Source: Thermoplasmata archaeon (GTDB lineage Archaea; Thermoplasmatota; Thermoplasmata; Thermoplasmatales; Thermoplasmataceae). From it: a DNA stretch of 64,000 nt. Shown here piece after piece: positions 1 through 64,000 of this stretch. Both the position numbers and the translations under genes were made by a program. A model generated the notes under the pieces. The model did not search any database. It saw only the letters and a list, made by a program, of their open reading frames with translations, and was not told where the DNA came from. The stretch is from contig JAJZZM010000005.1 of NCBI GenBank assembly GCA_021797555.1, positions 1-64,000 on the forward strand. Direction: 5' to 3'. How positions within the stretch are numbered: the first letter of the stretch is position 1; every line of letters begins with the position of its first letter.

Positions 1-1
1 T

Positions 2-184
2 GCTGCAATAAATATACTAAATGATGCTATAAATAAAATATTTAATAAATTTATTGTAATAAAGAAATTAAGAAAAAATAAACATAAGAAAGTACCCACG
101 GACTGTGGGGAACTTATGCCCGTGGAGAAAAAACCTATGCCAGTGGCAAGTTTTTCTGTGGAAGCGGGAATCCCTGATCTTTAG
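2..184 (+). CDS. tnpB: TnpB (IS200/IS605 OrfB) C-terminal end, partial
   Basis: Reading frame 2 is open from the window edge to a TAG at 182-184 and gives about 60 residues without a start codon, so the gene continues to the left of the window. The translation has the usual TnpB tail: an AAINIL motif, then TDCGELMPVE, then VEAGIPDL just before the stop. TnpB is an RNA-guided nuclease encoded by IS200/IS605 elements that cuts sites next to a transposon-associated motif. The RuvC catalytic residues lie outside the window, so activity cannot be judged. The stop codon lies inside the conserved right-end sequence, which is typical of the family. The identification rests on the tail motifs and the right-end sequence together. 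Confidence 0.82.
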   Translation, partial: AAINILNDAINKIFNKFIVIKKLRKNKHKKVPTDCGELMPVEKKPMPVASFSVEAGIPDL

Positions 185-195
185 GGAGGAGGTCA
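60..195 (+). ncRNA. Candidate omega-RNA (reRNA) scaffold and IS605-type right end
   Basis: The 3' end of the tnpB frame runs into GGGAATCCCT-GATCTTT-AGGGAGGAGGTCA at about 166-195. It contains a TCCCT/AGGGA stem and the GGAGGAGGTCA terminus typical of TnpB element right ends. In this family the omega-RNA overlaps the tnpB 3' end and its guide is copied from the DNA just past the right end, here from about base 196. The 5' boundary of the RNA is only a guess. Confidence 0.6.
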
Positions 196-446
196 CTAAA
201 GGCAATATATATGATTCCAAAGCCCTATATGTATTTATATATTCCATAATGAATTTTAATTATATGCTAGAGTATTCTGCCACCTTCTTTAAAAATATAT
301 ATAATATTAAAATTTGGATAATCATATAGTTATCATGAAAATAATTATTTGTCAAAATATGAAATGCTATATATAATTACAGTTAAATTTAATTAAATAT
401 AAAAATGATAGATATTAATATATATTTAATGTAAATATATGTTTAC

Positions 447-1244
447 ATGATTTTAGTAACAAATGACGATGGCTATGATACATTAGGAATTAAAAATTTA
501 TATAATATTGCATCACAATTTGATGATACAATTATGGTTGCACCCGACACTATGAAAAGTGCGTCAGGAATGTCCATATCATTTTCAAGACCTATAAAAA
601 TAAACTCACTTAAAAATTTTGGAATAAATGGCTATTCAATTTCCGGATATCCTGCAGATTGCGTATTCATAGCAAAAAATATGTTATTAAAAAACAAAAA
701 AATAGATTTAGCATTAAGTGGAATAAATTATGGGCCAAATATATCATTAATATCATTATATGCAAGTGGAACCTTAAGTGCAGCAATGGCTGCTGCATTA
801 ACTGGCATAAAAAGCATGGCATTTTCAATACTTACCGATAATTTTAACAGTGAAATAGGTGGAGACATAAATAAAGCATCCTTAATTACAGAATATATAC
901 TAAAGGAATTCAATGAAAATGGCTTTCCTGAAAATGCTGATGTTTTAAATATAAATTATCCGGATAAAATTGACAATAATACAAAAATAAAGGTTGTGCC
1001 AATGCTAAAAAATCCATTCATGGTAACAGATTTTAAATCTGATTTATCTAATAATTATACGTACGGCAATAAAATAGATTTATATAATGAAGAAAATTCA
1101 GATTACCGTGTTTTATTCAATGAAAGAAACATAGCTGTTACGCCATTAACTGTACACGGTCATAACATAAAGGATTTTAACCCAACAGAAAAATTCTTTA
1201 AAAATGTTTCAGAAATGCTATATGAAGATAATATATTATTTTGA
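447..1244 (+). CDS. surE: 5'/3'-nucleotidase SurE
   Basis: A 265-residue protein of normal SurE length. SurE is a metal-dependent phosphatase that releases phosphate from nucleoside monophosphates and is used in nucleotide salvage or stationary-phase survival. The N-terminus carries the TNDDG motif with metal-binding Asp7 and Asp8. Ser38 in the KSASG segment and Asn94 in SGINYG match the other conserved metal ligands. The ATG at 447 lies about 20 bases after an AT-rich TATA-like stretch with no ribosome binding site, which suggests a leaderless transcript. It stands alone between the TnpB remnant and the IS110 element. The family assignment is firm; the in vivo substrate is not known from sequence. 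Confidence 0.93.
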   Translation: MILVTNDDGYDTLGIKNLYNIASQFDDTIMVAPDTMKSASGMSISFSRPIKINSLKNFGINGYSISGYPADCVFIAKNMLLKNKKIDLALSGINYGPNISLISLYASGTLSAAMAAALTGIKSMAFSILTDNFNSEIGGDINKASLITEYILKEFNENGFPENADVLNINYPDKIDNNTKIKVVPMLKNPFMVTDFKSDLSNNYTYGNKIDLYNEENSDYRVLFNERNIAVTPLTVHGHNIKDFNPTEKFFKNVSEMLYEDNILF

Positions 1245-1437
1245 TAATAAAATTTATTGACAATTATTATATTTAAATATTTCATAGATTTATATTTTTA
1301 TAATAGGATTTCTATGTGTAGAAATAGACATTATTTGCAGGTATAATTTTATGTATAGAGATATATGGCAATCCTGATGATATTATCCATGTAATATTTG
1401 TTACGCTAAAGAAATCATGAAAAACCTTATTTAGCCT

Positions 1438-1600
1438 CAGCTATATGACGATATAGCTGTGAGAATCGGAGGCGGCTGTTATATCTCTTGACCTTTAAGG
1501 CCGTGCTAAAGAATAGCCGCCCTTCGACTCGATTTCATACCTCATTAATATTTAATAAGGTGAATAGGAGTTTGTCGAGTCTACGATTCTAAATCTCACA
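1438..1600 (+). ncRNA. Candidate IS110 bridge RNA
   Basis: The leader of the IS110 transposase folds into three consecutive hairpins. The first is a perfect 9-bp stem with a 4-base loop (CAGCTATAT at 1438-1446, GACG loop, ATATAGCTG at 1451-1459). The second is a 10-bp stem with one G-U pair (1471-1480 with 1512-1521) whose large loop contains a CTTTA/TAAAG mini-stem (1493-1497 with 1507-1511). The third pairs 1526-1532 with 1575-1581, and inside it 1539-1548 pairs with 1552-1561. AGAATCG (1462-1468) can pair with CGATTCT (1584-1590) and close the second and third hairpins together. A 5' stem-loop followed by two looped hairpins matches the published architecture of IS110 bridge RNAs, which guide the recombinase to donor and target DNA. 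Transcription is not shown. Confidence 0.65.
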
Positions 1601-1621
1601 GAATCACTAGGAGGTGATTAA

Positions 1622-2776
1622 ATGGTAATAGGTTTGGATGTACATAAACGTTCCGTATACGGAACTGTAATGGAGGATAATGGAGATATTATTGTCCAGA
1701 GAAATATGGAGAATAATATAGAGATGGTCAACGGGTTTTTATTGAATTACAAGGATCATGATGTTGTTATAGAATCATCTACATCAGGAAAATACCTTTC
1801 AAAGGAATTATCAATGCTTGGTTATAAAATACATCTGATAGATCCTGCAAAGGTTCCTGAGATATCAAATAATTACAAGAAAACAGATAAAGAGGATTCA
1901 TTCCAGCTTGCAGATGTATTCAGGAAGGGTGGAATGAAGGAAATATATGTTCCATCGGAAGATATAGAGAATATAAGGTCACTGGTAAGGTATCGTCATT
2001 CCTTAGGAGAGGAATTAACATTGAAGAAGAATAAAATACATGCATTGTTAACATCATATGGAATAATAATAAAAGCTACAGACCCCTTCGGGAAGAAAGG
2101 GTTAAGGGAAATAGAAAATAGTTACAATAATCTCAATTATTCCGATAAAATAGTTTTAAGATCATTATTAAGTGATATATCATCAATCAAGGAAAGGGAA
2201 AAGGAAATAGAATCAGAAATATCAGTAATATCCAATAACAATAATGATATAAAATTATTGATGACAATTCCAGGTATAAACTTCTATACAGCATCAGGAA
2301 TAATATCAGAAATAGGAACAATCAACAGATTTAAAAATAAGCTTAAGTTTGCATCATATACCGGTTTAATACCCAAGGAGCATTCATCAGGTGAAAGAAC
2401 AGTTAAGGGACATATAACAAAGCATGGTCCATCCTTATTGAGGTTCTTTTTAGTCGAAACAGCGCATTCATTGATAAGGTTTACAAAGAAGTTCAAATCT
2501 AAATATCTCAGCATAGTAAGAAGACTGGGAAAGAAGAGAGCAATAATAGCAATAGCAAGGATATTGGCAGAAACAATTTATATAATGCTAAAGAACAATA
2601 CAAGATATATTGAAAAGGAAAGAACTGAAACAGTCAATCCTGATGAACTATACTTCAAGAGGCTTGAAGAACTATCATTGAAAAAAATAAACAATATGAA
2701 TAAACTTGCTAAAAATGCTCAAGTGCATGGCGATTCAGCAAATTTAATATACAAGAGAGGCATAAAAGATTGTTAA
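1622..2776 (+). CDS. IS110-family transposase (DEDD recombinase)
   Basis: A 384-residue intact transposase. The N-terminal RuvC-like DEDD domain shows Asp6 (GLDVHKRSV), Glu51 (VVIESSTSG), Asp89 and Asp92 (KKTDKED). The C-terminal Transposase_20 domain has the IPG (217-219) and SYTGLIPKEHSSG segments, with the likely catalytic serine at 255 or 256. Enzymes of this family excise and insert the element through a bridge RNA rather than terminal inverted repeats. An AGGAGGTGA sequence lies just upstream of the ATG at 1622, which is unusual here because most neighbours look leaderless, and may reflect translation from the long structured transcript. A decayed paralogue lies at 14.0-14.7 kb and a more distant IS110 fragment at 42.5 kb. 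Confidence 0.93.
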   Translation: MVIGLDVHKRSVYGTVMEDNGDIIVQRNMENNIEMVNGFLLNYKDHDVVIESSTSGKYLSKELSMLGYKIHLIDPAKVPEISNNYKKTDKEDSFQLADVFRKGGMKEIYVPSEDIENIRSLVRYRHSLGEELTLKKNKIHALLTSYGIIIKATDPFGKKGLREIENSYNNLNYSDKIVLRSLLSDISSIKEREKEIESEISVISNNNNDIKLLMTIPGINFYTASGIISEIGTINRFKNKLKFASYTGLIPKEHSSGERTVKGHITKHGPSLLRFFLVETAHSLIRFTKKFKSKYLSIVRRLGKKRAIIAIARILAETIYIMLKNNTRYIEKERTETVNPDELYFKRLEELSLKKINNMNKLAKNAQVHGDSANLIYKRGIKDC

Positions 2777-2793
2777 GTACAGGTTTTTCATAG

Positions 2794-3067
2794 GAGAAAT
2801 AGAAAACAATATAGATAAAATAGCAATGCCTGAAAAAATTTACATTGTGTTTGAACTATCAAAGACGGGCAGGGCAAAATTATGAGAATTTTATTCATGG
2901 GGTTATTATTACAAGGCGGTGCATTCCTAGGTATCAAGGAGTTTCAATATTTAGGTCCAATTGGAACTATAAAAAATAAAACCAATGGTCAATAGAAATA
3001 TAAAAATTATTAATTTTAAAATAATTATAAATAACAAATTTAATATAAAATATAATTATAATTATAT
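2794..3067 (+). other. Intergenic stretch after IS110
   Basis: Two short open stretches (about 2827-2885 and 2881-2994) are present but neither resembles a family I know. The last 70 bases are nearly pure A+T and probably hold the promoter of the HIT gene at 3068. Confidence 0.4.
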
Positions 3068-3481
3068 ATGTGCATATTCTGCGATATCATTAATGGCAAA
3101 GCAAAATCATATAAAATATATGAAAATAAAAGTACATTAGCATTTTTAGATATATATCCAATTTCATATGGCCATATATTAGTTATACCAAAGAAGCATT
3201 ATGAAAATATATATTCAATGGATAATGAAATATTAACAGAAGTAATAAAAACAGTAAAAACTGTAACCGAATTATTAAAGGAAAAATTAGGCATAAATGA
3301 TGTAAATATAATTAATTCAAATGGCAGAATAGCAAACCAGACAGTATTCCATTATCATATGCATGTAATACCCAGAAGAGAAAATGACAATTTAGATTTT
3401 ATAGATGAATGGTGGGTTAATAAATATATTAAAATAAATGATACTAATTTTAATGAAATAATGAATAAATTAAAGAATTAG
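3068..3481 (+). CDS. HIT-family nucleotide hydrolase
   Basis: A 137-residue histidine-triad protein of normal length. The triad HYHMHVIPR places His95, His97 and His99 at the active site; His97 and its neighbours would attack the alpha-phosphate of substrates such as AMP-lysine or diadenosine polyphosphates. The N-terminus (CIFCDIINGKA) has Cys2 and Cys5, which together with a histidine often bind zinc in this branch. The segment LAFLDIYPISYGHILVIPK is the typical HIT core. It is followed after 7 bases by a small gene on the same strand and probably shares its transcript. The exact substrate cannot be read from the sequence. Confidence 0.93.
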   Translation: MCIFCDIINGKAKSYKIYENKSTLAFLDIYPISYGHILVIPKKHYENIYSMDNEILTEVIKTVKTVTELLKEKLGINDVNIINSNGRIANQTVFHYHMHVIPRRENDNLDFIDEWWVNKYIKINDTNFNEIMNKLKN

Positions 3482-3488
3482 ATATAAA

Positions 3489-3725
3489 ATGCACAGGCTC
3501 CATAGATATGCCATCTGTTTTTCTGATGATGTTGTTTATTTCAGGCTTCATAGTGATGAAAATGGTTATGCAGCATATTATAGTAATAAAAAAGTAAAAT
3601 GTTATTATAATAATATTTCTAATATCAATAGAAAAGGAATTTATGTTTATTTTAACAATGATTATTATGGCTACATACCAAAGAATACAATGGTATTAAT
3701 TAAAATAATTACTAATAAAATATAA
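3489..3725 (+). CDS. Small hypothetical protein (78 aa) behind HIT hydrolase
   Basis: I do not recognise this protein. It is rich in Tyr, Asn and aromatic residues, has no membrane segment and reads like a small beta-strand domain (alternating hydrophobic residues in VVYFRLH and GIYVYFNNDYYGYI). The ATG lies 7 bases after the HIT stop codon, codon use matches the neighbours, and the stop is followed by an A/T-rich inverted stretch (TAAAAAATTATTTTTTA) that could end transcription of both this gene and the convergent one. Its proximity to HIT suggests co-transcription but says nothing firm about function. Confidence 0.6.
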   Translation: MHRLHRYAICFSDDVVYFRLHSDENGYAAYYSNKKVKCYYNNISNINRKGIYVYFNNDYYGYIPKNTMVLIKIITNKI

Positions 3726-3737
3726 TTTAATAAAAAA

Positions 3738-4298
3738 TTATTTTTTATTTTTGCCCAGTAAATAATAAAGTGTGCCTCCAAAGGCTGCAATAATACCGGC
3801 AGCAATAACAGGTTTCCAGGGCGTTAATCCTGTTGGTACCGGCAATGTTATATTTTTATTCTCATTGACTTTAATTATGTCCTCGTCATTTTTTACGTAT
3901 TTCAAATAAAAATCCTTTACTACTGGCTTATAATAATTATATGCCTCATATGCAGTAAAAACCCTTATATTGCCGAGATGCTGGAAATATTTCCTGTTTA
4001 TCTCAACGTGCGATATTAAATCACCATTTTCAAAAATCCTTATATGGAATTCCCAAGGATAACTTAATGATTTAGTCAATCCTAAGATTTCACCCTCATC
4101 GAATGCTAAATCGGGTTTTTTAAATCCTGACTCAATTAAATAATTTCTTACATTATTAATTTTTTCGGCAGGAATCCAGTTTTTAAAAATAGGCTCTTTA
4201 GAGATTAAGTTTAGATCATATTTAGATAAATTATAATTCCTGCTCGAAGCTGTTACAAATTTTTTTGGAATATATGTTTTATATTCTGATGCTTTCAT
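3738..4298 (-). CDS. Hypothetical protein with C-terminal membrane anchor
   Basis: A 186-residue protein not recognised by family. Residues 1 to about 150 are soluble, charged and Tyr/Asn-rich, with a central WEFHIRIFENGDLISHVEINRK segment that looks like beta strands. Near the C-terminus PVIAAGIIAAFGGTLYYLL forms one membrane helix followed by GKNKK, so the protein looks tail-anchored with its domain in the cytoplasm. No signal peptide is seen. It ends 12 bases from the convergent 78-residue gene and is monocistronic. Likely a lineage-specific archaeal protein. Confidence 0.75.
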   Translation of the reverse strand: MKASEYKTYIPKKFVTASSRNYNLSKYDLNLISKEPIFKNWIPAEKINNVRNYLIESGFKKPDLAFDEGEILGLTKSLSYPWEFHIRIFENGDLISHVEINRKYFQHLGNIRVFTAYEAYNYYKPVVKDFYLKYVKNDEDIIKVNENKNITLPVPTGLTPWKPVIAAGIIAAFGGTLYYLLGKNKK

Positions 4299-4586
4299 AA
4301 TAAATATATTATGGGTCTGTATTTATCAGTATTGTTTATAAATGATTAAACCTGTTTATGTTATGGGCTCTATTAACATCCATTCCATTAGATTACTATC
4401 CATGTATTCTTAAATGTAGTGTGTACGGCCAATACAAATAAAAATGTTCGTAAAATACAATATTAGTTATATAAAAATATGTAAATTATTCCGATGAATT
4501 TATTATAATTAATATCTAATTCTTATATAATAATCATTAATGCATATTTTTAATAATATTAATATAATCTTTTGTAATTCATTACA
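4299..4586. other. Divergent promoter region
   Basis: Non-coding, AT-rich stretch between two divergent genes. No open frame or repeat of note is visible; it must hold promoters for both the tail-anchored protein and the APC permease. Confidence 0.5.
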
Positions 4587-5954
4587 ATGAATAATAACCT
4601 AAAATCAAATATTATTACACTGCCAGGGTTAATTTTTCAGGGTATGGGCCAGCTATCACCATTGTTTACGTTTGATGGGATAATAAGCGTTGCAGCGTTT
4701 GCAGAAGGTGCAAGCCCTTTAGCGTTTTTAATAGGATTAATAGCGTCATTATTAACTGGAAATACATTATACCAGTTTTCTAAAAGAACTGCAAGCGCAC
4801 GTGGATATTATGGCTATTCAAAATACGGTCTGGGAAACCATGCAGGCGTTATAACATCATACTTATATTTATTATACCAGATTGCAAATTTGGTTTTTAT
4901 AATGTCATTTTTTATAATGATATTTAATCCTGCATTATTATATCTAACGGGAATAAACGTACCATTTTATTATGGAATTTTATTGATAATAGTAATTGCG
5001 ATTCCATCATTTTTTATGATTTATAGAGGCATAGTACCATCGTTTAAATCACAGATAACAATAAATATAATAGAAATAATCTTTGTTGTTTCTGTTTCAG
5101 TAATTATAATACTGACATCTAAAGATAATTCACTAATAGTGTTCACACCAGTATCAGGATATAAGAATTTATTCTTGGGATTTATAACGGGAAGCTTTTT
5201 AGCATATACAGGCTATGGTTCAATAGTTCCATTGGGTGAAGAGGCGAAAGCACCGGAAAAAAATATAAGCCTATCAATAATCATAATGCTATTAATCATA
5301 GGTGCCCTGGATTTATTAATATCATATGCGCTGGTAGTTGGCTTCGGCATAAATAAGATGGGCAGTTTTACAAACACCGTTATTCCCGCCTTTATAGTAA
5401 TAAAAACACATATAGACGTTTACTTCTCAATGTTCTTTTTTGCCTTTAACTTCTTTATTATATACACATTATTTAATACAATAGGAACTGCAATAACAAG
5501 AAATATATATTCAATGGCCAGAGATGGTTATTTACCTGATAAATTTTCAAAAACTAATAAATATGATGCACCACAGAATGCACTATTACTGACAATAATT
5601 ATATTTATAATAACCACTGCAGTATCTTCAATTATATTTTATAGCAGTTTTGGCGTTTCCGGATTCTTATATCAGTTCATATTCTTTGCAACCATAAGCA
5701 CAATGTCAACCCTGATCATACATTTAATTGTTAATTCCTCTCTATCAAAGGTACATAAATCATTATTATATGACATAGTTATACCCATAATATCAAGCAT
5801 AGTCATATTAATAGCAATGTATTATGCAGTAATAGACCTGGCATTTCCGTTTGTATATGCCGGAATTATAATGGTTTTATATATAGCAATGGCAGTTATT
5901 ATAGATCTATACATGGCAAAGGTATCTAAAGAAACAAAGGCTGTAAATGCATAA
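4587..5954 (+). CDS. APC-family amino acid permease
   Basis: A 455-residue integral membrane protein with about 12 helices. Features of the amino acid-polyamine-organocation superfamily are the substrate-contact segment in helix 1 (GMGQLSPLFTF) and the GEEAKAPEKNI motif following helix 6, around residue 215. It would import an amino acid with protons across the cytoplasmic membrane, fitting an acidophilic heterotroph that feeds on peptides. It has two intact APC relatives in the window (8937 and 12349) and one dead one (35622). The substrate cannot be named. The gene appears monocistronic, with an AT-rich promoter region upstream. Confidence 0.9.
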   Translation: MNNNLKSNIITLPGLIFQGMGQLSPLFTFDGIISVAAFAEGASPLAFLIGLIASLLTGNTLYQFSKRTASARGYYGYSKYGLGNHAGVITSYLYLLYQIANLVFIMSFFIMIFNPALLYLTGINVPFYYGILLIIVIAIPSFFMIYRGIVPSFKSQITINIIEIIFVVSVSVIIILTSKDNSLIVFTPVSGYKNLFLGFITGSFLAYTGYGSIVPLGEEAKAPEKNISLSIIIMLLIIGALDLLISYALVVGFGINKMGSFTNTVIPAFIVIKTHIDVYFSMFFFAFNFFIIYTLFNTIGTAITRNIYSMARDGYLPDKFSKTNKYDAPQNALLLTIIIFIITTAVSSIIFYSSFGVSGFLYQFIFFATISTMSTLIIHLIVNSSLSKVHKSLLYDIVIPIISSIVILIAMYYAVIDLAFPFVYAGIIMVLYIAMAVIIDLYMAKVSKETKAVNA

Positions 5955-6099
5955 TTTTTTTATATAAATTATATTATAATTTTATTTAATTAAACATTTA
6001 AAGGCGATATAATATTTATGGCACAATTATAAATTTTAAACATTAAAATTCCGATAATACTTATAAAAAAATACTTATAAAAAATTATTAAAATATATA

Positions 6100-7527
6100 T
6101 TACTGTTTTGCTGTAACGGTATATTCGCTTTCCCTTGAGACCTCTTCCATTGCCCTTCCTTTTGTTTCTGGTAGGAACAGTATTGTTATTATCAGTGCTG
6201 CTATTGAGAATGTTGCAAGGACAGTCATAAGCACAGAAAGCCCGGAGGCTATTATAAATACATCAGCAAATGTACCTATAAATGCACCGGTTTTACCCCC
6301 TGCAGCAGATATGCCTGTCCCTAAACCCCTTGTTGTTGATGGAAAGACTTCAGGAGGATAAACAAACGTAGTTACATTTGGTCCGAACATCATGAAAAAG
6401 TAGCTTACACCATAAACTATTAAGAATTCTGAAACGTATCCAGGTGTATCAAGTATAGGTAACAATGCTAATATTCCGAATGCTACAGCAAGCATTATGA
6501 ACCCTGTAACCTGTATCGGCTTCCTCCCCAATTTATCCAGTGTAAATGTTGCAAGCCAGTATCCAGGCAGTGCTGCCGCAGTGAATATAAGTGCGGCATA
6601 TTCTGTTGATCTAATTAATCCCGGCAAACCTGTTGCTGTTATTATTGTTGCAAATATTCTGCTTGCCATTATAGAGTTGCCATAAAAGGCCCAGTCCATC
6701 AAAAACCATGAACCTGCAGTTCCTATCAATGTTATTAAAAATTTTTTATCCTTAAATAAAATATACCACGGTGCATTTAATTTCTGTTTCTGTTTTGATA
6801 CTGCAACATCTATTCCGGTATATGATTTCAGGTTTTTTGCAGCTTCTTCAGCATTTCCTTTAGCAACACTATACCTTGGTGGCTCAGGCATTTTCCTTCT
6901 GTAATATATAACTATGGCAGCAGGTATGGCACCTACAGATAACATTATCTTCCATGCATCTGTTAATGGGATAATTTTTGTATTTATCAAAAATACTAAT
7001 GCCAGTAAGGATGATACTACTAATCCTATGCTCTGCATTGAAAGGATGCTTCCGACATATTTCCCACGTGTTTTCATATTTGAGTATTCCGCCATTATTA
7101 CGGATGATGTTGCATAATCTCCACCTATGCCTATACCAAGTAAAAATCTCCATCCAATTAATGCCCACGGATCCTTAAACGAAAGGAATGCGCTTCCAAG
7201 TGCCCCGATGACAAGCAACACCAGTTCCAATCCATAAACAGCTTTCCTGCCTAAGTAATCTAAAAGCCTTCCGAACGTTAAAGCTCCAAAAACCGCAGCT
7301 ATCAGGGACATAGAACCAATAAGGGCAATTTCAGTTTTTGTAAGGCTCCACCCTATCATTGGAAGTATTGCAATTACAGTTCCTATTATAAATAAATCAT
7401 AGGCATCTGTAAAAAATCCCATTCCGGCTGTCAAGAATGTTCTAAAATGGAACTTTCCTGTCGCGTTGTCCAGCGCAGTGTTAATATTTTTTATATTACC
7501 ATTTTCTTTTTCGTCCATATTTTTCAA
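6100..7527 (-). CDS. MFS transporter, phosphate:proton symporter-like
   Basis: A 475-residue major facilitator with 12 predicted helices. The first helix segment GMGFFTDAYDLFIIGTV, the loop motif GRLLDYLGRKAVYG and the helix 4 segment GIGGDYATSSVIMAEY are characteristic of the PHS branch (Pho84-like), whose members take up phosphate, and of related sugar or organic acid carriers. The second half repeats a DKLGRKPIQ motif. A long AT-rich upstream region with repeated TAATTTATATA units precedes the gene. The start at 7527 (MKNMDEKENG) could instead be the Met four codons later. The MFS call is sure; phosphate as substrate is tentative. Confidence 0.88.
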   Translation of the reverse strand: MKNMDEKENGNIKNINTALDNATGKFHFRTFLTAGMGFFTDAYDLFIIGTVIAILPMIGWSLTKTEIALIGSMSLIAAVFGALTFGRLLDYLGRKAVYGLELVLLVIGALGSAFLSFKDPWALIGWRFLLGIGIGGDYATSSVIMAEYSNMKTRGKYVGSILSMQSIGLVVSSLLALVFLINTKIIPLTDAWKIMLSVGAIPAAIVIYYRRKMPEPPRYSVAKGNAEEAAKNLKSYTGIDVAVSKQKQKLNAPWYILFKDKKFLITLIGTAGSWFLMDWAFYGNSIMASRIFATIITATGLPGLIRSTEYAALIFTAAALPGYWLATFTLDKLGRKPIQVTGFIMLAVAFGILALLPILDTPGYVSEFLIVYGVSYFFMMFGPNVTTFVYPPEVFPSTTRGLGTGISAAGGKTGAFIGTFADVFIIASGLSVLMTVLATFSIAALIITILFLPETKGRAMEEVSRESEYTVTAKQ

Positions 7528-7531
7528 TAAT

Positions 7532-7594
7532 TAATTTATATAGTTTATATAAATATTCTGTATATAATTTATATAGTTATATATAATTTATATA
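7532..7594. repeat. Repeated TAATTTATATA units upstream of the MFS gene
   Basis: TAATTTATATA occurs at 7532, 7565 and 7584, the first two extended to TAATTTATATAG. The units overlap the likely core promoter of the divergent MFS gene. They may be regulator binding sites or simple low-complexity sequence. Confidence 0.35.
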
Positions 7595-7725
7595 AAATAT
7601 ATATTATTTATTACGGTCTATGTATTTAGAGGTTTTGTTTGGTGGTATAAGATATATTAATATTAATTTTAAAAATATTTTAGTCAATATATAAAATATT
7701 AAATACTTTATTTACATAATAATTT

Positions 7726-8160
7726 ATGGATAACTATGCATCCTCTGCGAAATCACTCATATTTGCTGCGATAATAATTGAAGTTGTTTTTTTAGTTATT
7801 GGCATTATAGTATTTTTATTTGCTTTTGCCGTATCCTTTACAACTACTGTATCTAACGGACCGGTTACCTCAATAACAACAGAACCAGCACTTCCATTTA
7901 TTTTTGGTATAATTAGCATTGCCTTTATTTTTGGTATTTTCTGGATATTGCTGGATTATTTTCTTTTATATAAAAAAATTCTGGCAGACAAGATTGAAGA
8001 AGCAAAATCTGCATCTCTGGTTCTCGGAATAATTCAATTAATTTTTGGTGGTTTAATACCAGGAATTTTAATATTAGTTGCCTATGGGAAATTAGCTGAT
8101 TCTGTAAATTATCGGATGAACCATCATGAGAAGGAAGGGGATAATAATAACATTTTTTAA
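7726..8160 (+). CDS. Small membrane protein, hypothetical
   Basis: A 144-residue protein with an amphipathic N-terminus and about four hydrophobic segments: residues 12-35, 50-75, a short one at 76-82, and 97-125 (LVLGIIQLIFGGLIPGILIL). The C-terminal tail is charged and His/Lys/Glu-rich (NHHEKEGDNNN), so it probably faces the cytoplasm. The layout resembles small DUF-type archaeal membrane proteins, but I cannot name a family. It lies 50 bases before the acetyltransferase gene on the same strand. The gene looks real by codon use and promoter-like upstream sequence. Confidence 0.7.
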   Translation: MDNYASSAKSLIFAAIIIEVVFLVIGIIVFLFAFAVSFTTTVSNGPVTSITTEPALPFIFGIISIAFIFGIFWILLDYFLLYKKILADKIEEAKSASLVLGIIQLIFGGLIPGILILVAYGKLADSVNYRMNHHEKEGDNNNIF

Positions 8161-8209
8161 TAACTTTATTTAACAATCAATTAAAATATGCCAGCATAAT
8201 TAAGTTTTT

Positions 8210-8866
8210 ATGATAAGAAGGGCAAATATAAATGACTGGGAATATATTAGCATGATATCAAAAATAAGCGGTTATGATGATTATATAAATCAAATCGGAA
8301 TGCTGTATATGTTTACCGGTGAAGTTTACATAAGCTATGATGATACTATTAATGGCTTTTTAAAAATTGAATATTTAAATGATAGCTCATTATGGGTAAC
8401 CGGATTAAGGGTTCATCCGGATTACAGAAGAAAAAACATAGCAAGCAATTTAATGGATTACGTTATAAATACAGGGAAATCAATGAAATATGGTTATGTA
8501 AGGGCATTGGTGGAATCAATAAATTATAAATCCGTAAATTTAATGGAAAAATTAAATTTGAATAAAAAATTGAAGGTGTATTTTTTTAATGGCGGGATAG
8601 ATTTAAATAAATACAATAAGTCGTACTGTAAACATTTTGTAAATGATGACTGGAGATTTTATTATAGCAGTGGATTTTTCTATAAAAATGATGATAATAC
8701 CGTATATATAAGCAGTAATAGGCATAAATGCTATACAGTTATTTCAGGAAATAATTTTGAATACATTAATGAAGGGATAACAGTTTCATATGATAATAAT
8801 ATAAATTTGCCACCTATGGAAGATTTTAAATCCGGTTATATATTTGAAAAAGCATTAAATTTATAA
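8210..8866 (+). CDS. GNAT-family N-acetyltransferase
   Basis: A 218-residue protein. The N-terminal 120 residues are a GNAT fold: beta strand MIRRANINDW, then GLRVHPDYRRKNIASNLMDYVI around residues 65-87, which includes the acetyl-CoA pyrophosphate-binding loop (RRKNIA in place of the usual R/Q-x-x-G-x-G/A). The NLMEKLNL segment near 120 is also typical of the fold. The C-terminal 90 residues are not an obvious domain and may bind the substrate. GNATs move an acetyl group from acetyl-CoA to an amine on a protein, antibiotic or metabolite; the target here is unknown. Confidence 0.82.
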   Translation: MIRRANINDWEYISMISKISGYDDYINQIGMLYMFTGEVYISYDDTINGFLKIEYLNDSSLWVTGLRVHPDYRRKNIASNLMDYVINTGKSMKYGYVRALVESINYKSVNLMEKLNLNKKLKVYFFNGGIDLNKYNKSYCKHFVNDDWRFYYSSGFFYKNDDNTVYISSNRHKCYTVISGNNFEYINEGITVSYDNNINLPPMEDFKSGYIFEKALNL

Positions 8867-8936
8867 TACTATTTTATAATATTAAAGCAATTTAAAATTA
8901 AAAAAAACTTTATATTATAAATATTGATTATTGATT

Positions 8937-10370
8937 ATGCCTAGAATTTCAGAAAAACAGCAACTAAAAAAAGGGGCAGCAGGTTTTTCCTCACTTTTAG
9001 GCCAGTCTATAGCCATGATTTCTCCACTCGGGGCTGTTGCAGCAACAATGACTGGTGCCGCAGAGTTTGCAGTTGGATCATTGCCGCTAGCATATCTTAT
9101 TTCAATTTTTGGTGTATTAATATGGATAAACACACCCTACCAGTTTTCAAAAAAAATTAATGGCACAGGGGGATTCTATACATTTAATGCAAAGGGAGCA
9201 AACCCCACATATGGCTTAATTATCGGTTATATGATGTGGTTTAGCTATTTTATGGTTATCACCAATGCTATACTGTTTACATCAGGTGTTTTTATTCCTG
9301 GTACAATAAGTTATTTTTTGCATGTAAACATAGGCAATTATACATGGGTTCCAATAATGACGGCATTTATACTAATTCTAACGGTAATAGCATATTTAGG
9401 CATTAAGCCATCATTAGCATATAGCTTTACGGCTTCGGTTATTGAAATAGCATTATTAATAATAACATCAGTTGTTATAATAGTGGCACTTGGGCCTAAA
9501 AATACCTATATACCGTTTACACCCGGTCCTGCACATGGTTTTTCAGCTGTGGCAGTGGGCATGGTGCTTGCCATATTTTCAATGTCAGGTTCATCAGCTG
9601 TTGTAACACTTGGAGAGGAAGCAAAACAGCCTAAAAAGAACATTAAGAAAGCACTTCTAATAAGTTTCCTGATTACCGGTGCTGTATTTGTACTTACATC
9701 ATATGCATTAACTGTCGGCTGGGGCATATCAAATATGCCGTCATTTTTCAGTTCAAGTGTGCCCGGATTAATTGTGGCAGATAAGTATATCGGTCTTCCA
9801 TTTACCATAATCTTATTTGTATTTATTATAAATAGTTTATTTGCAGGGTCTTTAGCGCCATTAAATACAAGTTCAAGGATGATTTTCTCCATGAGCAGGG
9901 ATGGTTTAGGCCCGCATATGTTTGCAAGGGTGCACCCTGTTCATAAAACACCATATATTGCAATATTTGTAATGGCTGGTGTTGCGTATTTTGTATCACT
10001 TGCATCCGGTTTGCTTATTGGCCCGGAAGATGGTTTTCTATATCTTGTAACAGCATCATCAGCAGCGTTATTCATAGGGCATATATTAAGCAATTTTGGC
10101 CTTGGTGTAACATATAAAAAGTTAAAGGAATTTAAAATTATGACGCATGCTGTAATACCCGCAATAGCAACAGTTGTACTTGCTGTAGCTATGTATTATA
10201 GCTTTGTCCCTCCAGCATATCCCGTAGATTATGCAATAATAACTGCCATTATATTTATAGTAATAGCAATTGTTGCTATACTTATTTATGGAATAAAGCA
10301 TTCAGATAAAATTGAAAATGCAGGAAGTTCCGATATAGAAGTGCAGGAACAGATAGAGGGCAGGGATTAA
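8937..10370 (+). CDS. APC-family amino acid permease
   Basis: A 477-residue transporter with about 12 helices. Helix 1 contains GQSIAMISPLGAVAATMTG, the substrate-binding break, and VVTLGEEAKQPKKNIKKA lies after helix 6, both diagnostic of the APC superfamily. I chose the ATG at 8937 (MPRISEKQQ) because a TATA-like ACTTTATATTATAAA lies about 25-30 bases upstream; a TTG two codons earlier is possible but less likely. It is closely similar in plan to the permeases at 4587 and 12349, indicating expansion of amino acid uptake. Substrate unknown. Confidence 0.9.
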   Translation: MPRISEKQQLKKGAAGFSSLLGQSIAMISPLGAVAATMTGAAEFAVGSLPLAYLISIFGVLIWINTPYQFSKKINGTGGFYTFNAKGANPTYGLIIGYMMWFSYFMVITNAILFTSGVFIPGTISYFLHVNIGNYTWVPIMTAFILILTVIAYLGIKPSLAYSFTASVIEIALLIITSVVIIVALGPKNTYIPFTPGPAHGFSAVAVGMVLAIFSMSGSSAVVTLGEEAKQPKKNIKKALLISFLITGAVFVLTSYALTVGWGISNMPSFFSSSVPGLIVADKYIGLPFTIILFVFIINSLFAGSLAPLNTSSRMIFSMSRDGLGPHMFARVHPVHKTPYIAIFVMAGVAYFVSLASGLLIGPEDGFLYLVTASSAALFIGHILSNFGLGVTYKKLKEFKIMTHAVIPAIATVVLAVAMYYSFVPPAYPVDYAIITAIIFIVIAIVAILIYGIKHSDKIENAGSSDIEVQEQIEGRD

Positions 10371-10461
10371 ATATTATATATTTTTCAAGTTTTTTATAAT
10401 TGTTTAAATTTATTTTTTACCTATAAGTTTTTTATTCTTTCCTTTGCTGATGTTTTAAAGC

Positions 10462-10656
10462 TATTGGGATATCAATCCAGGTTTGCCTTCAGGAATTGGA
10501 AACCTTGAATCACCAAAAGTCATAATTATTTCTGGTAAAAGCAAAATTTCACAGCCGCTATCATATGACAGGCCATTAACCATAGATATTAGTGGTTTTT
10601 TAAAATCTAATATAGCCTTTATTGCATTATATAAATTATTGAAAAATTTCTGTCCC
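10462..10656 (-). pseudogene. Enoyl-CoA hydratase/isomerase (crotonase) fragment
   Basis: On the minus strand a frame without a start codon reads KPLISMVNGLSYDSGCEILL followed by PEIIMTFGDSRFPIPEGKPG. This matches the crotonase core (KPVIAAVNG-hydrophobic-GGGCEL ... ARFGLPE-x-x-G). About 65 residues remain, bounded by stop codons on both sides, so the N- and C-terminal parts are lost. Crotonases hydrate enoyl-CoA in fatty acid or amino acid breakdown. It lies just beyond the stop of the ATPase gene at 10680 and is a gene relic. The remaining 10371-10461 stretch is AT-rich and holds nothing I recognise. Confidence 0.7.
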
Positions 10657-10679
10657 TATTCAGTTTTATTTAAACAGTT

Positions 10680-11438
10680 CTATTCTATCCTCTTAAATAT
10701 TGATGGTGAGCATTCAATAAGCTTCCGGCCTGTGCTGCTATTCTGCTTTATGGCAAAGTTGTCGGTTGTATTTGATTCTGCGACCTTTCCATGGTCTATT
10801 ATATATACATAGTCAGAAACAAAAAGTATCCTGTTTATCGAATTATCAAGATATACTATGCTTATATTATCTGATAATTTCCTCAAAAGTTTTAGCATAA
10901 TAAAAAGATTTATGGTATCAAGCATGGAAAATGGCTCATCAAGTACTATTACTTCAGGGTCAGGTATCAGTGATATAGCAAATGCAAGTTTCTGCCTCTC
11001 GCCTCCGGATAATGTATCTATTTTCCTGCCAAGGTAAATATTGTAATCATAAAAAACCATGCCTAATTTTTTTAATGCGTTTTCCATGGTTACACCATTA
11101 AGTTTTGCTGTTCTTTCTATATGCCACATAACATCCATTCCGGCATTCAGTGATATATATGGGTCCTGGAATACATTTCTGATATAATTGGTATTTTCAG
11201 GAATTTTATGGTATGTCATGCCGTTTACCGTATATGACACTGTGCCGGAATCATAACTGTCATAGCCTGAAATAATGGATGCAAGTGTAGTTTTGCCCGA
11301 ACCCGATACGCCACATATGCCTGTCACGCCATTGTCATATATATCCATGTTTACATTATCAACTGCATTTAAATTATGCCATTTAAAGGTGCCTTCACGT
11401 ATTTTATAGGTTTTTGTAATTTTTTCAAGCCTTATCAT
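10680..11438 (-). CDS. Peptide/nickel-type ABC transporter ATPase (OppF/DppF-like)
   Basis: A 252-residue ATPase with Walker A GVSGSGKTT near residue 45, the signature LSGGERQK, and Walker B VIVLDEPFSMLD. The Q-loop region (NVFQDPYISLN) is typical of the oligopeptide importer ATPases of the Dpp/Opp group. Its start overlaps the stop region of the upstream ATPase by 14 bases, so the two are translationally coupled and probably form a heterodimer. No ABC permease or binding protein gene lies nearby; the operon instead begins with an APC permease. The C-terminal oligopeptide-transporter extension is shorter than usual. Confidence 0.85.
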   Translation of the reverse strand: MIRLEKITKTYKIREGTFKWHNLNAVDNVNMDIYDNGVTGICGVSGSGKTTLASIISGYDSYDSGTVSYTVNGMTYHKIPENTNYIRNVFQDPYISLNAGMDVMWHIERTAKLNGVTMENALKKLGMVFYDYNIYLGRKIDTLSGGERQKLAFAISLIPDPEVIVLDEPFSMLDTINLFIMLKLLRKLSDNISIVYLDNSINRILFVSDYVYIIDHGKVAESNTTDNFAIKQNSSTGRKLIECSPSIFKRIE

Positions 11439-12345
11439 GCTTCCACTCCGGATATCTTATGCATCTGTAGCCATGGCCATTTATATAATTATATTCTATC
11501 CTATTTTCACATAATGGTTCTGCATGCGGGCACATATTTATGAAAACGCATTGGGCATTCCCGTTTTTAACATCATTAAAAAAATATTTTATGTCTTCAT
11601 TTCTTTTTTCATATGATGGAATGTATTTTAGAAGCATATATGTATATGGATGGAGTTGTGATTTTAATATATCACTGTAATTAGCATCCTCCACAAAGGT
11701 GCCATTGTACATTATATGTATATAGTCACATATGCTGAATATAGATTCAACATCATTTCCAGTTATTATTATATTGTGTTTGTCTTTTAATTTAACTATG
11801 GACAGCAATACATCATGTGCCGATATCGGATCTAACCCTGTTGTTGGTTCATCAAATAAAAATATTTCTTTTCCTGTGGCCAGTGCCATGAGTATTATTA
11901 CCCTGTGCTTCATTCCATCACTCATCTGCCCGGGTTTTAATTTCATAATATTTTCAGGAAGCATAAATTTATTGATCATGTTATTTATATAATCCATATC
12001 AGGAGTAATTTTAAGCGATTTCATAAGTTTATTGAGCTGTAAACCTATATTTTCAAATATATTAAGGCTGTTAAGTGAATTCTGTGGAATATAGGCTATT
12101 TTATTCCTGAAATCCTGAAATGATTTTAATGATAGAAATATGTTATTGCCATTATATTTAATTATTCCTGATTCAATATAAGCCTTATTTAATAAGGTTT
12201 TAAGCAGTGTTGTTTTACCTGACCCACTTGATCCGAGAATGCCGGTAATTTTTCCTGTTTCAGTTTTTATATTTATTTCATTTAAAACTTTTTTATATGT
12301 TCCATTGATGGCATAGCCCGATGATACATTGGATAGTTCAAGCAT
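11425..12345 (-). CDS. Peptide-type ABC transporter ATPase (OppD/DppD-like), degenerate signature
   Basis: A 306-residue ATPase. Walker A is GSSGSGKTT and Walker B is IFLFDEPTTGLD, both intact. The signature motif reads MSDGMKHR where LSGGQ-x-R is expected, so the C-loop is degenerate. After the ATPase core, LHPYTYMLLKYIPSYE and a region with spaced cysteines (CVFINMCPHAEPLC, then YRCIRYPEW) match the oligo_HPY C-terminal domain of Opp/Dpp ATPases, which often carries an iron-sulphur or metal site. It overlaps the partner ATPase by 14 bases and begins 3 bases after the stop of the APC permease. The membrane partner is not visible. Confidence 0.86.
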   Translation of the reverse strand: MLELSNVSSGYAINGTYKKVLNEINIKTETGKITGILGSSGSGKTTLLKTLLNKAYIESGIIKYNGNNIFLSLKSFQDFRNKIAYIPQNSLNSLNIFENIGLQLNKLMKSLKITPDMDYINNMINKFMLPENIMKLKPGQMSDGMKHRVIILMALATGKEIFLFDEPTTGLDPISAHDVLLSIVKLKDKHNIIITGNDVESIFSICDYIHIMYNGTFVEDANYSDILKSQLHPYTYMLLKYIPSYEKRNEDIKYFFNDVKNGNAQCVFINMCPHAEPLCENRIEYNYINGHGYRCIRYPEWKHDKA

Positions 12346-12348
12346 TGC

Positions 12349-13944
12349 CTATTCCTCCTTATTATTTTCCCCATTCAGTTCCTCTTCCGATATTATATTG
12401 ACCCTTTTCCCCGCCCATTTAACGATCTCTGGTTTTCTTTGTCCAAGCACAATAATATACACTGACATCAAAACTATGTATAATGCTATGGCTATAACTG
12501 CCTCTGTAAGAGGAAATACGGGAGGTATAATGGATTCATAAAGCACAAATATGAATATGGCCGTAGCAATTCCGGGCAGTATATAATGCTCTATGGGGTG
12601 TGTAATTCTATGCATGCCTGTATGCTTTTCCCTTAATCTGTGGAATAATGTCATAACAGATGTATTTAAAAGCAAATGGACTGAAATTAATCCTACGAGT
12701 GCCATAGTAGAAAGAAGGTCAAAGGAATATTCAAGAATTGTATCTACATTGGCAACATTGCCATATATAAGATACAATGGGGGATATCCCAGTGCAAGTT
12801 CCATAAAGAACGGCACAAACATGGAGAATATGACTGAAATAATTGCAATGAATATTAATGCAATATATGGGCTGCCAAATCTCTTGCTTGTCCTTGAAAA
12901 TGTTGCAGGAATAACAGAATCCCTTGCCATCGAAAAGTATACTCTACCTGCATTCGACTGCATTGCCACACCATCAGAAAATGCAGAGTTGAAAGCTGTA
13001 AGTGCCAATAATAGTCCACCTGCTATGCCTGTATACAATGTTGCAACTATTACACCCGGAATTATATAGCCACCACTATCGGGCAGTGAGAAATTGGCCA
13101 TTTTATTAACACCGTATCCAACGGTGAGGGCATATGCAACCTCTGTAAGGAGTGCCCCGACTATTACAAGCCCGAAAACCAGTGACCTTGTTATTGATTT
13201 ATGTGTTTTTACCTCCTCACCCAACGGTGCAGAGCCACCATATCCTATAAAGCTTGTTAAGCCAAAGATCATTCCAAGGCCGAGGCCTGTAAATGGGCCG
13301 CCGATCGGTGCAAACTGCGATGCATACTGGGGCCATGCAAACGGATTGAAAACATTTAATGTATTATCCGGAGCCTTTAATATTATTATAAGCCCGAGTA
13401 TGGCAAGAAAACCTATTTCAAATGCAGATGCATATTTTACATACCTTATCTGTGGCCTTATGCCTAAAATAGCCAGGATTATAGGCCCAACTATGAACAC
13501 GCCTATGAGTGGAATCCATATCCATACCGGAAGAACTATATGAAAGAAATACTGAATAATTCCTGGAAGCAGTATGCCGGCAACATAAACAGGTATGGCA
13601 GCCGTGCTTACGCTCTGGTACATGACATAAAGGAATCCAGCAAGTATGGCACTTTTTGAACCAAGTGCTGATGCTATATATCCATAATAGCCACCGGCAC
13701 TCGCATGCCTTTTTGATAAATGGTATAATGTGTTTACTTCAAGATACATTGTTAATGTTGCTATAAGAAACGCAAGCGGCGTTAAAACAAATGCAAATGC
13801 AGCGGCCGATGTCATAAATGCTACTGTATCGCATGCAGGGGCCATGGCTGAAATCTCCTCCGATATTGCCCCCCAGGTTGTAACATTTCCGTGCAATACT
13901 GTGCCACTGCTTGCATAGTCTTTTAATTCAGGTGGATTTCGCAT
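12349..13944 (-). CDS. APC-family amino acid permease heading an ATPase operon
   Basis: A 531-residue protein with 12 or more helices. Diagnostic features are EISAMAPACDTVAFMTSAAAF in helix 1 and GGSAPLGEEVKTHKSIT after helix 6. The family imports amino acids using proton or sodium gradients and normally needs no ATPase. It is the first gene of a tight minus-strand operon with the two Opp-type ATPases (3-base gap, then 14-base overlap), which is an odd combination. The C-terminal tail is charged (EEELNGENNKEE) and cytoplasmic. The protein is longer than the other two APC permeases here, mainly from an insertion around residues 375-405. Confidence 0.9.
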   Translation of the reverse strand: MRNPPELKDYASSGTVLHGNVTTWGAISEEISAMAPACDTVAFMTSAAAFAFVLTPLAFLIATLTMYLEVNTLYHLSKRHASAGGYYGYIASALGSKSAILAGFLYVMYQSVSTAAIPVYVAGILLPGIIQYFFHIVLPVWIWIPLIGVFIVGPIILAILGIRPQIRYVKYASAFEIGFLAILGLIIILKAPDNTLNVFNPFAWPQYASQFAPIGGPFTGLGLGMIFGLTSFIGYGGSAPLGEEVKTHKSITRSLVFGLVIVGALLTEVAYALTVGYGVNKMANFSLPDSGGYIIPGVIVATLYTGIAGGLLLALTAFNSAFSDGVAMQSNAGRVYFSMARDSVIPATFSRTSKRFGSPYIALIFIAIISVIFSMFVPFFMELALGYPPLYLIYGNVANVDTILEYSFDLLSTMALVGLISVHLLLNTSVMTLFHRLREKHTGMHRITHPIEHYILPGIATAIFIFVLYESIIPPVFPLTEAVIAIALYIVLMSVYIIVLGQRKPEIVKWAGKRVNIISEEELNGENNKEE

Positions 13945-14019
13945 AGGATGTTAATATATTAATAATATATAAGATTTATACTAATTTATTTAGCCTTATA
14001 CTAAACTATTTTATAATTT

Positions 14020-14740
14020 ATCAGGATTAACCGTTTCCTTTCTCTCCTTTTCAATGTATTTTACATTGTTTTTAAGCATTGTATAAATTATCTCTGCCAC
14101 TATTCTTGCTATTATTGATCTCTTCTTTCCAAATATCTTTGCTATGCTGAGATGCTTGCTTTTAAATTTCCTTGTATGCCTTATTAATGAATGTACTGTT
14201 TAAACTAAAAAGAATCCTAAACGGAATGCTCCTGCTTTGTTATATGTCCCCTTATTAACTTTGTGCCTGGATGGTTCCTCTTTAGTTGTTAACCCAGTAT
14301 ATAATGCAAATTTCTCCTTATTATCGAATCTATTAACTGCTCATATTTCCATCAATACTTTATTGCCTAATGGGTCTGTGGCTTTAATTATTGTTCCATA
14401 TGGTGTTAACAATGCATGTATTTTATTATTCTTAAATGTTATTTCTTCTCCTAAAGAATGACTGTACCTTACCGATGACCTTATATTCTCTATTTCCTCT
14501 GATGGAATATATAATTTCATATAATACATTTAACCTGAATAATTCTGCAAGTTTCAATAAGTCTGCCCATCGGTCTTTTTATAACTGTCAGATATTCCAG
14601 AAACCTTTTCCGGGTCTATTAAGTGTATTTTATAATCCGTTTTAATAATTCCTTAGCAAAATACTTACATGATGTTGAAGATTTTGTTACAATATCATGG
14701 CATTATAAATTTTTCCTGCAGGTCTTTAAGGTTTTAACAT
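14020..14740 (-). pseudogene. Decayed IS110-family transposase
   Basis: On the minus strand, broken frames align along the whole IS110 transposase at 1622-2776. Recognisable pieces are KIHLIDPEKV and SYKKTDG (N-terminal domain), IPSEEIENIRSSVRYSHSLG, KIHALLTPYGTIIKATDPLG, and C-terminal pieces around the AEIIYTML and YIEKERKE segments. Several frameshifts and stops interrupt it, and the first 35 or so residues are not recognisable. It is a dead copy closely related to the intact element. No intact bridge-RNA-like leader was seen upstream (14741-14900). The flanking bases 13945-14019 hold the promoter region of the permease at 13944. Confidence 0.85.
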
Positions 14741-14907
14741 AAATTTACCATATCTATTTCATATATACCCCCAGAGTTTACTGCAAAAATTACCTATTTA
14801 AAGTATTATGTGCCTTAAATTGTTATGTTTATTATTATGAGATTGCTAATATGTGAATAAACAAAATAAATCAATAAAATTTTATCCTTTAATTTTATTA
14901 GGCAATT

Positions 14908-15063
14908 ATGGTTGCTAAGATAAGTGAATTTAAAGGCCATAAAATAATTGAATTGTCTAACGGCGAGGATGATAAATTCCCATTTTCATTCGGCCTGGCA
15001 AAGGCTAAATTAATACTTGACAATATTGATGAAATAAAAAAATTTGTCAAAGAATCAAAATAA
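14908..15063 (+). CDS. Conserved small protein, 51 aa (paralogue at 42207)
   Basis: A short gene starting at the ATG at 14908 and ending in TAA at 15061-15063. The product starts MVAKISEFKGHKIIEL and ends FSFGLAKAKLILDNIDEIKKF-VKESK. It has a near-identical layout to the 48-residue protein encoded at 42207-42353 (EFKGH in the first third, F-x-FG-x-A-x-x-KL in the middle, I-KKF at the end), which shows both are real genes of one family. The pattern suggests two or three beta strands followed by an amphipathic helix. Function is unknown. An AT-rich promoter-like stretch precedes it. Confidence 0.72.
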   Translation: MVAKISEFKGHKIIELSNGEDDKFPFSFGLAKAKLILDNIDEIKKFVKESK

Positions 15064-15420
15064 TTTTTATGCTAGTAAATAGGTTATCCATACATGATAT
15101 TATTTATTTTTATATAGAATAATATTTTTTTATTTTATAATGTATGAATATTACTTTAATATGGACCAGGCATATTATAATTGTAATACTGCAATATATG
15201 TAATAACAAGAAATAGCAGTATGAAGTTGATGCCCCTGCCCTTGAAGGACTTGAAATAGGTCCGTATGTAAGGGTAAGCACAGTCAATGAATCAGGAAAG
15301 CCCCTATGCTTTAGCATGAGATAGCTCACTAATAAATTATACACTTTTTAACATGTTAAACAATAATTGCCACTAAATAGATACTAATTAGAATTTTATA
15401 CAAACACAGCATATACAATC
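15064..15420. other. Intergenic region with a short relic frame
   Basis: Bases 15217-15324 on the plus strand are open and read EVDAPALEGLEIGPYVRVS and so on, with a stop upstream in frame and no start codon. It looks like the tail of a lost gene, but I cannot name the family. The rest is AT-rich and holds the promoter of the thiamine-binding gene. Confidence 0.35.
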
Positions 15421-15711
15421 ATGATAGTTGCTGATGTTACATTTTACCCTATTGGCAAAGGCATTTCTGTTGGACCTGCAATAAAAAGTGCAATAAATAA
15501 AATGAAAGAAAACAAAAATATAACAGTATATCCAAATAGTATGGCAACAGTAATTGAATGCAATAGCCTGGATATTTTAATGGATGCTGTTAAGGACACT
15601 GAGAGATTCCTTGAATCACAGGGATTTCCAAGAATAGAGACAATATTGCGGATAGACAATAGGAATGACGTGGAAAATTCCGTTGAAAGAAAGCTGGATG
15701 CAATAAAATGA
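15421..15711 (+). CDS. MTH1187-type thiamine-binding protein (UPF0045/YqgV)
   Basis: A 96-residue protein with the family pattern: a first strand IVADVTFYPIGKGISVGPAI, a central strand TVYPNSMATVIE, and a final helix region with DTERFLESQGFPRIETILRIDNR. Proteins of this family form a ferredoxin-like fold, assemble into dimers or tetramers and bind thiamine or related pyrimidines; some are thought to buffer vitamin B1. The length is normal for the family. It stands alone on the plus strand; no thiamine biosynthesis or transport gene is adjacent. Confidence 0.88.
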   Translation: MIVADVTFYPIGKGISVGPAIKSAINKMKENKNITVYPNSMATVIECNSLDILMDAVKDTERFLESQGFPRIETILRIDNRNDVENSVERKLDAIK

Positions 15712-15858
15712 GATTTTATTTATATATTTAACCTATTGAATTATTTATATAGATTAAAATACTAAACTAGCTAAAAATGCTGCAATAATTAATTATACCA
15801 ATTCCTACAATTCAAATATATAAACAAAGTCATATATTTATTTTTATTCAGAATATAC

Positions 15859-17553
15859 TTAATTTTTATAGTCCGATGTTTTTCTCCCATGCCCATCTGA
15901 ACTTTTATTTTCTTTGCCCTCAGTGTACACAGGTTTTCTGAACAGTGATGCAATGCCCGCAATTACCGTTATTCCTCCGCCAAGTAAAAACACATCGTGC
16001 ATTGAACTCATGAATGCAGGGGCAATTATATTAGGGAACCATAAATGCCCTGTAATTATTAACAATGTGCTGTGCGGTATTGATATCGCAGTGGTTGCTA
16101 TTACATATTTTACTGTGTTCAGGCCAAGAAACGTTGAAAATAGTATTTGTGTTGGCGGAATATTCTTAAATGCTGGGCCAAGTGAACTTATATGCTCACT
16201 GGCAAGGCCAGCACCTATTGCAGGCGGATATGAAATGGATAATCCCAAAATCAGGATTGAAAAGAATATTCCTATGCTTGCTGTATATCCTATATTTCTC
16301 ATTGTATTTAATATTCCGGATGCTGAACCTCTCTCATTTGCAGGCACAGATGACATGGCAACATTCACATTTGGCACATTGAATATCCCATAGCCTATTC
16401 CAAATATTATTATAATTACTGCAAGAAATATATATGAAAAATTATATGAAAGAAGCACAAGGCTGAATAGGGCACCGGCAGAGATAAAAAGGCCAAGCGT
16501 TGTAAGCATTCTGGAATTGATCCTTTTTGACAGATTTGCCGACATGACACCAAATATACCCATGGATATTGGCAGCGGAAGCATATATATTCCTGCCCAC
16601 AGGGGCGTTACTGAATAACGGTAACCGTGAATTGGAAGCCATATGCCCTGAAATAATAAGGTTAGCATATACATCAATCCCATCATTCCAAGAGATGAAA
16701 TTAACAGTGAAAATATGCTAATGCTGAAATTCCTGTTGTGGAATAAATGCATATCAAACATCGGTGCAGAAACTTTTCCCTCAATAAATGGAAATGCCAT
16801 GAGAAGGGCAGCTCCTGAAACAAGGGCAGCCAGAACCAGTGGATTTGTCCATCCCATTGGATTATTTTTGTATGGCGTAATTCCATATGTTATCCCAAGA
16901 AGCAAAATTATAAGGCCAAGGGCAAAAGTAATATTGCCGGCTATATCTATCTTTCTAGCAGCCTTTTCCCGGACATCCTTCAATTTTAAATATGACCATG
17001 CAGTTCCAAAAATGCCTATTGGAACGCTTAAAAGGAATATATCTCTCCAGTAAATGGTGGCAAGCACCCCTCCAAGGACAACGCCAATGCTAACCCCTGA
17101 TACAGCTGCAACACTGTTTATTGATATTGCAAATCCCCTTTCTTCTGAATTAAAATTGTCCGTTATAATAGCAAATGTATTTGCCATCAAAAACGCACCT
17201 CCAATAGCCTGCACAACCCTAAAAACTATAAGTTCAAGTGCTATTGTATATCCTGTTCCGGGTGCCAGGTAAAGGAGTATTGATCCAATGGTAAAAATTA
17301 AAAAGCCAAGATTAAAAATTCTGACCCTTCCAAATATGTCAGATAATTTTCCAATGCTTACCAGAGTTACTGAAAGCACGATCATATAGCTCATTATTAA
17401 CCATAGCAGGTAAGGAAATGACCCACTCTGAAAAGGATTTAAATGGATGCCCTTAAAAATAGCCGGAAGTGCAACGATAATTATGCTTGTATTGATTGTG
17501 GCCATAAGCTGGCCTATTGTTGTATTGCTTAATGCTATCCATTTCGCTTCCAT
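15859..17553 (-). CDS. MFS multidrug exporter, DHA2 (EmrB/QacA) type
   Basis: A 564-residue major facilitator with about 14 helices, the number expected for the DHA2 drug:proton antiporters. Motif A-like GKLSDIFGRVRIFN follows helix 2, motif C-like SGVSIGVVLGGVLATIYWRDIF lies in helix 5 and the following loop (the W-R at its end is typical of EmrB), and the first helix has TTIGQLMATINTSIIIVALPAI, the signature near the N-terminus. A small hydrophilic Lys/Ser-rich tail ends the protein. It would export toxic organic compounds. It appears monocistronic and is followed by no partner membrane fusion protein, as expected for an archaeon. Confidence 0.9.
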   Translation of the reverse strand: MEAKWIALSNTTIGQLMATINTSIIIVALPAIFKGIHLNPFQSGSFPYLLWLIMSYMIVLSVTLVSIGKLSDIFGRVRIFNLGFLIFTIGSILLYLAPGTGYTIALELIVFRVVQAIGGAFLMANTFAIITDNFNSEERGFAISINSVAAVSGVSIGVVLGGVLATIYWRDIFLLSVPIGIFGTAWSYLKLKDVREKAARKIDIAGNITFALGLIILLLGITYGITPYKNNPMGWTNPLVLAALVSGAALLMAFPFIEGKVSAPMFDMHLFHNRNFSISIFSLLISSLGMMGLMYMLTLLFQGIWLPIHGYRYSVTPLWAGIYMLPLPISMGIFGVMSANLSKRINSRMLTTLGLFISAGALFSLVLLSYNFSYIFLAVIIIIFGIGYGIFNVPNVNVAMSSVPANERGSASGILNTMRNIGYTASIGIFFSILILGLSISYPPAIGAGLASEHISSLGPAFKNIPPTQILFSTFLGLNTVKYVIATTAISIPHSTLLIITGHLWFPNIIAPAFMSSMHDVFLLGGGITVIAGIASLFRKPVYTEGKENKSSDGHGRKTSDYKN

Positions 17554-17759
17554 AATTTAAAATTGCAGCTACGTATATAAATATTATAATTAAACTATTT
17601 ACCAGTAAAGCAACATGCATCGCATAATATAAGATAGATAATAAATAGTATCGGGATTTTTATTTATAATTATGTACATTTATAACATTTTTATTATTCC
17701 TGTAACTATTTTGGCAATATTGCTATAAGCCATTCCGCTTAACTGCTGTATTGAATTCA

Positions 17760-17905
17760 TTTGTGCATTTTATTTTTAATAATATTTTATAAGATTTGTT
17801 CTTGTTATAAATATATGTTCTGAACACATTCTTTGGTTTATCTTCCTGTGTCCTATTAGGCAGAAAATTAATGAGCTGCCCTTAACAATTTTTGCAGCTT
17901 TATAT
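17760..17905 (-). pseudogene. Fragment of an XRE-ImmA/IrrE gene
   Basis: The minus strand retains EDKPKNVFRTY and NKSYKILLKIK in one frame and AKIV-x(3)-SSLIF in another. These align with DDRPMNVFRTY, KSYKTLLKIK and AKIVNVSPLIF in the intact 369-residue protein at 26804-27913. Only about 48 residues remain, with at least one frameshift. It is a relic of a second copy of that toxin-antitoxin-like gene. Confidence 0.72.
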
Positions 17906-18001
17906 ATGTTAATTTGTCAGTGTTATTGAGCCATTAATTGAGAATAATATTATTGACCTTAATATAATATTCCCACGTGACCCTGTGTTTTTCAGGGATC
18001 A

Positions 18002-18175
18002 TTCCTACATACTCAAGATTCTTCCACTCCTGTATTACAAACGCCTTATTTATCTTCATTTATAGCTGCAATAGTGGCAGGTATGGCCCTGACCATTGCA
18101 TTGTTTATAAAAATATCTTTAAGAAATGAAAGCTATTTGAAAGGAGAAGTAATATATGCAGGGTCCTGCGCCTGA
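18002..18175 (+). pseudogene. C-terminal relic of a membrane transporter
   Basis: An open frame without a start reads SSFIAAIVAGMALTIALFIK followed by a short charged tail and TGA at 18173-18175. It looks like the last membrane helix and tail of a carrier, possibly an MFS exporter of the DHA2 type, but the family cannot be fixed from one helix. Upstream frames are broken. Confidence 0.4.
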
Positions 18176-18248
18176 ACAAGAACCTGAGAATTAAAGCATA
18201 TAAACATTTTTATTTAAAAAAATTATTATACTATTCTATTATTAAAGA

Positions 18249-18959
18249 TTGATGAAAAAGTACCTCAGCTTTGCCGTTGCTGTAATATCTATTATACTTG
18301 CAATAGTAATTATATCACCTTTTGTTTTGGGGCCATTCGAAGAACCACACAACAGTTTTTTTGAAGTAAACTATAAGCCTTCAGGAAAAGAAAGGGTTAT
18401 TCTCATAAGCTGGGCCGGATGCCCCATTGGGGCTTCACTTTCATGGCCACTGTATTTTGCCCTTGAAAAATATGGAAATACATCATATTATAACTGGCAT
18501 TCAGACCCATCTGATTCGTTTCCATGCACACCCGGACTAATTTTTACCGGATATTCTTCAAATACCATCAATGCTTCATTTATATATCTATATAATGAAA
18601 ACCTCACAGGAAATTTTCATAATAATACAATAAGTGGAAATCTGGTCAATTATGGATTGAATGAATTAAAATCGGAACTACCATCAGCATATTATCAGAT
18701 GGCAAAGAATTATACAACAGGAGAATGGATATCTGGTAGTTACTTTTCAACCAGTGCAGATGCTGTAGAACCCCACCATATAAATACTATAATAATTATT
18801 TCCGGTTCCTCCGGTACATACTTACTGAACGGTGAATTGTACTCACCATCATCAATTGATGGCGACACCCATTCTAATTTGCTCCATGATGGAAAGAATA
18901 TGACCTTTATTCAGGATTCATGCAAAGATATAAATGAATATATTCAAAATGCCAGCTGA
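18249..18959 (+). CDS. DUF929 family membrane-anchored protein
   Basis: A 236-residue protein with one N-terminal membrane helix (about residues 5-27) and an exported or periplasm-facing domain. The segment [22 protein letters not shown] with a conserved cysteine, followed by [12 protein letters not shown] and a late QDSCKDIN, matches DUF929, a family known mainly from acidophilic and thermophilic archaea. The fold around the first cysteine resembles a thioredoxin-like site, but no redox role is proven. It lies just before the DoxD/DoxA genes, separated by a convergent truncated gene. In acidophiles DUF929 genes often sit near respiratory or sulphur genes, so a cell-surface redox role is a reasonable guess. 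Confidence 0.8.
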
Positions 18960-18963
18960 TAAA

Positions 18964-19302
18964 TTATTTTCTTTTCAGTATGGGTTTTATAACAAATTTT
19001 TGTTTTGGCTTCATTATGAATCCAACTATAACGACACCGATGCCTGCCAAGAATGATATTATTCCAGCTTCGAAGGCGTATGAAGCATATGATAAATCGC
19101 TAAATTCCTGGGATGATTCCAGCGAATATCCGAAGTTAGACGGTTTTGCTGATGTGAACATTACATACACATATCTACCAGCAGGTAGATTTTTGTATTC
19201 AAATCCGGAAGAAGATTCTTTTGTGTATTTAACTTCTATGGATGATAAATTGCTTCCGGTAACGTTTGAAAGTTCATTATTTATGACCCCGACACTGTAC
19301 AC
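18964..19302 (-). pseudogene. Probable 5'-truncated gene for a C-terminally anchored surface protein
   Basis: The minus frame gives 112 residues from a GTG at 19302, with an in-frame stop 11 codons upstream and no other start. The product has a beta-rich segment ([20 protein letters not shown]) and one C-terminal membrane helix ([17 protein letters not shown]) followed by a Lys-rich tail. A surface domain with a C-terminal anchor should have a signal peptide, which is missing here, so I infer loss of the 5' part where the doxD gene begins (19283). It overlaps doxD by 20 bases. It could still be a small intact gene. Confidence 0.5.
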
Positions 19303-19795
19303 ATGGTTTCTAAGATTCGCCGTTGGCTGGGATTACTTGGATGGTGGACTAAGAAAAGCAGTTCTTGCCCCGCAAAAACTTGCTGTGGGAACTCCAACCT
19401 TTGTTTTGAACAAACTGGTTTCGTTCCTCCCACATGCCGGATTTTTCAAAGGCTTTCTGCTCTTTGCCCTTACACACCCCGGTTTTTCAGCACCATTTAT
19501 AACGTTTTTCTCGTTTGTGGAATTAATCGTAGGTATTTTGCTTGTGGTAGGATTTTTAACGAGATTAGCAGCATTTGGTGGTGCAATGATGGCAATAGGA
19601 TTCCAGCCGGCGTTCTGGCTAGGAGCAACATGTGAAGACGAATGGCAGATCGGTATACTCCTGTTTGCAGGTTCAATAACCCTGATGATGGTAGGTGCCG
19701 GAAGAGCAATGGGACTGGATTATTTCCTGTATAAAAAATTCGGAGACAGGGGAATATCCAAGCTGCCAGTGTTGAAATGGATTAAATTGTGGTGA
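19283..19795 (+). CDS. doxD: Thiosulfate:quinone oxidoreductase large subunit DoxD
   Basis: A 170-residue membrane protein when started at the ATG at 19283 ([22 protein letters not shown]). This start fits the known size of DoxD (about 175 residues); the open frame extends far upstream but that part overlaps the opposite gene and has no DoxD similarity. About four helices are seen, with [20 protein letters not shown] and the acidic [11 protein letters not shown] loop. DoxD with DoxA oxidises thiosulfate to tetrathionate and passes electrons to quinone in the membrane. doxA follows after 5 bases, so the two are one operon. This indicates reduced sulphur use or detoxification in an acid habitat. 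Confidence 0.88.
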
Positions 19796-19800
19796 TGTAA

Positions 19801-20355
19801 ATGAAACCTATAAAAGATGACAAAAAGGAAAATAAATACTGGCAAACATCAGCAAAAAAGATCCTGGCTGTAACAGCAATATTCGGAATTATAGTAGTGG
19901 GATTCACCGTGGTTACCGGGCAGATAGCCTATGGAAACTTCTACGGGCCATTATTTAATGATTCAAAGGTGCCTGTTGTCCAGTTCAAAGGATCACCCTA
20001 TGGAATGAATGCAGCTAATGGATCATCTATAATGGTGTTGAATGTAACAGATATAGATGGACCTAACCAGGCAGCTATCAGCGAGATACTGTTAACAAAC
20101 AGTACAGGAACAATAACCCTGGTTTCCCAGAATATATCAAAGGATGTATTCAGCATAAAAGATGCAGCTTACCATTACCATGATGATATAAAAACATCAC
20201 CGTACAATGGGATACTGATACCACTCGGCGATGAAGCAACAATTCATATGGATATAACAAGCAGCACAGGAATGGAATTACACGGAAAATACACAGTAAC
20301 ACTTGTGGTGCCAACACAGAAAGCAAAGATGGCAACAGCAATAGTTAACTTCTAA
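19801..20355 (+). CDS. doxA: Thiosulfate:quinone oxidoreductase small subunit DoxA
   Basis: A 184-residue protein with one N-terminal membrane helix (KILAVTAIFGIIVVGFTVVTG, about residues 19-40) and an outward-facing beta-sandwich domain rich in Asn, Ser and Thr. The segment GNFYGPLFNDSKVPVV is typical of DoxA. It is the second subunit of thiosulfate:quinone oxidoreductase, translated from the doxD transcript with a 5-base gap. Length is close to that of Acidianus DoxA (about 165). In some organisms DoxD and DoxA are fused; here they are separate. Confidence 0.86.
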   Translation: MKPIKDDKKENKYWQTSAKKILAVTAIFGIIVVGFTVVTGQIAYGNFYGPLFNDSKVPVVQFKGSPYGMNAANGSSIMVLNVTDIDGPNQAAISEILLTNSTGTITLVSQNISKDVFSIKDAAYHYHDDIKTSPYNGILIPLGDEATIHMDITSSTGMELHGKYTVTLVVPTQKAKMATAIVNF

Positions 20356-20467
20356 AATAATTTTAATATTTTTTAATTTTTAACTATAAAAATTACATTT
20401 AGTTTTATATATTACCATAATTCCTATATTATAATTGTTGAATGAAATGAAGATAATACTTGGGCCA

Positions 20468-21460
20468 TTACTGTACAAGGAATCCATGTTTTAACGGGTC
20501 TTTTGGATTAACAATAATTTTGCATAGCTGTGTAATCCATGCCCTTCCTGTAATTTCTGGTACAATGATAACATTACCGTTAACCTTTTCAGATGAAATT
20601 ATTTTGCATGTAAATCTGGATCCTATTATAGATTCATTTATATACTGTCCATTTACATCCAGTTTTCCATCATGTACAAGCAATGCGGCCCTTGCAGCTG
20701 TACCAGTACCGCATGGAGATCTGTCGAAGCTGTTGCCTGCAAATGTAACAATTGCACGGTAATCATGCTTACTATCCGTAATCATCGCCAGTGGTTCAAG
20801 ATTTTTTGTGCTCTCAGGATACATCTCCCTGATAGCCTGCTGTGATTTTTTCCTGATGATTTTTCCATATTCCAGAAGTTTTCCTATGTTTGCCGGGTCT
20901 ACATCAATTCCTATAGAATCGGATTCAACTATGGCATAGAAATTGCCGCCATACGATATGTTTACCGGTACAGTTTTTCCATCAATGTCTATATTAATCT
21001 TTTTCACAAAATAGGATTTCACATCAACTATGGATACAGAAACAGGCTCACCATCCTCTATTTTTACTTTTGCTTTTACAGTGCCGGCAACAGTATCGTA
21101 TGTAATTAATTTTTCATTACCATCATACTTAATATAACCAAGGGCAACAAGTGCAGTGCTCACACCTATTGTGGCATGCCCGCACATGTCCAGATATGAA
21201 TCAGTTGTTGGGTATATTAATGTGTAATTGCTTCCGGGATTAACAGGAGGAAGCAGTACAGCACCGAACTGGTCCTTGTGGCCCCTTGGTTCCTGCAGCA
21301 GTGTTGTCCTGATATAATCATAGTGCTGGATGAAATAATTTCTTACTGATAATGCATCTGGCAGATTTTTTGGCATATCATTCCAGAAAATTATTCGTGT
21401 GGGTTCACCCTCTGTATGCGTATCTATAACATCCAGTGTTAATTCGGATTTAAAGCTCAT
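20468..21460 (-). CDS. Proline racemase / hydroxyproline 2-epimerase family protein
   Basis: A 330-residue enzyme of normal length for the proline racemase family. Both catalytic cysteines are present: Cys93 in YLDMCGHATIG and Cys250 in FDRSPCGTGTAAR. Two cysteines indicate a cofactor-free racemase or epimerase (proline racemase or 4-hydroxyproline 2-epimerase) rather than the Thr-containing 3-hydroxyproline dehydratases. The N-terminus DVIDTHTEGEPTRII is also diagnostic. It would serve proline or hydroxyproline breakdown in a peptide-eating cell. It is convergent with doxA and monocistronic. Confidence 0.9.
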   Translation of the reverse strand: MSFKSELTLDVIDTHTEGEPTRIIFWNDMPKNLPDALSVRNYFIQHYDYIRTTLLQEPRGHKDQFGAVLLPPVNPGSNYTLIYPTTDSYLDMCGHATIGVSTALVALGYIKYDGNEKLITYDTVAGTVKAKVKIEDGEPVSVSIVDVKSYFVKKINIDIDGKTVPVNISYGGNFYAIVESDSIGIDVDPANIGKLLEYGKIIRKKSQQAIREMYPESTKNLEPLAMITDSKHDYRAIVTFAGNSFDRSPCGTGTAARAALLVHDGKLDVNGQYINESIIGSRFTCKIISSEKVNGNVIIVPEITGRAWITQLCKIIVNPKDPLKHGFLVQ

Positions 21461-21501
21461 AACATTGAAATTATTTTTTTCTTAAATAGTTTTGGATAAA
21501 T

Positions 21502-22104
21502 CTAAAATAGTTTACCATTTATTAAAATATAATAAAGCAAATGCACTGTTATAACGACTACGGGGATCAATAGCAATAACAATTCATAATTATTCCCAAT
21601 TTCCAGGCCAGTCATTGAGATAGTGCCAGCAAATAAATATGCAAATGAACTTAAAATTATTCCACTTCTATTCTTCAGGTAAATTTTATTTCTATGGGTT
21701 TTAAATTTTTTAGAAAGTATAGCAATGTAAATCATTACAGGAATTAGGTATCCCGGTTCATCCACATCTATATTTATTTCTTTTCTGAAAACATTAATAT
21801 ATGCTACCTGTGTTTCTCCTGAAAAAATATAAAAATTTATTTTGCCCATCTTTAAATATTTAAGTCCCTGGTGATCTATATTAAAAGTATTTCCTCCGTA
21901 TTCCATCACAGAATTCTTCTTAACGTATCCCTCTTCCAGATAATTATGTTTTATTATGTAAACTCCATTTTCAAGTGTTAGGTTAAGGTTAATGCTGCCT
22001 TCAATAGAAATTTCATTCCAGTAATTTTCCGGTATAATTTCAGCTGAGAATCCATTCTTCCCCAAGATTTTATGGTTAGCATATGTATACATTTCCTCAG
22101 GCAT
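21502..22104 (-). CDS. Hypothetical protein with C-terminal membrane helices
   Basis: A 200-residue protein I cannot assign. Residues 1 to about 115 are soluble and beta-rich (VYIIKHNYLEEGYVKK, INFYIFSGETQVAYINVF), faintly like a LURP-one/tubby-type barrel. The rest contains about three hydrophobic segments (PVMIYIAIL, GIILSSFAYLFAGTISMTG, LLLLLIPVVVITVHLLYYIL). The N-terminal domain would face the cytoplasm. The gene starts 41 bases upstream of the proline racemase start on the same strand, so the two may be co-transcribed with this gene first. Confidence 0.65.
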   Translation of the reverse strand: MPEEMYTYANHKILGKNGFSAEIIPENYWNEISIEGSINLNLTLENGVYIIKHNYLEEGYVKKNSVMEYGGNTFNIDHQGLKYLKMGKINFYIFSGETQVAYINVFRKEINIDVDEPGYLIPVMIYIAILSKKFKTHRNKIYLKNRSGIILSSFAYLFAGTISMTGLEIGNNYELLLLLIPVVVITVHLLYYILINGKLF

Positions 22105-22318
22105 TTTATATATTATATAATTCTAAAGTAAATAAATTTAATCCAAAATAGATTACATATCACTTACCAGTTTTAAATACTTAACATTTGTCCTGCCATG
22201 TCATATTTATATTATAATTTACTTTTCAATTATTATGAAAACAGTTAAAGATATACTTAAAAAGCCTGTCAATGAAATATCAGAATCCATAATGATTTTA
22301 AAATTATCAAAAGTAATG

Positions 22319-22358
22319 CTTATATGTAATGATAATATTACTTATATGTAATGATAAT
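22319..22358 (+). promoter_or_regulatory. 22-bp-period direct repeat at the vapB start
   Basis: CTTATATGTAATGATAAT occurs twice, at 22319-22336 and 22341-22358, so the centres are 22 bases apart (two DNA turns). The second copy contains ATTAC-TTATAT-GTAAT as an inverted repeat and runs into the first codons of the antitoxin. It is a likely autoregulatory operator overlapping the core promoter. A 38-codon frame at 22235-22351 runs into it and is of doubtful meaning. Confidence 0.5.
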
Positions 22359-22584
22359 GAAAATAAGCAATGTAACTGTTAAAGGCCAGATAACAATACC
22401 AAAGGAGATAAGGGATATTCTCGGTATCCATCCCGGTGATAGGGTGTATTTTGAATCATCTAAAGATGGAATTATAATAAAAAAGGCATATAATAAAAAG
22501 ATAAGTGATATTCTCTTATCTGCAAAACCATTTAATAATGATGTTAATGAGGCAATAAAGAATATAAGAGATGAATGGCATTAG
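22357..22584 (+). CDS. vapB: AbrB/MazE-type antitoxin (VapB)
   Basis: A 75-residue SpoVT/AbrB-domain protein. The swapped-hairpin DNA-binding core is VTVKGQITIPKEIRDILGI-HPGDRVYFE, followed by a C-terminal arm that would wrap the toxin. I start it at the ATG at 22357 (MKISNVTV); an ATG six bases earlier is possible. The gene overlaps the PIN toxin by 14 bases. In VapBC pairs the antitoxin neutralises the toxin and represses its own promoter, and the direct repeat at the start fits that role. Confidence 0.85.
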   Translation: MKISNVTVKGQITIPKEIRDILGIHPGDRVYFESSKDGIIIKKAYNKKISDILLSAKPFNNDVNEAIKNIRDEWH

Positions 22585-23011
22585 GATATCCATAGATACC
22601 AATATAATATTAAACGTAATTAACAGGGAGAAAATTTTTTTTAATTCATCAAAGCAATTATTGGATAAAATATCTAATGGAGATATACACGGTGTAATTT
22701 CAACAATAGTATTATCAGAGGTTCTAACCGGCTTTTATATGAACAATGACATGGTTAGCCCAAAAATGTTTAAGGAAGGCCTCATTGAAAATCCCAATTT
22801 TTTGATAGTGCCAGTTACCAGTGAAATTGCTGATTTAGCCGCAAAAATAAGGTCAAATAATAATATAAAATTGCCCGATGCAATAATTATATCCACGGCA
22901 GTAATAAGCAAATCAGATTACCTTGTTTCCAATGATTCTGGTATATATAAAAATAATAAAATTAAGGTTGTTAATTCAAATGAAATATTAAAAATATTAA
23001 TGAAACCATAA
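22571..23011 (+). CDS. vapC: VapC-type PIN-domain toxin
   Basis: A 146-residue PIN-domain ribonuclease. Acidic active-site residues are visible: Asp9 in ISIDTNIIL, the Glu of VLSEVLTG near residue 45, the Asp of KLPDAIIISTA near 100, and Asp in VSNDSGIYK near 119. VapC toxins cut tRNA or rRNA when released from their antitoxin. It starts inside the antitoxin gene (14-base overlap), the usual translational coupling. It is one of several PIN toxins in the window. Confidence 0.88.
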   Translation: MNGIRISIDTNIILNVINREKIFFNSSKQLLDKISNGDIHGVISTIVLSEVLTGFYMNNDMVSPKMFKEGLIENPNFLIVPVTSEIADLAAKIRSNNNIKLPDAIIISTAVISKSDYLVSNDSGIYKNNKIKVVNSNEILKILMKP

Positions 23012-23422
23012 AAATTAGTATGTCAATATTTCAATTAAATATGTCCCTGAAAGTTACCATCTTTAATAATTTAAATATGATTAAAATTTCTGCATTAACT
23101 ATTAACATTGATATAAGTTTGCAAATTCATTATTTATTATATTTTATATTACCACATTATGGGATTTTAACCTGCTTTTTAGAAATATTCGTGTAATTAA
23201 GTCAGTGCATGCCGGGGCATAAAAGCTTTTACTCACGTAGTATTTAACCTAGTTTATAATAAAAGAAAAGGAATTCAATTGCAATTACTTTTTATAAAGA
23301 ATTTAAACTTAAAAGTATTATATGCATACAAAAATTTAATAAATCCTCTCATTACTAATGAGCAATAATGTTCAATACAAATGAGAAGATTAAAATAAAA
23401 CTGGCAATATTGTTATATTATA
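23012..23422. other. Intergenic stretch, no gene seen
   Basis: About 410 AT-rich bases. The only distinct element is ATGCC-GG-GGCAT, a small hairpin at about 23208-23219 in a locally less AT-rich patch. No frame resembles a protein. Confidence 0.4.
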
Positions 23423-24606
23423 TTGAAGGATACTTTGAAGCAGATAATCAATGATCAGAGAAATGAGAACATATTATTGAAAAATAGCATAGAGCCCGAT
23501 ATTCTTAATGAAGTATCTATAAATTTGCTATATGCGATAATAATATCAAGAATAAGAAGATCAGGAAAAAGTACCTTACTACAGCAGCCATTAACAAAAT
23601 TTCCGGATTTTTATTATTTTAATTTTTGAGGATACAAGGCTGCAGATTTTGAAAAACTTGATCAGGTTCTGCTGGAGGAGTACGGGCCTTCCAAACTTTA
23701 TATTTTTGATGAAATCCAGAATATAAAAGGCAGGGGAATATTGTAACGTCTGGGCTTGATAAGGGAAGGCAATTTTTTATTACAGGATCAAATGCATCAC
23801 TGCTAAGTGTGGAACTGGGAACCAGATTAACAGGCAGGCATATAAATATTGAATTGTTTCAGTTTTCATTTCATGAGGCATTGAAATTATATAATAAAGA
23901 GGCATCAATTGAGGCATTTAATGAATATTTTAAGTATGGTGGCTTTCCGCAGTATTTAAAATATAAACAGCCAGAAATTCTCCAGGAGTTGCTGATGGAC
24001 ATACTTTATAGGGATATAGTTTCAAGATATAATATACGTGATACAAAATTACTGCAGGAAATGGCCATTTACCTGCTAAGCAATACCGGAAAAGAATTTT
24101 CATATAACAGCCTGAAGAAAATGTTTAATTTTGGATCTGTAAATACTCCTATATCATATATATCATATATGGAGGACAGCTACCTGCTTTTTACAGTACC
24201 AAAATTTGATTATTCATTGAAAAAACAGGCGATCAATGAAAAGAAGGTATATTTTATAGACAATGGCCTTATTATATTCAATTCCACATCATTTTCTTCC
24301 AATAATGGCAGAATGCTTGAGAATTTAATATTTATGGCGCTTCGCAGAAAATACACTGATATATATTATTTTAGGGATAAAGGGGAATGCGATTTTGTTG
24401 TAAGGGAGGGTGGAAAAATAATTATGGCAATTCAGGCCTGTTATGAGATAACAGATGAAAACAAGGCTAGAGAGATCAATGGATTAATGGAGGCTCTTAT
24501 TGCATTCGATTTAAATGGGGGATTAATAATAACATATAATCAGGAGGATGAAATAAAGGTTAATTATCTGACTGTAAAGATTACACCGGCATGGAAATGG
24601 ATATAA
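23423..24606 (+). pseudogene. AAA ATPase with DUF4143 domain, frameshifted
   Basis: A decayed relative of the intact ATPase at 24813-26078. The first part (23423-23629) has a Walker A (RIRRSGKST) and ends at a stop; the middle in another frame has Walker B as LYIFDEIQNIKG; the last 265 residues (23809-24606) contain the TGRHI-x-IELFQFSFHEA segment, the DUF4143 core and the ECDFVVREGGKI nuclease-like motif. At least two frameshifts or stops separate the pieces. Such ATPases act in archaeal mobile or defence loci, but their target is not well known. It faces the intact copy tail to tail. Confidence 0.82.
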
Positions 24607-24812
24607 ATTATTTTTTAGGAATTTTACAGGATTATTGATTACCATAAATGAATTAATTATAAAATATAATAAAATGTTGAGCGCCCGGTGCCAAGGCATC
24701 AAAGATTCCGGACCCATTAACAAAACCTGCTTTAACATATTATATATAAATAAATATTTCAATGTGGAATTGGTATTTAATAACAACCTCAAATTTTCAT
24801 GTAACTATATAG

Positions 24813-26078
24813 TTAATATACTGGGTCCAGAAACCAATGCCAGGCAGGAATGAAATTAATTCTATTTTCGCCATAAGCTGTTACTGCTGAATAATTCCAT
24901 GTTATAACTATAAGATTACGGCATTTTAAAACACCAGAAGCTTTAAGTAATGCCCTTATTTCTCTATTATTAACATCCTTTTCATCTAAGGCATAGGTTA
25001 CCTGAATCAATGCTTTAATGTCAACACCTTTTTTGATGATAAAATCCACCTCGTAATCACTGTAATCCTTCCAGTAATAAATACTGAAATTTTCACCGAA
25101 ACTGCGCCGTTTAAGATCAATTGCCACAGCATTTTCAAGGGACTTGCCAGTATTAGTACTGTTTCTGTTTAAAATATTGATAAAACCATTGTCTATAAGA
25201 TATGCTTTCTTTATGGATTTTTCTATTTCAATTTCTTTATAGGAAAATTTGTCTAAAAAAAACACCAGGTAGGATTCTTCAATGTAATTTACATAATTTT
25301 TAACCGTATGCACACTTCCCATACTGAAATTATTTTTAATTTTATTGTAGCTTATATAGCCGGTATAGGAATTCATTATAAAATTGGCGATGTCTATAAA
25401 TGTTTTTTTCTGATTTATATCGTGGCGCATAATAATATCCTTCTCAATTATATCTGTGTATAGCTGTGTTAAATACACGTTTCTGATTTCATTTTCCATT
25501 AAAATTTCCGGAAAACCGCCGTTATCCAAATAAAACTTTAAATTATTTTTTATTAAATTCTGTTTTCTGTTTGTTTCAAAATTTAAATTATTTTTAAATG
25601 ATGAATATTCCATGAAACTTAGTGGAAATAACTCTATCTGAATGTGTCTTCCTGTCAGGTGCGAGGATAATTCACTGCTCAATAAATTTGAATTTGAACA
25701 TGTAATAAATACATTATAATTTCTCTGCAGATTATTGACAAATAATTCCCAGCTATTTAAATTCTGTATCTCATCAAGGAAAACATATCTAACATTGCCG
25801 TATAATTCAATAAAATTATTGAAAATATCTGTAGCCCTGATTCCGTATAAATTTATATCATCGAAATTTATATATCCATAATCAATATTTTTCAGCAGTA
25901 AATATAATAATGTTGATTTTCCTGCCCTTCTTATTCCGGTAATAATTTTGGATAAACTGCTTTCCTTTATTTTTGTGAATTTATCCTGAATCTCCCTGTT
26001 AATCAAATTCTTTCTGCTCATAGTCTCATCCAGTTCAATTTTCTGTTCAAACAGGGCATCCTTTATATTCATGTTCAT
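24813..26078 (-). CDS. AAA ATPase with C-terminal DUF4143 domain
   Basis: A 421-residue protein. Domains in order: a short N-terminal helix, an AAA_14-type ATPase (Walker A TGIRRAGKST, Walker B YVFLDEIQN, then the conserved SNSNLLSSELSSHLTGRH sensor-like segment), a linker, and a DUF4143 domain ending in DYEVDFIIKKG-x-D, which resembles a restriction-like PD-x-x-K fold. I chose the ATG at 26078 (MNMNIKDAL) because a TTTAATAAA TATA-like box lies about 20 bases upstream; the frame could extend to 26132. Members of this family are abundant in archaea and appear in defence islands; function is not settled. Confidence 0.84.
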   Translation of the reverse strand: MNMNIKDALFEQKIELDETMSRKNLINREIQDKFTKIKESSLSKIITGIRRAGKSTLLYLLLKNIDYGYINFDDINLYGIRATDIFNNFIELYGNVRYVFLDEIQNLNSWELFVNNLQRNYNVFITCSNSNLLSSELSSHLTGRHIQIELFPLSFMEYSSFKNNLNFETNRKQNLIKNNLKFYLDNGGFPEILMENEIRNVYLTQLYTDIIEKDIIMRHDINQKKTFIDIANFIMNSYTGYISYNKIKNNFSMGSVHTVKNYVNYIEESYLVFFLDKFSYKEIEIEKSIKKAYLIDNGFINILNRNSTNTGKSLENAVAIDLKRRSFGENFSIYYWKDYSDYEVDFIIKKGVDIKALIQVTYALDEKDVNNREIRALLKASGVLKCRNLIVITWNYSAVTAYGENRINFIPAWHWFLDPVY

Positions 26079-26327
26079 GATAATGCACAAATTTATTAAA
26101 AAGTTTGCATTTATATTGCCTATAATGCACACTTTAATAATTCGTTATAATTTTTAATGAATTAACCGCTAATAAACGATATAATTTATTGAAAATGCTT
26201 AATTTTGTAGTATGGTAATTAGTTTTGGCATTAATGCTTTCACGTCTTATTGAACACACATTAAAGGCTATTAAAGCTAAAATGATACCACATTAAAAAT
26301 TTTTATATGCAATAAATACAGTATTTA

Positions 26328-26807
26328 TCAAAATTTCCATTTCATTTCCTTAAAAAATTCCAAAATGTGCATGCTTTTTATATTATATTTGCCTGCTATA
26401 TCAGGTATATGATTCTTTTTGTTGCCTTCCTCCGTAATAATTTTAGTTTCATCTATCATTCTCCTGCCCATGATTATTCCTGTTGCAATTAAATATGGGT
26501 CTGCCGGGTCCTCACCGGTATTGCTCAAACCTAAATTTTTGATAAGTTCATGATAGTTACTTATTATTTCAGCAGCTTTTTGAAGTATTTCATTATCTGT
26601 TTCTATAAAAAATATTTTTCTAAAATTTATTAACCATTTATATAATATATCATCTTTCTGTTTTATTTCATGCAAAACCTGTATTGGTGATTTAATGTTT
26701 CCATTATTGATATTATTGTTAAAATTTTCATATAAAGTTTTAAATATTTCTTCCGGGTATTTATTAATTAGGCATATTAATGATGATGTATCAATAAGAT
26801 AAATCAT
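26328..26807 (-). CDS. DUF4411 PIN-like protein
   Basis: A 159-residue PIN-like protein. The N-terminus MIYLIDTSSLICLINKYPEE carries the first active-site Asp, and GEDPADPYLIATGIIMG near residue 100 carries the conserved Asp pair of DUF4411. Family members pair with XRE-ImmA/IrrE proteins as putative toxin-antitoxin units. It overlaps the upstream ImmA/IrrE gene by 4 bases (ATG inside the stop region), so the two are translated together. Activity is presumed ribonuclease. Confidence 0.86.
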   Translation of the reverse strand: MIYLIDTSSLICLINKYPEEIFKTLYENFNNNINNGNIKSPIQVLHEIKQKDDILYKWLINFRKIFFIETDNEILQKAAEIISNYHELIKNLGLSNTGEDPADPYLIATGIIMGRRMIDETKIITEEGNKKNHIPDIAGKYNIKSMHILEFFKEMKWKF

Positions 26808-27913
26808 TGATTCACCATTTCTATTAGTTTATAAAAAGTATTTATTTTAACGCTTAAATATCTTAATGCATCATTTAATGTTATTTCATTCTTTTCGTAG
26901 TTTTCATTGACAATATTAATAAATTTATTTCCATATCCAGATCTTATTTTTCTAATATAATTTCCGCCTGAAGTCTTTTTATCAATTTTTTTACTTTTAA
27001 TAAATTTATTATATTCATATTCATAGTTTTTTATATAACCAAGTTTATATAATCTGTAAAAAATCATGGAATAACTTAATTTATATTTATGTGAAATAGA
27101 TTTAACAAGACTATCTGTAGAATCATGTTTATCATAAAAGTTTTTTATTATTTCATCGCTTATTAAAAAATACGATGCAAAATTATTGCACCATTCCTCT
27201 ATTTTATCATCAATATTATAATTATCTTCATGATTTGATTCGTTTTTTCTCAATAAAATATGTGCATACTCATGGAATAATGTAAATAGTCTCGATGCTG
27301 GATCGTCCTTAGAATTTAATGCAATAAAAAAAGGTTTTTTATCTATTAAGGAAAATCCCCTTATATCATCAAATGGAAACTGCATAACGATTATATTATT
27401 ATCCTCAACTTTGGCCCTGAATTTATTTAATGCATCATATTTGTCCTTAAGATTCATCTGATAATCAAAATCATAAAATTTTTTTCTCTCATTTACGGCT
27501 ATTTCTCCGGGATCAGAGTTTATATCATACTGTTCTATATATGCTTCCTTGCTTATATTTAAATTATTATAAAGTTCAACAGCAATATCCTGTAAAAATT
27601 TTATGCGTTTTATTTTTAATAATGTTTTATATGATTTTTCCTTAGCGTTATTATATGTTCTAAAAACATTCATTGGTCTGTCATCAGGAATTTTATCCGA
27701 TAAAAAAATTAACGGGCTTACATTGACAATTTTTGCAAATTTTTGAAGCTGAACATATGTTGGTTTATCCTCTTTATTAATCCATTTACCAAATTTATTT
27801 TTATTAATGCCTAATTTTTTTATAATTACATACTCAGGCATATTTACTGTTTCCATTGACCATTTTATTATTTCAGGATTAATATTCACCTTAAATGAAT
27901 TCATTATAAACAT
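26804..27913 (-). CDS. XRE-type HTH with ImmA/IrrE metallopeptidase domain
   Basis: A 369-residue protein. Residues 15-65 form a helix-turn-helix (IIKKLGINKNKFGKWINKEDKP), the following segment KIPDDRPMNVFRTY is a family linker, and the middle has the zinc protease motif FHEYAHILLRK (HExxH). The C-terminus EITLNDALRYLSVKINTFYKL is typical. Proteins of this type regulate or neutralise a partner toxin and may cleave repressors. It is followed by the DUF4411 PIN gene with a 4-base overlap. A relic of a second copy lies at 17.8 kb, so this locus has been copied or lost elsewhere in the window. Confidence 0.88.
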   Translation of the reverse strand: MFIMNSFKVNINPEIIKWSMETVNMPEYVIIKKLGINKNKFGKWINKEDKPTYVQLQKFAKIVNVSPLIFLSDKIPDDRPMNVFRTYNNAKEKSYKTLLKIKRIKFLQDIAVELYNNLNISKEAYIEQYDINSDPGEIAVNERKKFYDFDYQMNLKDKYDALNKFRAKVEDNNIIVMQFPFDDIRGFSLIDKKPFFIALNSKDDPASRLFTLFHEYAHILLRKNESNHEDNYNIDDKIEEWCNNFASYFLISDEIIKNFYDKHDSTDSLVKSISHKYKLSYSMIFYRLYKLGYIKNYEYEYNKFIKSKKIDKKTSGGNYIRKIRSGYGNKFINIVNENYEKNEITLNDALRYLSVKINTFYKLIEMVNQ

Positions 27914-28049
27914 ATAATAAAAATATATTAAAATGTTATTAAATTAATAATTTATTTTTCTGTCGACTAAAATTTATATAAATTAATAAAAACATTAAAT
28001 TTAAAATTATAACCAATAAAATTTATATGAAAATACAATCACTTTTTTA

Positions 28050-28784
28050 TTGAATAACCATGCAAGAATAATTACAGATTTCATCTGCAGCATAGTCAGA
28101 AAGGATATTAAAATTGCAAGAGTAGAAATAAACAGTGGCAAAATATCACTGGTAATCCCTGAGAAATGCGATGCGACATCATTAATAAACAACAATATAA
28201 ACTGGCTTATTAAAAAGAATATAGAACTAAATAACATAAGAAAAATAAAAATAAGCATAATAAAGGGCAATAAAATATCGATAGCCGGAAAATATTACAG
28301 TTTATTTTATAATAAATCCTTGATATATAATAATTATACAATATATCTGAACAAAAACAATAAAGGCCATATTGACAGCATTGCCTCAAATTTTATAAAT
28401 GAATTATACAATACCATAAAAATTTACCTTGATTATTACCATAAAAAATATGGATATAAATATAATAAAATATACATTAAAAAGGAAAAAACCAAGTGGG
28501 GAAGCTGCACATACAATAATAATTTGAATTTTAACATTTATATGATGTTTTTGCCAAAAAAATTAATAAGATACATAGTATTCCATGAATTCCTACATTT
28601 AAACTTTAAAAACCACAGTAATAATTTTCACGAAATATTGTACCATGAATTTAAGGAACACAAAAAACTGGATCAAAAATTGCTGGCATACTATTATTAT
28701 TTTAATAATTTTAATGATATATATGAAATAATAAATAATGTTGATGTATATGATACATTAAGTATATGCAATGAAAATATTTAG
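28050..28784 (+). CDS. YgjP-like zinc metallopeptidase (DUF45/M48 type)
   Basis: A 244-residue protein. The C-terminal half contains [20 protein letters not shown], the Trp-Gly-Ser-Cys segment typical of YgjP, then [16 protein letters not shown] with the HExxH zinc site, and a third zinc ligand in NFHEIL. Genes of this family lie next to type I restriction systems in many prokaryotes. Here the gene converges on hsdR and overlaps its stop by 4 bases. The start at 28050 gives [11 protein letters not shown], a plausible beta strand onset. A role in controlling the restriction enzyme is a guess from context. Confidence 0.85.
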
Positions 28785-31700
28785 CTTATCCATTCATATC
28801 CAAGTGCCTTTGCCTGCTCAAGTACGGTAAGCGTGGCCTTTTCCTGCTTATCCGGCGGGTATCCGTATTTTTTTAATATCCTCTTAACAAGAAGTCTGAG
28901 CTTTGCCTGCACACTTTCACGCACGGACCAGTCAATGGTAAGATTTTTTTTAACAGTTACAACAAGCTCCTGCGCTATTTTGCGTAATGTTTCATCACCC
29001 ATAACCTCCCTTGCGCTTTCATTATCGGCAAGCGCATCATAAAATGCTATTTCATCGTCCGATAAATGCATCTTCTTTCCGCGCTCCTGCTCCTGCATCA
29101 TTTTTTTGGCCAGCTCAATAAGTTCATTAATTACCTGTGCCGTTTCTATGCTATGGTTTGTGTATGCCCTTATTGATTTTTCAAGAAGTTCCAAAAAGGA
29201 TCTGGCCTGAACCAGATTGTTCCTCATTTTTATTTTAATCTCATCGTTTAATAATTTTCTAAGCATTTCAAATGCCAGATTTTTCTGGGGCATGTCCCTT
29301 ACCTCGGCAAGGAATTCATCTGAAAGTATTGATATATCAGGGTTTTTTAATCCTGCAGATGCAAATATATCTATCACCCTATCAGATACAAGCGCATTTG
29401 AAAGTATCTGCTTTATTGCAGTATCTGATGATCCGTTATCAATCCTCCTTGTTTCCGTATTCTTTATTATTGCGGACCTCACTGCCTGAAAGAACCCTAT
29501 ATCGTCCCTCAGCATTATGGCCTCTGGATCAGGAACCACAAGGGCGAATGCCTTTGTAAGCTCTGTTACATTTCTTATATACCTCTCCTTTCCGTCCTCT
29601 ATTGAAAGTATATGGTCTATTGCCCTTTCAATTATTGATAATCTTTCATTTGTATCGCCGGTAAAAAATTGTTTATAGCAGAATTTGCCGTACATTGATT
29701 TTACTATGTCATATTTTTCCTTCATTATTGCTATTGCCTGTTCTACAGGTATTCCAGTCTCCCTTCTGTCGCCCTCGGTATACTCTGATAGTGCCCTTTT
29801 CAGTTCAAATGCAAGGCCAAGGTAATCAACAATAAGTCCTCCAGGCTTATCGCGGAATACACGGTTAACCCTTGCTATGGCCTGCATCAATGTATGGCCC
29901 TGCATGGGCTTATCTATATACATTGTATTCAGGCTCGGAGCATCAAAGCCTGTAAGCCACATATCCCTTACAATTACTATTTGCAATGGATCTGACGGGT
30001 CTTTCATTCTTTCTGCAAGCCGTTGCCTTCTTTCCTTTGTGCGTATATGCTCCTGCCATTCCGGACCTTCTGCTGCAGATCCGGTTATTACAACCTTTAT
30101 TTTTCCCTTGTCGTCGTCCTTATCATACCATTCAGGCCTTAATTTTATAATTTCATTGTGCAATTCTATTGCTATTCTTCTGCTCATGCACACTATCATT
30201 GCCTTTCCTTCAAGCACGGATGAACGCTTCTCCCAGTGGCTTACTATATCCAATGCTATTGTTTTTATTCTGCTCTGGCTACCAACAATCTTTTCAATGT
30301 TTGCCCATTTGGTTTTTAGTTTTTCCCTGGAATATACCTCCTCGCCCTCGGTCAACTCATCAAACTCCTTATCTATATTAGGGCGCTCCTCAGGTTTCAG
30401 ATCCACCCTGGCAAGCCTGCTTTCATAGTATATTCTTACCGTTGATCCGTCCTCAACGGCCTGCTGAACATCATATACATCTATATAATTTCCGAATACC
30501 TGTGTTGTAGATCTGTCCGAATTTTCTATGGGCGTACCTGTGAATCCTATAAATGTGGCATTAGGCACTGCATCCCTTAGATATTTGGCATAGCCGTATT
30601 TAACAGAATATTTATCATTTTCATTATCCCTTGAAATGTCTGATTTAAAGCCATACTGGCTTCTGTGTGCCTCATCTGCCATCACAATTATATTTTTTCT
30701 TTCAGACAGCAAGGGAAAATCAGTTCCCTCTTCTGGAAGGAATTTCTGTATTGTGGTAAATATTATTCCGCCGGATGCAACGTTTATCAGACCCTTTAGA
30801 GAATCTCTGGTGTCTGCCTGTTTTGGCTCCTGCCTTAACAATTCGTTGCAACGTGCAAATGTTCCGAACAGCTGGTCATCAAGATCGTTTCTGTCCGTAA
30901 GGACAATAATTGTTGGGTTTTCCATTCTTTTGTCAAGCACAAGCTTTCCTGAATAAAATACCATTGTAAGGCTTTTACCCGAACCCTGGGTATGCCAGAC
31001 TATTCCGGCCTTATGGTCAGATTCCATTGCCTTAACTGTATTTTCTATTGCCTTGTTTGCAGCATTATACTGCTGGTATGCCGCAATTTTTTTTGATATT
31101 ATTACTCCCTTGTCTGTTTGCTCCCTTTCAAAAACTATAAAATTCCTTATAAGATCCATTATTACATTTGGATCAAGCATGCCCATTATTAATGTTTGAA
31201 GGCCGTTTAATTCTTTATGCCTTTGGTAATTTACGGTTTTCCACTGTGAAAATCTCTCCTTATGCGATGTTATTGTCCCGTATCTTGTTTCTATTCCGTC
31301 GCTGATTATGCATATCTCATTGAACCTGAACAATGATGGTATATCATTAATGTATGTACCTATCTGCCTGTATGCATTCCATATTGTTGCATTCTCATCC
31401 TCAGGATTCTTTAATTCTATTACAACCACGGGAATTCCGTTGATGAATAAAATAATATCAGGCCTCCTCTCGTGTTTGTTCTCAACCATGGTCAACTGGT
31501 TTACAGCAAGGAATTCATTGTTCTCAATATGATCAAAATCAAAAAGGAATATTTTTCCGTGCTTTATTGAATCTCCATTCCGGTATTCAACATCTATTCC
31601 ATTTACCAGAAGGTTGTGAAAATCATGGTTGTTGTTTATAAGATCCTGGCTCTGGTTTTTTCTCAACCTTTTTATGGCCTCCTCTATAGCCTCATCAGGA

Positions 31701-31885
31701 AATTCTGGATTTATTATTCTCAGGCTTTCCCTTAACCTTTCAGTAAGAATCGATTCGCTGTATTCCCTCTCCTGATATTTTCCACCTGGAGATATATCTG
31801 GTCCGAAGGCTTTGCAATAGCCGATATTTGAAAGTATTTCCATAAATAGTTTTTCAAGATCCGATTCATTCATTCTGCTTGTCAT
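28781..31885 (-). CDS. hsdR: Type I restriction enzyme subunit R
   Basis: A 1034-residue motor-nuclease subunit of normal length. The N-terminal nuclease has [20 protein letters not shown] (PD-x(n)-E-x-K). The SF2 helicase follows with Walker [14 protein letters not shown] as [11 protein letters not shown], motif [11 protein letters not shown], and motif VI ARVNRVF. The C-terminal third is helical (contact with the methylase complex). It translocates DNA and cuts unmodified DNA at a distance. It overlaps hsdS by 20 bases, giving the order hsdM-hsdS-hsdR on the minus strand. The gene is intact, but the partner hsdM is frameshifted, which would leave restriction without modification unless the frame is restored. 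Confidence 0.95.
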
Positions 31886-33191
31886 TTTTATCCTCCAGAG
31901 AGACTCTTATCTTTCCGGTCATTAGCTTTGGAAGAATAATATCTCTTGTTTTTGCTAATACATCTTTTTCAACCCTCAAGTTTATTATTCTATTAATTAT
32001 CGGATTAAAAATAGTATTCATCATTTTAAATGTGTTTGAATCTGGAACAGCAACTAATGATTTGGATAGATGTTGTCTTTGAATATGCCCCATAGTGGTT
32101 GCCTTATATTTTGCAATTTCTATGAAATCTGGGAGATAATGCAAAAGCCATTGATAATAAAACCATTTTGGGTACTCTGTGGAACTAACTTTAAAGAGGT
32201 GCTGATTTAGCGCTCCCATTCCATTACACCAAATAGTTACACCAAGGCTCCCAGACCATGCAAATAAAATATCTCCGTTGGCTACAATATATTCCGGTGG
32301 TATATCACAACTTGCTTTGTCCGAAGAAGTGGATATTCCCGAGTTCATTTCTTTTATTTTTATGACTGGGAAATATCTCTCTCCACTAATTGCAGGATAT
32401 TTTTGAAGAGGTAGTCCATTAAGAAAATTAGCAATATCGTCTAATTTTTTTATAGTCCAATTGCTAGGTATCATTCCCAGTTCAGAATCAACCATCTCGC
32501 CTCCACTTGACTTATATGGCTTTCCCTCTTCATTTGGGAACTCAAAGTCAATGAACCAGTGCTTGAATATGGCCTGTGCAATGCCTTCAAGGGTTTTGTT
32601 CATCTTTTCGTTCAGCTCTATTTTTGAGTCAAGGTCTGAGAGGATTTTGGCGATGGCTTTTTGCTCTTTAATATTATTCGGATATGGAATTATAAAAGAT
32701 TCAATTTGTCCTTTACTTATATGACTAATTGTTGTACCAGTTTTTATCTGGTTACAATATTTTAAGAAGCGAGGGCTCATTATAACTTGATTAATGAAAT
32801 CCTGACATTCTCCATTTTTAGCTATTATTGCAGCGACTCGTTGGGCCAGCAATAAAGGTAAATCATTTTCTTTGGTAATAGCTTTATTTACCCCAACATT
32901 TCCGTCCATAGATACCACTGCTAAGTTGTCCTTCAGTAAATATTTCTTTATGCTATCATTAAAAAATCTCCATCTTTTTGGAATATCCCACTTAAATTTT
33001 CTATCAGATAAATTTTCACCTCTAACTACCAGAATTCCATCATTCAAAGAATAATCTTCTCCTTTAAAGGGAAAACCAGTTAGTACATCTGCTACATCTT
33101 TCAGGGATTTTACTTTCCACTCCTCTGGAATTAACCCAACTTCTGTTTGATTTAGTTTATTTTTATTACCACGTTTATAAACCAAATCCAA
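31866..33191 (-). CDS. hsdS: Type I restriction enzyme specificity subunit S
   Basis: A 441-residue subunit with two target recognition domains. The first covers about residues 15-190 and ends with the conserved [21 protein letters not shown] helix; the second begins after a spacer at [19 protein letters not shown] and ends with [18 protein letters not shown]. The two half-sites of the recognised sequence cannot be predicted. It overlaps hsdM by 17 bases and hsdR by 20, so the operon is tightly coupled. Confidence 0.93.
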
Positions 33192-34696
33192 TCCTCTCCA
33201 GATTCTTCTTTATCTCCTCATCCAGTTTAGTTTCTTCTTCCATCTGCTGCTTTAGTTCTGATACAAGTCTATTCATCTTGTCTTCAAATTCCTCGTCATC
33301 TTCTTCCTCCTCTTCAGTGCCAACATATCTTCCAGGAGTTAGAACATAGTTATTTTTCCTGATCTCCTCAATATCAGAGGATTTGCATAATCCTGGAATA
33401 TCCTCATACTGGCCTTCTTCGCCCCTCCATGCATGGTATATCGATGATATTTTCTTTATATCATCATCGGTAAATACCCTGTGCCTTCTATCTATCATGG
33501 TTCCCATGTTCCTGGCATCTATGAATAATGTTTTTCCTTTTCTATCCACGAACTTATTCTTCTTGTCCTTAGTAATGAACCATAAACATGCAGGTATGCC
33601 AGTATTGAAAAACAGCTGCGGTGGAAGGGCAACCATGCAGTCAACAAGATCAGCTTCAATGATATTTTTCCTTATTTCACCTTCATTGGATGTATTTGAA
33701 CTCATGGAACCATTTGCAAGCACGAATCCGGTTATGCCTTCCGGTGATAGGTGATAAATGAAGTGCTGTACCCATGCAAAGTTGGCATTGCTCTCTGGGG
33801 GGTGTTCCATACTTCCATCTTACATCATCCCTTAATAATTCACCGCTCCAGTCAGAATCATTAAATGGCGGATTTGCAAGAATGAAATCAGCTCTTAGAT
33901 CCTTATGAAGATCATTAAGCAGGCTGTCTCCCCATTTGACCTCATCAGAATCTATATTCCTTATTGCAAGGTTCATCTTGCACAGCTTCCATGTTGTCTG
34001 GTTTGATTCTTGCCCGAATATATGTATATCATCTATTCTGCCCTGATGTGCCTCTATGAATTTTTCGCTCTGGACAAACATTCCACCTGATCCGCAGCAT
34101 GGATCGAAAACCCTTCCCTTATACGGTTTAATCATCTCGACCAGAAGCTGTACTATGGATTTAGGTGTGTAGAACTGGCCGCCCCTTTTACCCTCTGCAT
34201 CTGCAAACTGGCCAAGGAAATATTCATATACCCTGCCAAGAAGATCCCTGGATTTTGCCTCATTGGTGCCCAGAGTTACTGTACCTATTAAATCTATTAA
34301 TTCGCCCAATCTCTGCTTATCAAGTGCAGGCCTTGAATAATTTTCCGGCAAAACTCCCCTTAAAGAGTGGTTATCTTTTTCTATCGCCTCCATTGCATTA
34401 TCAATAATAGTTCCTATTTCTGGGCGCTTTGCATTATTCTGGATATATTCCCATCTTGCATTTGAAGGTACCCAGAATATATTTCTTGCCGTATATTCAT
34501 CCCTATCTTCAGGATCAGAAAAATGTTCCCTATCATTTTCCAGTTCCTTATAAACTTCAGTAAAAGTATCTGATATATATTTTAAGAATATTAATCCAAG
34601 CACAACATGCTTATATTCTGCGGCGTCCATATTGTTTCTTAGTTTATCTGCGGCTGCCCATAATTTTTTTTCAAGGTCAGAATCAGGATTAATCAT
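33175..34696 (-). pseudogene. hsdM: Type I DNA methylase HsdM, frameshifted at a G6 tract
   Basis: The N-terminal 300 or so residues (from 34696) include the AdoMet site FDPCCGSGGMFVQ and the catalytic NPPF motif (LANPPFNDSDW), diagnostic of an N6-adenine methylase. At 33797-33802 the plus strand has six Gs (six Cs in the coding strand); after it the first frame runs into unrelated residues and stops. The remaining part continues perfectly in another frame (GTPP then [18 protein letters not shown]). Five Cs instead of six would restore one frame of about 506 residues. Either a phase-variable slip, a recent mutation or a sequencing error explains this. As read, HsdM would lack its C-terminal domain that contacts HsdS. 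Confidence 0.9.
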
Positions 34697-34939
34697 AAAA
34701 AGTTATAGAATTAATAAATATAAAAGTATGTTTTAAATATTTTATGGACCTAATAAGGCATACGTATGTATATTATTGGTAATGATTACTATTCAATTCT
34801 GTATATTTATATTTTATATGCATTATTTTATTCATTAATTTATTTAATTTAATGACTAAATATATATTATAAATATTTAGGTATTATATAAGACCTTAAT
34901 TATAAATTTTATTACGTATATAAAAAAAGTATAAATAAC

Positions 34940-34955
34940 GGTTATATATATAACC
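34940..34955. promoter_or_regulatory. Perfect 16-bp palindrome before vapB
   Basis: GGTTATATATATAACC is a perfect palindrome ending 3 bases before the antitoxin ATG. A TATA-like GTATAAATAA lies just upstream at about 34929-34938, so the palindrome covers the expected transcription start. It is a likely operator for the AbrB-type antitoxin. Confidence 0.6.
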
Positions 34956-34958
34956 AAT

Positions 34959-35213
34959 ATGGAGAAAAAAATGAAAATAGGCCCAAAAGGTCAGGTTGTT
35001 ATACCAAAGGATATAAGAGATATAACAGGAATAAAGGAGAATACAGAGGTTATAGTATCATTAAAAGGCGATAAAATAATAATTAAAGCGGCAAAACCAT
35101 TGACCGAAAGCTATTCTAAATATTATACTTCAACCTACTCTAAAAAATTAAAGGATTATATTGATATAAATAAAATACTGGATGAAGAATATGGCAGAAA
35201 CATTTTACATTGA
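34959..35213 (+). CDS. vapB: AbrB/MazE-type antitoxin (VapB)
   Basis: An 84-residue protein. The AbrB core is MKIGPKGQVVIPKDIRDITGI-KENTEVIVSLKGDKIIIK; the C-terminal arm (SYSKYYTSTYSKKLKDYIDIN) would bind the toxin. The ATG at 34959 comes about 22-25 bases after the TATA-like box, in line with a leaderless message; an ATG four codons later is an alternative. It is followed by, and overlaps, the PIN toxin. Confidence 0.86.
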   Translation: MEKKMKIGPKGQVVIPKDIRDITGIKENTEVIVSLKGDKIIIKAAKPLTESYSKYYTSTYSKKLKDYIDINKILDEEYGRNILH

Positions 35214-35598
35214 TTCAAATATTTTTATATTTCCAGTTATATATGATAATGAAAAAGCAATAAAAGCAACTGAGATTTTAAATAAAGTAGAAAATAAAGA
35301 AATTATTGCATATACATCAGTTTTAACATGGGATGAAGTTACATATGTTGTGAATAAGATAATGGGAAATGCAGATTCGGTATCCACAGGCAAAAAATTT
35401 ATAAATTATCCAAATTTAAGATTTATCAATGCAGATATAAATATAATTATAAAGGCACAGGAAATAAGGGAAAATTATAATATAAAGCTGAGGGACGCAA
35501 TTCATATCTCAAGTGCGCTATCAAAAAATATACACAATATTATATCAGACGATTCAGATTTTGATTTAGTTAATTTAATTAATAGAATAAGATTATAA
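35191..35598 (+). CDS. vapC: VapC-type PIN-domain toxin
   Basis: A 135-residue PIN protein. Acidic residues appear in the expected places: FYIDSNIFIF near residue 6, the WDEVTYVV segment around 50, KLRDAIHISSAL near 103, and SDDSDFDLV near 122. I start it at the ATG at 35191 (MAETFYIDS); the ATG at 35182 is possible. It overlaps its antitoxin gene and completes a type II toxin-antitoxin pair that flanks the restriction operon. Confidence 0.86.
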   Translation: MAETFYIDSNIFIFPVIYDNEKAIKATEILNKVENKEIIAYTSVLTWDEVTYVVNKIMGNADSVSTGKKFINYPNLRFINADINIIIKAQEIRENYNIKLRDAIHISSALSKNIHNIISDDSDFDLVNLINRIRL

Positions 35599-35621
35599 TA
35601 ATATTAATATAAATTCATATA

Positions 35622-36944
35622 TTATTTAAATAATTCCTCCCTGACCACCTTATCATGTTTGAATTCTATAAGGAAATAATACAGCATGAACAGTACAAGT
35701 ATTATAATTACGCCGATATCAAGGGCCTCCCTTGGCATTCCATATATGAATAAAATTAATAATATTATGCCGATTATAACAGTATATGGATATAACGGTG
35801 TTTTAAATGTTCCAAATTTTTTATTCTCCTGAAATGTATTACTGCAAAGCTTGATACAAGATATGAGAGCAAAAGCCCGAAATTGCTTATTGCTGCAATT
35901 ATATAAACATTCCCGGAGAAAAGCATTACAATTCCGATCATTGACGAAATTATAACGCCGTTAACAGATACATCCTTTTTTGAATTAAATTTTCTGAAGA
36001 GTTTTGGAAGAAGCTTATTTTCGCCTATCTGGTAAAGAATCCTGGATGATGTCATTATCATTGCAAGCGTTGCAGATGTTGTTGCTATTAAAGCACCGAT
36101 TGTTACAATAAAATACAGATCATATGGTGCATGAACATAGCCTAATGCAAATGCTAAAGGGTCTGCAGATACCGTATATTTTGATGCCGGCACCATTAAT
36201 ATTAATGCAACAACAACAAGTATGTAAAATATCATGCTTATTACAACGGATAATACTATGGCCTTTTGCAGCCTTATTTGCACCACCCTTAACATCGGAT
36301 GTTAATGTCGATATGGACTGGAATCCGGAATATGCAAAAAATACAGCTATGCTTGCGGAAAATATGGCATAAATATTATTCTTTGCAGGTGGCACTGTAA
36401 AATTTGAGGTATTCAATGTTTTTGTGGAGTATGCAAGCACAATTGCGGAAATAACAAAAATTGTGAGCATCCCGAGCTTTGTTATTACCAGAAAAAAATC
36501 AGCACTTGCAGCCTTTTTAATTCCAACTATATTTAAAATAGACAATAAAAATATTAAAATAATTGCAAAAATAACTGGAAAATAACCAAAATGAAGGCCT
36601 GTAAGGCTGCCGAGATATAATCCAAAGCCGAGGGCTATTGCCACAATTGCTGTGGAGAAACTGAAATAAATCAGTATTCCTGTTATAAAACCCATCTCAC
36701 TGCCGAAAGCCTCAAAAATAAATTAAAATGAGGCGCCTTTTGCATGCGGCATTATTGATCCAAGCTCACCGAATTCCATGGCAATTATTATTGCCAGAAC
36801 ACCGACAAGGGCAAATGCAATTAATGCATTGGCCCCTGCTAATGCTATTGTTGTGCCGCTCAAAACAAATATGCCTGCGCCGATAATTGCGCCGAGTCCG
36901 ACCGCAGTTGCAACAGGCAAGCTTATTAATTTTTTTTCTGCCAT
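35622..36944 (-). pseudogene. APC-family amino acid permease, broken
   Basis: The N-terminus (VATAVGLGAIIGAGIFVLSG) is a textbook APC helix 1. An in-frame TAA follows after GASF at about 36723-36728, and the same frame resumes with FEAFGSEMGFITG. A frameshift near 36270-36290 breaks GGANKAAKAIVLS, and a second near 35820 separates HFRR from KNLE-KFGTFKTPLYPYT. The last helices run to the TAA at 35622-35624. One stop and two frameshifts make it clearly non-functional. It inserts a metabolic relic between two toxin-antitoxin loci. Confidence 0.85.
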
Positions 36945-37092
36945 TTTTAGGGATTAATAATGTTACAGTTTTTCATCATATTTATATTTGTTATCAGTTA
37001 TTTTTGATATATGATGCATGTTGTTATTGGATATCTATGGCATAATAAATTTGGGATACAAATATTTAAATACAGAATTAAATTAATTGCTA

Positions 37093-37419
37093 ATGGAACC
37101 TTTTTATTTTAAATCCTTTGACAGGACTATCGGCGTGGCCTGCGATATATCAAGCCTGTATTATGAGATGAAATGCCTGGCTTTATATGATAAAGCAGCA
37201 ATAGACTATCATGTTAAAGAGGGGCACATAGCCATGTGGCTTGATTATATAGGCGAGCATAATCTGGCCGGTATTATAAGAAATGAAAATGAAACAGAAT
37301 CCGTGTTAAATACGCTGGAGAATAATGTAAAGGAAAACAATAATATGAAATCAAGGAATAAGAGCATGCACCATGGACCCGGAATGAAAGGCCAGAAAAA
37401 GCACAGAGAAAATATGTAA
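37093..37419 (+). CDS. DUF5752-like small protein
   Basis: A 108-residue protein. The N-terminal 65 residues (PFYFKSFDRTIGVACDISSL ... IDYHVKEGHIAMWLDYIGEHNLAGII) resemble DUF5752, a small archaeal and bacterial domain often seen as a stand-alone protein or next to glycosyltransferases. The tail is rich in Asn, Lys and His and looks disordered. I chose the ATG at 37093 over a TTG two codons earlier. Function is unknown. A long AT-rich upstream region separates it from the permease relic. Confidence 0.65.
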   Translation: MEPFYFKSFDRTIGVACDISSLYYEMKCLALYDKAAIDYHVKEGHIAMWLDYIGEHNLAGIIRNENETESVLNTLENNVKENNNMKSRNKSMHHGPGMKGQKKHRENM

Positions 37420-37551
37420 AATTATCATTAAAATTGCAGGCATTCCAATGGAATATAAAATTTATTTTTTTATAAAAATATTTATTATAAAATTATAATA
37501 GTTTTAAGATAATTATATCAATAATTTATATAGATTGCAATTATAATAATA

Positions 37552-37958
37552 ATGATATATTTGCCTGCTAATGAAGAATATAAGCTTTTTATTGAGAAAT
37601 CAAGGGCTATCTTGAGGATTCTATAGATAATTATAATAAGGAATATTATGACCTTTCAATGTTTTATCTTGGTCAATGCATTAAACTGTTTTTCAAGGCT
37701 TTATTAATAAAAAATGCCGGTGATTTTCCACACACGCACAATATAAGAAATTTGTTGGAAACATTATCAGAAGTTGAAAATGAAAAATGTAAAATAACAA
37801 TTAAAAATTATATAAATAAATATGGATTAGAATTATCAATTTTAACTGATGCTTATATGATATCAAGATATTTTGAGTCAAGTTATGATAAAATTAACGC
37901 ACAAAAATTAATAAATACAGTAAAAAACATAAGGGAAGACATTGAGGATACTTGCTAA
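37552..37958 (+). pseudogene. HEPN-domain protein, frameshifted
   Basis: The first frame from the ATG at 37552 reads PANEEYKLFIEKSRA then shifts; the frame from 37611 continues LEDSIDNYNKEYYDLSMFYL, GQCIKLFFKALLIKNAGD, FPHTHNIRNLLE and on to the stop at 37958. One missing base before 37611 would join them into a single HEPN domain of about 135 residues. HEPN proteins are RNases or RNA-binding partners of minimal nucleotidyltransferases (MNT). The MNT fragment just downstream confirms the pairing. Confidence 0.8.
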
Positions 37959-37964
37959 TTTGTA

Positions 37965-38108
37965 TAAAAAAGAAATGAGATATTCAATAATCTGGATTAT
38001 AACATTAATATGCTTGCTAATATTATAAAAAGAGTGGATCAAAACTCTGAAATTTATTTATTCGGCTCAGTGTTATCAAATAATTATAATATGTCAAGCT
38101 ATTGTTGA
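37965..38108 (+). pseudogene. MNT nucleotidyltransferase, N-terminal fragment
   Basis: A frame without a clear start reads LANIIKRVDQNSEIYLFGSV then LSNNYNMSS and stops at 38108. EIYLFGS is the start of the nucleotidyltransferase motif, but the following SDIDL Asp pair is missing because the sequence switches to an IS remnant. It would have been the antitoxin partner of the HEPN protein. Confidence 0.65.
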
Positions 38109-38230
38109 AACTTATTCTTATCTCCGTGTATTCCATTCTTTCCATTTAAAAATAATTAAGTACTATGGGCTGTTATTATTTCTTCAGGTTTGCCATATAA
38201 TTCTGTTGCATGAATTAATGTATTAATATT
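38100..38230 (-). mobile_element. DDE integrase-type transposase fragment
   Basis: On the minus strand the frame reads NTLIHATELYGKPEEIITAH then ST, a stop, and LFLNGKNGIHGDKNKFQQ. This corresponds to the segment around the second catalytic Asp of rve-type transposases (usually GKPEEIITDHGTQF), with Asp replaced by Ala and a Gln codon changed to TAA. A relic of the same transposase type lies at 63905-64000. It truncates the MNT gene. Confidence 0.68.
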
Positions 38231-38318
38231 GCAAAGAGAAATTTTAAATTTATAGTAAAATAATAACATTATCTACTTACTTATACAAATATAAAAATAT
38301 ATATACATTTATTTAATA

Positions 38319-38328
38319 ATGTATACAT
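38319..38328. promoter_or_regulatory. 10-bp palindrome touching the RHH antitoxin start
   Basis: ATGTATACAT is a perfect palindrome ending at the base before the ATG at 38329. The half-site TATACAT occurs 20 bases upstream as well (38302-38308). It could be a binding site for the ribbon-helix-helix antitoxin; it also lies in AT-rich DNA where chance palindromes are common. Confidence 0.45.
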
Positions 38329-38577
38329 ATGAATACTGTCATAAGCGTGAGGGTAAATAATGAACTTTTAACCATTATAAATAAATTAATATCTCTTAAT
38401 ATTGCAAAAAATAAAACAGATGCAGTGAATTTTATATTAAACAATGGACTAAAAAACGCATTAACTACAATTGAGACCAGAGAAAATACAAAGAAATTAC
38501 TTGAAAAATATTTAAAAGAGGGGTTGCCAGATTTGCCTCCAGACCTATCTGATATATCCATTGAAGAGAGAGAATAA
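38329..38577 (+). CDS. Ribbon-helix-helix antitoxin
   Basis: An 82-residue protein. The N-terminal beta strand NTVISVRVNNELLTIINKLI followed by helix and the turn NKTDAVNFILNNGLK fit a ribbon-helix-helix DNA-binding domain. The C-terminal region is acidic with a Pro-rich turn (GLPDLPPDLSDISIEERE) and would contact the toxin. The stop overlaps the start of the PIN toxin by one base (TAATG). It has a leaderless-looking start after an AT-rich stretch. Confidence 0.82.
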   Translation: MNTVISVRVNNELLTIINKLISLNIAKNKTDAVNFILNNGLKNALTTIETRENTKKLLEKYLKEGLPDLPPDLSDISIEERE

Positions 38578-38990
38578 TGGAATATATAGATACAAATATT
38601 TTAATATCGTATATTGATAAAAATGATGCAAAACATAACATGGCTGAAGACTTGCTTAATAAATACACAAATAAGGTAATTTCAGAATTGAATATTATTG
38701 AGATGAGAATTGTGTTATCCAGAAGCAATATAAAAGAGGAGGAAATAGATGCATTAATAGATTATTTAATTATCAAAAATAATATACAAATTAAGTCTAT
38801 TGATATTAATAAATCAATAGTGAAAGGAAATGAAATGGTTAATAATCTGAAATTAAAAACACTTGATTTGCTTCATATAGCCAATGCCATTCTTTTGAAT
38901 GCGGATAAATTCATTACTTTTGATAAGAATTTTGTAAATAAGAAAAAACCCATAAAAAATTATAATTTAGAGGTAATTAATCCTTTATAA
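38577..38990 (+). CDS. vapC: VapC-type PIN-domain toxin
   Basis: A 137-residue PIN protein. Asp5 in MEYIDTNILISYI, the Glu of ELNIIEMRI near residue 42, the Asp of LKTLDLLHIANAIL near 97 and the Asp of KFITFDKNF near 119 are the expected active-site acids. It forms a toxin-antitoxin pair with the ribbon-helix-helix gene (stop/start overlap of one base). It closes the defence-rich region. Confidence 0.87.
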   Translation: MEYIDTNILISYIDKNDAKHNMAEDLLNKYTNKVISELNIIEMRIVLSRSNIKEEEIDALIDYLIIKNNIQIKSIDINKSIVKGNEMVNNLKLKTLDLLHIANAILLNADKFITFDKNFVNKKKPIKNYNLEVINPL

Positions 38991-39129
38991 AATAATTGTT
39001 TTGTTATAAATCTTAATTGTCGATTTTAGATATGAGGGCAAAGGAAGGTTTAAATAAATATGATGATGGCGGCATAAATTTAATGGGCGCATTAATATAC
39101 AGATATTACAACAGTGATGTTAGAGTTGG

Positions 39130-40594
39130 AATAAGGGCATTATATTTACAAATATGGCACTTCTTCTTGGTTATGTTTCAGAATATATTACCGGTTTAAT
39201 ATTTCACCATGTTAGCTATATAGTTAATTATACTTTAACAGCTGTGATTCTAGGTATTTCCGCCGATTATCTTCTATTTATAATATCAAGGTACCGTGAT
39301 GAATTAAGACAGGGCCACAGTAATGAACAGTCTCTCCAGATTGCAATAAAAAAATCCGGTAAATCAATAATCATAAGCGGACTTACAGTTGCTTTCAGCC
39401 TATTCACATTTTACTTTATTCCAGGATTCCACTCGTGGGGCACAACATTATTTTTTGCCGTTATATTTACGATTCTAATTGAGGTAATCCTTTTGCCAGC
39501 GTTTATTCACTCTTTGGCAAAAAATTATTCATGAAAATTGGAATGAGGCCAATAAATACTGAAACACGTGCAAAATCCAAATTTTATAGGATAGCTGATG
39601 TATCTGTAAAAAGGAAATTTATGGTCATAGTTATAGTATTACTCCTCGGCTCTCTTGGTGTATATTCATTCTTTGCCGTGCCGACAACATATAATTTCAA
39701 CACAGGATTGCCACAGGACCTGGAGACAGTGAAAGGATTAGATACCATAGATAATAGCTTCGGCGCCAGTGAACTTTATCCAGTATATGTTATAACTGAA
39801 ATAAATGATGTAAACAATGTAAATACTACACTTCATAAGGATGCTGAATATTTAATAGCATTAAATGGTGTTAAAGGTGTTTCAGGGCAGGATGCAAATG
39901 GGAAAAATGTAACAAACGTTAGTGACCTCAGCCAGTATTCTATTGAAAACAAATATGCCTATTACATAGTTTATATAAAATATTCACCTTACACCAATCA
40001 TGCAATAAACCTTGTTAAAAAGATTAGAGGTAATTCAGAATTTATCGTTGAAGGAATAACATCCACAGTGATAGATGAGAAAAAGCAGAACAATGCAATT
40101 TATGAGGAACTGGAATTATTAATAGCTACAGTAATAGCCGTTATAATAAGAATTCTTTCAGGTCATGGAAGTATCCATTAATATCTCTTACAGGAGTGTT
40201 ATTCAGTGTATCATGGACAACTGCATTGCTTTATTTCATTTCAAAATACATACTTCATGAAGCACCAATTTATCTAATTCCTATAATACTATTTATCATC
40301 CTATTCTCTCTGGGTAGCGATTATACAGTATTCATTATATCCAGGATAAGAGAGGAATCTGCCAGTAATGAAAGAGATACAGCAATAAAAAATGGAATTG
40401 CATCTTCCGGAAAGGTTGTGTCAGCTCTTGGAATTATACTTGCAGTATCCCTAGGTTCACTGAGTCTTATACCTGTTGCATTCCTGGAGCAACTTGGGAT
40501 AGCATTCATTGTTTCTCTGCTGTTATTTAGTAATTTTAGTAATAATATATTTACACCTGCCATGGCATATAAATCTAAAATGGGGGTAAAATGA
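39130..40594 (+). pseudogene. MMPL/RND-family transporter, truncated and frameshifted
   Basis: Three frames read in order as one transporter. The first (39130-39534) has the membrane segments with GISADYLLFIISRYRDEL, a typical MMPL motif. A missing A in a poly-A run at about 39522-39527 shifts to the second frame (39531-40181), which holds the outer domain after VKRKFMVIVIVLLL. A second shift near 40150 leads to the third frame, with GSDYTVFIISRIREE, the duplicate motif. The N-terminal outer domain of the first half is missing. MMPL proteins export lipids or hydrophobic compounds; this copy is dead. Bases 39017-39129 hold a short open frame of unclear origin. Confidence 0.85.
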
Positions 40595-40774
40595 AAATAT
40601 ATATGTTTGTTAAGTATATAAAGGAATAATAATAGGACAGAACACAATAGATATAATAGAAATAATTTTAAATGTTTAAAATATGGTTATAAAAATGAAG
40701 TGGATTATGTGACCTTATTGTATATAAAAAAACATAGTAGTCAATATATCAATTGTGGCAGGTATTATTTATGA

Positions 40775-41551
40775 TCAGTTGACCCCGTGTGCAAGCATCA
40801 TACCGAAGTAATGTTCAACATAATGATAATCAAGGGTAACCCGCATTCCAGAGTTTTTCAAAAATCCATTGAGAATTACCATATTCCAGTAGCTGTCGGG
40901 TTTTGCTTCAACTATCATACCCTGCTCCATGTTTTCCAGACCTTGCAACGAGCCATTCTCAAAATACCCTATAATCCTGTCTTCATAAAGCTTAGCATAT
41001 TCAGAAAATCCGTATGGTCCTGATTTACTGTGTGTATGTGCCTGATCGGCACTGAATATAACGCTTATTTTGATATCCATGCTATCAACAGTATTCCAGA
41101 TAGTTCTGCCCAGCCGCATGAGTTTTTCCGTATCCGATATCCTTGGCTGTGATATTATGCTGACTTTTTGTTTTCCAAAGAAGGTTAATGGAATTATGGT
41201 TCCGAAATCCTCAGGGAATACGGATAGAGGTCCGGAGGATGTGGCAAAATTCACTGTCACCATTTCCTTTCCAAATTCAGCGGCTATATTTCTAACAATT
41301 TCCTTGTCAGTTTTATGGTTACTTATAAGCTTGGATGTTTTAGTTGAATATTCACCGTGGAGATTTTCAGTGTTGATTATTGGAATTCCACTGGAAAGTG
41401 TCATTCCATGTGGAGTTAGAATTATTATGGAGTCGGAATTATCACCTTTAGTTACCTCTACTATTTTATTACGAAGTTCTTTACTTTCCTGATTGGGCAT
41501 ATCTATTATTTCATCACCGTGCGGAATCACATAAAGTCTTTCTAGTACCAT
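40775..41551 (-). CDS. Class III extradiol dioxygenase-type (LigB domain) protein
   Basis: A 258-residue protein with the LigB fold. The N-terminal VIPHGDEIIDMP gives the first metal-binding His, ILTPHGMTLSSG the second, and the later SADQAHTHSKSGPYGFSEYA and GMMLAHGVN are family motifs. LigB-type enzymes cleave aromatic diols using iron, but the same fold is found in the AMMECR1-associated and MEMO-type proteins. No aromatic pathway gene is nearby. The gene is monocistronic and ends 200 bases from the MMPL relic. The family is clear, the substrate is not. Confidence 0.8.
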   Translation of the reverse strand: MVLERLYVIPHGDEIIDMPNQESKELRNKIVEVTKGDNSDSIIILTPHGMTLSSGIPIINTENLHGEYSTKTSKLISNHKTDKEIVRNIAAEFGKEMVTVNFATSSGPLSVFPEDFGTIIPLTFFGKQKVSIISQPRISDTEKLMRLGRTIWNTVDSMDIKISVIFSADQAHTHSKSGPYGFSEYAKLYEDRIIGYFENGSLQGLENMEQGMIVEAKPDSYWNMVILNGFLKNSGMRVTLDYHYVEHYFGMMLAHGVN

Positions 41552-41680
41552 ATTTTTAAATGGCGAAATAATTAATAAACATAACCAAAATTTTTCCGTA
41601 TGCGAAACAAAATTAAAAAATTTAATATATTATTATTTATGGGAATCTTATAAATTCATTGTGGCATTTGTTTAATGATA

Positions 41681-42196
41681 TTAAGTAAATTCCCTGCAAT
41701 AAATCCTTTCATACAAAGGTCCTTCATAGGTAAGAACACTTTTAAATAGACACATTTCCCTTATTGATACTCTTCCATGTGTAGTGCTTAACCTTGATAT
41801 GTCGGGCAAGGTATTTCCATTCCTTACACGTGCAATAGTTATATGCGGTAAAAATTTTCTACCAATATTTTTATATTCAGGCAACAATCGCAAAACTGAA
41901 TCATGTAAATTAAGAAGGCATGGACTTTCGGCAACTATTACTATTACTCTAGGGTGAGAAATGTTAGGAAAAGCCATTATGCCCGAAACTCTGGCAGAAA
42001 TTTTATTACTTGAAATTTGTTTCAGTTGTCCAATTATATGATTAGCTTCGTTTACATTAATCTCACCAAGAAATAAATATGTAATATGAAAATTATTAAT
42101 TCCTGTTAACTTCAAATTTCGTATATTGGAAAGACTATTCACTGCGGATTCTATTTCGGGAGTTATATGCACAGGTGATGCTATAAACATTCTCAT
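41681..42196 (-). CDS. thpR: RNA 2',3'-cyclic phosphodiesterase ThpR (LigT-like)
   Basis: A 171-residue 2H phosphoesterase. The two H-x-T/S-x motifs are HITYLFLG near residue 43 and HITIARVR near 128, the catalytic pair. It opens 2',3'-cyclic phosphates on RNA ends to 2'-phosphates, and archaeal homologues also ligate tRNA halves in vitro. The length and spacing are normal. The gene starts 10 bases after the stop of a 48-residue small protein gene on the same strand, so they probably share a transcript. Confidence 0.9.
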   Translation of the reverse strand: MRMFIASPVHITPEIESAVNSLSNIRNLKLTGINNFHITYLFLGEINVNEANHIIGQLKQISSNKISARVSGIMAFPNISHPRVIVIVAESPCLLNLHDSVLRLLPEYKNIGRKFLPHITIARVRNGNTLPDISRLSTTHGRVSIREMCLFKSVLTYEGPLYERIYCREFT

Positions 42197-42206
42197 GATA
42201 TTATAG

Positions 42207-42353
42207 TTACTGATTCCCTTCAGTAAATTTCTTTATCTTATTCATAACCAATTTGGAATTAGCAACTCCAAAAGTAAAGTTGTACTTAGCCCATTTACTG
42301 TTAATTAATGTTAATACATTATGTCCTTTAAATTCAGTAACCTTTGATACCAT
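42207..42353 (-). CDS. Conserved small protein, 48 aa (paralogue at 14908)
   Basis: A short gene from the ATG at 42353 to TAA at 42207. The product starts MVSKVTEFKGHNVLTL and ends FTFGVANSKLVMNKIKKFTE-GNQ, matching the 51-residue protein at 14908-15063 over its whole length (EFKGH, F-x-FG-x-A-x-x-KL, I-KKF). Two conserved copies in different contexts support a real small-protein family. It is upstream of thpR with a 10-base gap and likely co-transcribed. Function is unknown. Confidence 0.72.
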   Translation of the reverse strand: MVSKVTEFKGHNVLTLINSKWAKYNFTFGVANSKLVMNKIKKFTEGNQ

Positions 42354-42541
42354 GAAAAGATAATAAAATTATAGAATAAAATTTTATTGATTATCTAATG
42401 TAAAATAATAATTTTTTCAAAACATATATTGGTTATGGATAGTATACCATATTAATTTTACTATTTCCTCTTTATTATATATAATTATTAGAGCTTACGC
42501 TAATCTTTCTATAAATTACGAATATTATCATTTATAATTGT

Positions 42542-42825
42542 TTAATTTATTATTTCTGGTTCCTTGAAATCCGTATTATTATTATTCTTAATTACAGAAT
42601 ATATGATGTTCAATAATTTATTGTCATTCAATCCCCTGCCCTTCTTATAATCATAATATCTTTTTGCAACAGGATTATATTTTATTGATGATATTGTTGA
42701 TACATACAGTGCATACCTTATTAATGGACTCCACCTTTTAGAAATATGTGATGATACATTGTAATTCCCTGATTGCCCTGTTACGGAGTCCATACCTTCA
42801 TATACCCTTAACTTTATTAAAGAAT
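42542..42825 (-). pseudogene. IS110-family transposase C-terminal fragment (second type)
   Basis: The minus frame reads GMDSVTGQSGNYNVSSHISK, then RWSPLIRYALYVSTISSIKY and NPVAKRYYDYKKGRG. This is the C-terminal domain of an IS110/IS1111 transposase, with the serine in QSGN and the motif GHISKRGSPLLRYALY expected there. It differs from the IS110 at 1622 and lacks the N-terminal DEDD domain. Bases 42826-43140 are AT-rich with nothing recognised. Confidence 0.78.
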
Positions 42826-43140
42826 CTTCAAAGCAGGCTTGCCTATTATCAGTGCATTAAGCACAATATAATCATCATTATTAAATATGAAAAGGGTGAA
42901 TACAGACTATCCACGGTGGATTAAAACACATTTAAATTTTATCATTCCCTCATCATGACCATAATGGAGATATGGTTAAAAACATTATACAAGCGATCAT
43001 TAAACAGAATTAAAAGGATATATATTAACCTTATATTATAATTATCATGCCAATTAAAAGGTGTATTTTAAAACCTTTATAGTATGTGTAATTTACTATA
43101 TTTTTATATGGTCCTTATATTTACCGGAATTTGGGTTTAT

Positions 43141-43340
43141 GAGAGTACCGGGTACGTGATAGTGTAGTGTCGCTTATACACGCGAGTATCACTATTGCGC
43201 CTATCCCCTCCTGTCCATTATGTCCGTGGCATCGGGTAAACCGTTTGGGAAGGTTCTCACAACAACAGGTGAATGTTCCAGGACTATAAAGGAGATTCTA
43301 ATTCTCAAAAATAACTACAAATCTGGGTTGTTCTCAGGAT
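43141..43340 (+). other. Locally GC-richer, structured non-coding segment
   Basis: This patch is clearly richer in G+C than its surroundings. GTACC-G-GGTAC (43145-43155) is followed by a nested stem: GTGATA (43156-43161) with TATCAC (43187-43192), enclosing GTGTA (43162-43166) with TACAC (43177-43181). Short frames run through the patch (for example 43219-43341), but none resembles a known protein. It may be a small RNA, an IS end or a relic. Confidence 0.4.
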
Positions 43341-43403
43341 AAATGCAAAAATATTGTATAGAAATACTTTTAATAAGATAAATTAATAAAAATTAATAAT
43401 TTT

Positions 43404-45590
43404 TCAATTTTTATGGCGGAGATCAAACCTGTCAAGATCCATTACCTTTGCCCAGGCTTTCGCGAAGTCCTCCAAAAATTTCTTTTTCCCATCATTGCTT
43501 GCGTATACCTCTGCCACGGCCCTGAGCTCAGAATGGGATCCGATTACAAGGTCTACCCTGCTGGCAATCCATTTTCTTTTACCGTTATTCCTTGATATGC
43601 CTTCAAATGCATTATTGCCATCATCAAGAGGCTTCCATTCAGTGGCCATGCTCAAAAGATTTACAAAGAAATCATTTGTAAGAACTCCTGGCCTGTCCGT
43701 AAAAACACCCATAGGTGATCTGTTGTAGTTTACATTCAATACCCTCATTCCACCTATAAGTGCAACCATTTCTGGAACCCTCAATGCAAGTAGCTGTGAC
43801 CTGTCTATGAGCGCTGCTTCCTGGCTTATTCCATAACCATTTTTTATATAGTTCCTGAAGCCGTCAGCGTAGGGTTCAAGGTCAGAGAACATTGTTGTGT
43901 CTGTATTTTCCTGTGATGTATCCATTCTACCGGGTGTGAATTTGACCCTCAATTTATATCCACCATTAAGTGCTGCCTGCTCAATCGCAGCATTGCCTGC
44001 AAGGACTATCATGTCTGCTAATGATACCTTTTTCCCATCTTTTCTGCCTTCATTGAACTTTTTCTGTATACTATTCAGGGTGGAGATCACCCTGTTGAGC
44101 TGTTCTGGCATGTTTACTTCCCAGCTTCTCTGTGGATTGAGGGCAATTCTGGCACCGTTTGCGCCACCCCTCTTATCGCTGTTCCTGTACGTCGAGGCAG
44201 ATGACCATGCCGTGTAAACCATCTCGCTTAATGAAAGCCCTGATGCAAGTGTTTCCTTCTTCAGATTTTCTATTTCAATTTCACCGATTAAGGGATGATT
44301 TAAAGAAGGTATCGGATCCTGCCAGATAAGATTCTCCTCAGGAACATACTTTCCCAGGTATCTGGACTTTGGGCCAAGGTCCCTGTGTGTCAGCTTGAAC
44401 CAAGCCCTGGAAAATGATTCCTCAAACTTATCAGGGTTTTCATAGAAATACCTTGCAATTTTTTCATATACTGGATCTTTTATCAGTGCCAGATCAGTTG
44501 TCATCATTCTGGGCCTGTGGTATTTTCCCTTTATATGTGCATCCGGATACTTTATTTTGCTATTTTTGGCAACCCACTGGTATGCACCTGCCGGGCTTTT
44601 TTCAAGTTCCCACTCATTTTCAAAGAGGGATTTCAGGAAACCATTGCTCCACTTTGTAGGAGTTTCAGTCCATGTGACTTCAGGGCCACCACCAACAGTG
44701 TCCGCACCTTTTCCAATTCCGTATGAGCTCTTCCATCCGAGCCCCTGGTTTTCCACAGGGGCTCCTTCCGGCGCAGGGCCCAGATATTCAGGAGATGCCG
44801 CTCCATGGGATTTTCCGAATGTGTGCCCTCCTGCTATCAGTGCAACCGTTTCCTCATCATCCATGGACATCCTCCCGAATGTTTCCCTTATATCCTTAGC
44901 GGCGGCAGCCGGGTCAGGAATTCCGTTTGGTCCTTCCGGATTTACATATATAAGCCCCATCTGGGAAGCTGCAAGAGGGTTTTCAAGATCCCTGTCTCCA
45001 TGGTATCTATTATCGCCCATCCATTTGTTCTCTGGTCCCCAGTATACTGAAAGGTCAGGTTCATAAACGTCAATTCTTCCGCCTGCGAAACCATATATCT
45101 TCAATCCCATGGATTCGAGGGCAACGGTTCCGGCCAGCATCATAAGGTCACCCCATGAAATGGACCTCCCGTATTTCTGCTTTATGGGCCAGAGCAGCCG
45201 CCTTGCCTTATCCAGATTTACATTATCCGGCCAGCTGTTAACCGGCGGGAATCTCTGCTGTGCAGCCCCTGCACCACCCCTGCCATCACTGACCCTGTAT
45301 GTTCCTGCAGCATGCCATGCCATTCTTACAAAAAACGGAGCGTAATTTCCAAAATCAGCTGGCCACCATTCCTGTGAATCAGTAAAAATGCCAATTATAT
45401 CTTTCTTTACATTGTCCAGGTCCAGCCTGCTGAATTCTTCTGTATAATCAAAATCCGGCCCGTATGGATTGGATTCAACTGAATTTTGCCTCAGTATTGA
45501 AAGGTCAAGTCTTCCCGGCCACCACTCTCTCAATGACATTCCTGTTCCTGCTGAATGAATCACAGGGCATTTATTATCATCATTTTCCAT
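43404..45590 (-). CDS. katG: Catalase-peroxidase KatG
   Basis: A 728-residue bifunctional haem enzyme of normal length with two peroxidase-like halves. The distal catalytic residues Arg89, Trp92 and His93 are in [12 protein letters not shown]; the crosslinked Tyr lies in [10 protein letters not shown] and the proximal haem His in [15 protein letters not shown]. The C-terminal half keeps the fold ([19 protein letters not shown]) but lacks haem ligands, as usual. It removes hydrogen peroxide as catalase or peroxidase. It is the last gene of a minus-strand cluster with a peroxiredoxin and a ferritin-like protein (49-base gap), a peroxide and iron defence unit suited to iron-rich acid. Its base composition is less AT-rich than its neighbours, which may hint at transfer. 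Confidence 0.96.
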
Positions 45591-45639
45591 ATTTTCACAT
45601 CCTTAATTTTATTTAAAAGGTAAAAAAATTATTATTTGT

Positions 45640-45924
45640 TTAATCTCCAAGCTCTTTTAATTCCTTCTTGGAGAATAGTATTTCCTTTAATTCCCTGTCA
45701 AGCTCCGGGTCATTCCTTCTGAGGAATTCAAGCAGAAGGGAGAAATGCTCTTTTTCATCATCCCTGTTATGCCTTATTACATCCTTCAATGCAGCATCCT
45801 TTGTTGCATTAAATCTTTCATCATAGAACATTATTGCCTGCATTTCCTCTATCAGTGACTGCCTGGCCCTTGACATATCCTTTGTCTTTTCATCCAGACT
45901 ATTTTCTGTTTCATACATTGGCAT
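45640..45924 (-). CDS. EncFtn-type ferritin-like protein
   Basis: A 94-residue two-helix ferritin-like protein. Iron ligands fit the encapsulated ferritin pattern: Glu27 (RQSLIEEMQA), Glu57 and His60 (RHNRDDEKEHFSLLLEFLRR), the same 30- and 3-residue spacing as Glu32, Glu62 and His65 in the Rhodospirillum protein. Tyr34 and the NDPELDREL segment are also conserved. Such proteins form decamers that oxidise ferrous iron. The usual C-terminal encapsulin-targeting tail is absent (it ends KELKELGD), and no encapsulin gene is seen. It lies one base after the peroxiredoxin stop and before katG. Confidence 0.85.
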   Translation of the reverse strand: MPMYETENSLDEKTKDMSRARQSLIEEMQAIMFYDERFNATKDAALKDVIRHNRDDEKEHFSLLLEFLRRNDPELDRELKEILFSKKELKELGD

Positions 45925-45925
45925 T

Positions 45926-46621
45926 TTAATTCGCCCCCTTCATTCTGGAAACTTTCTTTGCCTCATCAACATCCTCTTTGGGTGCATCCCTGTAAGTCAA
46001 CCACCATGCATATCCCTTGTATTTTTTCATTCTTTCGGGTATATCTGCCATTGTTGCTGGTGGAGGATTTATGAAAGAATTTCCTATTATCTCATTGTCT
46101 GGCCAGTTTGCAGGGGTTGCTACCTTGAACTTATCCACCATCTGCAGTGCCTTTATCATCCTTAGTATTTCAGATACATTTCTCCCTATCTCCAGAGGAT
46201 AGTATAATATTGCCCTGACTGTTGATTTATCATCCACTATGAACACTGCCCTTACTGTAGATGTTGCAGATTCTGCATGTATCATGCCCAGCGACTTCGC
46301 CACATTTCCCATTGGGTCAGCTATGATCGGGAACTTTACATCTATTTTCAGGTTATCATGTATCCAGTTGATCCATTCCATATGTGATATCTTGGAATCA
46401 ACACTGAGGCCTATAAGTTCTGTATTCAGTTCCTGGAATTCATCGCTTCTCTGTGCAAATGAGAAGAACTCCGTGGTGCACACCGGTGTAAAATCTCCCG
46501 GGTGGCTGAACAGCATGAACCATTTTCCCTTATAATCGTCCGGCAATTTCTTTATTCCCTGTGTGGTTACAACTTCCATTTCTGGGAACTTTTCTCCTAT
46601 TAAAGGCATTTTGTTTTCCAT
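45926..46621 (-). CDS. Peroxiredoxin, Prx6-like
   Basis: A 231-residue peroxiredoxin of the long Prx6/archaeal type. The peroxidatic Cys48 lies in [14 protein letters not shown]. The [12 protein letters not shown] and ATPANWPDN segments in the C-terminal extension are typical. No second conserved Cys is visible in the C-terminal arm, so it is probably a 1-Cys enzyme. It reduces peroxides using a thiol donor not identified here. It is the first gene of the peroxide-defence operon; a TATA-like TACTTTTATA lies about 30 bases before its start, and an Lrp/AsnC regulator lies divergently upstream. Confidence 0.93.
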
Positions 46622-46770
46622 TGTTATCCATACTTAATTGGTTATAAGTATAAAAGTATTATGTATTTGTTTAATAAAATTATACATTAAATAATAAATT
46701 AATAAACATTTGATTATTATTAATAATTATATAAACATAAATTTTTATTCTTTAATATAATAAAGGTAAT
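46622..46770. promoter_or_regulatory. Divergent promoter, peroxiredoxin operon and Lrp regulator
   Basis: About 150 AT-rich bases between divergent starts. On the minus strand a TACTTTTATA-like box lies about 30 bases before the peroxiredoxin ATG; on the plus strand TTTAATATAATAAAGG lies about 20 bases before the regulator ATG. No strong palindrome stands out. Confidence 0.5.
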
Positions 46771-47193
46771 ATGGTCGATAGGCTTGACATGGAAATAGCC
46801 CGGTATCTGCTTGACAATTCAAAGCTGTCAATAAGGGATCTGGGGAAGCTCTGCGGCGTAAGCCCCGGAACTATACGTAACCGCTTACAGAAGATGGAAA
46901 ACGATAAGGAAATAATAGCTTATACCACAAGGTTCCAGGTTAAAAAATTGGGCATAGATGAGGCAATACTGGGCCTTGACATCATGCCGGAACAGTATAC
47001 AAAAACACTGGAAACGTTAAAGGATTTTATCTTTGTTAAGAGTTTATTTTCAACATCCGGAGATCATTCTGCCATAGCAATAATAGTGTCCGGGCTTTAC
47101 GGAATGGACCTGAACCAGTGTATACTGGAAATAGAGAATACATCCGGTGTAAGAAATGTTTACCCCTCAATTGTGAATAGCACCCTGAAATAA
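46771..47193 (+). CDS. Lrp/AsnC-family transcription regulator
   Basis: A 140-residue regulator. The N-terminal helix-turn-helix is DMEIARYLLDNSKLSIRDLG then KLCGVSPGTIRNRLQKMEND, and the C-terminal half is the RAM (AsnC effector) domain, slightly divergent. It would form octamers or dimers and bind promoters in response to an amino acid or other ligand. It is divergent from the peroxiredoxin/ferritin/katG cluster with a shared 149-base promoter region, so control of that cluster is a reasonable inference. No ligand can be named. Confidence 0.9.
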   Translation: MVDRLDMEIARYLLDNSKLSIRDLGKLCGVSPGTIRNRLQKMENDKEIIAYTTRFQVKKLGIDEAILGLDIMPEQYTKTLETLKDFIFVKSLFSTSGDHSAIAIIVSGLYGMDLNQCILEIENTSGVRNVYPSIVNSTLK

Positions 47194-47269
47194 ACTGCAA
47201 TTTTGGAATTGATAGGAAAATTTCTGAAAGATATCTGGAATAGCAAAGAGAAATAATTTATAATAAGGT

Positions 47270-47647
47270 CTAAATTTTCAGTACGATGATATTTGAATTA
47301 TTAATTTTATTAAAATCGGAATCGAGTGTAATAAATTTATTATTATCCTGTAGAGAAATACCGGCAATTAAAATATCATTCTCATTTATTAAATTTCCAG
47401 AATTCCTTAATATTCTAAATATTTCAGCAGACCCTGATGCAGAATTCTTGTCTGGATATACTATATTTATATTTTCAATGAACTCTCCAGGTAATTTATT
47501 TTTTTTATATGAATATTTCAATAATTCATATTCCGAAATGTAAATAATGACAATAATATGGTTTCCTGAATATTCATCCACCGTTTGAATGGTCTTTCAA
47601 TTTCCCTTCAGGTATTCTATTGCAATGCCGGCATCTATAATAATCAC
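47270..47647 (-). pseudogene. vapC: VapC-type PIN toxin with in-frame stop
   Basis: The gene would start at the GTG at 47647 overlapping the antitoxin TGA: VIIIDAGIAIEYLKGN, then a TGA at 47597-47599, and then the same frame resumes KTIQTVDEYSGNHIIVI and continues through NENDILIAGISLQDNNKF, FITLDSDFNKI, to the stop at 47270. The PIN acids Asp5, Glu of ISEYELL, Asp of NDILIAG and Asp of LDSDF are intact, so only the nonsense codon breaks it. It may be a spontaneously inactivated toxin; a restart at the GTG at 47581 would omit the first catalytic Asp. Confidence 0.82.
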
Positions 47648-47865
47648 TGGAATCTGCCCTTATTGTTTTTCCTGTCTTCTGATATGCGTTCTTCCATCCG
47701 GTCCAGTTTTATTTTATCATCTTTCAGTATTCCTGCAAATCGTTTTATGCCCTTCGTGCTATTTTTTAGCAATCTCAATATTATCTCTGAAAATGATTCA
47801 TCCTTATTTTTAACATCCTTTAATTCGAAATATGCCTTATTTGAAAGAGAGACCATTTTTACCAT
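47644..47865 (-). CDS. vapB: VapB-type antitoxin (DUF217-like)
   Basis: A 73-residue antitoxin-like protein. It starts MVKMVSLSNKAYFELKDVKN then DESFSEIILRLLKN, the pattern of the VapB antitoxins once called DUF217, and has a Lys/Arg-rich C-terminal arm. The second Met (47856) is the start more typical of the family. Its stop codon overlaps the toxin start. A 17-bp inverted repeat lies just upstream. Because the toxin carries a stop, the antitoxin may now be an orphan. Confidence 0.82.
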   Translation of the reverse strand: MVKMVSLSNKAYFELKDVKNKDESFSEIILRLLKNSTKGIKRFAGILKDDKIKLDRMEERISEDRKNNKGRFQ

Positions 47866-47873
47866 AATATAGC

Positions 47874-47890
47874 ATACATATACTATGTAT
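47874..47890. promoter_or_regulatory. Inverted repeat before VapB (47865)
   Basis: ATACATA-TAC-TATGTAT on the plus strand is a perfect 7-bp inverted repeat with a 3-base spacer, ending 9 bases upstream of the antitoxin start on the minus strand. It is a plausible operator for the antitoxin. Confidence 0.5.
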
Positions 47891-48153
47891 ATATTTTTTT
47901 GATAATTTATGATATTGCCGAATTGAAAAGAACGTGATATAGAGAAATTAATTCCCGGTACACAAAAAAATATCCGTACAGTAAAAAAATGTTAAAAATA
48001 TGGGTTGGAAGAGAAACTTTATGGCCTATGCCCTGCATTCTATCATATTCATTACCATTATATAATATCAACATGATTTTATATTTAAATATTATATTTT
48101 ATGCCCCTTCCGGATAATAAAATTATTAACCAACCTGATAATACAACTGAATA

Positions 48154-51100
48154 ATGCTTAAAAAAGGAATTTATGAGGAACTGGTAAATTTATGGATAAG
48201 CAGAGAGATCAAGAACAATAAAAACGATAAGATATCTACTGATAAGGTTGAATCTGATGGTTCCTCCAGAATCCTTTCAATTTACCTCGCAGAGAAGCTG
48301 GAGAAGGTCCTTAATAATATGAAGGATAATAATATGAATCTCTCATTAAGGGTAAAATTTGTTAATAAATTGCTGGATAAAATTAACTCATATTCTGGAA
48401 CAAATGAATGCAACGAGATTATTGACCCCCCGGAAATGCTACTTTCGGTGCTGGATAATTCTTATACATCCAAAACCATGAAAAATGCCATGCCCCGGCC
48501 TTCAACATCAATAGCATACAGTTCACTTTTTACCGGATCAATTGCAGAGCCAAGGCTTTATTCGGAGCTCAAATCAGAGATTCTCACATCAGATACTATA
48601 AACATGCTTGTTTCATTTATAAAGTGGAGCGGCCTGCGATTAATATGGGAAGAGCTGAAAGCATTCACTGAGAGGGGAGGAAAACTCAATGTTATTACCA
48701 CAACGTACATGGGTGCCACCGATATTAAATCCATAGAAGAGTTGAGTAAGTTAAGCAATACAGCAATAAAAATATCCTACGACACTAAAAATACGAGGCT
48801 ACATGCAAAAACCTATATTTTTATCAGAAAGACAGGTTTTTCTACTGCCTATGTCGGTTCCTCAAATCTTTCAAATGCCGCAATATCAGGTGGCCTGGAA
48901 TGGAATGTCAAGGTTGCAGGAAAAGATATGCCGGAGATGCTTAACAAAATTCAGGAAACATTTGAGACCTACTGGCATTCTGAAAGCTTTACAGAATATA
49001 CTGTGGAACAATCGGATGATCTCAAAAGGGCTTTAAGTAAGGAAATAAACAAAAATAGTGAACCAGAATATATTTTTGATATAAAGCCCTATGACTATCA
49101 GTCAAAAATCCTTGATGAACTGGATGCAGACAGGAAACTAAGGGGGAATTACAGAAACCTTGTTGTTTCAGCAACCGGAACTGGAAAAACAGTAATATCT
49201 GCATTTGATTATGCCAGGTTCGCAAAATCCAATCCCGGCAGGAGTAGGTTATTATTCATTGCACACAGGGAGGAAATACTGAAGCAGAGCCTCCAGTGCT
49301 TCAGGAGTGTACTAAGGGACTTTAACTTCGGTGATCTGTATACCGGGAATTATAAACCAATATCTATGGACCATTTATTTATGTCCGTGCAGACCTTTAA
49401 TTCAATCAGACCTGACCTGGCACTGGAAAAAAATTATTATAATTTTATAGTTATAGATGAATTCCATCATGCACCTGCCAAATCATATCAGCCAATTTTA
49501 GAGCATTTTGAACCCGAAATACTGCTTGGCCTTACTGCAACGCCTGAAAGGATGGATGGCAGGGATATACTAAAATATTTCAATAATCACATTACTTCCG
49601 AAATTCGGCTACCGGAGGCCATTGATAGGGGAATTTTAAGCCCTTTCCAGTATTTCGGTGTAACCGACTCGGTTGATCTTGATGCTGTTTCCTGGAAAAA
49701 TGGTGCGTACGATTCAGTGGAACTGGAGAGGCTGTATACAGGCAGTGAGAGCATATCCGAAGAACGGGCAGCCTTAATCAAGGATGCGACAGAGAGATAT
49801 ATATCCAGTATGAATGATTTAAAAGGGCTCGGTTTTTGTGTTTCGGTCGCACATGCCGGATATATGGCTGATTATTTTAATAGAAATGGGATAAGTGCCA
49901 TAGCCTTAACCGGTAATTCTGGCCCGGATGAAAGAAATACAGCCCATAAAAAACTGCGTTCCGGAGAAGTAAAGATCATTTTTACTGTTGATATCTATAA
50001 TGAGGGGATTGATATTCCTGAAATAAATACAATACTGTTTCTCAGGCCAACGGAAAGCCTCACAGTATTTATTCAGCAACTTGGGCGTGGCCTAAGGTTA
50101 TCAATGGGAAAAGAATGCCTGACGGTCCTTGATTTTGTCGGAAGGTCAAATGCAAAGTATAATTTTGCAGGGAAATTTCTGGCCCTTGTACGTAACCGTG
50201 GGACCTCAATAAAGGATGAAATCATATCGGGATTTATAGACCTCCCCAGGGGATGTTATATCGAGCTGGAAAGAAAGGCCCAGGATTATATCCTTGAGAA
50301 TATTAAAAAATCATATTCATCCAGAAATGTATTGATTTCGAGAATACGGGGATTCAGAAATAATTCAGGAATTCCTCTCACACTCCAAAATTTTATGGAA
50401 TTTGAGCATCTTAATCCGGGAGATATTTATATTAGGGGTAATTTTTCGAGATTATGTGTATTGGCGGGAATCAGAAAAGATTTTCATGAGGATATGGAGG
50501 AAACTTTAACAAAGGCAATGAAAAGAATATGTCAGATCAATTCGTATTCATGGATAAAAACATTGCTGGAAAAGATTATAATTCCAGGAATTGTTTCTAT
50601 TAAAGGACTTACAAATGAAGAACTCAGAATGGCCGATATGTTTTATTACACAATATGGAATAAGCCTATCATGGAATCCGGTTTCTCAGACTCCATCGAT
50701 GCACTGAATTCTCTGAAAAAATATCCGGTTATCTATTCTGAATTAAATGAACTCCTTGAATATCTGATTTCAAAAATTAATTTTGTGGAGGAGGCACCAT
50801 CTAACAGATCTATACTTCCTTTGAAGATATATAGTTCATATTCAAGAAACCAGATCCTTGCGGCAATGGGAGTAGAAAATCCAACTTCCGTCCGTGAAGG
50901 CGTAAAATATATTCCAGAAAAACACATGGATACACTCTTTGTAACTCTCAACAAATCAGAGAAATACTACTCTTCAACAACGATGTACAAAGACTATGCA
51001 ATTGATCAGACTGCATTCCACTGGGAAACACAGAGCACGGTTTCCCTAAAATCTCCAACGGCAATAAGGTATTTTGGTTCGCCGGAAAATGGCAATACTG

Positions 51101-51279
51101 TACTGTTATTTGTAAGGGAATATAAAGAAAATCTTCTTGGTGCATCACCTTATATATTCCTCGGAAGCGTAAGGCATAAAAGCCATAGTGGCAGTAATCC
51201 TGTGAGTATAATCTGGGAAATGGAAAACCCTATACCCAGAAAGTATCTTGAAACGGTAAATAATATGCTTCCAGCGTAA
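48154..51279 (+). CDS. PLD-like nuclease/SF2 helicase with DUF3427 domain
   Basis: A 1041-residue protein. An N-terminal helical part (1-110) precedes a phospholipase D-like domain with LHAKTYIFI (His217, Lys219) and YVGSSNLSNAAISGG near 233-247. An SF2 helicase follows: Walker A SATGTGKT (Lys345), DEFHH as VIDEFHHAPA, motif III GLTATPERMDG, and motif VI QQLGRGLRL. The C-terminal 250 residues match DUF3427 (SRNQILAAMGVENPTSVREG and KSHSGSNPVSIIWEMENP). Proteins with this plan are found in bacterial and archaeal defence-associated loci; they probably bind and cut DNA using ATP. It stands alone with its own promoter region and no methylase next to it. Confidence 0.88.
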   Translation: MLKKGIYEELVNLWISREIKNNKNDKISTDKVESDGSSRILSIYLAEKLEKVLNNMKDNNMNLSLRVKFVNKLLDKINSYSGTNECNEIIDPPEMLLSVLDNSYTSKTMKNAMPRPSTSIAYSSLFTGSIAEPRLYSELKSEILTSDTINMLVSFIKWSGLRLIWEELKAFTERGGKLNVITTTYMGATDIKSIEELSKLSNTAIKISYDTKNTRLHAKTYIFIRKTGFSTAYVGSSNLSNAAISGGLEWNVKVAGKDMPEMLNKIQETFETYWHSESFTEYTVEQSDDLKRALSKEINKNSEPEYIFDIKPYDYQSKILDELDADRKLRGNYRNLVVSATGTGKTVISAFDYARFAKSNPGRSRLLFIAHREEILKQSLQCFRSVLRDFNFGDLYTGNYKPISMDHLFMSVQTFNSIRPDLALEKNYYNFIVIDEFHHAPAKSYQPILEHFEPEILLGLTATPERMDGRDILKYFNNHITSEIRLPEAIDRGILSPFQYFGVTDSVDLDAVSWKNGAYDSVELERLYTGSESISEERAALIKDATERYISSMNDLKGLGFCVSVAHAGYMADYFNRNGISAIALTGNSGPDERNTAHKKLRSGEVKIIFTVDIYNEGIDIPEINTILFLRPTESLTVFIQQLGRGLRLSMGKECLTVLDFVGRSNAKYNFAGKFLALVRNRGTSIKDEIISGFIDLPRGCYIELERKAQDYILENIKKSYSSRNVLISRIRGFRNNSGIPLTLQNFMEFEHLNPGDIYIRGNFSRLCVLAGIRKDFHEDMEETLTKAMKRICQINSYSWIKTLLEKIIIPGIVSIKGLTNEELRMADMFYYTIWNKPIMESGFSDSIDALNSLKKYPVIYSELNELLEYLISKINFVEEAPSNRSILPLKIYSSYSRNQILAAMGVENPTSVREGVKYIPEKHMDTLFVTLNKSEKYYSSTTMYKDYAIDQTAFHWETQSTVSLKSPTAIRYFGSPENGNTVLLFVREYKENLLGASPYIFLGSVRHKSHSGSNPVSIIWEMENPIPRKYLETVNNMLPA

Positions 51280-51867
51280 TTATATATAATAGTGCAGGTC
51301 AACACCATTTATTTTGCGGTACCCTGGCAAAATTAAAATTTTATTTTAAATTAAATAAATAACTAGAATATTTTAAGTGGGAAAAAATAAACCGTGTGAT
51401 AGAATATTCCGCAGTTCTGATATTATGGAAATGGTTATAGCCTATATAAAACATAATAAAGGACTATTTATGCTGTCCATCCTATACACAGGAAAAATCT
51501 GGCAATCAATTGAATTGGAATTCCTGAAATACATATTCTATCAGGCACGGATATGTTAATAAGAATTACTATGGTTTCATACCTATGTGTTCATTTACTG
51601 ATATACACAGGCATCCAGCTTCCGGAATATATTTTGGATTATATCAAGAATAGTGATTGAGATAAATAGTGATTGGGATCAGGTGGTAAGTACTGTACAG
51701 GAAGTATCATGAAAAAAGTTTAAGCATCTTTAAATTATTAAAGATGACAACTTCCAAAGATGGATGTTAACACTGTTAACAGAAATCTTAACCTGAATGG
51801 CACTGAGTAGAAAATATATTCTAAAATATTCTATGGATTTATTTAGAATAAAAATTTAAATTAAGGC
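51280..51867. other. Intergenic stretch, no confident gene
   Basis: About 590 bases after the helicase. A 60-codon frame at 51377-51559 and a 29-codon frame at 51570-51659 do not resemble known proteins. The segment is somewhat less AT-rich than typical spacers here, so it may be an eroded gene. Confidence 0.4.
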
Positions 51868-53040
51868 TTATTCTGCTCTTTCTATTATAGCCCCATTGGC
51901 CATTCCACCGCCCTCGCATATGGCTATTAATCCGTATTTATATTTTTTATTTTCCATTATATTAAGCATTGTTGATAATATCCTTGTGCCGGTTGCTCCC
52001 AATGGATGCCCCAGTGCTACCGCGCCACCATTGACATTTACCTTATCATGGCCTACCTTCAATTCCTTTTCCCATGCAAGCACGACGGATGCAAATGCTT
52101 CATTTACCTCGAAAACATCAATATCTTCCATAGCCAATCCTGTTCTTTTCAGTACTTTTTCGGTAACCGGAATTGGACCGGTCAGCATGGTTACAGGATC
52201 AACACCAACTGCTGCAACGCTCTTTATTACCGCCCTTGGCTTCAAATTATACCTGTTTACAGCATTTTCTGATGCCAGTATTCCCACACTTGCCCCATCT
52301 GATATCTGGCTGGCATTTCCGGCCGTAACCATTTTCAGATTCGGAAATGCAGGCGGGAGTTCGTTCATTCTTTCCAGGTCAGGCTTTTCTCTGACACCCT
52401 GGTCATAATCCAGAATGGTATTTCCATTATATTTTACCGGAATCATTTCTTTTTTGAATAGATTTCTTGCATTGGATGCCCTCAGGTGGCTTTCATAACT
52501 CATAAGATCCATATCTTTTCGTGATATTTTGAATTTTTTTGCTATGAGTTCAGCACCGTATGCCTGATTAAACCATTCATCTCCCAAATTATACCTTTTT
52601 CTTAATCCATCTGTTATGGGATTTTCTTTTTCTATGGTACTGAGCATTGGTACCCGGGTCATGGATTCTACCCCGCTTGCCAGGGCAATATCATAATCTC
52701 CTGATATTATTCCATTCCTTACAAATTCCAGAGCCTGCAGGCTTGATCCGCACTGCCTGTCAATCGACACTCCTGGCACAGATTCTGGCAATCCGGCAGA
52801 TAGCCATGCATTTCTTGCTATGTTTCCTCCCTGATTACCGGTCTGGCTCACGCAGCCTGTTATGAATTCATCCACATTTTCAGGATTTATTGAATTAATA
52901 TTAAGCACTTCACTGACAAGGTTTCCCAGGAGATCAACAGGATGAATATCCTTCAGTGCACCATTTCTTTTACCTACCGGGGTTCTCTTCGCATCTATAA
53001 TGTAGACATCTGGAATACTGTTATACATATGAAGTTGCAT
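51868..53040 (-). CDS. Thiolase (acetyl-CoA acyltransferase)
   Basis: A 390-residue thiolase of normal length. The nucleophilic Cys is in SIDRQCGSSLQALEF near residue 92, the GHPLGATGTRI segment holds the conserved His, and CEGGGMANG near the C-terminus contains the second active-site Cys (normally CIGGGQG). It condenses or cleaves acetoacetyl-CoA or longer 3-ketoacyl-CoA, in fatty acid breakdown or mevalonate supply. The presence of intact N-terminal strand DVYIIDAKRTPVGKRNGAL argues for a degradative thiolase. The start is either 53040 or the Met four codons later. It is monocistronic. Confidence 0.93.
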   Translation of the reverse strand: MQLHMYNSIPDVYIIDAKRTPVGKRNGALKDIHPVDLLGNLVSEVLNINSINPENVDEFITGCVSQTGNQGGNIARNAWLSAGLPESVPGVSIDRQCGSSLQALEFVRNGIISGDYDIALASGVESMTRVPMLSTIEKENPITDGLRKRYNLGDEWFNQAYGAELIAKKFKISRKDMDLMSYESHLRASNARNLFKKEMIPVKYNGNTILDYDQGVREKPDLERMNELPPAFPNLKMVTAGNASQISDGASVGILASENAVNRYNLKPRAVIKSVAAVGVDPVTMLTGPIPVTEKVLKRTGLAMEDIDVFEVNEAFASVVLAWEKELKVGHDKVNVNGGAVALGHPLGATGTRILSTMLNIMENKKYKYGLIAICEGGGMANGAIIERAE

Positions 53041-53614
53041 TTCCTATTGGTTTTTATATTTTCCTTAATGGCATTAAATCAGTGTAATAATGCAATAGAA
53101 ATTATAACATGGCTTGATTAAAATAGCCAACGAAACCTGTAACTGTAAATTATGCTTTATGTGCCTGTGGAAAAATATATTGGAGAGTGAATGTTAAATA
53201 TACAATATTATGGATAAAAAAATTGGAATTATTTTTCCAACTGGTGCCGTCAAAACTGAATTTCTGCTAAGATTGCTAAAATCAAAAAAACGGGCTGATT
53301 GCATATTTCAACAGTGAAGCTGTACAGCAACTTTCCGTTAAAATAGAACCGGAAACAATATTGGAATAGATAAATTCCACGGAAAGTATAAAATGTCTGT
53401 TTTCCACAGAGATTATTGTGAGCTACATCATACCAAAGCATAGAGGATTCCTTATGGTGACGGCACGCCTGATATAAAGAAATTAATTATATCAAGGAAA
53501 ATATTTGGAAAGGAATTCAGTCCGTAGGTTTTTAAAAATATTATTCCATATCTCTACCATAAAATATTATAATAATCATTGCTTCGAATAGATATTATAA
53601 TTTATAAAATTATT
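53041..53614. other. Intergenic stretch with weak relic frames
   Basis: About 570 bases. A short frame from 53211 reads MDKKIGIIFPTGAVKTEFLL and ends after 35 codons; later segments carry other frames broken by stops. It may be a decayed gene but I cannot identify it. Confidence 0.35.
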
Positions 53615-53959
53615 TCAGGACAGACTTACTTTTTCCACATCTCCGGAAACGTTTTCAACCACAACTGCAGTTCCATATGCAACAATTTCTGTCATAACCT
53701 GACCTATATCTGATGAGTCAAATCTCATTTCAATTACAGCATTGGCTCCAATTTCAGAGGCGGCCTGGCTTAATCTGGACAGTGCCGTTGACCTGGCATC
53801 TGAGAGCATTTTAGTATACTCTTTAATTTCGCCTCCACCCAGAGACCTTAATCCTGCCATAATATTTCCTCCTATTCCCCTGCTTCGTACTGTAATTCCC
53901 CATATTGGCCCTATAACCTTTGAAATTGATTTTCCCGGCACGTAATTAGTTGTTACCAT
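53615..53959 (-). CDS. YbjQ/DUF74 family protein
   Basis: A 114-residue protein from the ATG at 53959 (MVTTNYVPGKSISKVIGPIW). The family pattern is complete: VIGPIWGITVRSRGIGGNI, GLRSLGGGEIKEYTKMLSDA, then SEIGANAVIEMRFDSS and IVAYGTAV. YbjQ proteins form pentamers and were once called heavy-metal-binding; the true role is uncertain. A longer GTG start at 54007 is possible but the added residues do not match the family. It is monocistronic. Confidence 0.88.
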   Translation of the reverse strand: MVTTNYVPGKSISKVIGPIWGITVRSRGIGGNIMAGLRSLGGGEIKEYTKMLSDARSTALSRLSQAASEIGANAVIEMRFDSSDIGQVMTEIVAYGTAVVVENVSGDVEKVSLS

Positions 53960-54375
53960 TATTATTTCATCCACTCTATCATCTCTGTTCCCATTACTGT
54001 AGAACACAACTTTATAATATGGATATTAATAAATTTATCTCGATAATATTGAATTTATAATTGTTGTGCAGGCAATTATTATCTCTTCCAGAGCTGATAT
54101 GTTTATATTGCCATATTCCATATTTTTATTGCCTTTTGAGTTCAAAGAGATATTCCTCCCTGTTATTTAATGACCATATGATTACCAACATGGAGTTTAT
54201 ATTTACACATACTATTATACACAACCTTTCTCAACACGGGAGGAAGTAGTATACCATTACAATTATGGGATAATGCATGATTCACTATCATTTAATGGTA
54301 ATGTAGTTACACCTGCTATGCATATAAAGAATAGATAATAATATTAATAAATAGTTTATTGATAAAACTTTATAA
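53960..54375. other. Intergenic stretch, no gene seen
   Basis: About 415 bases between two minus-strand genes. It should contain the promoter of the YbjQ gene. A 62-codon frame on the plus strand (54061-54249) has no family resemblance. Nothing else stands out. Confidence 0.4.
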
Positions 54376-55191
54376 TCATCTAAAAACATCTTCCAGTGAG
54401 TACTGACCCCTTATATCAGATTTTTCGTAAATCCTTTCAAGAATTAATGTAATAATTATGATGCATATTATCCATAGAATCAAAAATAAAAATACATAAT
54501 ATATATTTACTGTAAATGGATAATAGCTTATTACACCGTTTCCAAGCAAAGAATATAATGATAATGTAAATTCTTCATTAAATGGGGATACATAAATTAA
54601 ATTTTTTTCTGGAATTCTGAAAATTTGCAATGCAAGTACAAATATAAATACCAATATCATAGGTATTTCAGATGCAAATTTCAACGCCTTAACCTGTTTT
54701 AATAATGTAAAAATATAGGACATTAATATTCCAAGTGTTATATAGAATGCAGATATTAGTATAACTACAATTATAAGGAAAAGTGGTTTTTCTATTTTTA
54801 TTGACCCAAATCTAAATAGGAATATTAATAGCGATGATATTATTGAAAAGATAGCAACAGATAAACCAAATGTTATGGATGATAATACTGTGCTTATTCC
54901 TATTTCATGGCTCCTTGGACTATCAAACCTTATAATATATGGAGATGATAAATTTGTTGATACAGTATAAAATATAACAGATGTTGAAACAATGCTTATC
55001 CCGAATAAAAGTATAAATGATAAATATGATGATTCAACGCCATAAAGACTTGATTTGGCTGGATACGGAAAGGCATATGCATATATAAATATCCATATTA
55101 AAACAAAGCCAAAACTCCAGAATAATGATGTGCTGTTCCTAAAATATGTTTTTACCCCAATTTTATATAATGTTAAAATCATTAAAATCAC
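54376..55191 (-). CDS. ABC-2-type transporter permease
   Basis: A 271-residue membrane protein with six hydrophobic segments: about residues 20-40, 52-75, 100-125, 130-160, 175-195 and 228-252. The first helix is preceded by a short amphipathic stretch (TYFRNSTSLFWSFGFV), the usual N-terminus of ABC-2 permeases. Its start codon immediately follows the stop codon of the ATPase gene, so the two form an exporter. A membrane protein and winged-helix regulator lie divergently upstream. The exported compound is unknown. Confidence 0.82.
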   Translation of the reverse strand: MILMILTLYKIGVKTYFRNSTSLFWSFGFVLIWIFIYAYAFPYPAKSSLYGVESSYLSFILLFGISIVSTSVIFYTVSTNLSSPYIIRFDSPRSHEIGISTVLSSITFGLSVAIFSIISSLLIFLFRFGSIKIEKPLFLIIVVILISAFYITLGILMSYIFTLLKQVKALKFASEIPMILVFIFVLALQIFRIPEKNLIYVSPFNEEFTLSLYSLLGNGVISYYPFTVNIYYVFLFLILWIICIIIITLILERIYEKSDIRGQYSLEDVFR

Positions 55192-55980
55192 CTAATATAA
55201 ATACAGCAAATCCTCAATTTTATTTATCGGTCTTGAATTTTCATCCTTTTCCTGTGTAATATAAATAATTTTATCATCATTTTTTATTTCCATAATTGAT
55301 GGACCAGATAATTTTTCGCTTATATATAATGAAAATATTTTATTTCCCGGTATTATTTTTCCATAAAGTTTTCCGTCAAGCATTATACTTAAAGTGGAAT
55401 TTTTTATCAGGTTAATAAGGCTTAAATCATGTGATGTTATTAAAAATGAATCGTTTCTTGAGTTTATTAGGTCTATAAATAATTTGCTTCTTTTTGGATC
55501 AACATCACTTACAGGTTCATCCAGAATTGTAATTTTTGATTTCGGGGCAAGTGCAATTATATCATATATTAATTTCTCCTGCCCTGTTGAAAGTTTGGAA
55601 ATTTTATTATTTATTATCTCATATAAATTAAAATATTTTAATAATAAAAAACCATTTTCCGGATTAACGGATTTTAATTCCATATGATATTTTATAAATT
55701 CTTTTACCCTTAAATCTCCAGATAGATGTAGGGCATCCTTCAAATTTGTGGATAAATCTGTATAATTCCTTATATTCTCAACATAATTATTATCTACCTG
55801 TATTTTATTATCGGTTTTTAATATTCCTGCAATGCATTTAAGCATTGTTGTTTTGCCTGCGCCATTGCTTCCTATAATTATATTTTTTTCATTTTCATTT
55901 AAATTAAAGTTTATTTTGTTTAGTGTATTTTTATTAATGCTGAAAAAATAGTTTAAATCTTTTATATTTATTAGATTCAT
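55192..55980 (-). CDS. ABC transporter ATP-binding protein (exporter type)
   Basis: A 262-residue ATPase. Walker A is GSNGAGKTT near residue 38, the signature LSTGQEKLIYD is slightly off LSGGQ, and Walker B is KITILDEPVSDVD, followed by the switch His in LITSHDLSL. The pattern fits the CcmA-like ATPases that partner ABC-2 permeases. It is the first gene of a two-gene operon with the permease (no gap). It is divergent from the 56074 gene, sharing the promoter region 55981-56073. Confidence 0.9.
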   Translation of the reverse strand: MNLINIKDLNYFFSINKNTLNKINFNLNENEKNIIIGSNGAGKTTMLKCIAGILKTDNKIQVDNNYVENIRNYTDLSTNLKDALHLSGDLRVKEFIKYHMELKSVNPENGFLLLKYFNLYEIINNKISKLSTGQEKLIYDIIALAPKSKITILDEPVSDVDPKRSKLFIDLINSRNDSFLITSHDLSLINLIKNSTLSIMLDGKLYGKIIPGNKIFSLYISEKLSGPSIMEIKNDDKIIYITQEKDENSRPINKIEDLLYLY

Positions 55981-56073
55981 AATTATGTATTATATTATTA
56001 TTAAAATAATATAAGCAAAGTTCAGTTTTTGAACATAATAAAAGTAGATATAATATATTTATATTTCTATTTA

Positions 56074-56754
56074 ATGGATAATATAAATACAGATAAAATA
56101 ATAAATATTAATAAAAAGGTTATAAATTTTGAAAGATTTATTATAAGAAGAACATACGGTTTATATTATTTAATATGGGCACTGGCATTTTCTGGATTTG
56201 AGATAATTCCTATTATTGTTTTGGGTTTTTATTATAATAAAAATTTAATGGAATTATATATTTTATATTTTATAGCTTATTTTATAATAATTATAATTGC
56301 AGTTAAATTATCAAAAAATCTGTTTTCAAAGGTATATAAAACATATAAATTAAAATATGGATACATAAAGAAAAATAGTAATAATAAAAAATATTTTTAT
56401 GTTTTTACTGCAATGCTAATAATTATAATTTTTTTATATTTTTTTGAAAGGCAATTTTTTTATTATGGTTTATTTGTGTATTTAATTAATATATCAACAG
56501 TTGCCATGGATATTAAAATTCATGGTTACCTTAAATTAAGCTTTGATAAAATTCCATTTGAGGGTTATATAGCTGTATATTCATATCTTTTAAGCTCATT
56601 ACTTACAATGGTTTTCTTTACATTTTCAGTTTTCTTTTTTAAAGGCATTGTTTATTATTCATTTACTATGTGGTTTATTGCAGTTATAGGATGGTTTTTC
56701 TCATCATTTTATGCAATTTACCATGCGCCTGATGAGGTAGTTTGTGATGAATGA
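56074..56754 (+). CDS. Membrane protein upstream of winged-helix regulator
   Basis: A 226-residue membrane protein with about six helices (YYLIWALAFSGFEIIPIIVLG, IAYFIIIIIAVKL, IFLYFFERQFFYYGLFVYLI, YSYLLSSLLTMVFFTFSVFF and others). I chose the ATG at 56074 because a TATATTTATATTT box lies about 20 bases upstream; a TTG 15 codons earlier is possible. It overlaps the regulator gene by 8 bases, so the two are translated together. It is divergent from the ABC exporter, and the four genes may form one control and export unit. Family not recognised. Confidence 0.75.
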   Translation: MDNINTDKIININKKVINFERFIIRRTYGLYYLIWALAFSGFEIIPIIVLGFYYNKNLMELYILYFIAYFIIIIIAVKLSKNLFSKVYKTYKLKYGYIKKNSNNKKYFYVFTAMLIIIIFLYFFERQFFYYGLFVYLINISTVAMDIKIHGYLKLSFDKIPFEGYIAVYSYLLSSLLTMVFFTFSVFFFKGIVYYSFTMWFIAVIGWFFSSFYAIYHAPDEVVCDE

Positions 56755-57046
56755 ACTTGATGATTTAAAATCATTGCTTAATAATGAGGCATTGAAATCA
56801 TCATTAAGAATATTAATAATTATATCACTTGCAATAAATGATAAATTATATTTTACCGATTTATTAAATTTAACAGGCGCGGGCAAGGGTAGTTTAAGCA
56901 ATCATTTGGATATTTTAAAAAAATACGGATATATCAAGGATAAAATGGTTTTTACAGTATCCGGTCCGAGAAGGATGGTATATATAACTGATAATGGAAA
57001 AAAATTCTATGAAATATATATAAAATTAATATCAAAATTAAAATAA
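56747..57046 (+). CDS. Winged-helix transcription regulator (HTH_34-like)
   Basis: A 99-residue winged-helix protein. The recognition region is LYFTDLLNLTGAGKGSLSNH followed by LDILKKYGYIKDKMVF, and the wing is GPRRMVYITDNGKKFYEIY. This matches the PF13601-type regulators often co-encoded with a membrane protein and an ABC exporter. It starts at the ATG at 56747 inside the preceding gene. It probably represses the divergent ABC operon or its own. Confidence 0.85.
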   Translation: MNELDDLKSLLNNEALKSSLRILIIISLAINDKLYFTDLLNLTGAGKGSLSNHLDILKKYGYIKDKMVFTVSGPRRMVYITDNGKKFYEIYIKLISKLK

Positions 57047-57736
57047 AATTTAATTTTTAATAAATTTATGTGCTGCCCTGTTGTTATTTCCTTTATATAA
57101 TTAATAAATTTGTATATTTTCATTATAGGAGTCATCTCTGTTGATAATCTCCTTCTGTTATTTTTACTGATTATGCATTTTATTTTTTTTTGTCATTTAA
57201 CTCTATTCTATGTTTATATTCTTTTATAACATTTTATCTGGTATATAGGAAATATTTACAGGACAATATATTCCGGAATTAATGGAATAACATGCCTGCA
57301 TAATGATTTTAACCATAACTCCATTATGCCCATAATCATGAAATGCCATGGCACAGTTATGTTTTGATCCAGTGTGTATGGTCTGTATTTGCCATTTTCA
57401 CATTCCATTGTACTGATAAAGTATATTATGCTGGGTATACTTATAATAAGCAGGGCTGCCATGTATATGGGAATAAATAACTGATCGGAATAATATATGG
57501 TATATACTGGAATGGGCATGGCCTGTATATATTTCTATGACCGTTAATAAGATTTTAGTGAGGGTAATAATATGGAATAATTAAATATTCTTCGTGAATG
57601 GGAATATTTAAAATCATGTGTAGTGTTAGGTTGTTTCTGACGCCAACCAAAATAGTCAGATATATTATCATAACTGTTAACAGAAATATTATTGTTTAGA
57701 AAGATAAAATTTTATACAGTTGTTTCATGAATTATA
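57047..57736. other. Intergenic stretch with one doubtful small ORF
   Basis: About 690 bases. The only frame with protein-like quality is on the minus strand at 57256-57519, listed separately. The last 80 bases should carry the promoter of the ammonium transporter (TAAAATTTTATACAG at about 57705). Confidence 0.4.
57256..57519 (-). CDS. Possible small membrane protein (doubtful)
   Basis: An 87-residue frame whose first 40 residues hold one good membrane helix (LFIPIYMAALLIISIPSIIYFI) and whose second half is moderately hydrophobic. Length and codon use do not exclude a gene, but I see no family and no clear promoter. Low confidence. Confidence 0.3.
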   Translation of the reverse strand: MPIPVYTIYYSDQLFIPIYMAALLIISIPSIIYFISTMECENGKYRPYTLDQNITVPWHFMIMGIMELWLKSLCRHVIPLIPEYIVL

Positions 57737-59035
57737 ATGATATCGGGAATAATTGATAATTTAGTTCCTTCAAGGGTTTTAATTAATAACTTATGGGTTA
57801 TAATTGCAGCTATTTTTGTATTTATTATGACAATTGCTGTGGGTTTCCTGGAAATAGGTGAATTGGGGAATAAATACAAAAACAGTTTATTAAAAACCAT
57901 TGTTATATCCGGGACAGCCATATTTGTTATGGCCATTATAGGATTCAATACCGCTTTTGCACCGACTGTGGATGGAGTAATAGGAAATCCATTCTATAAA
58001 AACGGTTTTTTCCTCGGAGGATTTTCTTCCGGCTCCATCACCGCTACCTGGTGGTCCATGACGGGAAAATATTTCAATACCGGATTAAAGCTTGGAACAT
58101 ATTATTTATTTGAAACTGCCTTTGCAGCCGTTACCCTTGCCCTTGTGGGTGTAATTGTATTAAAAAAAATGAAATTCAAGGCCTTTTTTATATTTTCAAT
58201 AGTTTATTTTGTAATAATCTGGAATCTGCCTGCTGCATGGATATGGAACCCTACCGGGTGGCTGTACAAAATGGGCATGAGGGATTTTGCAGGAGGGCTG
58301 GTCGTTCACGGAGCAGCAGCGGCCGCAGGATTGGCAATTGTATATGAAATATGGAGGGAGGAAAAGAAAAAAGGTTTAAAGCAATCGATGAAAATTAACA
58401 TGCATATAAGCAGCACATGGCTGGCGCTTGGAATATTATTGCTTTGGATCGGATGGTTCGGCTTCAATCCGGGGAGTGTACTTGCCTTCAACGGTGATGT
58501 TCTGATGGTTGTAATAACCACATTTGTTGCTTCGGGTGCGGCAATGATGTCTACAATGCTATTTGGTGAATTATGGGATAGAAAAACTCCTGTAATAATG
58601 GATGCAACCAACGGAATCCTTATGGGGCTTATTATAATTACACCACTGGCGGGCTTTGTGAGTCCGGCAAGTGCACTAATACTTGGATTCATTGGAGGGC
58701 CATTATTTATAGGGGGAGAAAAATTATTTTCAAGGGTAAAATGGTTTTCCGATCCAGTTGGATTATTTCCCGGCCATGGCCTCGGAGGGGTCTTCGGGGT
58801 TATAATGATAGCATTCTTCACACAGCATTCATTTGCGGTGGCTTCGGGCAACAGTGTTTTACCCAACGGTTTGCTGTTTTACGGTGGATTTGCTGCATTG
58901 AGGCAGCTTGGAATAGAATTGCTGGGCATAGCCGTTGTGGTGGTTGTTGTATTTGCCATATCTTTAGTTACCATATACCTCATAAGCAGGTTGATCCACG
59001 GAATCCTGAATGATGAAGAATATAATATGAAATAA
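57737..59035 (+). CDS. amt: Ammonium transporter Amt
   Basis: A 432-residue Amt/Mep/Rh protein with about 11 helices. Diagnostic segments are MRDFAGGLVVHGAAAAAGLA (first pore His), GWFGFNPGS, MSTMLFGELWDRKTP and VGLFPGHGLGGVFGV (second pore His). The two histidines line the channel that conducts ammonia. It takes up ammonium at low supply. No GlnK (PII) gene is adjacent, which is unusual because amt and glnK are usually paired. A TATA-like box lies about 25 bases upstream of the ATG at 57737. Confidence 0.94.
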   Translation: MISGIIDNLVPSRVLINNLWVIIAAIFVFIMTIAVGFLEIGELGNKYKNSLLKTIVISGTAIFVMAIIGFNTAFAPTVDGVIGNPFYKNGFFLGGFSSGSITATWWSMTGKYFNTGLKLGTYYLFETAFAAVTLALVGVIVLKKMKFKAFFIFSIVYFVIIWNLPAAWIWNPTGWLYKMGMRDFAGGLVVHGAAAAAGLAIVYEIWREEKKKGLKQSMKINMHISSTWLALGILLLWIGWFGFNPGSVLAFNGDVLMVVITTFVASGAAMMSTMLFGELWDRKTPVIMDATNGILMGLIIITPLAGFVSPASALILGFIGGPLFIGGEKLFSRVKWFSDPVGLFPGHGLGGVFGVIMIAFFTQHSFAVASGNSVLPNGLLFYGGFAALRQLGIELLGIAVVVVVVFAISLVTIYLISRLIHGILNDEEYNMK

Positions 59036-59112
59036 GGTTTTTATTATGAATATACAATGGAAACAACAGAGTCATAGGAAAAAATCATGACATATCATTT
59101 TATATTCCTATA

Positions 59113-59503
59113 GTGATATTATACTACTGTACAGGAATAACACCCTATTTAATTCCATATTTTGTTGACAGACCTGTAATGGTAAAGCTATGTATTATAA
59201 GTACTGCAGTATACGGCTTTGGTCTGTATATGCTTTTGGATCAGGCAATTTACCACATACTTCTATACATAATTGAAGTTACAATAATATCCGGTATCGG
59301 CATAGTTACCGGATTTGATACAATAAATAGGCTAATTAATAGTCCTTATTGCTATTTCAGGGATGTATGCAATTCCGGTCACAATGCTTCTTATAGGCCT
59401 TATTATGGTAGCTGTTTTATCAATAATCAATCCATCGTTGGTGAAAACAGAAAACCGTAGTATTGATGAAACGTTAAAAGATTTCATTGCGGAAAATAAT
59501 TGA
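59113..59503 (+). pseudogene. C-terminal MFS transporter relic, frameshifted
   Basis: The first frame reads GITPYLIPYFVDRPVMVKL and runs through two or three helices to TGFDTINR; a one-base shift near 59340 then joins it to IAISGMYAIPVTMLLIGLIM, VAVLSIINPSLVKTEN and the stop at 59501-59503. It looks like the last four helices of a major facilitator. The N-terminal two-thirds are missing and the remainder is frameshifted. Confidence 0.55.
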
Positions 59504-59570
59504 ATATTATGGCTTCAGTATATACTATGCAATATAAAACAATAAATAGTATTTGTTAATTTAAAAAAAA

Positions 59571-60923
59571 TTAATTCTCACTTACATCCTCCATATTTTT
59601 TTCTTCCTTTACTTCAGTATTTTTTCCAGTATTTGTTTCCAGCATTTTTTCAGGCAGCCCTTTGCCCTGTGTTTCTTTAATGAGGAATATTAATGGCATT
59701 ACTATAATAAAGCCTATTGCTGTGTAAGCCACCGCATGGCCAAAACCTACAAGTAATGATATGTATCCTATCAGGAATATCAATCCTGCTGCAAAATATC
59801 TGGCAAATGTTGTAATCGCTCCAAATCCGGAACTTCTAAACTCCGTGGGATATAATTCCGGGCTCCACAGAGTAAATACTGCAAAGTCTGCTCCGCCTAG
59901 TCCAAGGAATGGCAGAGCAATAAAAAGATAATACAGGTTATCTAAATAGAATATAATATCGTAAATGAAAAATACGCTTATCGCCATTAAAAATAAAAAG
60001 AATATCAGTGTAAATCTCCTGCCTATTTTCTCTGCAAGAAATGGCATAAGTATGCATCCAAGTATTGTAAATACGGCGGTTTCACTTCCACCTGCTGCAA
60101 CGAAATCTACAACAGGATATTTAAATGTAACAAATGACGCTATTATGTCTTCTACTACAACAGGAACATATACAGTACCGCTATATAATCCTAAAATAAC
60201 TGCAGCCATAACAAGTGATGCAACTATTGTAGATCTGGCATAACCTTTTTTAAATATTGATATAAAGGATGATCTTGCTTTTAGTTTATTGCCCTCTATT
60301 TTTTTAACTTTCTCCCATTTTTCGGGTTCTTTAGTTTTATATCTTATATATACAATAAAGACCACGGGCAAACCACCCAGCATTAACATTCCACGGAATC
60401 CAATGAAAGGCTCCAGTAATAATTCAGCCAAGGCCGCAAAAAGGAAACCAAAATAAAATCCTGAATGGAATAAACCTGCACCCATTACCCTCCTATCTTC
60501 AGGGAACACCTCGGCAACACTTGTTCCACCAACAAACCATTCTGCGCCAATGCCCAGGCCAGTAATAAACCTGAATACCATAAATTCATATGCATTTGTT
60601 GACAATCCACTTAAAAATGAACCTAATGCAAATAAAATAATACTGATCGTGAGTATTTTTATTCTTCCATATTTGTCACCCAGTGGACCAAAAATAAAGG
60701 ATGTCCCCCAGCCAATTAAAAATACTGCAAAGAAAGCCGATAAATAAAATGAAGTTAATGACAAACTTATACCTGATGCAGGTAAAAGATATCTGGTTGC
60801 AGCCAAATCTATAAATGCATATACAAACGTTGTAAATCCATCAAGGACCCAGCCACCCCATGCTGCATAAAACACAGGCCAATTCACATCCCGCCAGGGG
60901 GTTTTCTGAATGTTTTTATTCAT
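59571..60923 (-). CDS. MFS transporter, carboxylate/sugar type
   Basis: A 450-residue major facilitator with 12 helices. GPLGDKYGRIKILT follows helix 2 (motif A), and helix 4 has TGLGIGAEWFVGGTSVAEVF, a form seen in the metabolite:proton symporters for organic acids and sugars. The middle loop is Lys-rich (KKIEGNKLKARSS) and the C-terminal tail is acidic and Lys-rich. The N-terminus (TPWRDVNWPVFYAAWGGWVL) is typical of this branch. It would take up a small acid or sugar with protons. Substrate unknown. It appears monocistronic. Confidence 0.88.
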   Translation of the reverse strand: MNKNIQKTPWRDVNWPVFYAAWGGWVLDGFTTFVYAFIDLAATRYLLPASGISLSLTSFYLSAFFAVFLIGWGTSFIFGPLGDKYGRIKILTISIILFALGSFLSGLSTNAYEFMVFRFITGLGIGAEWFVGGTSVAEVFPEDRRVMGAGLFHSGFYFGFLFAALAELLLEPFIGFRGMLMLGGLPVVFIVYIRYKTKEPEKWEKVKKIEGNKLKARSSFISIFKKGYARSTIVASLVMAAVILGLYSGTVYVPVVVEDIIASFVTFKYPVVDFVAAGGSETAVFTILGCILMPFLAEKIGRRFTLIFFLFLMAISVFFIYDIIFYLDNLYYLFIALPFLGLGGADFAVFTLWSPELYPTEFRSSGFGAITTFARYFAAGLIFLIGYISLLVGFGHAVAYTAIGFIIVMPLIFLIKETQGKGLPEKMLETNTGKNTEVKEEKNMEDVSEN

Positions 60924-61233
60924 AAACCGTTATAATATGATTTTATATTTATATTTTTTTACATCAACATAATGAAACTTTGATGCATAGCTTCATTATC
61001 CCTTTTAATGCCTTTATAGTTAACTTTCATAAAATATTAAAATTATAATTTTGCAGGCCTTTCCATTACATCTCTAAAAATAGAATTATCCTCATTCCAG
61101 ATCCATATAATTTTTTTTATCTCTCTTTGTTATTTACATTCACCATTATTCATCCCACAAAACCTATTTTTAAAAATGTATCACGTGAGAATATTTATGT
61201 TTGCTGGAATCTGTAGTTCCATAAATATTTTAA
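60924..61233. other. Intergenic stretch, no gene seen
   Basis: About 310 AT-rich bases between two minus-strand genes, mostly carrying the MFS promoter near 60930-60960. No frame of interest. Confidence 0.4.
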
Positions 61234-61776
61234 TTAATAGGAAAGAAAGCCCCTGATCAGGTCAGTTGTGTATTCTTCTATGGATTGATCATTTTCATCC
61301 CACCAGATCAGATAACACAATAATGAACCGAAGAATGACCTTTTTTTGGCAAGGGATAGTTTCATATCGGCCATCTTTTCAACCCTGTTGAATATATTAT
61401 CAAAGCTTGTGAAACATAGGTCCCTCAATTTATCCTTGAGGGCAGGATAGTTATTCTTATTGCTGATAGTATAAAGAAACAGATTTCGTATATCCGACTC
61501 TTTGTAATAATTAAGAAATTTTATGCCCAGATCATGGAGGATGGCATTGCCATCAAGATATGATGTATTGTCTATGTAATTCATCACATCAATGGGAACC
61601 GATTTAAGCGCCGATCTTATGATAAGGTTCTCCTTGTTTTCATAATAGAAAAAAATAAGCCCTTTACTGACGTTAGCTTCCAGTGCAATTTCATCTACGG
61701 TGGCCAGGTCATAGCCCTTAAGGGAAAAGACCTTTATTGCCGCGTTAAGGATTTTTTCCTTTTTGCCCATTTTCAT
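61234..61776 (-). CDS. TetR/AcrR-family repressor
   Basis: A 180-residue regulator. The N-terminal HTH has KEKILNAAIKVFSLKGYDLA then TVDEIALEANVSKGLIFFYY, the TetR hallmark ending in YYENKENL. The rest is helical and binds an unknown ligand. It is divergent from the TDT-type carrier gene, and two palindromic boxes lie between them, so it likely represses both itself and the carrier. Confidence 0.92.
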   Translation of the reverse strand: MKMGKKEKILNAAIKVFSLKGYDLATVDEIALEANVSKGLIFFYYENKENLIIRSALKSVPIDVMNYIDNTSYLDGNAILHDLGIKFLNYYKESDIRNLFLYTISNKNNYPALKDKLRDLCFTSFDNIFNRVEKMADMKLSLAKKRSFFGSLLCYLIWWDENDQSIEEYTTDLIRGFLSY

Positions 61777-61808
61777 AATATATTATTATAAATTGATATA
61801 TTAATTAT

Positions 61809-61824
61809 TTGACCGTATAGTCAG
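61809..61824. promoter_or_regulatory. TetR operator-like palindrome, copy 1
   Basis: TTGACC-GTAT-AGTCAG, an imperfect 16-bp palindrome, centred 32 bases from the second copy. It lies nearer to the TetR gene start. Confidence 0.65.
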
Positions 61825-61840
61825 AATCCTTATATAATAA

Positions 61841-61856
61841 TTGACTATACAGTCAA
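61841..61856. promoter_or_regulatory. TetR operator-like palindrome, copy 2
   Basis: TTGACT-ATAC-AGTCAA has perfect 6-bp arms and a 4-base spacer. It lies between a TATA-like TTATATAATAA (61830-61840) and the carrier ATG at 61873. Binding here would block the carrier promoter. Confidence 0.68.
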
Positions 61857-61872
61857 TATAAGATGATGGCAA

Positions 61873-62910
61873 ATGAAAAATAAGTTACTATACGCTTTCG
61901 GATCAGAATGGTTTGGCATGGCAATAGCCACGCTTGCTGTGGCACAGGTATTTTTCCTGGTATCTAGGTATCTTGATAATCTGGCATTAAAATATACAGG
62001 AGAAGCATTTTTCGCCCTCGGGATAATAATATTTGTGGTTGTATTTATTTTATGGTCGATCCGTGGGATCACCATACATGATGGGAAATGGAGCCACTGG
62101 AACAGCCTTACCAGACTCAGCTTCATTGCACTGATTCCCATAATTTCCTTTGTGATAAATCATATACTTATAGACCTCTACGGGATCAGCAGCCTGATGG
62201 CCATACTATCTTTATATAATTATTTCTTCAGCTATTTCCTTGCACTTATACTTGGAATTCTTCTGGGTTACAGGCTTTATACCAAGGAAATAAACAAAGA
62301 TGAAATCAACTATGCAATAATAATACCTCCACTGTCAATAGGTACAAGTATATTTCTTGCAACCCCATTGATGGGGTATTATCATGGAAATACTGCACAG
62401 ACAATATACTTCCTTGTTTTAATGGGCCTTGGCATATTCTTCTTTCTGTACATATTCATAGGTTCTGTTGCATTATCCGGGCATGTATCCAATAAATCCG
62501 GTTCAACACTACCTACGGCAATGCTCCCTGTAGGAGTATCCAGCCTGATAATAATCAATCTTCTTTCAATTACATCCTTCGGAGCAGTAATAGGTAATAT
62601 GGTTCTGAACATCGGTACAGTAGAATTCATTTCTATCCTGCTCTGGGGATTTGAAGTCTGGAATTTCCTTGTAATGTTCATTATAATGTTCAGGAAGGAA
62701 ACATTCGGATATTTATCGGTATGGGCATACGGTTTCCCTCTGGGCTTATTTGCAACGTCCACCATAAAGCTTGAGGCCGTTACAAAGATTGCAATTCTGG
62801 GGTACATATTCTTGTTTATATGGATTGTCCTGATTTTACTCTGGTTCTATGCACTTTTGAATACTTATGTATTTGTGCACAGGCTTGACAGGAACATGAA
62901 GGCACAATAA
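61873..62910 (+). CDS. TDT/SLAC1-family (TehA-like) carrier
   Basis: A 345-residue membrane protein with about 10 helices. The N-terminus (KNKLLYAFGSEWFGMAIATL) and the repeated pattern of helices with buried aromatics fit the TehA/SLAC1 family of anion channels and carriers for C4-dicarboxylates, sulphite, nitrate or tellurite. The segment AIIIPPLSIGTSIFLATPLM lies in the middle. It is controlled by an adjacent TetR gene and followed by a DUF998 membrane protein. In this context it could export an organic acid or toxic anion. Substrate unknown. Confidence 0.75.
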   Translation: MKNKLLYAFGSEWFGMAIATLAVAQVFFLVSRYLDNLALKYTGEAFFALGIIIFVVVFILWSIRGITIHDGKWSHWNSLTRLSFIALIPIISFVINHILIDLYGISSLMAILSLYNYFFSYFLALILGILLGYRLYTKEINKDEINYAIIIPPLSIGTSIFLATPLMGYYHGNTAQTIYFLVLMGLGIFFFLYIFIGSVALSGHVSNKSGSTLPTAMLPVGVSSLIIINLLSITSFGAVIGNMVLNIGTVEFISILLWGFEVWNFLVMFIIMFRKETFGYLSVWAYGFPLGLFATSTIKLEAVTKIAILGYIFLFIWIVLILLWFYALLNTYVFVHRLDRNMKAQ

Positions 62911-62979
62911 TCTAAATAAATAATTCTTTTAATTTTTATAGGTTCTTAAAATATTTTTTTCTGATTCTTTTTTGTTCCA

Positions 62980-63624
62980 ATGATTAAAAATAAGTATAGA
63001 TTAGGATTAAATTCATTAATGTCAGATATGAAATATATATACATCACCGGCGGAATAACGCTTATCCTCATTTGGATTGTTATTATCATTTCGGCTGCAT
63101 TTAATCCATGGTTCAGGGTTACTGGAAACGCCCTAAGCGACCTGGGAGGTGGAAATATGATTCTGAATGGCCATCCTGCGCCAGCATATCCTTACATCTA
63201 TAATGTCGGATTGATAATTGAGGCTATTTTTATAGCAATACTTGCATCACTGTTCCTTTCAAAAAGCAGGAATAAAATAGAAAATGCAGGCATTTCATTT
63301 TTTATGATATCGGCACTGTTTCTTGCTCTTATAGGTATATACCATGAAGGCACATATCCTCATGATTTTGTGTCAATATGGTTTTTTATTCTTGCAAGTA
63401 TTTCTTACATTACAATCGGGATATCACTTATTATAAATAAAATGAAATATGGAATTCCCATAACATTATCAATAATATTTTCATGGATTTTATATGCCAT
63501 GATTCCCTGGCAATCGGTTGCGGAAGATGAAATATTCGGAATAGCAGTTATAGAACTTGTAGTCATTTTCCATATATTCTCATTTAGGAACAGACTGAAT
63601 TATTTTATCACAAGAAAAAATTAG
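62980..63624 (+). CDS. DUF998 membrane protein
   Basis: A 214-residue protein with about six helices. The first outer loop has NPWFRVTGNALSDLGGG, the diagnostic DUF998 motif, and a later HEGTYPHDFVSIWFF segment is also typical. DUF998 proteins are small integral membrane proteins of unknown function. It lies 69 bases after the TDT-type carrier on the same strand and may be co-transcribed under TetR control. Confidence 0.88.
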   Translation: MIKNKYRLGLNSLMSDMKYIYITGGITLILIWIVIIISAAFNPWFRVTGNALSDLGGGNMILNGHPAPAYPYIYNVGLIIEAIFIAILASLFLSKSRNKIENAGISFFMISALFLALIGIYHEGTYPHDFVSIWFFILASISYITIGISLIINKMKYGIPITLSIIFSWILYAMIPWQSVAEDEIFGIAVIELVVIFHIFSFRNRLNYFITRKN

Positions 63625-63904
63625 CACCTATTATTTGCCGGCATATATTTAAAATGAAAGTGTCCAATAATTATTATTTTATAAACCACAGAAATATATC
63701 ATTTTGACCCTGTTTAATGATTAACATACAACATCAATGGTATGATTCATTATATTCATGCAGATCGTTTCCATATAATCATCAAAGAAAAATACATAAC
63801 ACTTGATTCATGGACCATACCTGCCTTTACATAAGGACTTATATTAAATCCTTCAGGGTATTGGCATTCATCTCCACAGGCGTATATTCCCCCCACTCAT
63901 TAGG
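63625..63904. other. Intergenic stretch, no intact gene seen
   Basis: Bases 63625-63904 are moderately AT-rich and contain only broken short frames. They may belong to the same eroded transposase as the relic at 63905, but no motif is clear before that. Confidence 0.35.
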
Positions 63905-64000
63905 AAGAATATACCATAACCGGCAAATGGAAAATTAGAAAGATTAAATTATGCAATAAAAAGATTAGGGCATTATTTCCCAACATGGGATGCGGCAATT
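63905..64000 (+). mobile_element. DDE integrase-type transposase relic at the window edge
   Basis: In one plus-strand frame, after a TAA, PANGKLERLNYAIKRLGHYF then PTWDAAI reads to the window end. NGKLER is the classic motif around the last catalytic Glu of rve-type transposases (usually HPQTNGKLER). A stop precedes it and the start is missing, so this is a relic. The same transposase type left a fragment at 38100-38230. Confidence 0.62.

Follow-up and report, generated by a model that had tools for sequence, protein, structure and literature searches.

An IS110/IS1111-family element of Thermoplasmata with a putative bridge RNA upstream of its transposase gene and an IS1111-like guide order

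Introduction

IS621, a member of the IS110 group (PMC11208160, PMC11208158), encodes its bridge RNA upstream of the transposase gene (tnp), with a 5′ stem-loop followed by a target loop and a donor loop. Each loop has two split guides that join at a dinucleotide core (CT in IS621), and in the target loop the longer guide is on the 5′ side; subterminal inverted repeats (sTIR) are absent from the IS110 group or only 2–3 bp long. In the IS1111 group, the seekRNA (e.g. of ISEc11, ISPa11 and ISKpn4) is downstream of tnp, a complement of the top strand lies 5′ of a match to the bottom strand, and each end has an sTIR of 11–13 bp and an extension, 7 bp on the left and 3 bp on the right (PMC11187229). 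This guide order is the reverse of that in IS621, and many IS1111 elements place their donor guides in a multiloop (PMC11208160). PMC11187229 also mentions exceptions: upstream noncoding regions in the IS1111 group (ISMtsp17), and sTIRs in elements of IS110 type.

Here we describe an element within a 64,000-nucleotide stretch of DNA (the window; positions 1 to 64,000 of contig JAJZZM010000005.1, assembly GCA_021797555.1) from a Thermoplasmata archaeon. It is similar to IS621 in the location of the RNA, the succession of stem-loop, target loop and donor loop, and the split guides with the longer 5′ guide in the target loop, but differs in having a mirrored guide order, an enclosing multiloop stem, a perfect 11-bp sTIR and an AG core. 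It resembles the IS1111 elements in guide order, sTIR length, the 7/3 extensions and the use of a multiloop, and departs from them in that its RNA is upstream of tnp and its transposase is longer and outside the sampled IS1111 clade. ISMtsp17, ISHvo10, ISAcp5 and the IS110-type elements with sTIRs share with it upstream or double noncoding regions together with sTIRs; these are compared by description only, and the accessible part of PMC11187229 does not state their guide order.

Results and Discussion

The element and its ends

The window contains a complete insertion sequence (Table 1). When copies whose flanks are unrelated are compared, the left end is (AG)AAATC-ATGAAAAACCT and the right end is AGGTTTTTCAT-AGG(AG), with the AG core dinucleotide at 1410–1411 and again in the flank at 2795–2796. 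The 11-bp sTIR is inset by 7 bp on the left (AGAAATC) and 3 bp on the right (AGG). A search with joined flanks identified uninterrupted sites in three relatives, each with a single AG and one of them 100% identical across 182 nt, and these indicate insertion without net duplication beyond the core. No empty site for the window copy itself was found in a search within the genus.

The transposase gene is intact, and only 18 bp of the element (2777–2794) follow its stop codon. The predicted product has both a DEDD RuvC-like domain and a Transposase_20 domain, which places it in the IS110/IS1111 superfamily, and residues D6, E51, D89, D92 and S256-G257 (the SG motif) are present by motif.

Table 1. 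Coordinates of the element and its predicted features in the window
Feature	Position	Strand	Remarks
Insertion sequence, complete	1410..2794	+	1385 bp; ends set from copies with unrelated flanks; boundary rule confirmed by empty sites of three relatives
Left sTIR ATGAAAAACCT	1417..1427	+	Perfect inverse of 2781-2791
Putative bridge (seek) RNA, conserved structured region	1434..1601	+	182.7 bits with covariance model R1, the building set of which includes the window itself; covarying stems; fold z -4.6
5′ stem-loop CAGCTATAT-GACG-ATATAGCTG	1438..1459	+	9 bp, 4-nt loop; compensatory changes in 6 of 9 pairs
Enclosing stem AGAATCG/CGATTCT	1462-1468/1584-1590	+	Forms multiloop containing both guide loops
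Putative target-binding loop, 10-bp stem GGCGGCTGTT/AATAGCCGCC	1471..1521 (1471-1480/1512-1521)	+	Hypervariable large internal loop; 7 of 10 pairs compensatory
Putative right-target guide GTTATATCT + CT pairing core	1478..1488	+	Predicted right target AGAGATATAAC; best scan result 1480-1486
Putative left-target guide GCTAA + core AG	1505..1511	+	Identical to left flank GCTAA/AG (1405-1411)
Putative donor-binding loop, stem GACTCGA/TCGAGTC	1526..1581 (1526-1532/1575-1581)	+	Window fold, covariation
Putative right-donor guide GATTTC	1531..1536	+	Complementary to left end GAAATC (1411-1416)
Putative left-donor guide ATAGGAG	1564..1570	+	Same sense as right end ATAGG/AG (2790-2796)
Hairpin AATCAC/GTGATT	1602..1619 (arms 1602-1607/1614-1619, 6 bp)	+	Pairs part of Shine-Dalgarno GGAGGTGAT (1610-1618)
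DEDD transposase/recombinase gene	1622..2776	+	384 aa; PF01548 E 9.5e-21, PF02371 E 8.9e-23; open frame
Right sTIR AGGTTTTTCAT	2781..2791	-	Perfect inverse of 1417-1427

Several other features of the element and its relatives were observed. Decayed copies are present in the same genome (L019, at G000:C10 near 299432; L086, at about 14011–14699 of the window; L083, L084, L085 and L082). The sequences on either side of the intact copy (1351–1409 and 2797–2883) resemble broken pieces of reading frame (e.g. one ending in KIYIVFELSKTGRAKL and a stop codon), and the element may interrupt a decayed gene. A repeat similar to TGGYTATGGATAGTTTAAAC lies next to element fragments at differing points (L105, L085, L082 and L088:12657); it may be a preferred target or a mobile repeat in its own right. 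Two copies, L104:505-667 (G006:C23) and L107 (G005:C1:1366769-1366931), consist of the leader only; both break off precisely at AATAGGAG, a donor-loop segment that is a repeat of the right end CATAGGAG. In L104, the sequence that comes next, AGTTGCATAA, is the copy's own target guide in reverse complement. Each could be a 163-bp mini-element; alternatively, a deletion may have occurred between the two ATAGGAG repeats that the design itself entails. Paired related RNA genes are arranged head to head with ~45 bp between them in L093:2122-2487 and L182:200-565, apparently where one element has inserted at the end of an element of a different subfamily (left end CTACT).

A conserved RNA fold in the leader

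A sequence-only reading of the window had proposed that the leader folds into a 9-bp hairpin with a 4-base loop, a 10-bp hairpin with a large internal loop and a third looped hairpin, all enclosed by an AGAATCG/CGATTCT stem, and all four are present where it had placed them. The minimum free energy of 1438–1600 is −52.9 kcal/mol, whereas the value for dinucleotide shuffles is −35.4 (z −4.57) and all 200 shuffles are less stable; chance hairpins were rejected. The stems had also been described as GC-rich relative to their surroundings, and the GC content of the RNA is 42%, compared to ~19–30% in the flanking DNA and 26–37% in the gene. A search of the leader against Rfam matched no family.

Compensating base changes among related copies, whose absence the same reading had named as refuting its proposal, are abundant. 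Unconstrained RNAalifold pairs the enclosing and donor stems differently, and covariation was therefore counted on the window fold without prediction. In 23 leaders, 18 of the 41 pairs are changed on both sides, and the 79 double-change cells exceed the 21.6 ± 3.8 of shuffled data; aligned in the conserved frame, these leaders have 91.9% pairing cells, compared to 84.2% in shuffles. The covariation signal is lost when the 3′ partners are slid by 1–3 columns.

Target-loop guides match the insertion flanks

In copies that are ~90% identical, both sides of the target loop are hypervariable within a conserved frame. Letters on the 3′ side recur, in the same sense, where the left flank ends, and those on the 5′ side are found in reverse complement where the right flank begins. 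When true pairs of leader and flank are compared with re-dealt pairs in a fixed register, z is 6–7 for the left (N = 32) and ~5.4 for the right (N = 18), values reached by 0 of 20,000 shuffles; these shuffle statistics ignore the kinship of the copies, the insertion sites of which are largely independent. The fixed register was picked by eye, and we therefore scanned all leader columns and offsets on both strands. The top-ranking of 6080 tests against left flanks is 1505–1509, same sense, with flank positions −5 to −1 (z 4.99), and the top-ranking of 5348 tests against right flanks is 1480–1486, reverse complement, with flank positions +1 to +7 (z 4.99). Besides the core, ~3–4 nt of the left flank and as many as 7 nt of the right flank carry signal.

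Further copies were located with the covariance model, 25 of which had not been used before. The left guide matches in these held-out copies (N = 25, p = 2e-5), and the right guide, for the five with a readable right end, matches with p of 0.017–0.033 when 0–2 nt of slack is permitted, and fails without slack. In the window copy, the right flank AGAAATAGAAA matches the guide at five of seven non-core letters, plus the core. There are also copies that do not match their own flanks, such as G008C32b (2.5/8) and G020a (1.5/8), for which decay, gene conversion or leader exchange between copies, or misassembly are possible explanations.

We note two further observations on the right flanks. The intact copy in the window has a guide that fits the right flank of the decayed remnant L019, AGAGATATAT. 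In several copies (L199, L198, L192, L196, L096 and L092) the right-target match is 1–2 nt off the AG core, a displacement that fixed-register pairing does not account for. The spacing of the core and the right target seems to be flexible, in a way that is not described for IS621.

The location of the RNA ahead of tnp, which it shares with the IS110 group, would also suit a bridge RNA with the standard IS110/IS621 order, where the left target is specified by the 5′ side of the target loop and the right target by the 3′ side, and in the pooled set the 5′ side has a weak left-flank signal (z 2.8). However, z is 0.8 on the held-out left flanks, the right flanks have no signal (z −1.9 to 0.2), and the mirrored order has z of 5–9 and is also that of the donor guides; we consider the standard order extremely improbable.

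Donor-loop guides and the element ends

Left ends occur in four states, ATGTC (21 copies), AAATC (14 copies), GTGTC (two copies) and AGGTC (one copy), and for each of them the 5′ side of the donor loop is the exact reverse complement (z 8.7 overall). The 3′ side is ATAGGAG in the window's genus, where the right end is AGGAG, and ATAGAAG elsewhere in the family, where the right end is AGAAG. Because the 5′ side of the donor loop complements the left end and its 3′ side equals the right end, the target and donor loops share the same mirrored order.

Immediately behind the leader is a further, covarying hairpin (Table 1), which, like the exact ends of the element, is absent from the sequence-only reading. 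Its arms are AATCAC/GTGATT in the genus of the window, and many relatives have AACCAC/GTGGT instead. It hides part of the ribosome-binding site and probably limits transposase synthesis. Some translational control is thus likely, and the whole leader could be regarded as no more than a structured 5′ UTR or attenuator that regulates the transposase gene and has no guides. Loop segments that match the insertion flanks of each copy and covary with its ends are not expected of such a UTR, and this explanation is very unlikely. The leader is instead best read as the bridge (seek) RNA of an intact IS110/IS1111-family element, and the bridge-RNA role proposed earlier is upheld at the level of sequence by the covarying structure, the matches of loop to target flank and the covariation of loop and element end. 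Its likeness to the layout of IS110 bridge RNAs, also proposed, extends to the position upstream of tnp and the two guide loops, but not to the guide order, which is that of IS1111 and the reverse of IS621.

Relationship to the IS1111 group and distribution

Anatomically, the arrangement is an IS1111-style reading order on an RNA at the IS110 position, and it shows RNA location and guide order to be separable. As a positive control, the same reading of L128, an IS1111-type plasmid element with a 12-bp sTIR and the RNA downstream, returned the published IS1111 order; the guide order of IS5708 (L126) was not readable from one copy.

One explanation is that the element is a plain member of the IS1111 group with an RNA gene that has merely been relocated upstream (cf. 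ISMtsp17). The 11-bp sTIR, the 7/3 extensions and the guide order all fit IS1111 (PMC11187229). In a tree of 26 transposases with few references, from which G020 was left out, the window lineage is outside a 100/100 clade that the five sampled IS1111-type proteins form on their own, although a joint clade with them is not rejected (p-AU 0.094). The protein is also 384 aa in length, compared to 330–350 aa for IS1111. Simple IS1111 membership is therefore conceivable but rather doubtful. We lean towards a distinct lineage centred on the archaeal order of the window (Thermoplasmata), which would combine an upstream IS110-type RNA with the mirrored order and long sTIR of IS1111, as either an intermediate or a third architecture; guide order would then be tied to the sTIR and end anatomy and not to RNA location, and 0–2 nt of slack between core and right guide would be tolerated.

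There are ~25 relatives of the leader in the genus, and a wider family set has transposases that are 46–51% identical. Of 117 genomes sampled from the order, 39 have a match to the RNA model, representing 20 of 33 genera, and copies throughout the order have the RNA located upstream of tnp. In a sample of 390 genomes of the phylum there is only one match outside the order; these large sets were searched with stricter filters, and weaker relatives elsewhere may be missed. The copies derive partly from metagenome-assembled genomes, and the named records of the close copies are all of this kind, from Thermoplasmata. A search of the literature other than preprints found no paper on this arrangement in Thermoplasmata.

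Proposed mechanism and significance

We propose that the leader very probably gives rise to a bridge RNA that acts together with the DEDD recombinase of the adjacent downstream gene, using mirrored guides and an AG core. The 5′ side of the target loop would pair with the top strand of the right target and the 3′ side with the bottom strand of the left target, the two meeting at AG. In the donor loop, the 5′ side would pair with the left end and the 3′ side with the right end, at the joined ends of an excised circle. The predicted target is TTACGCTAA-AG-AGATATAAC, the predicted donor is AGGTTTTTCATAGG-AG-AAATCATGAAAAACCT, and the predicted circle junction is ...CATAGG-AG-AAATCATG.... A complex of recombinase and RNA would bring an AG-centred target together with the circle junction, and strand exchange at AG would leave the element between two AGs. 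Transcription of the leader, binding by the recombinase, the circular intermediate and catalysis of strand exchange are presumed by analogy with IS621 and ISEc11.

The archaeal group that harbours these elements is known for acidic, often hot habitats. The family provides sets of naturally reprogrammed archaeal guides and targets, and a bridge recombinase from such a host is directly testable. The two known groups have been divided by RNA location, sTIR and guide order, features that co-occur in those elements that have been tested to date. Their uncoupling in one family would tell which of them mechanistically belong together, and bears on the origin of one group from the other.
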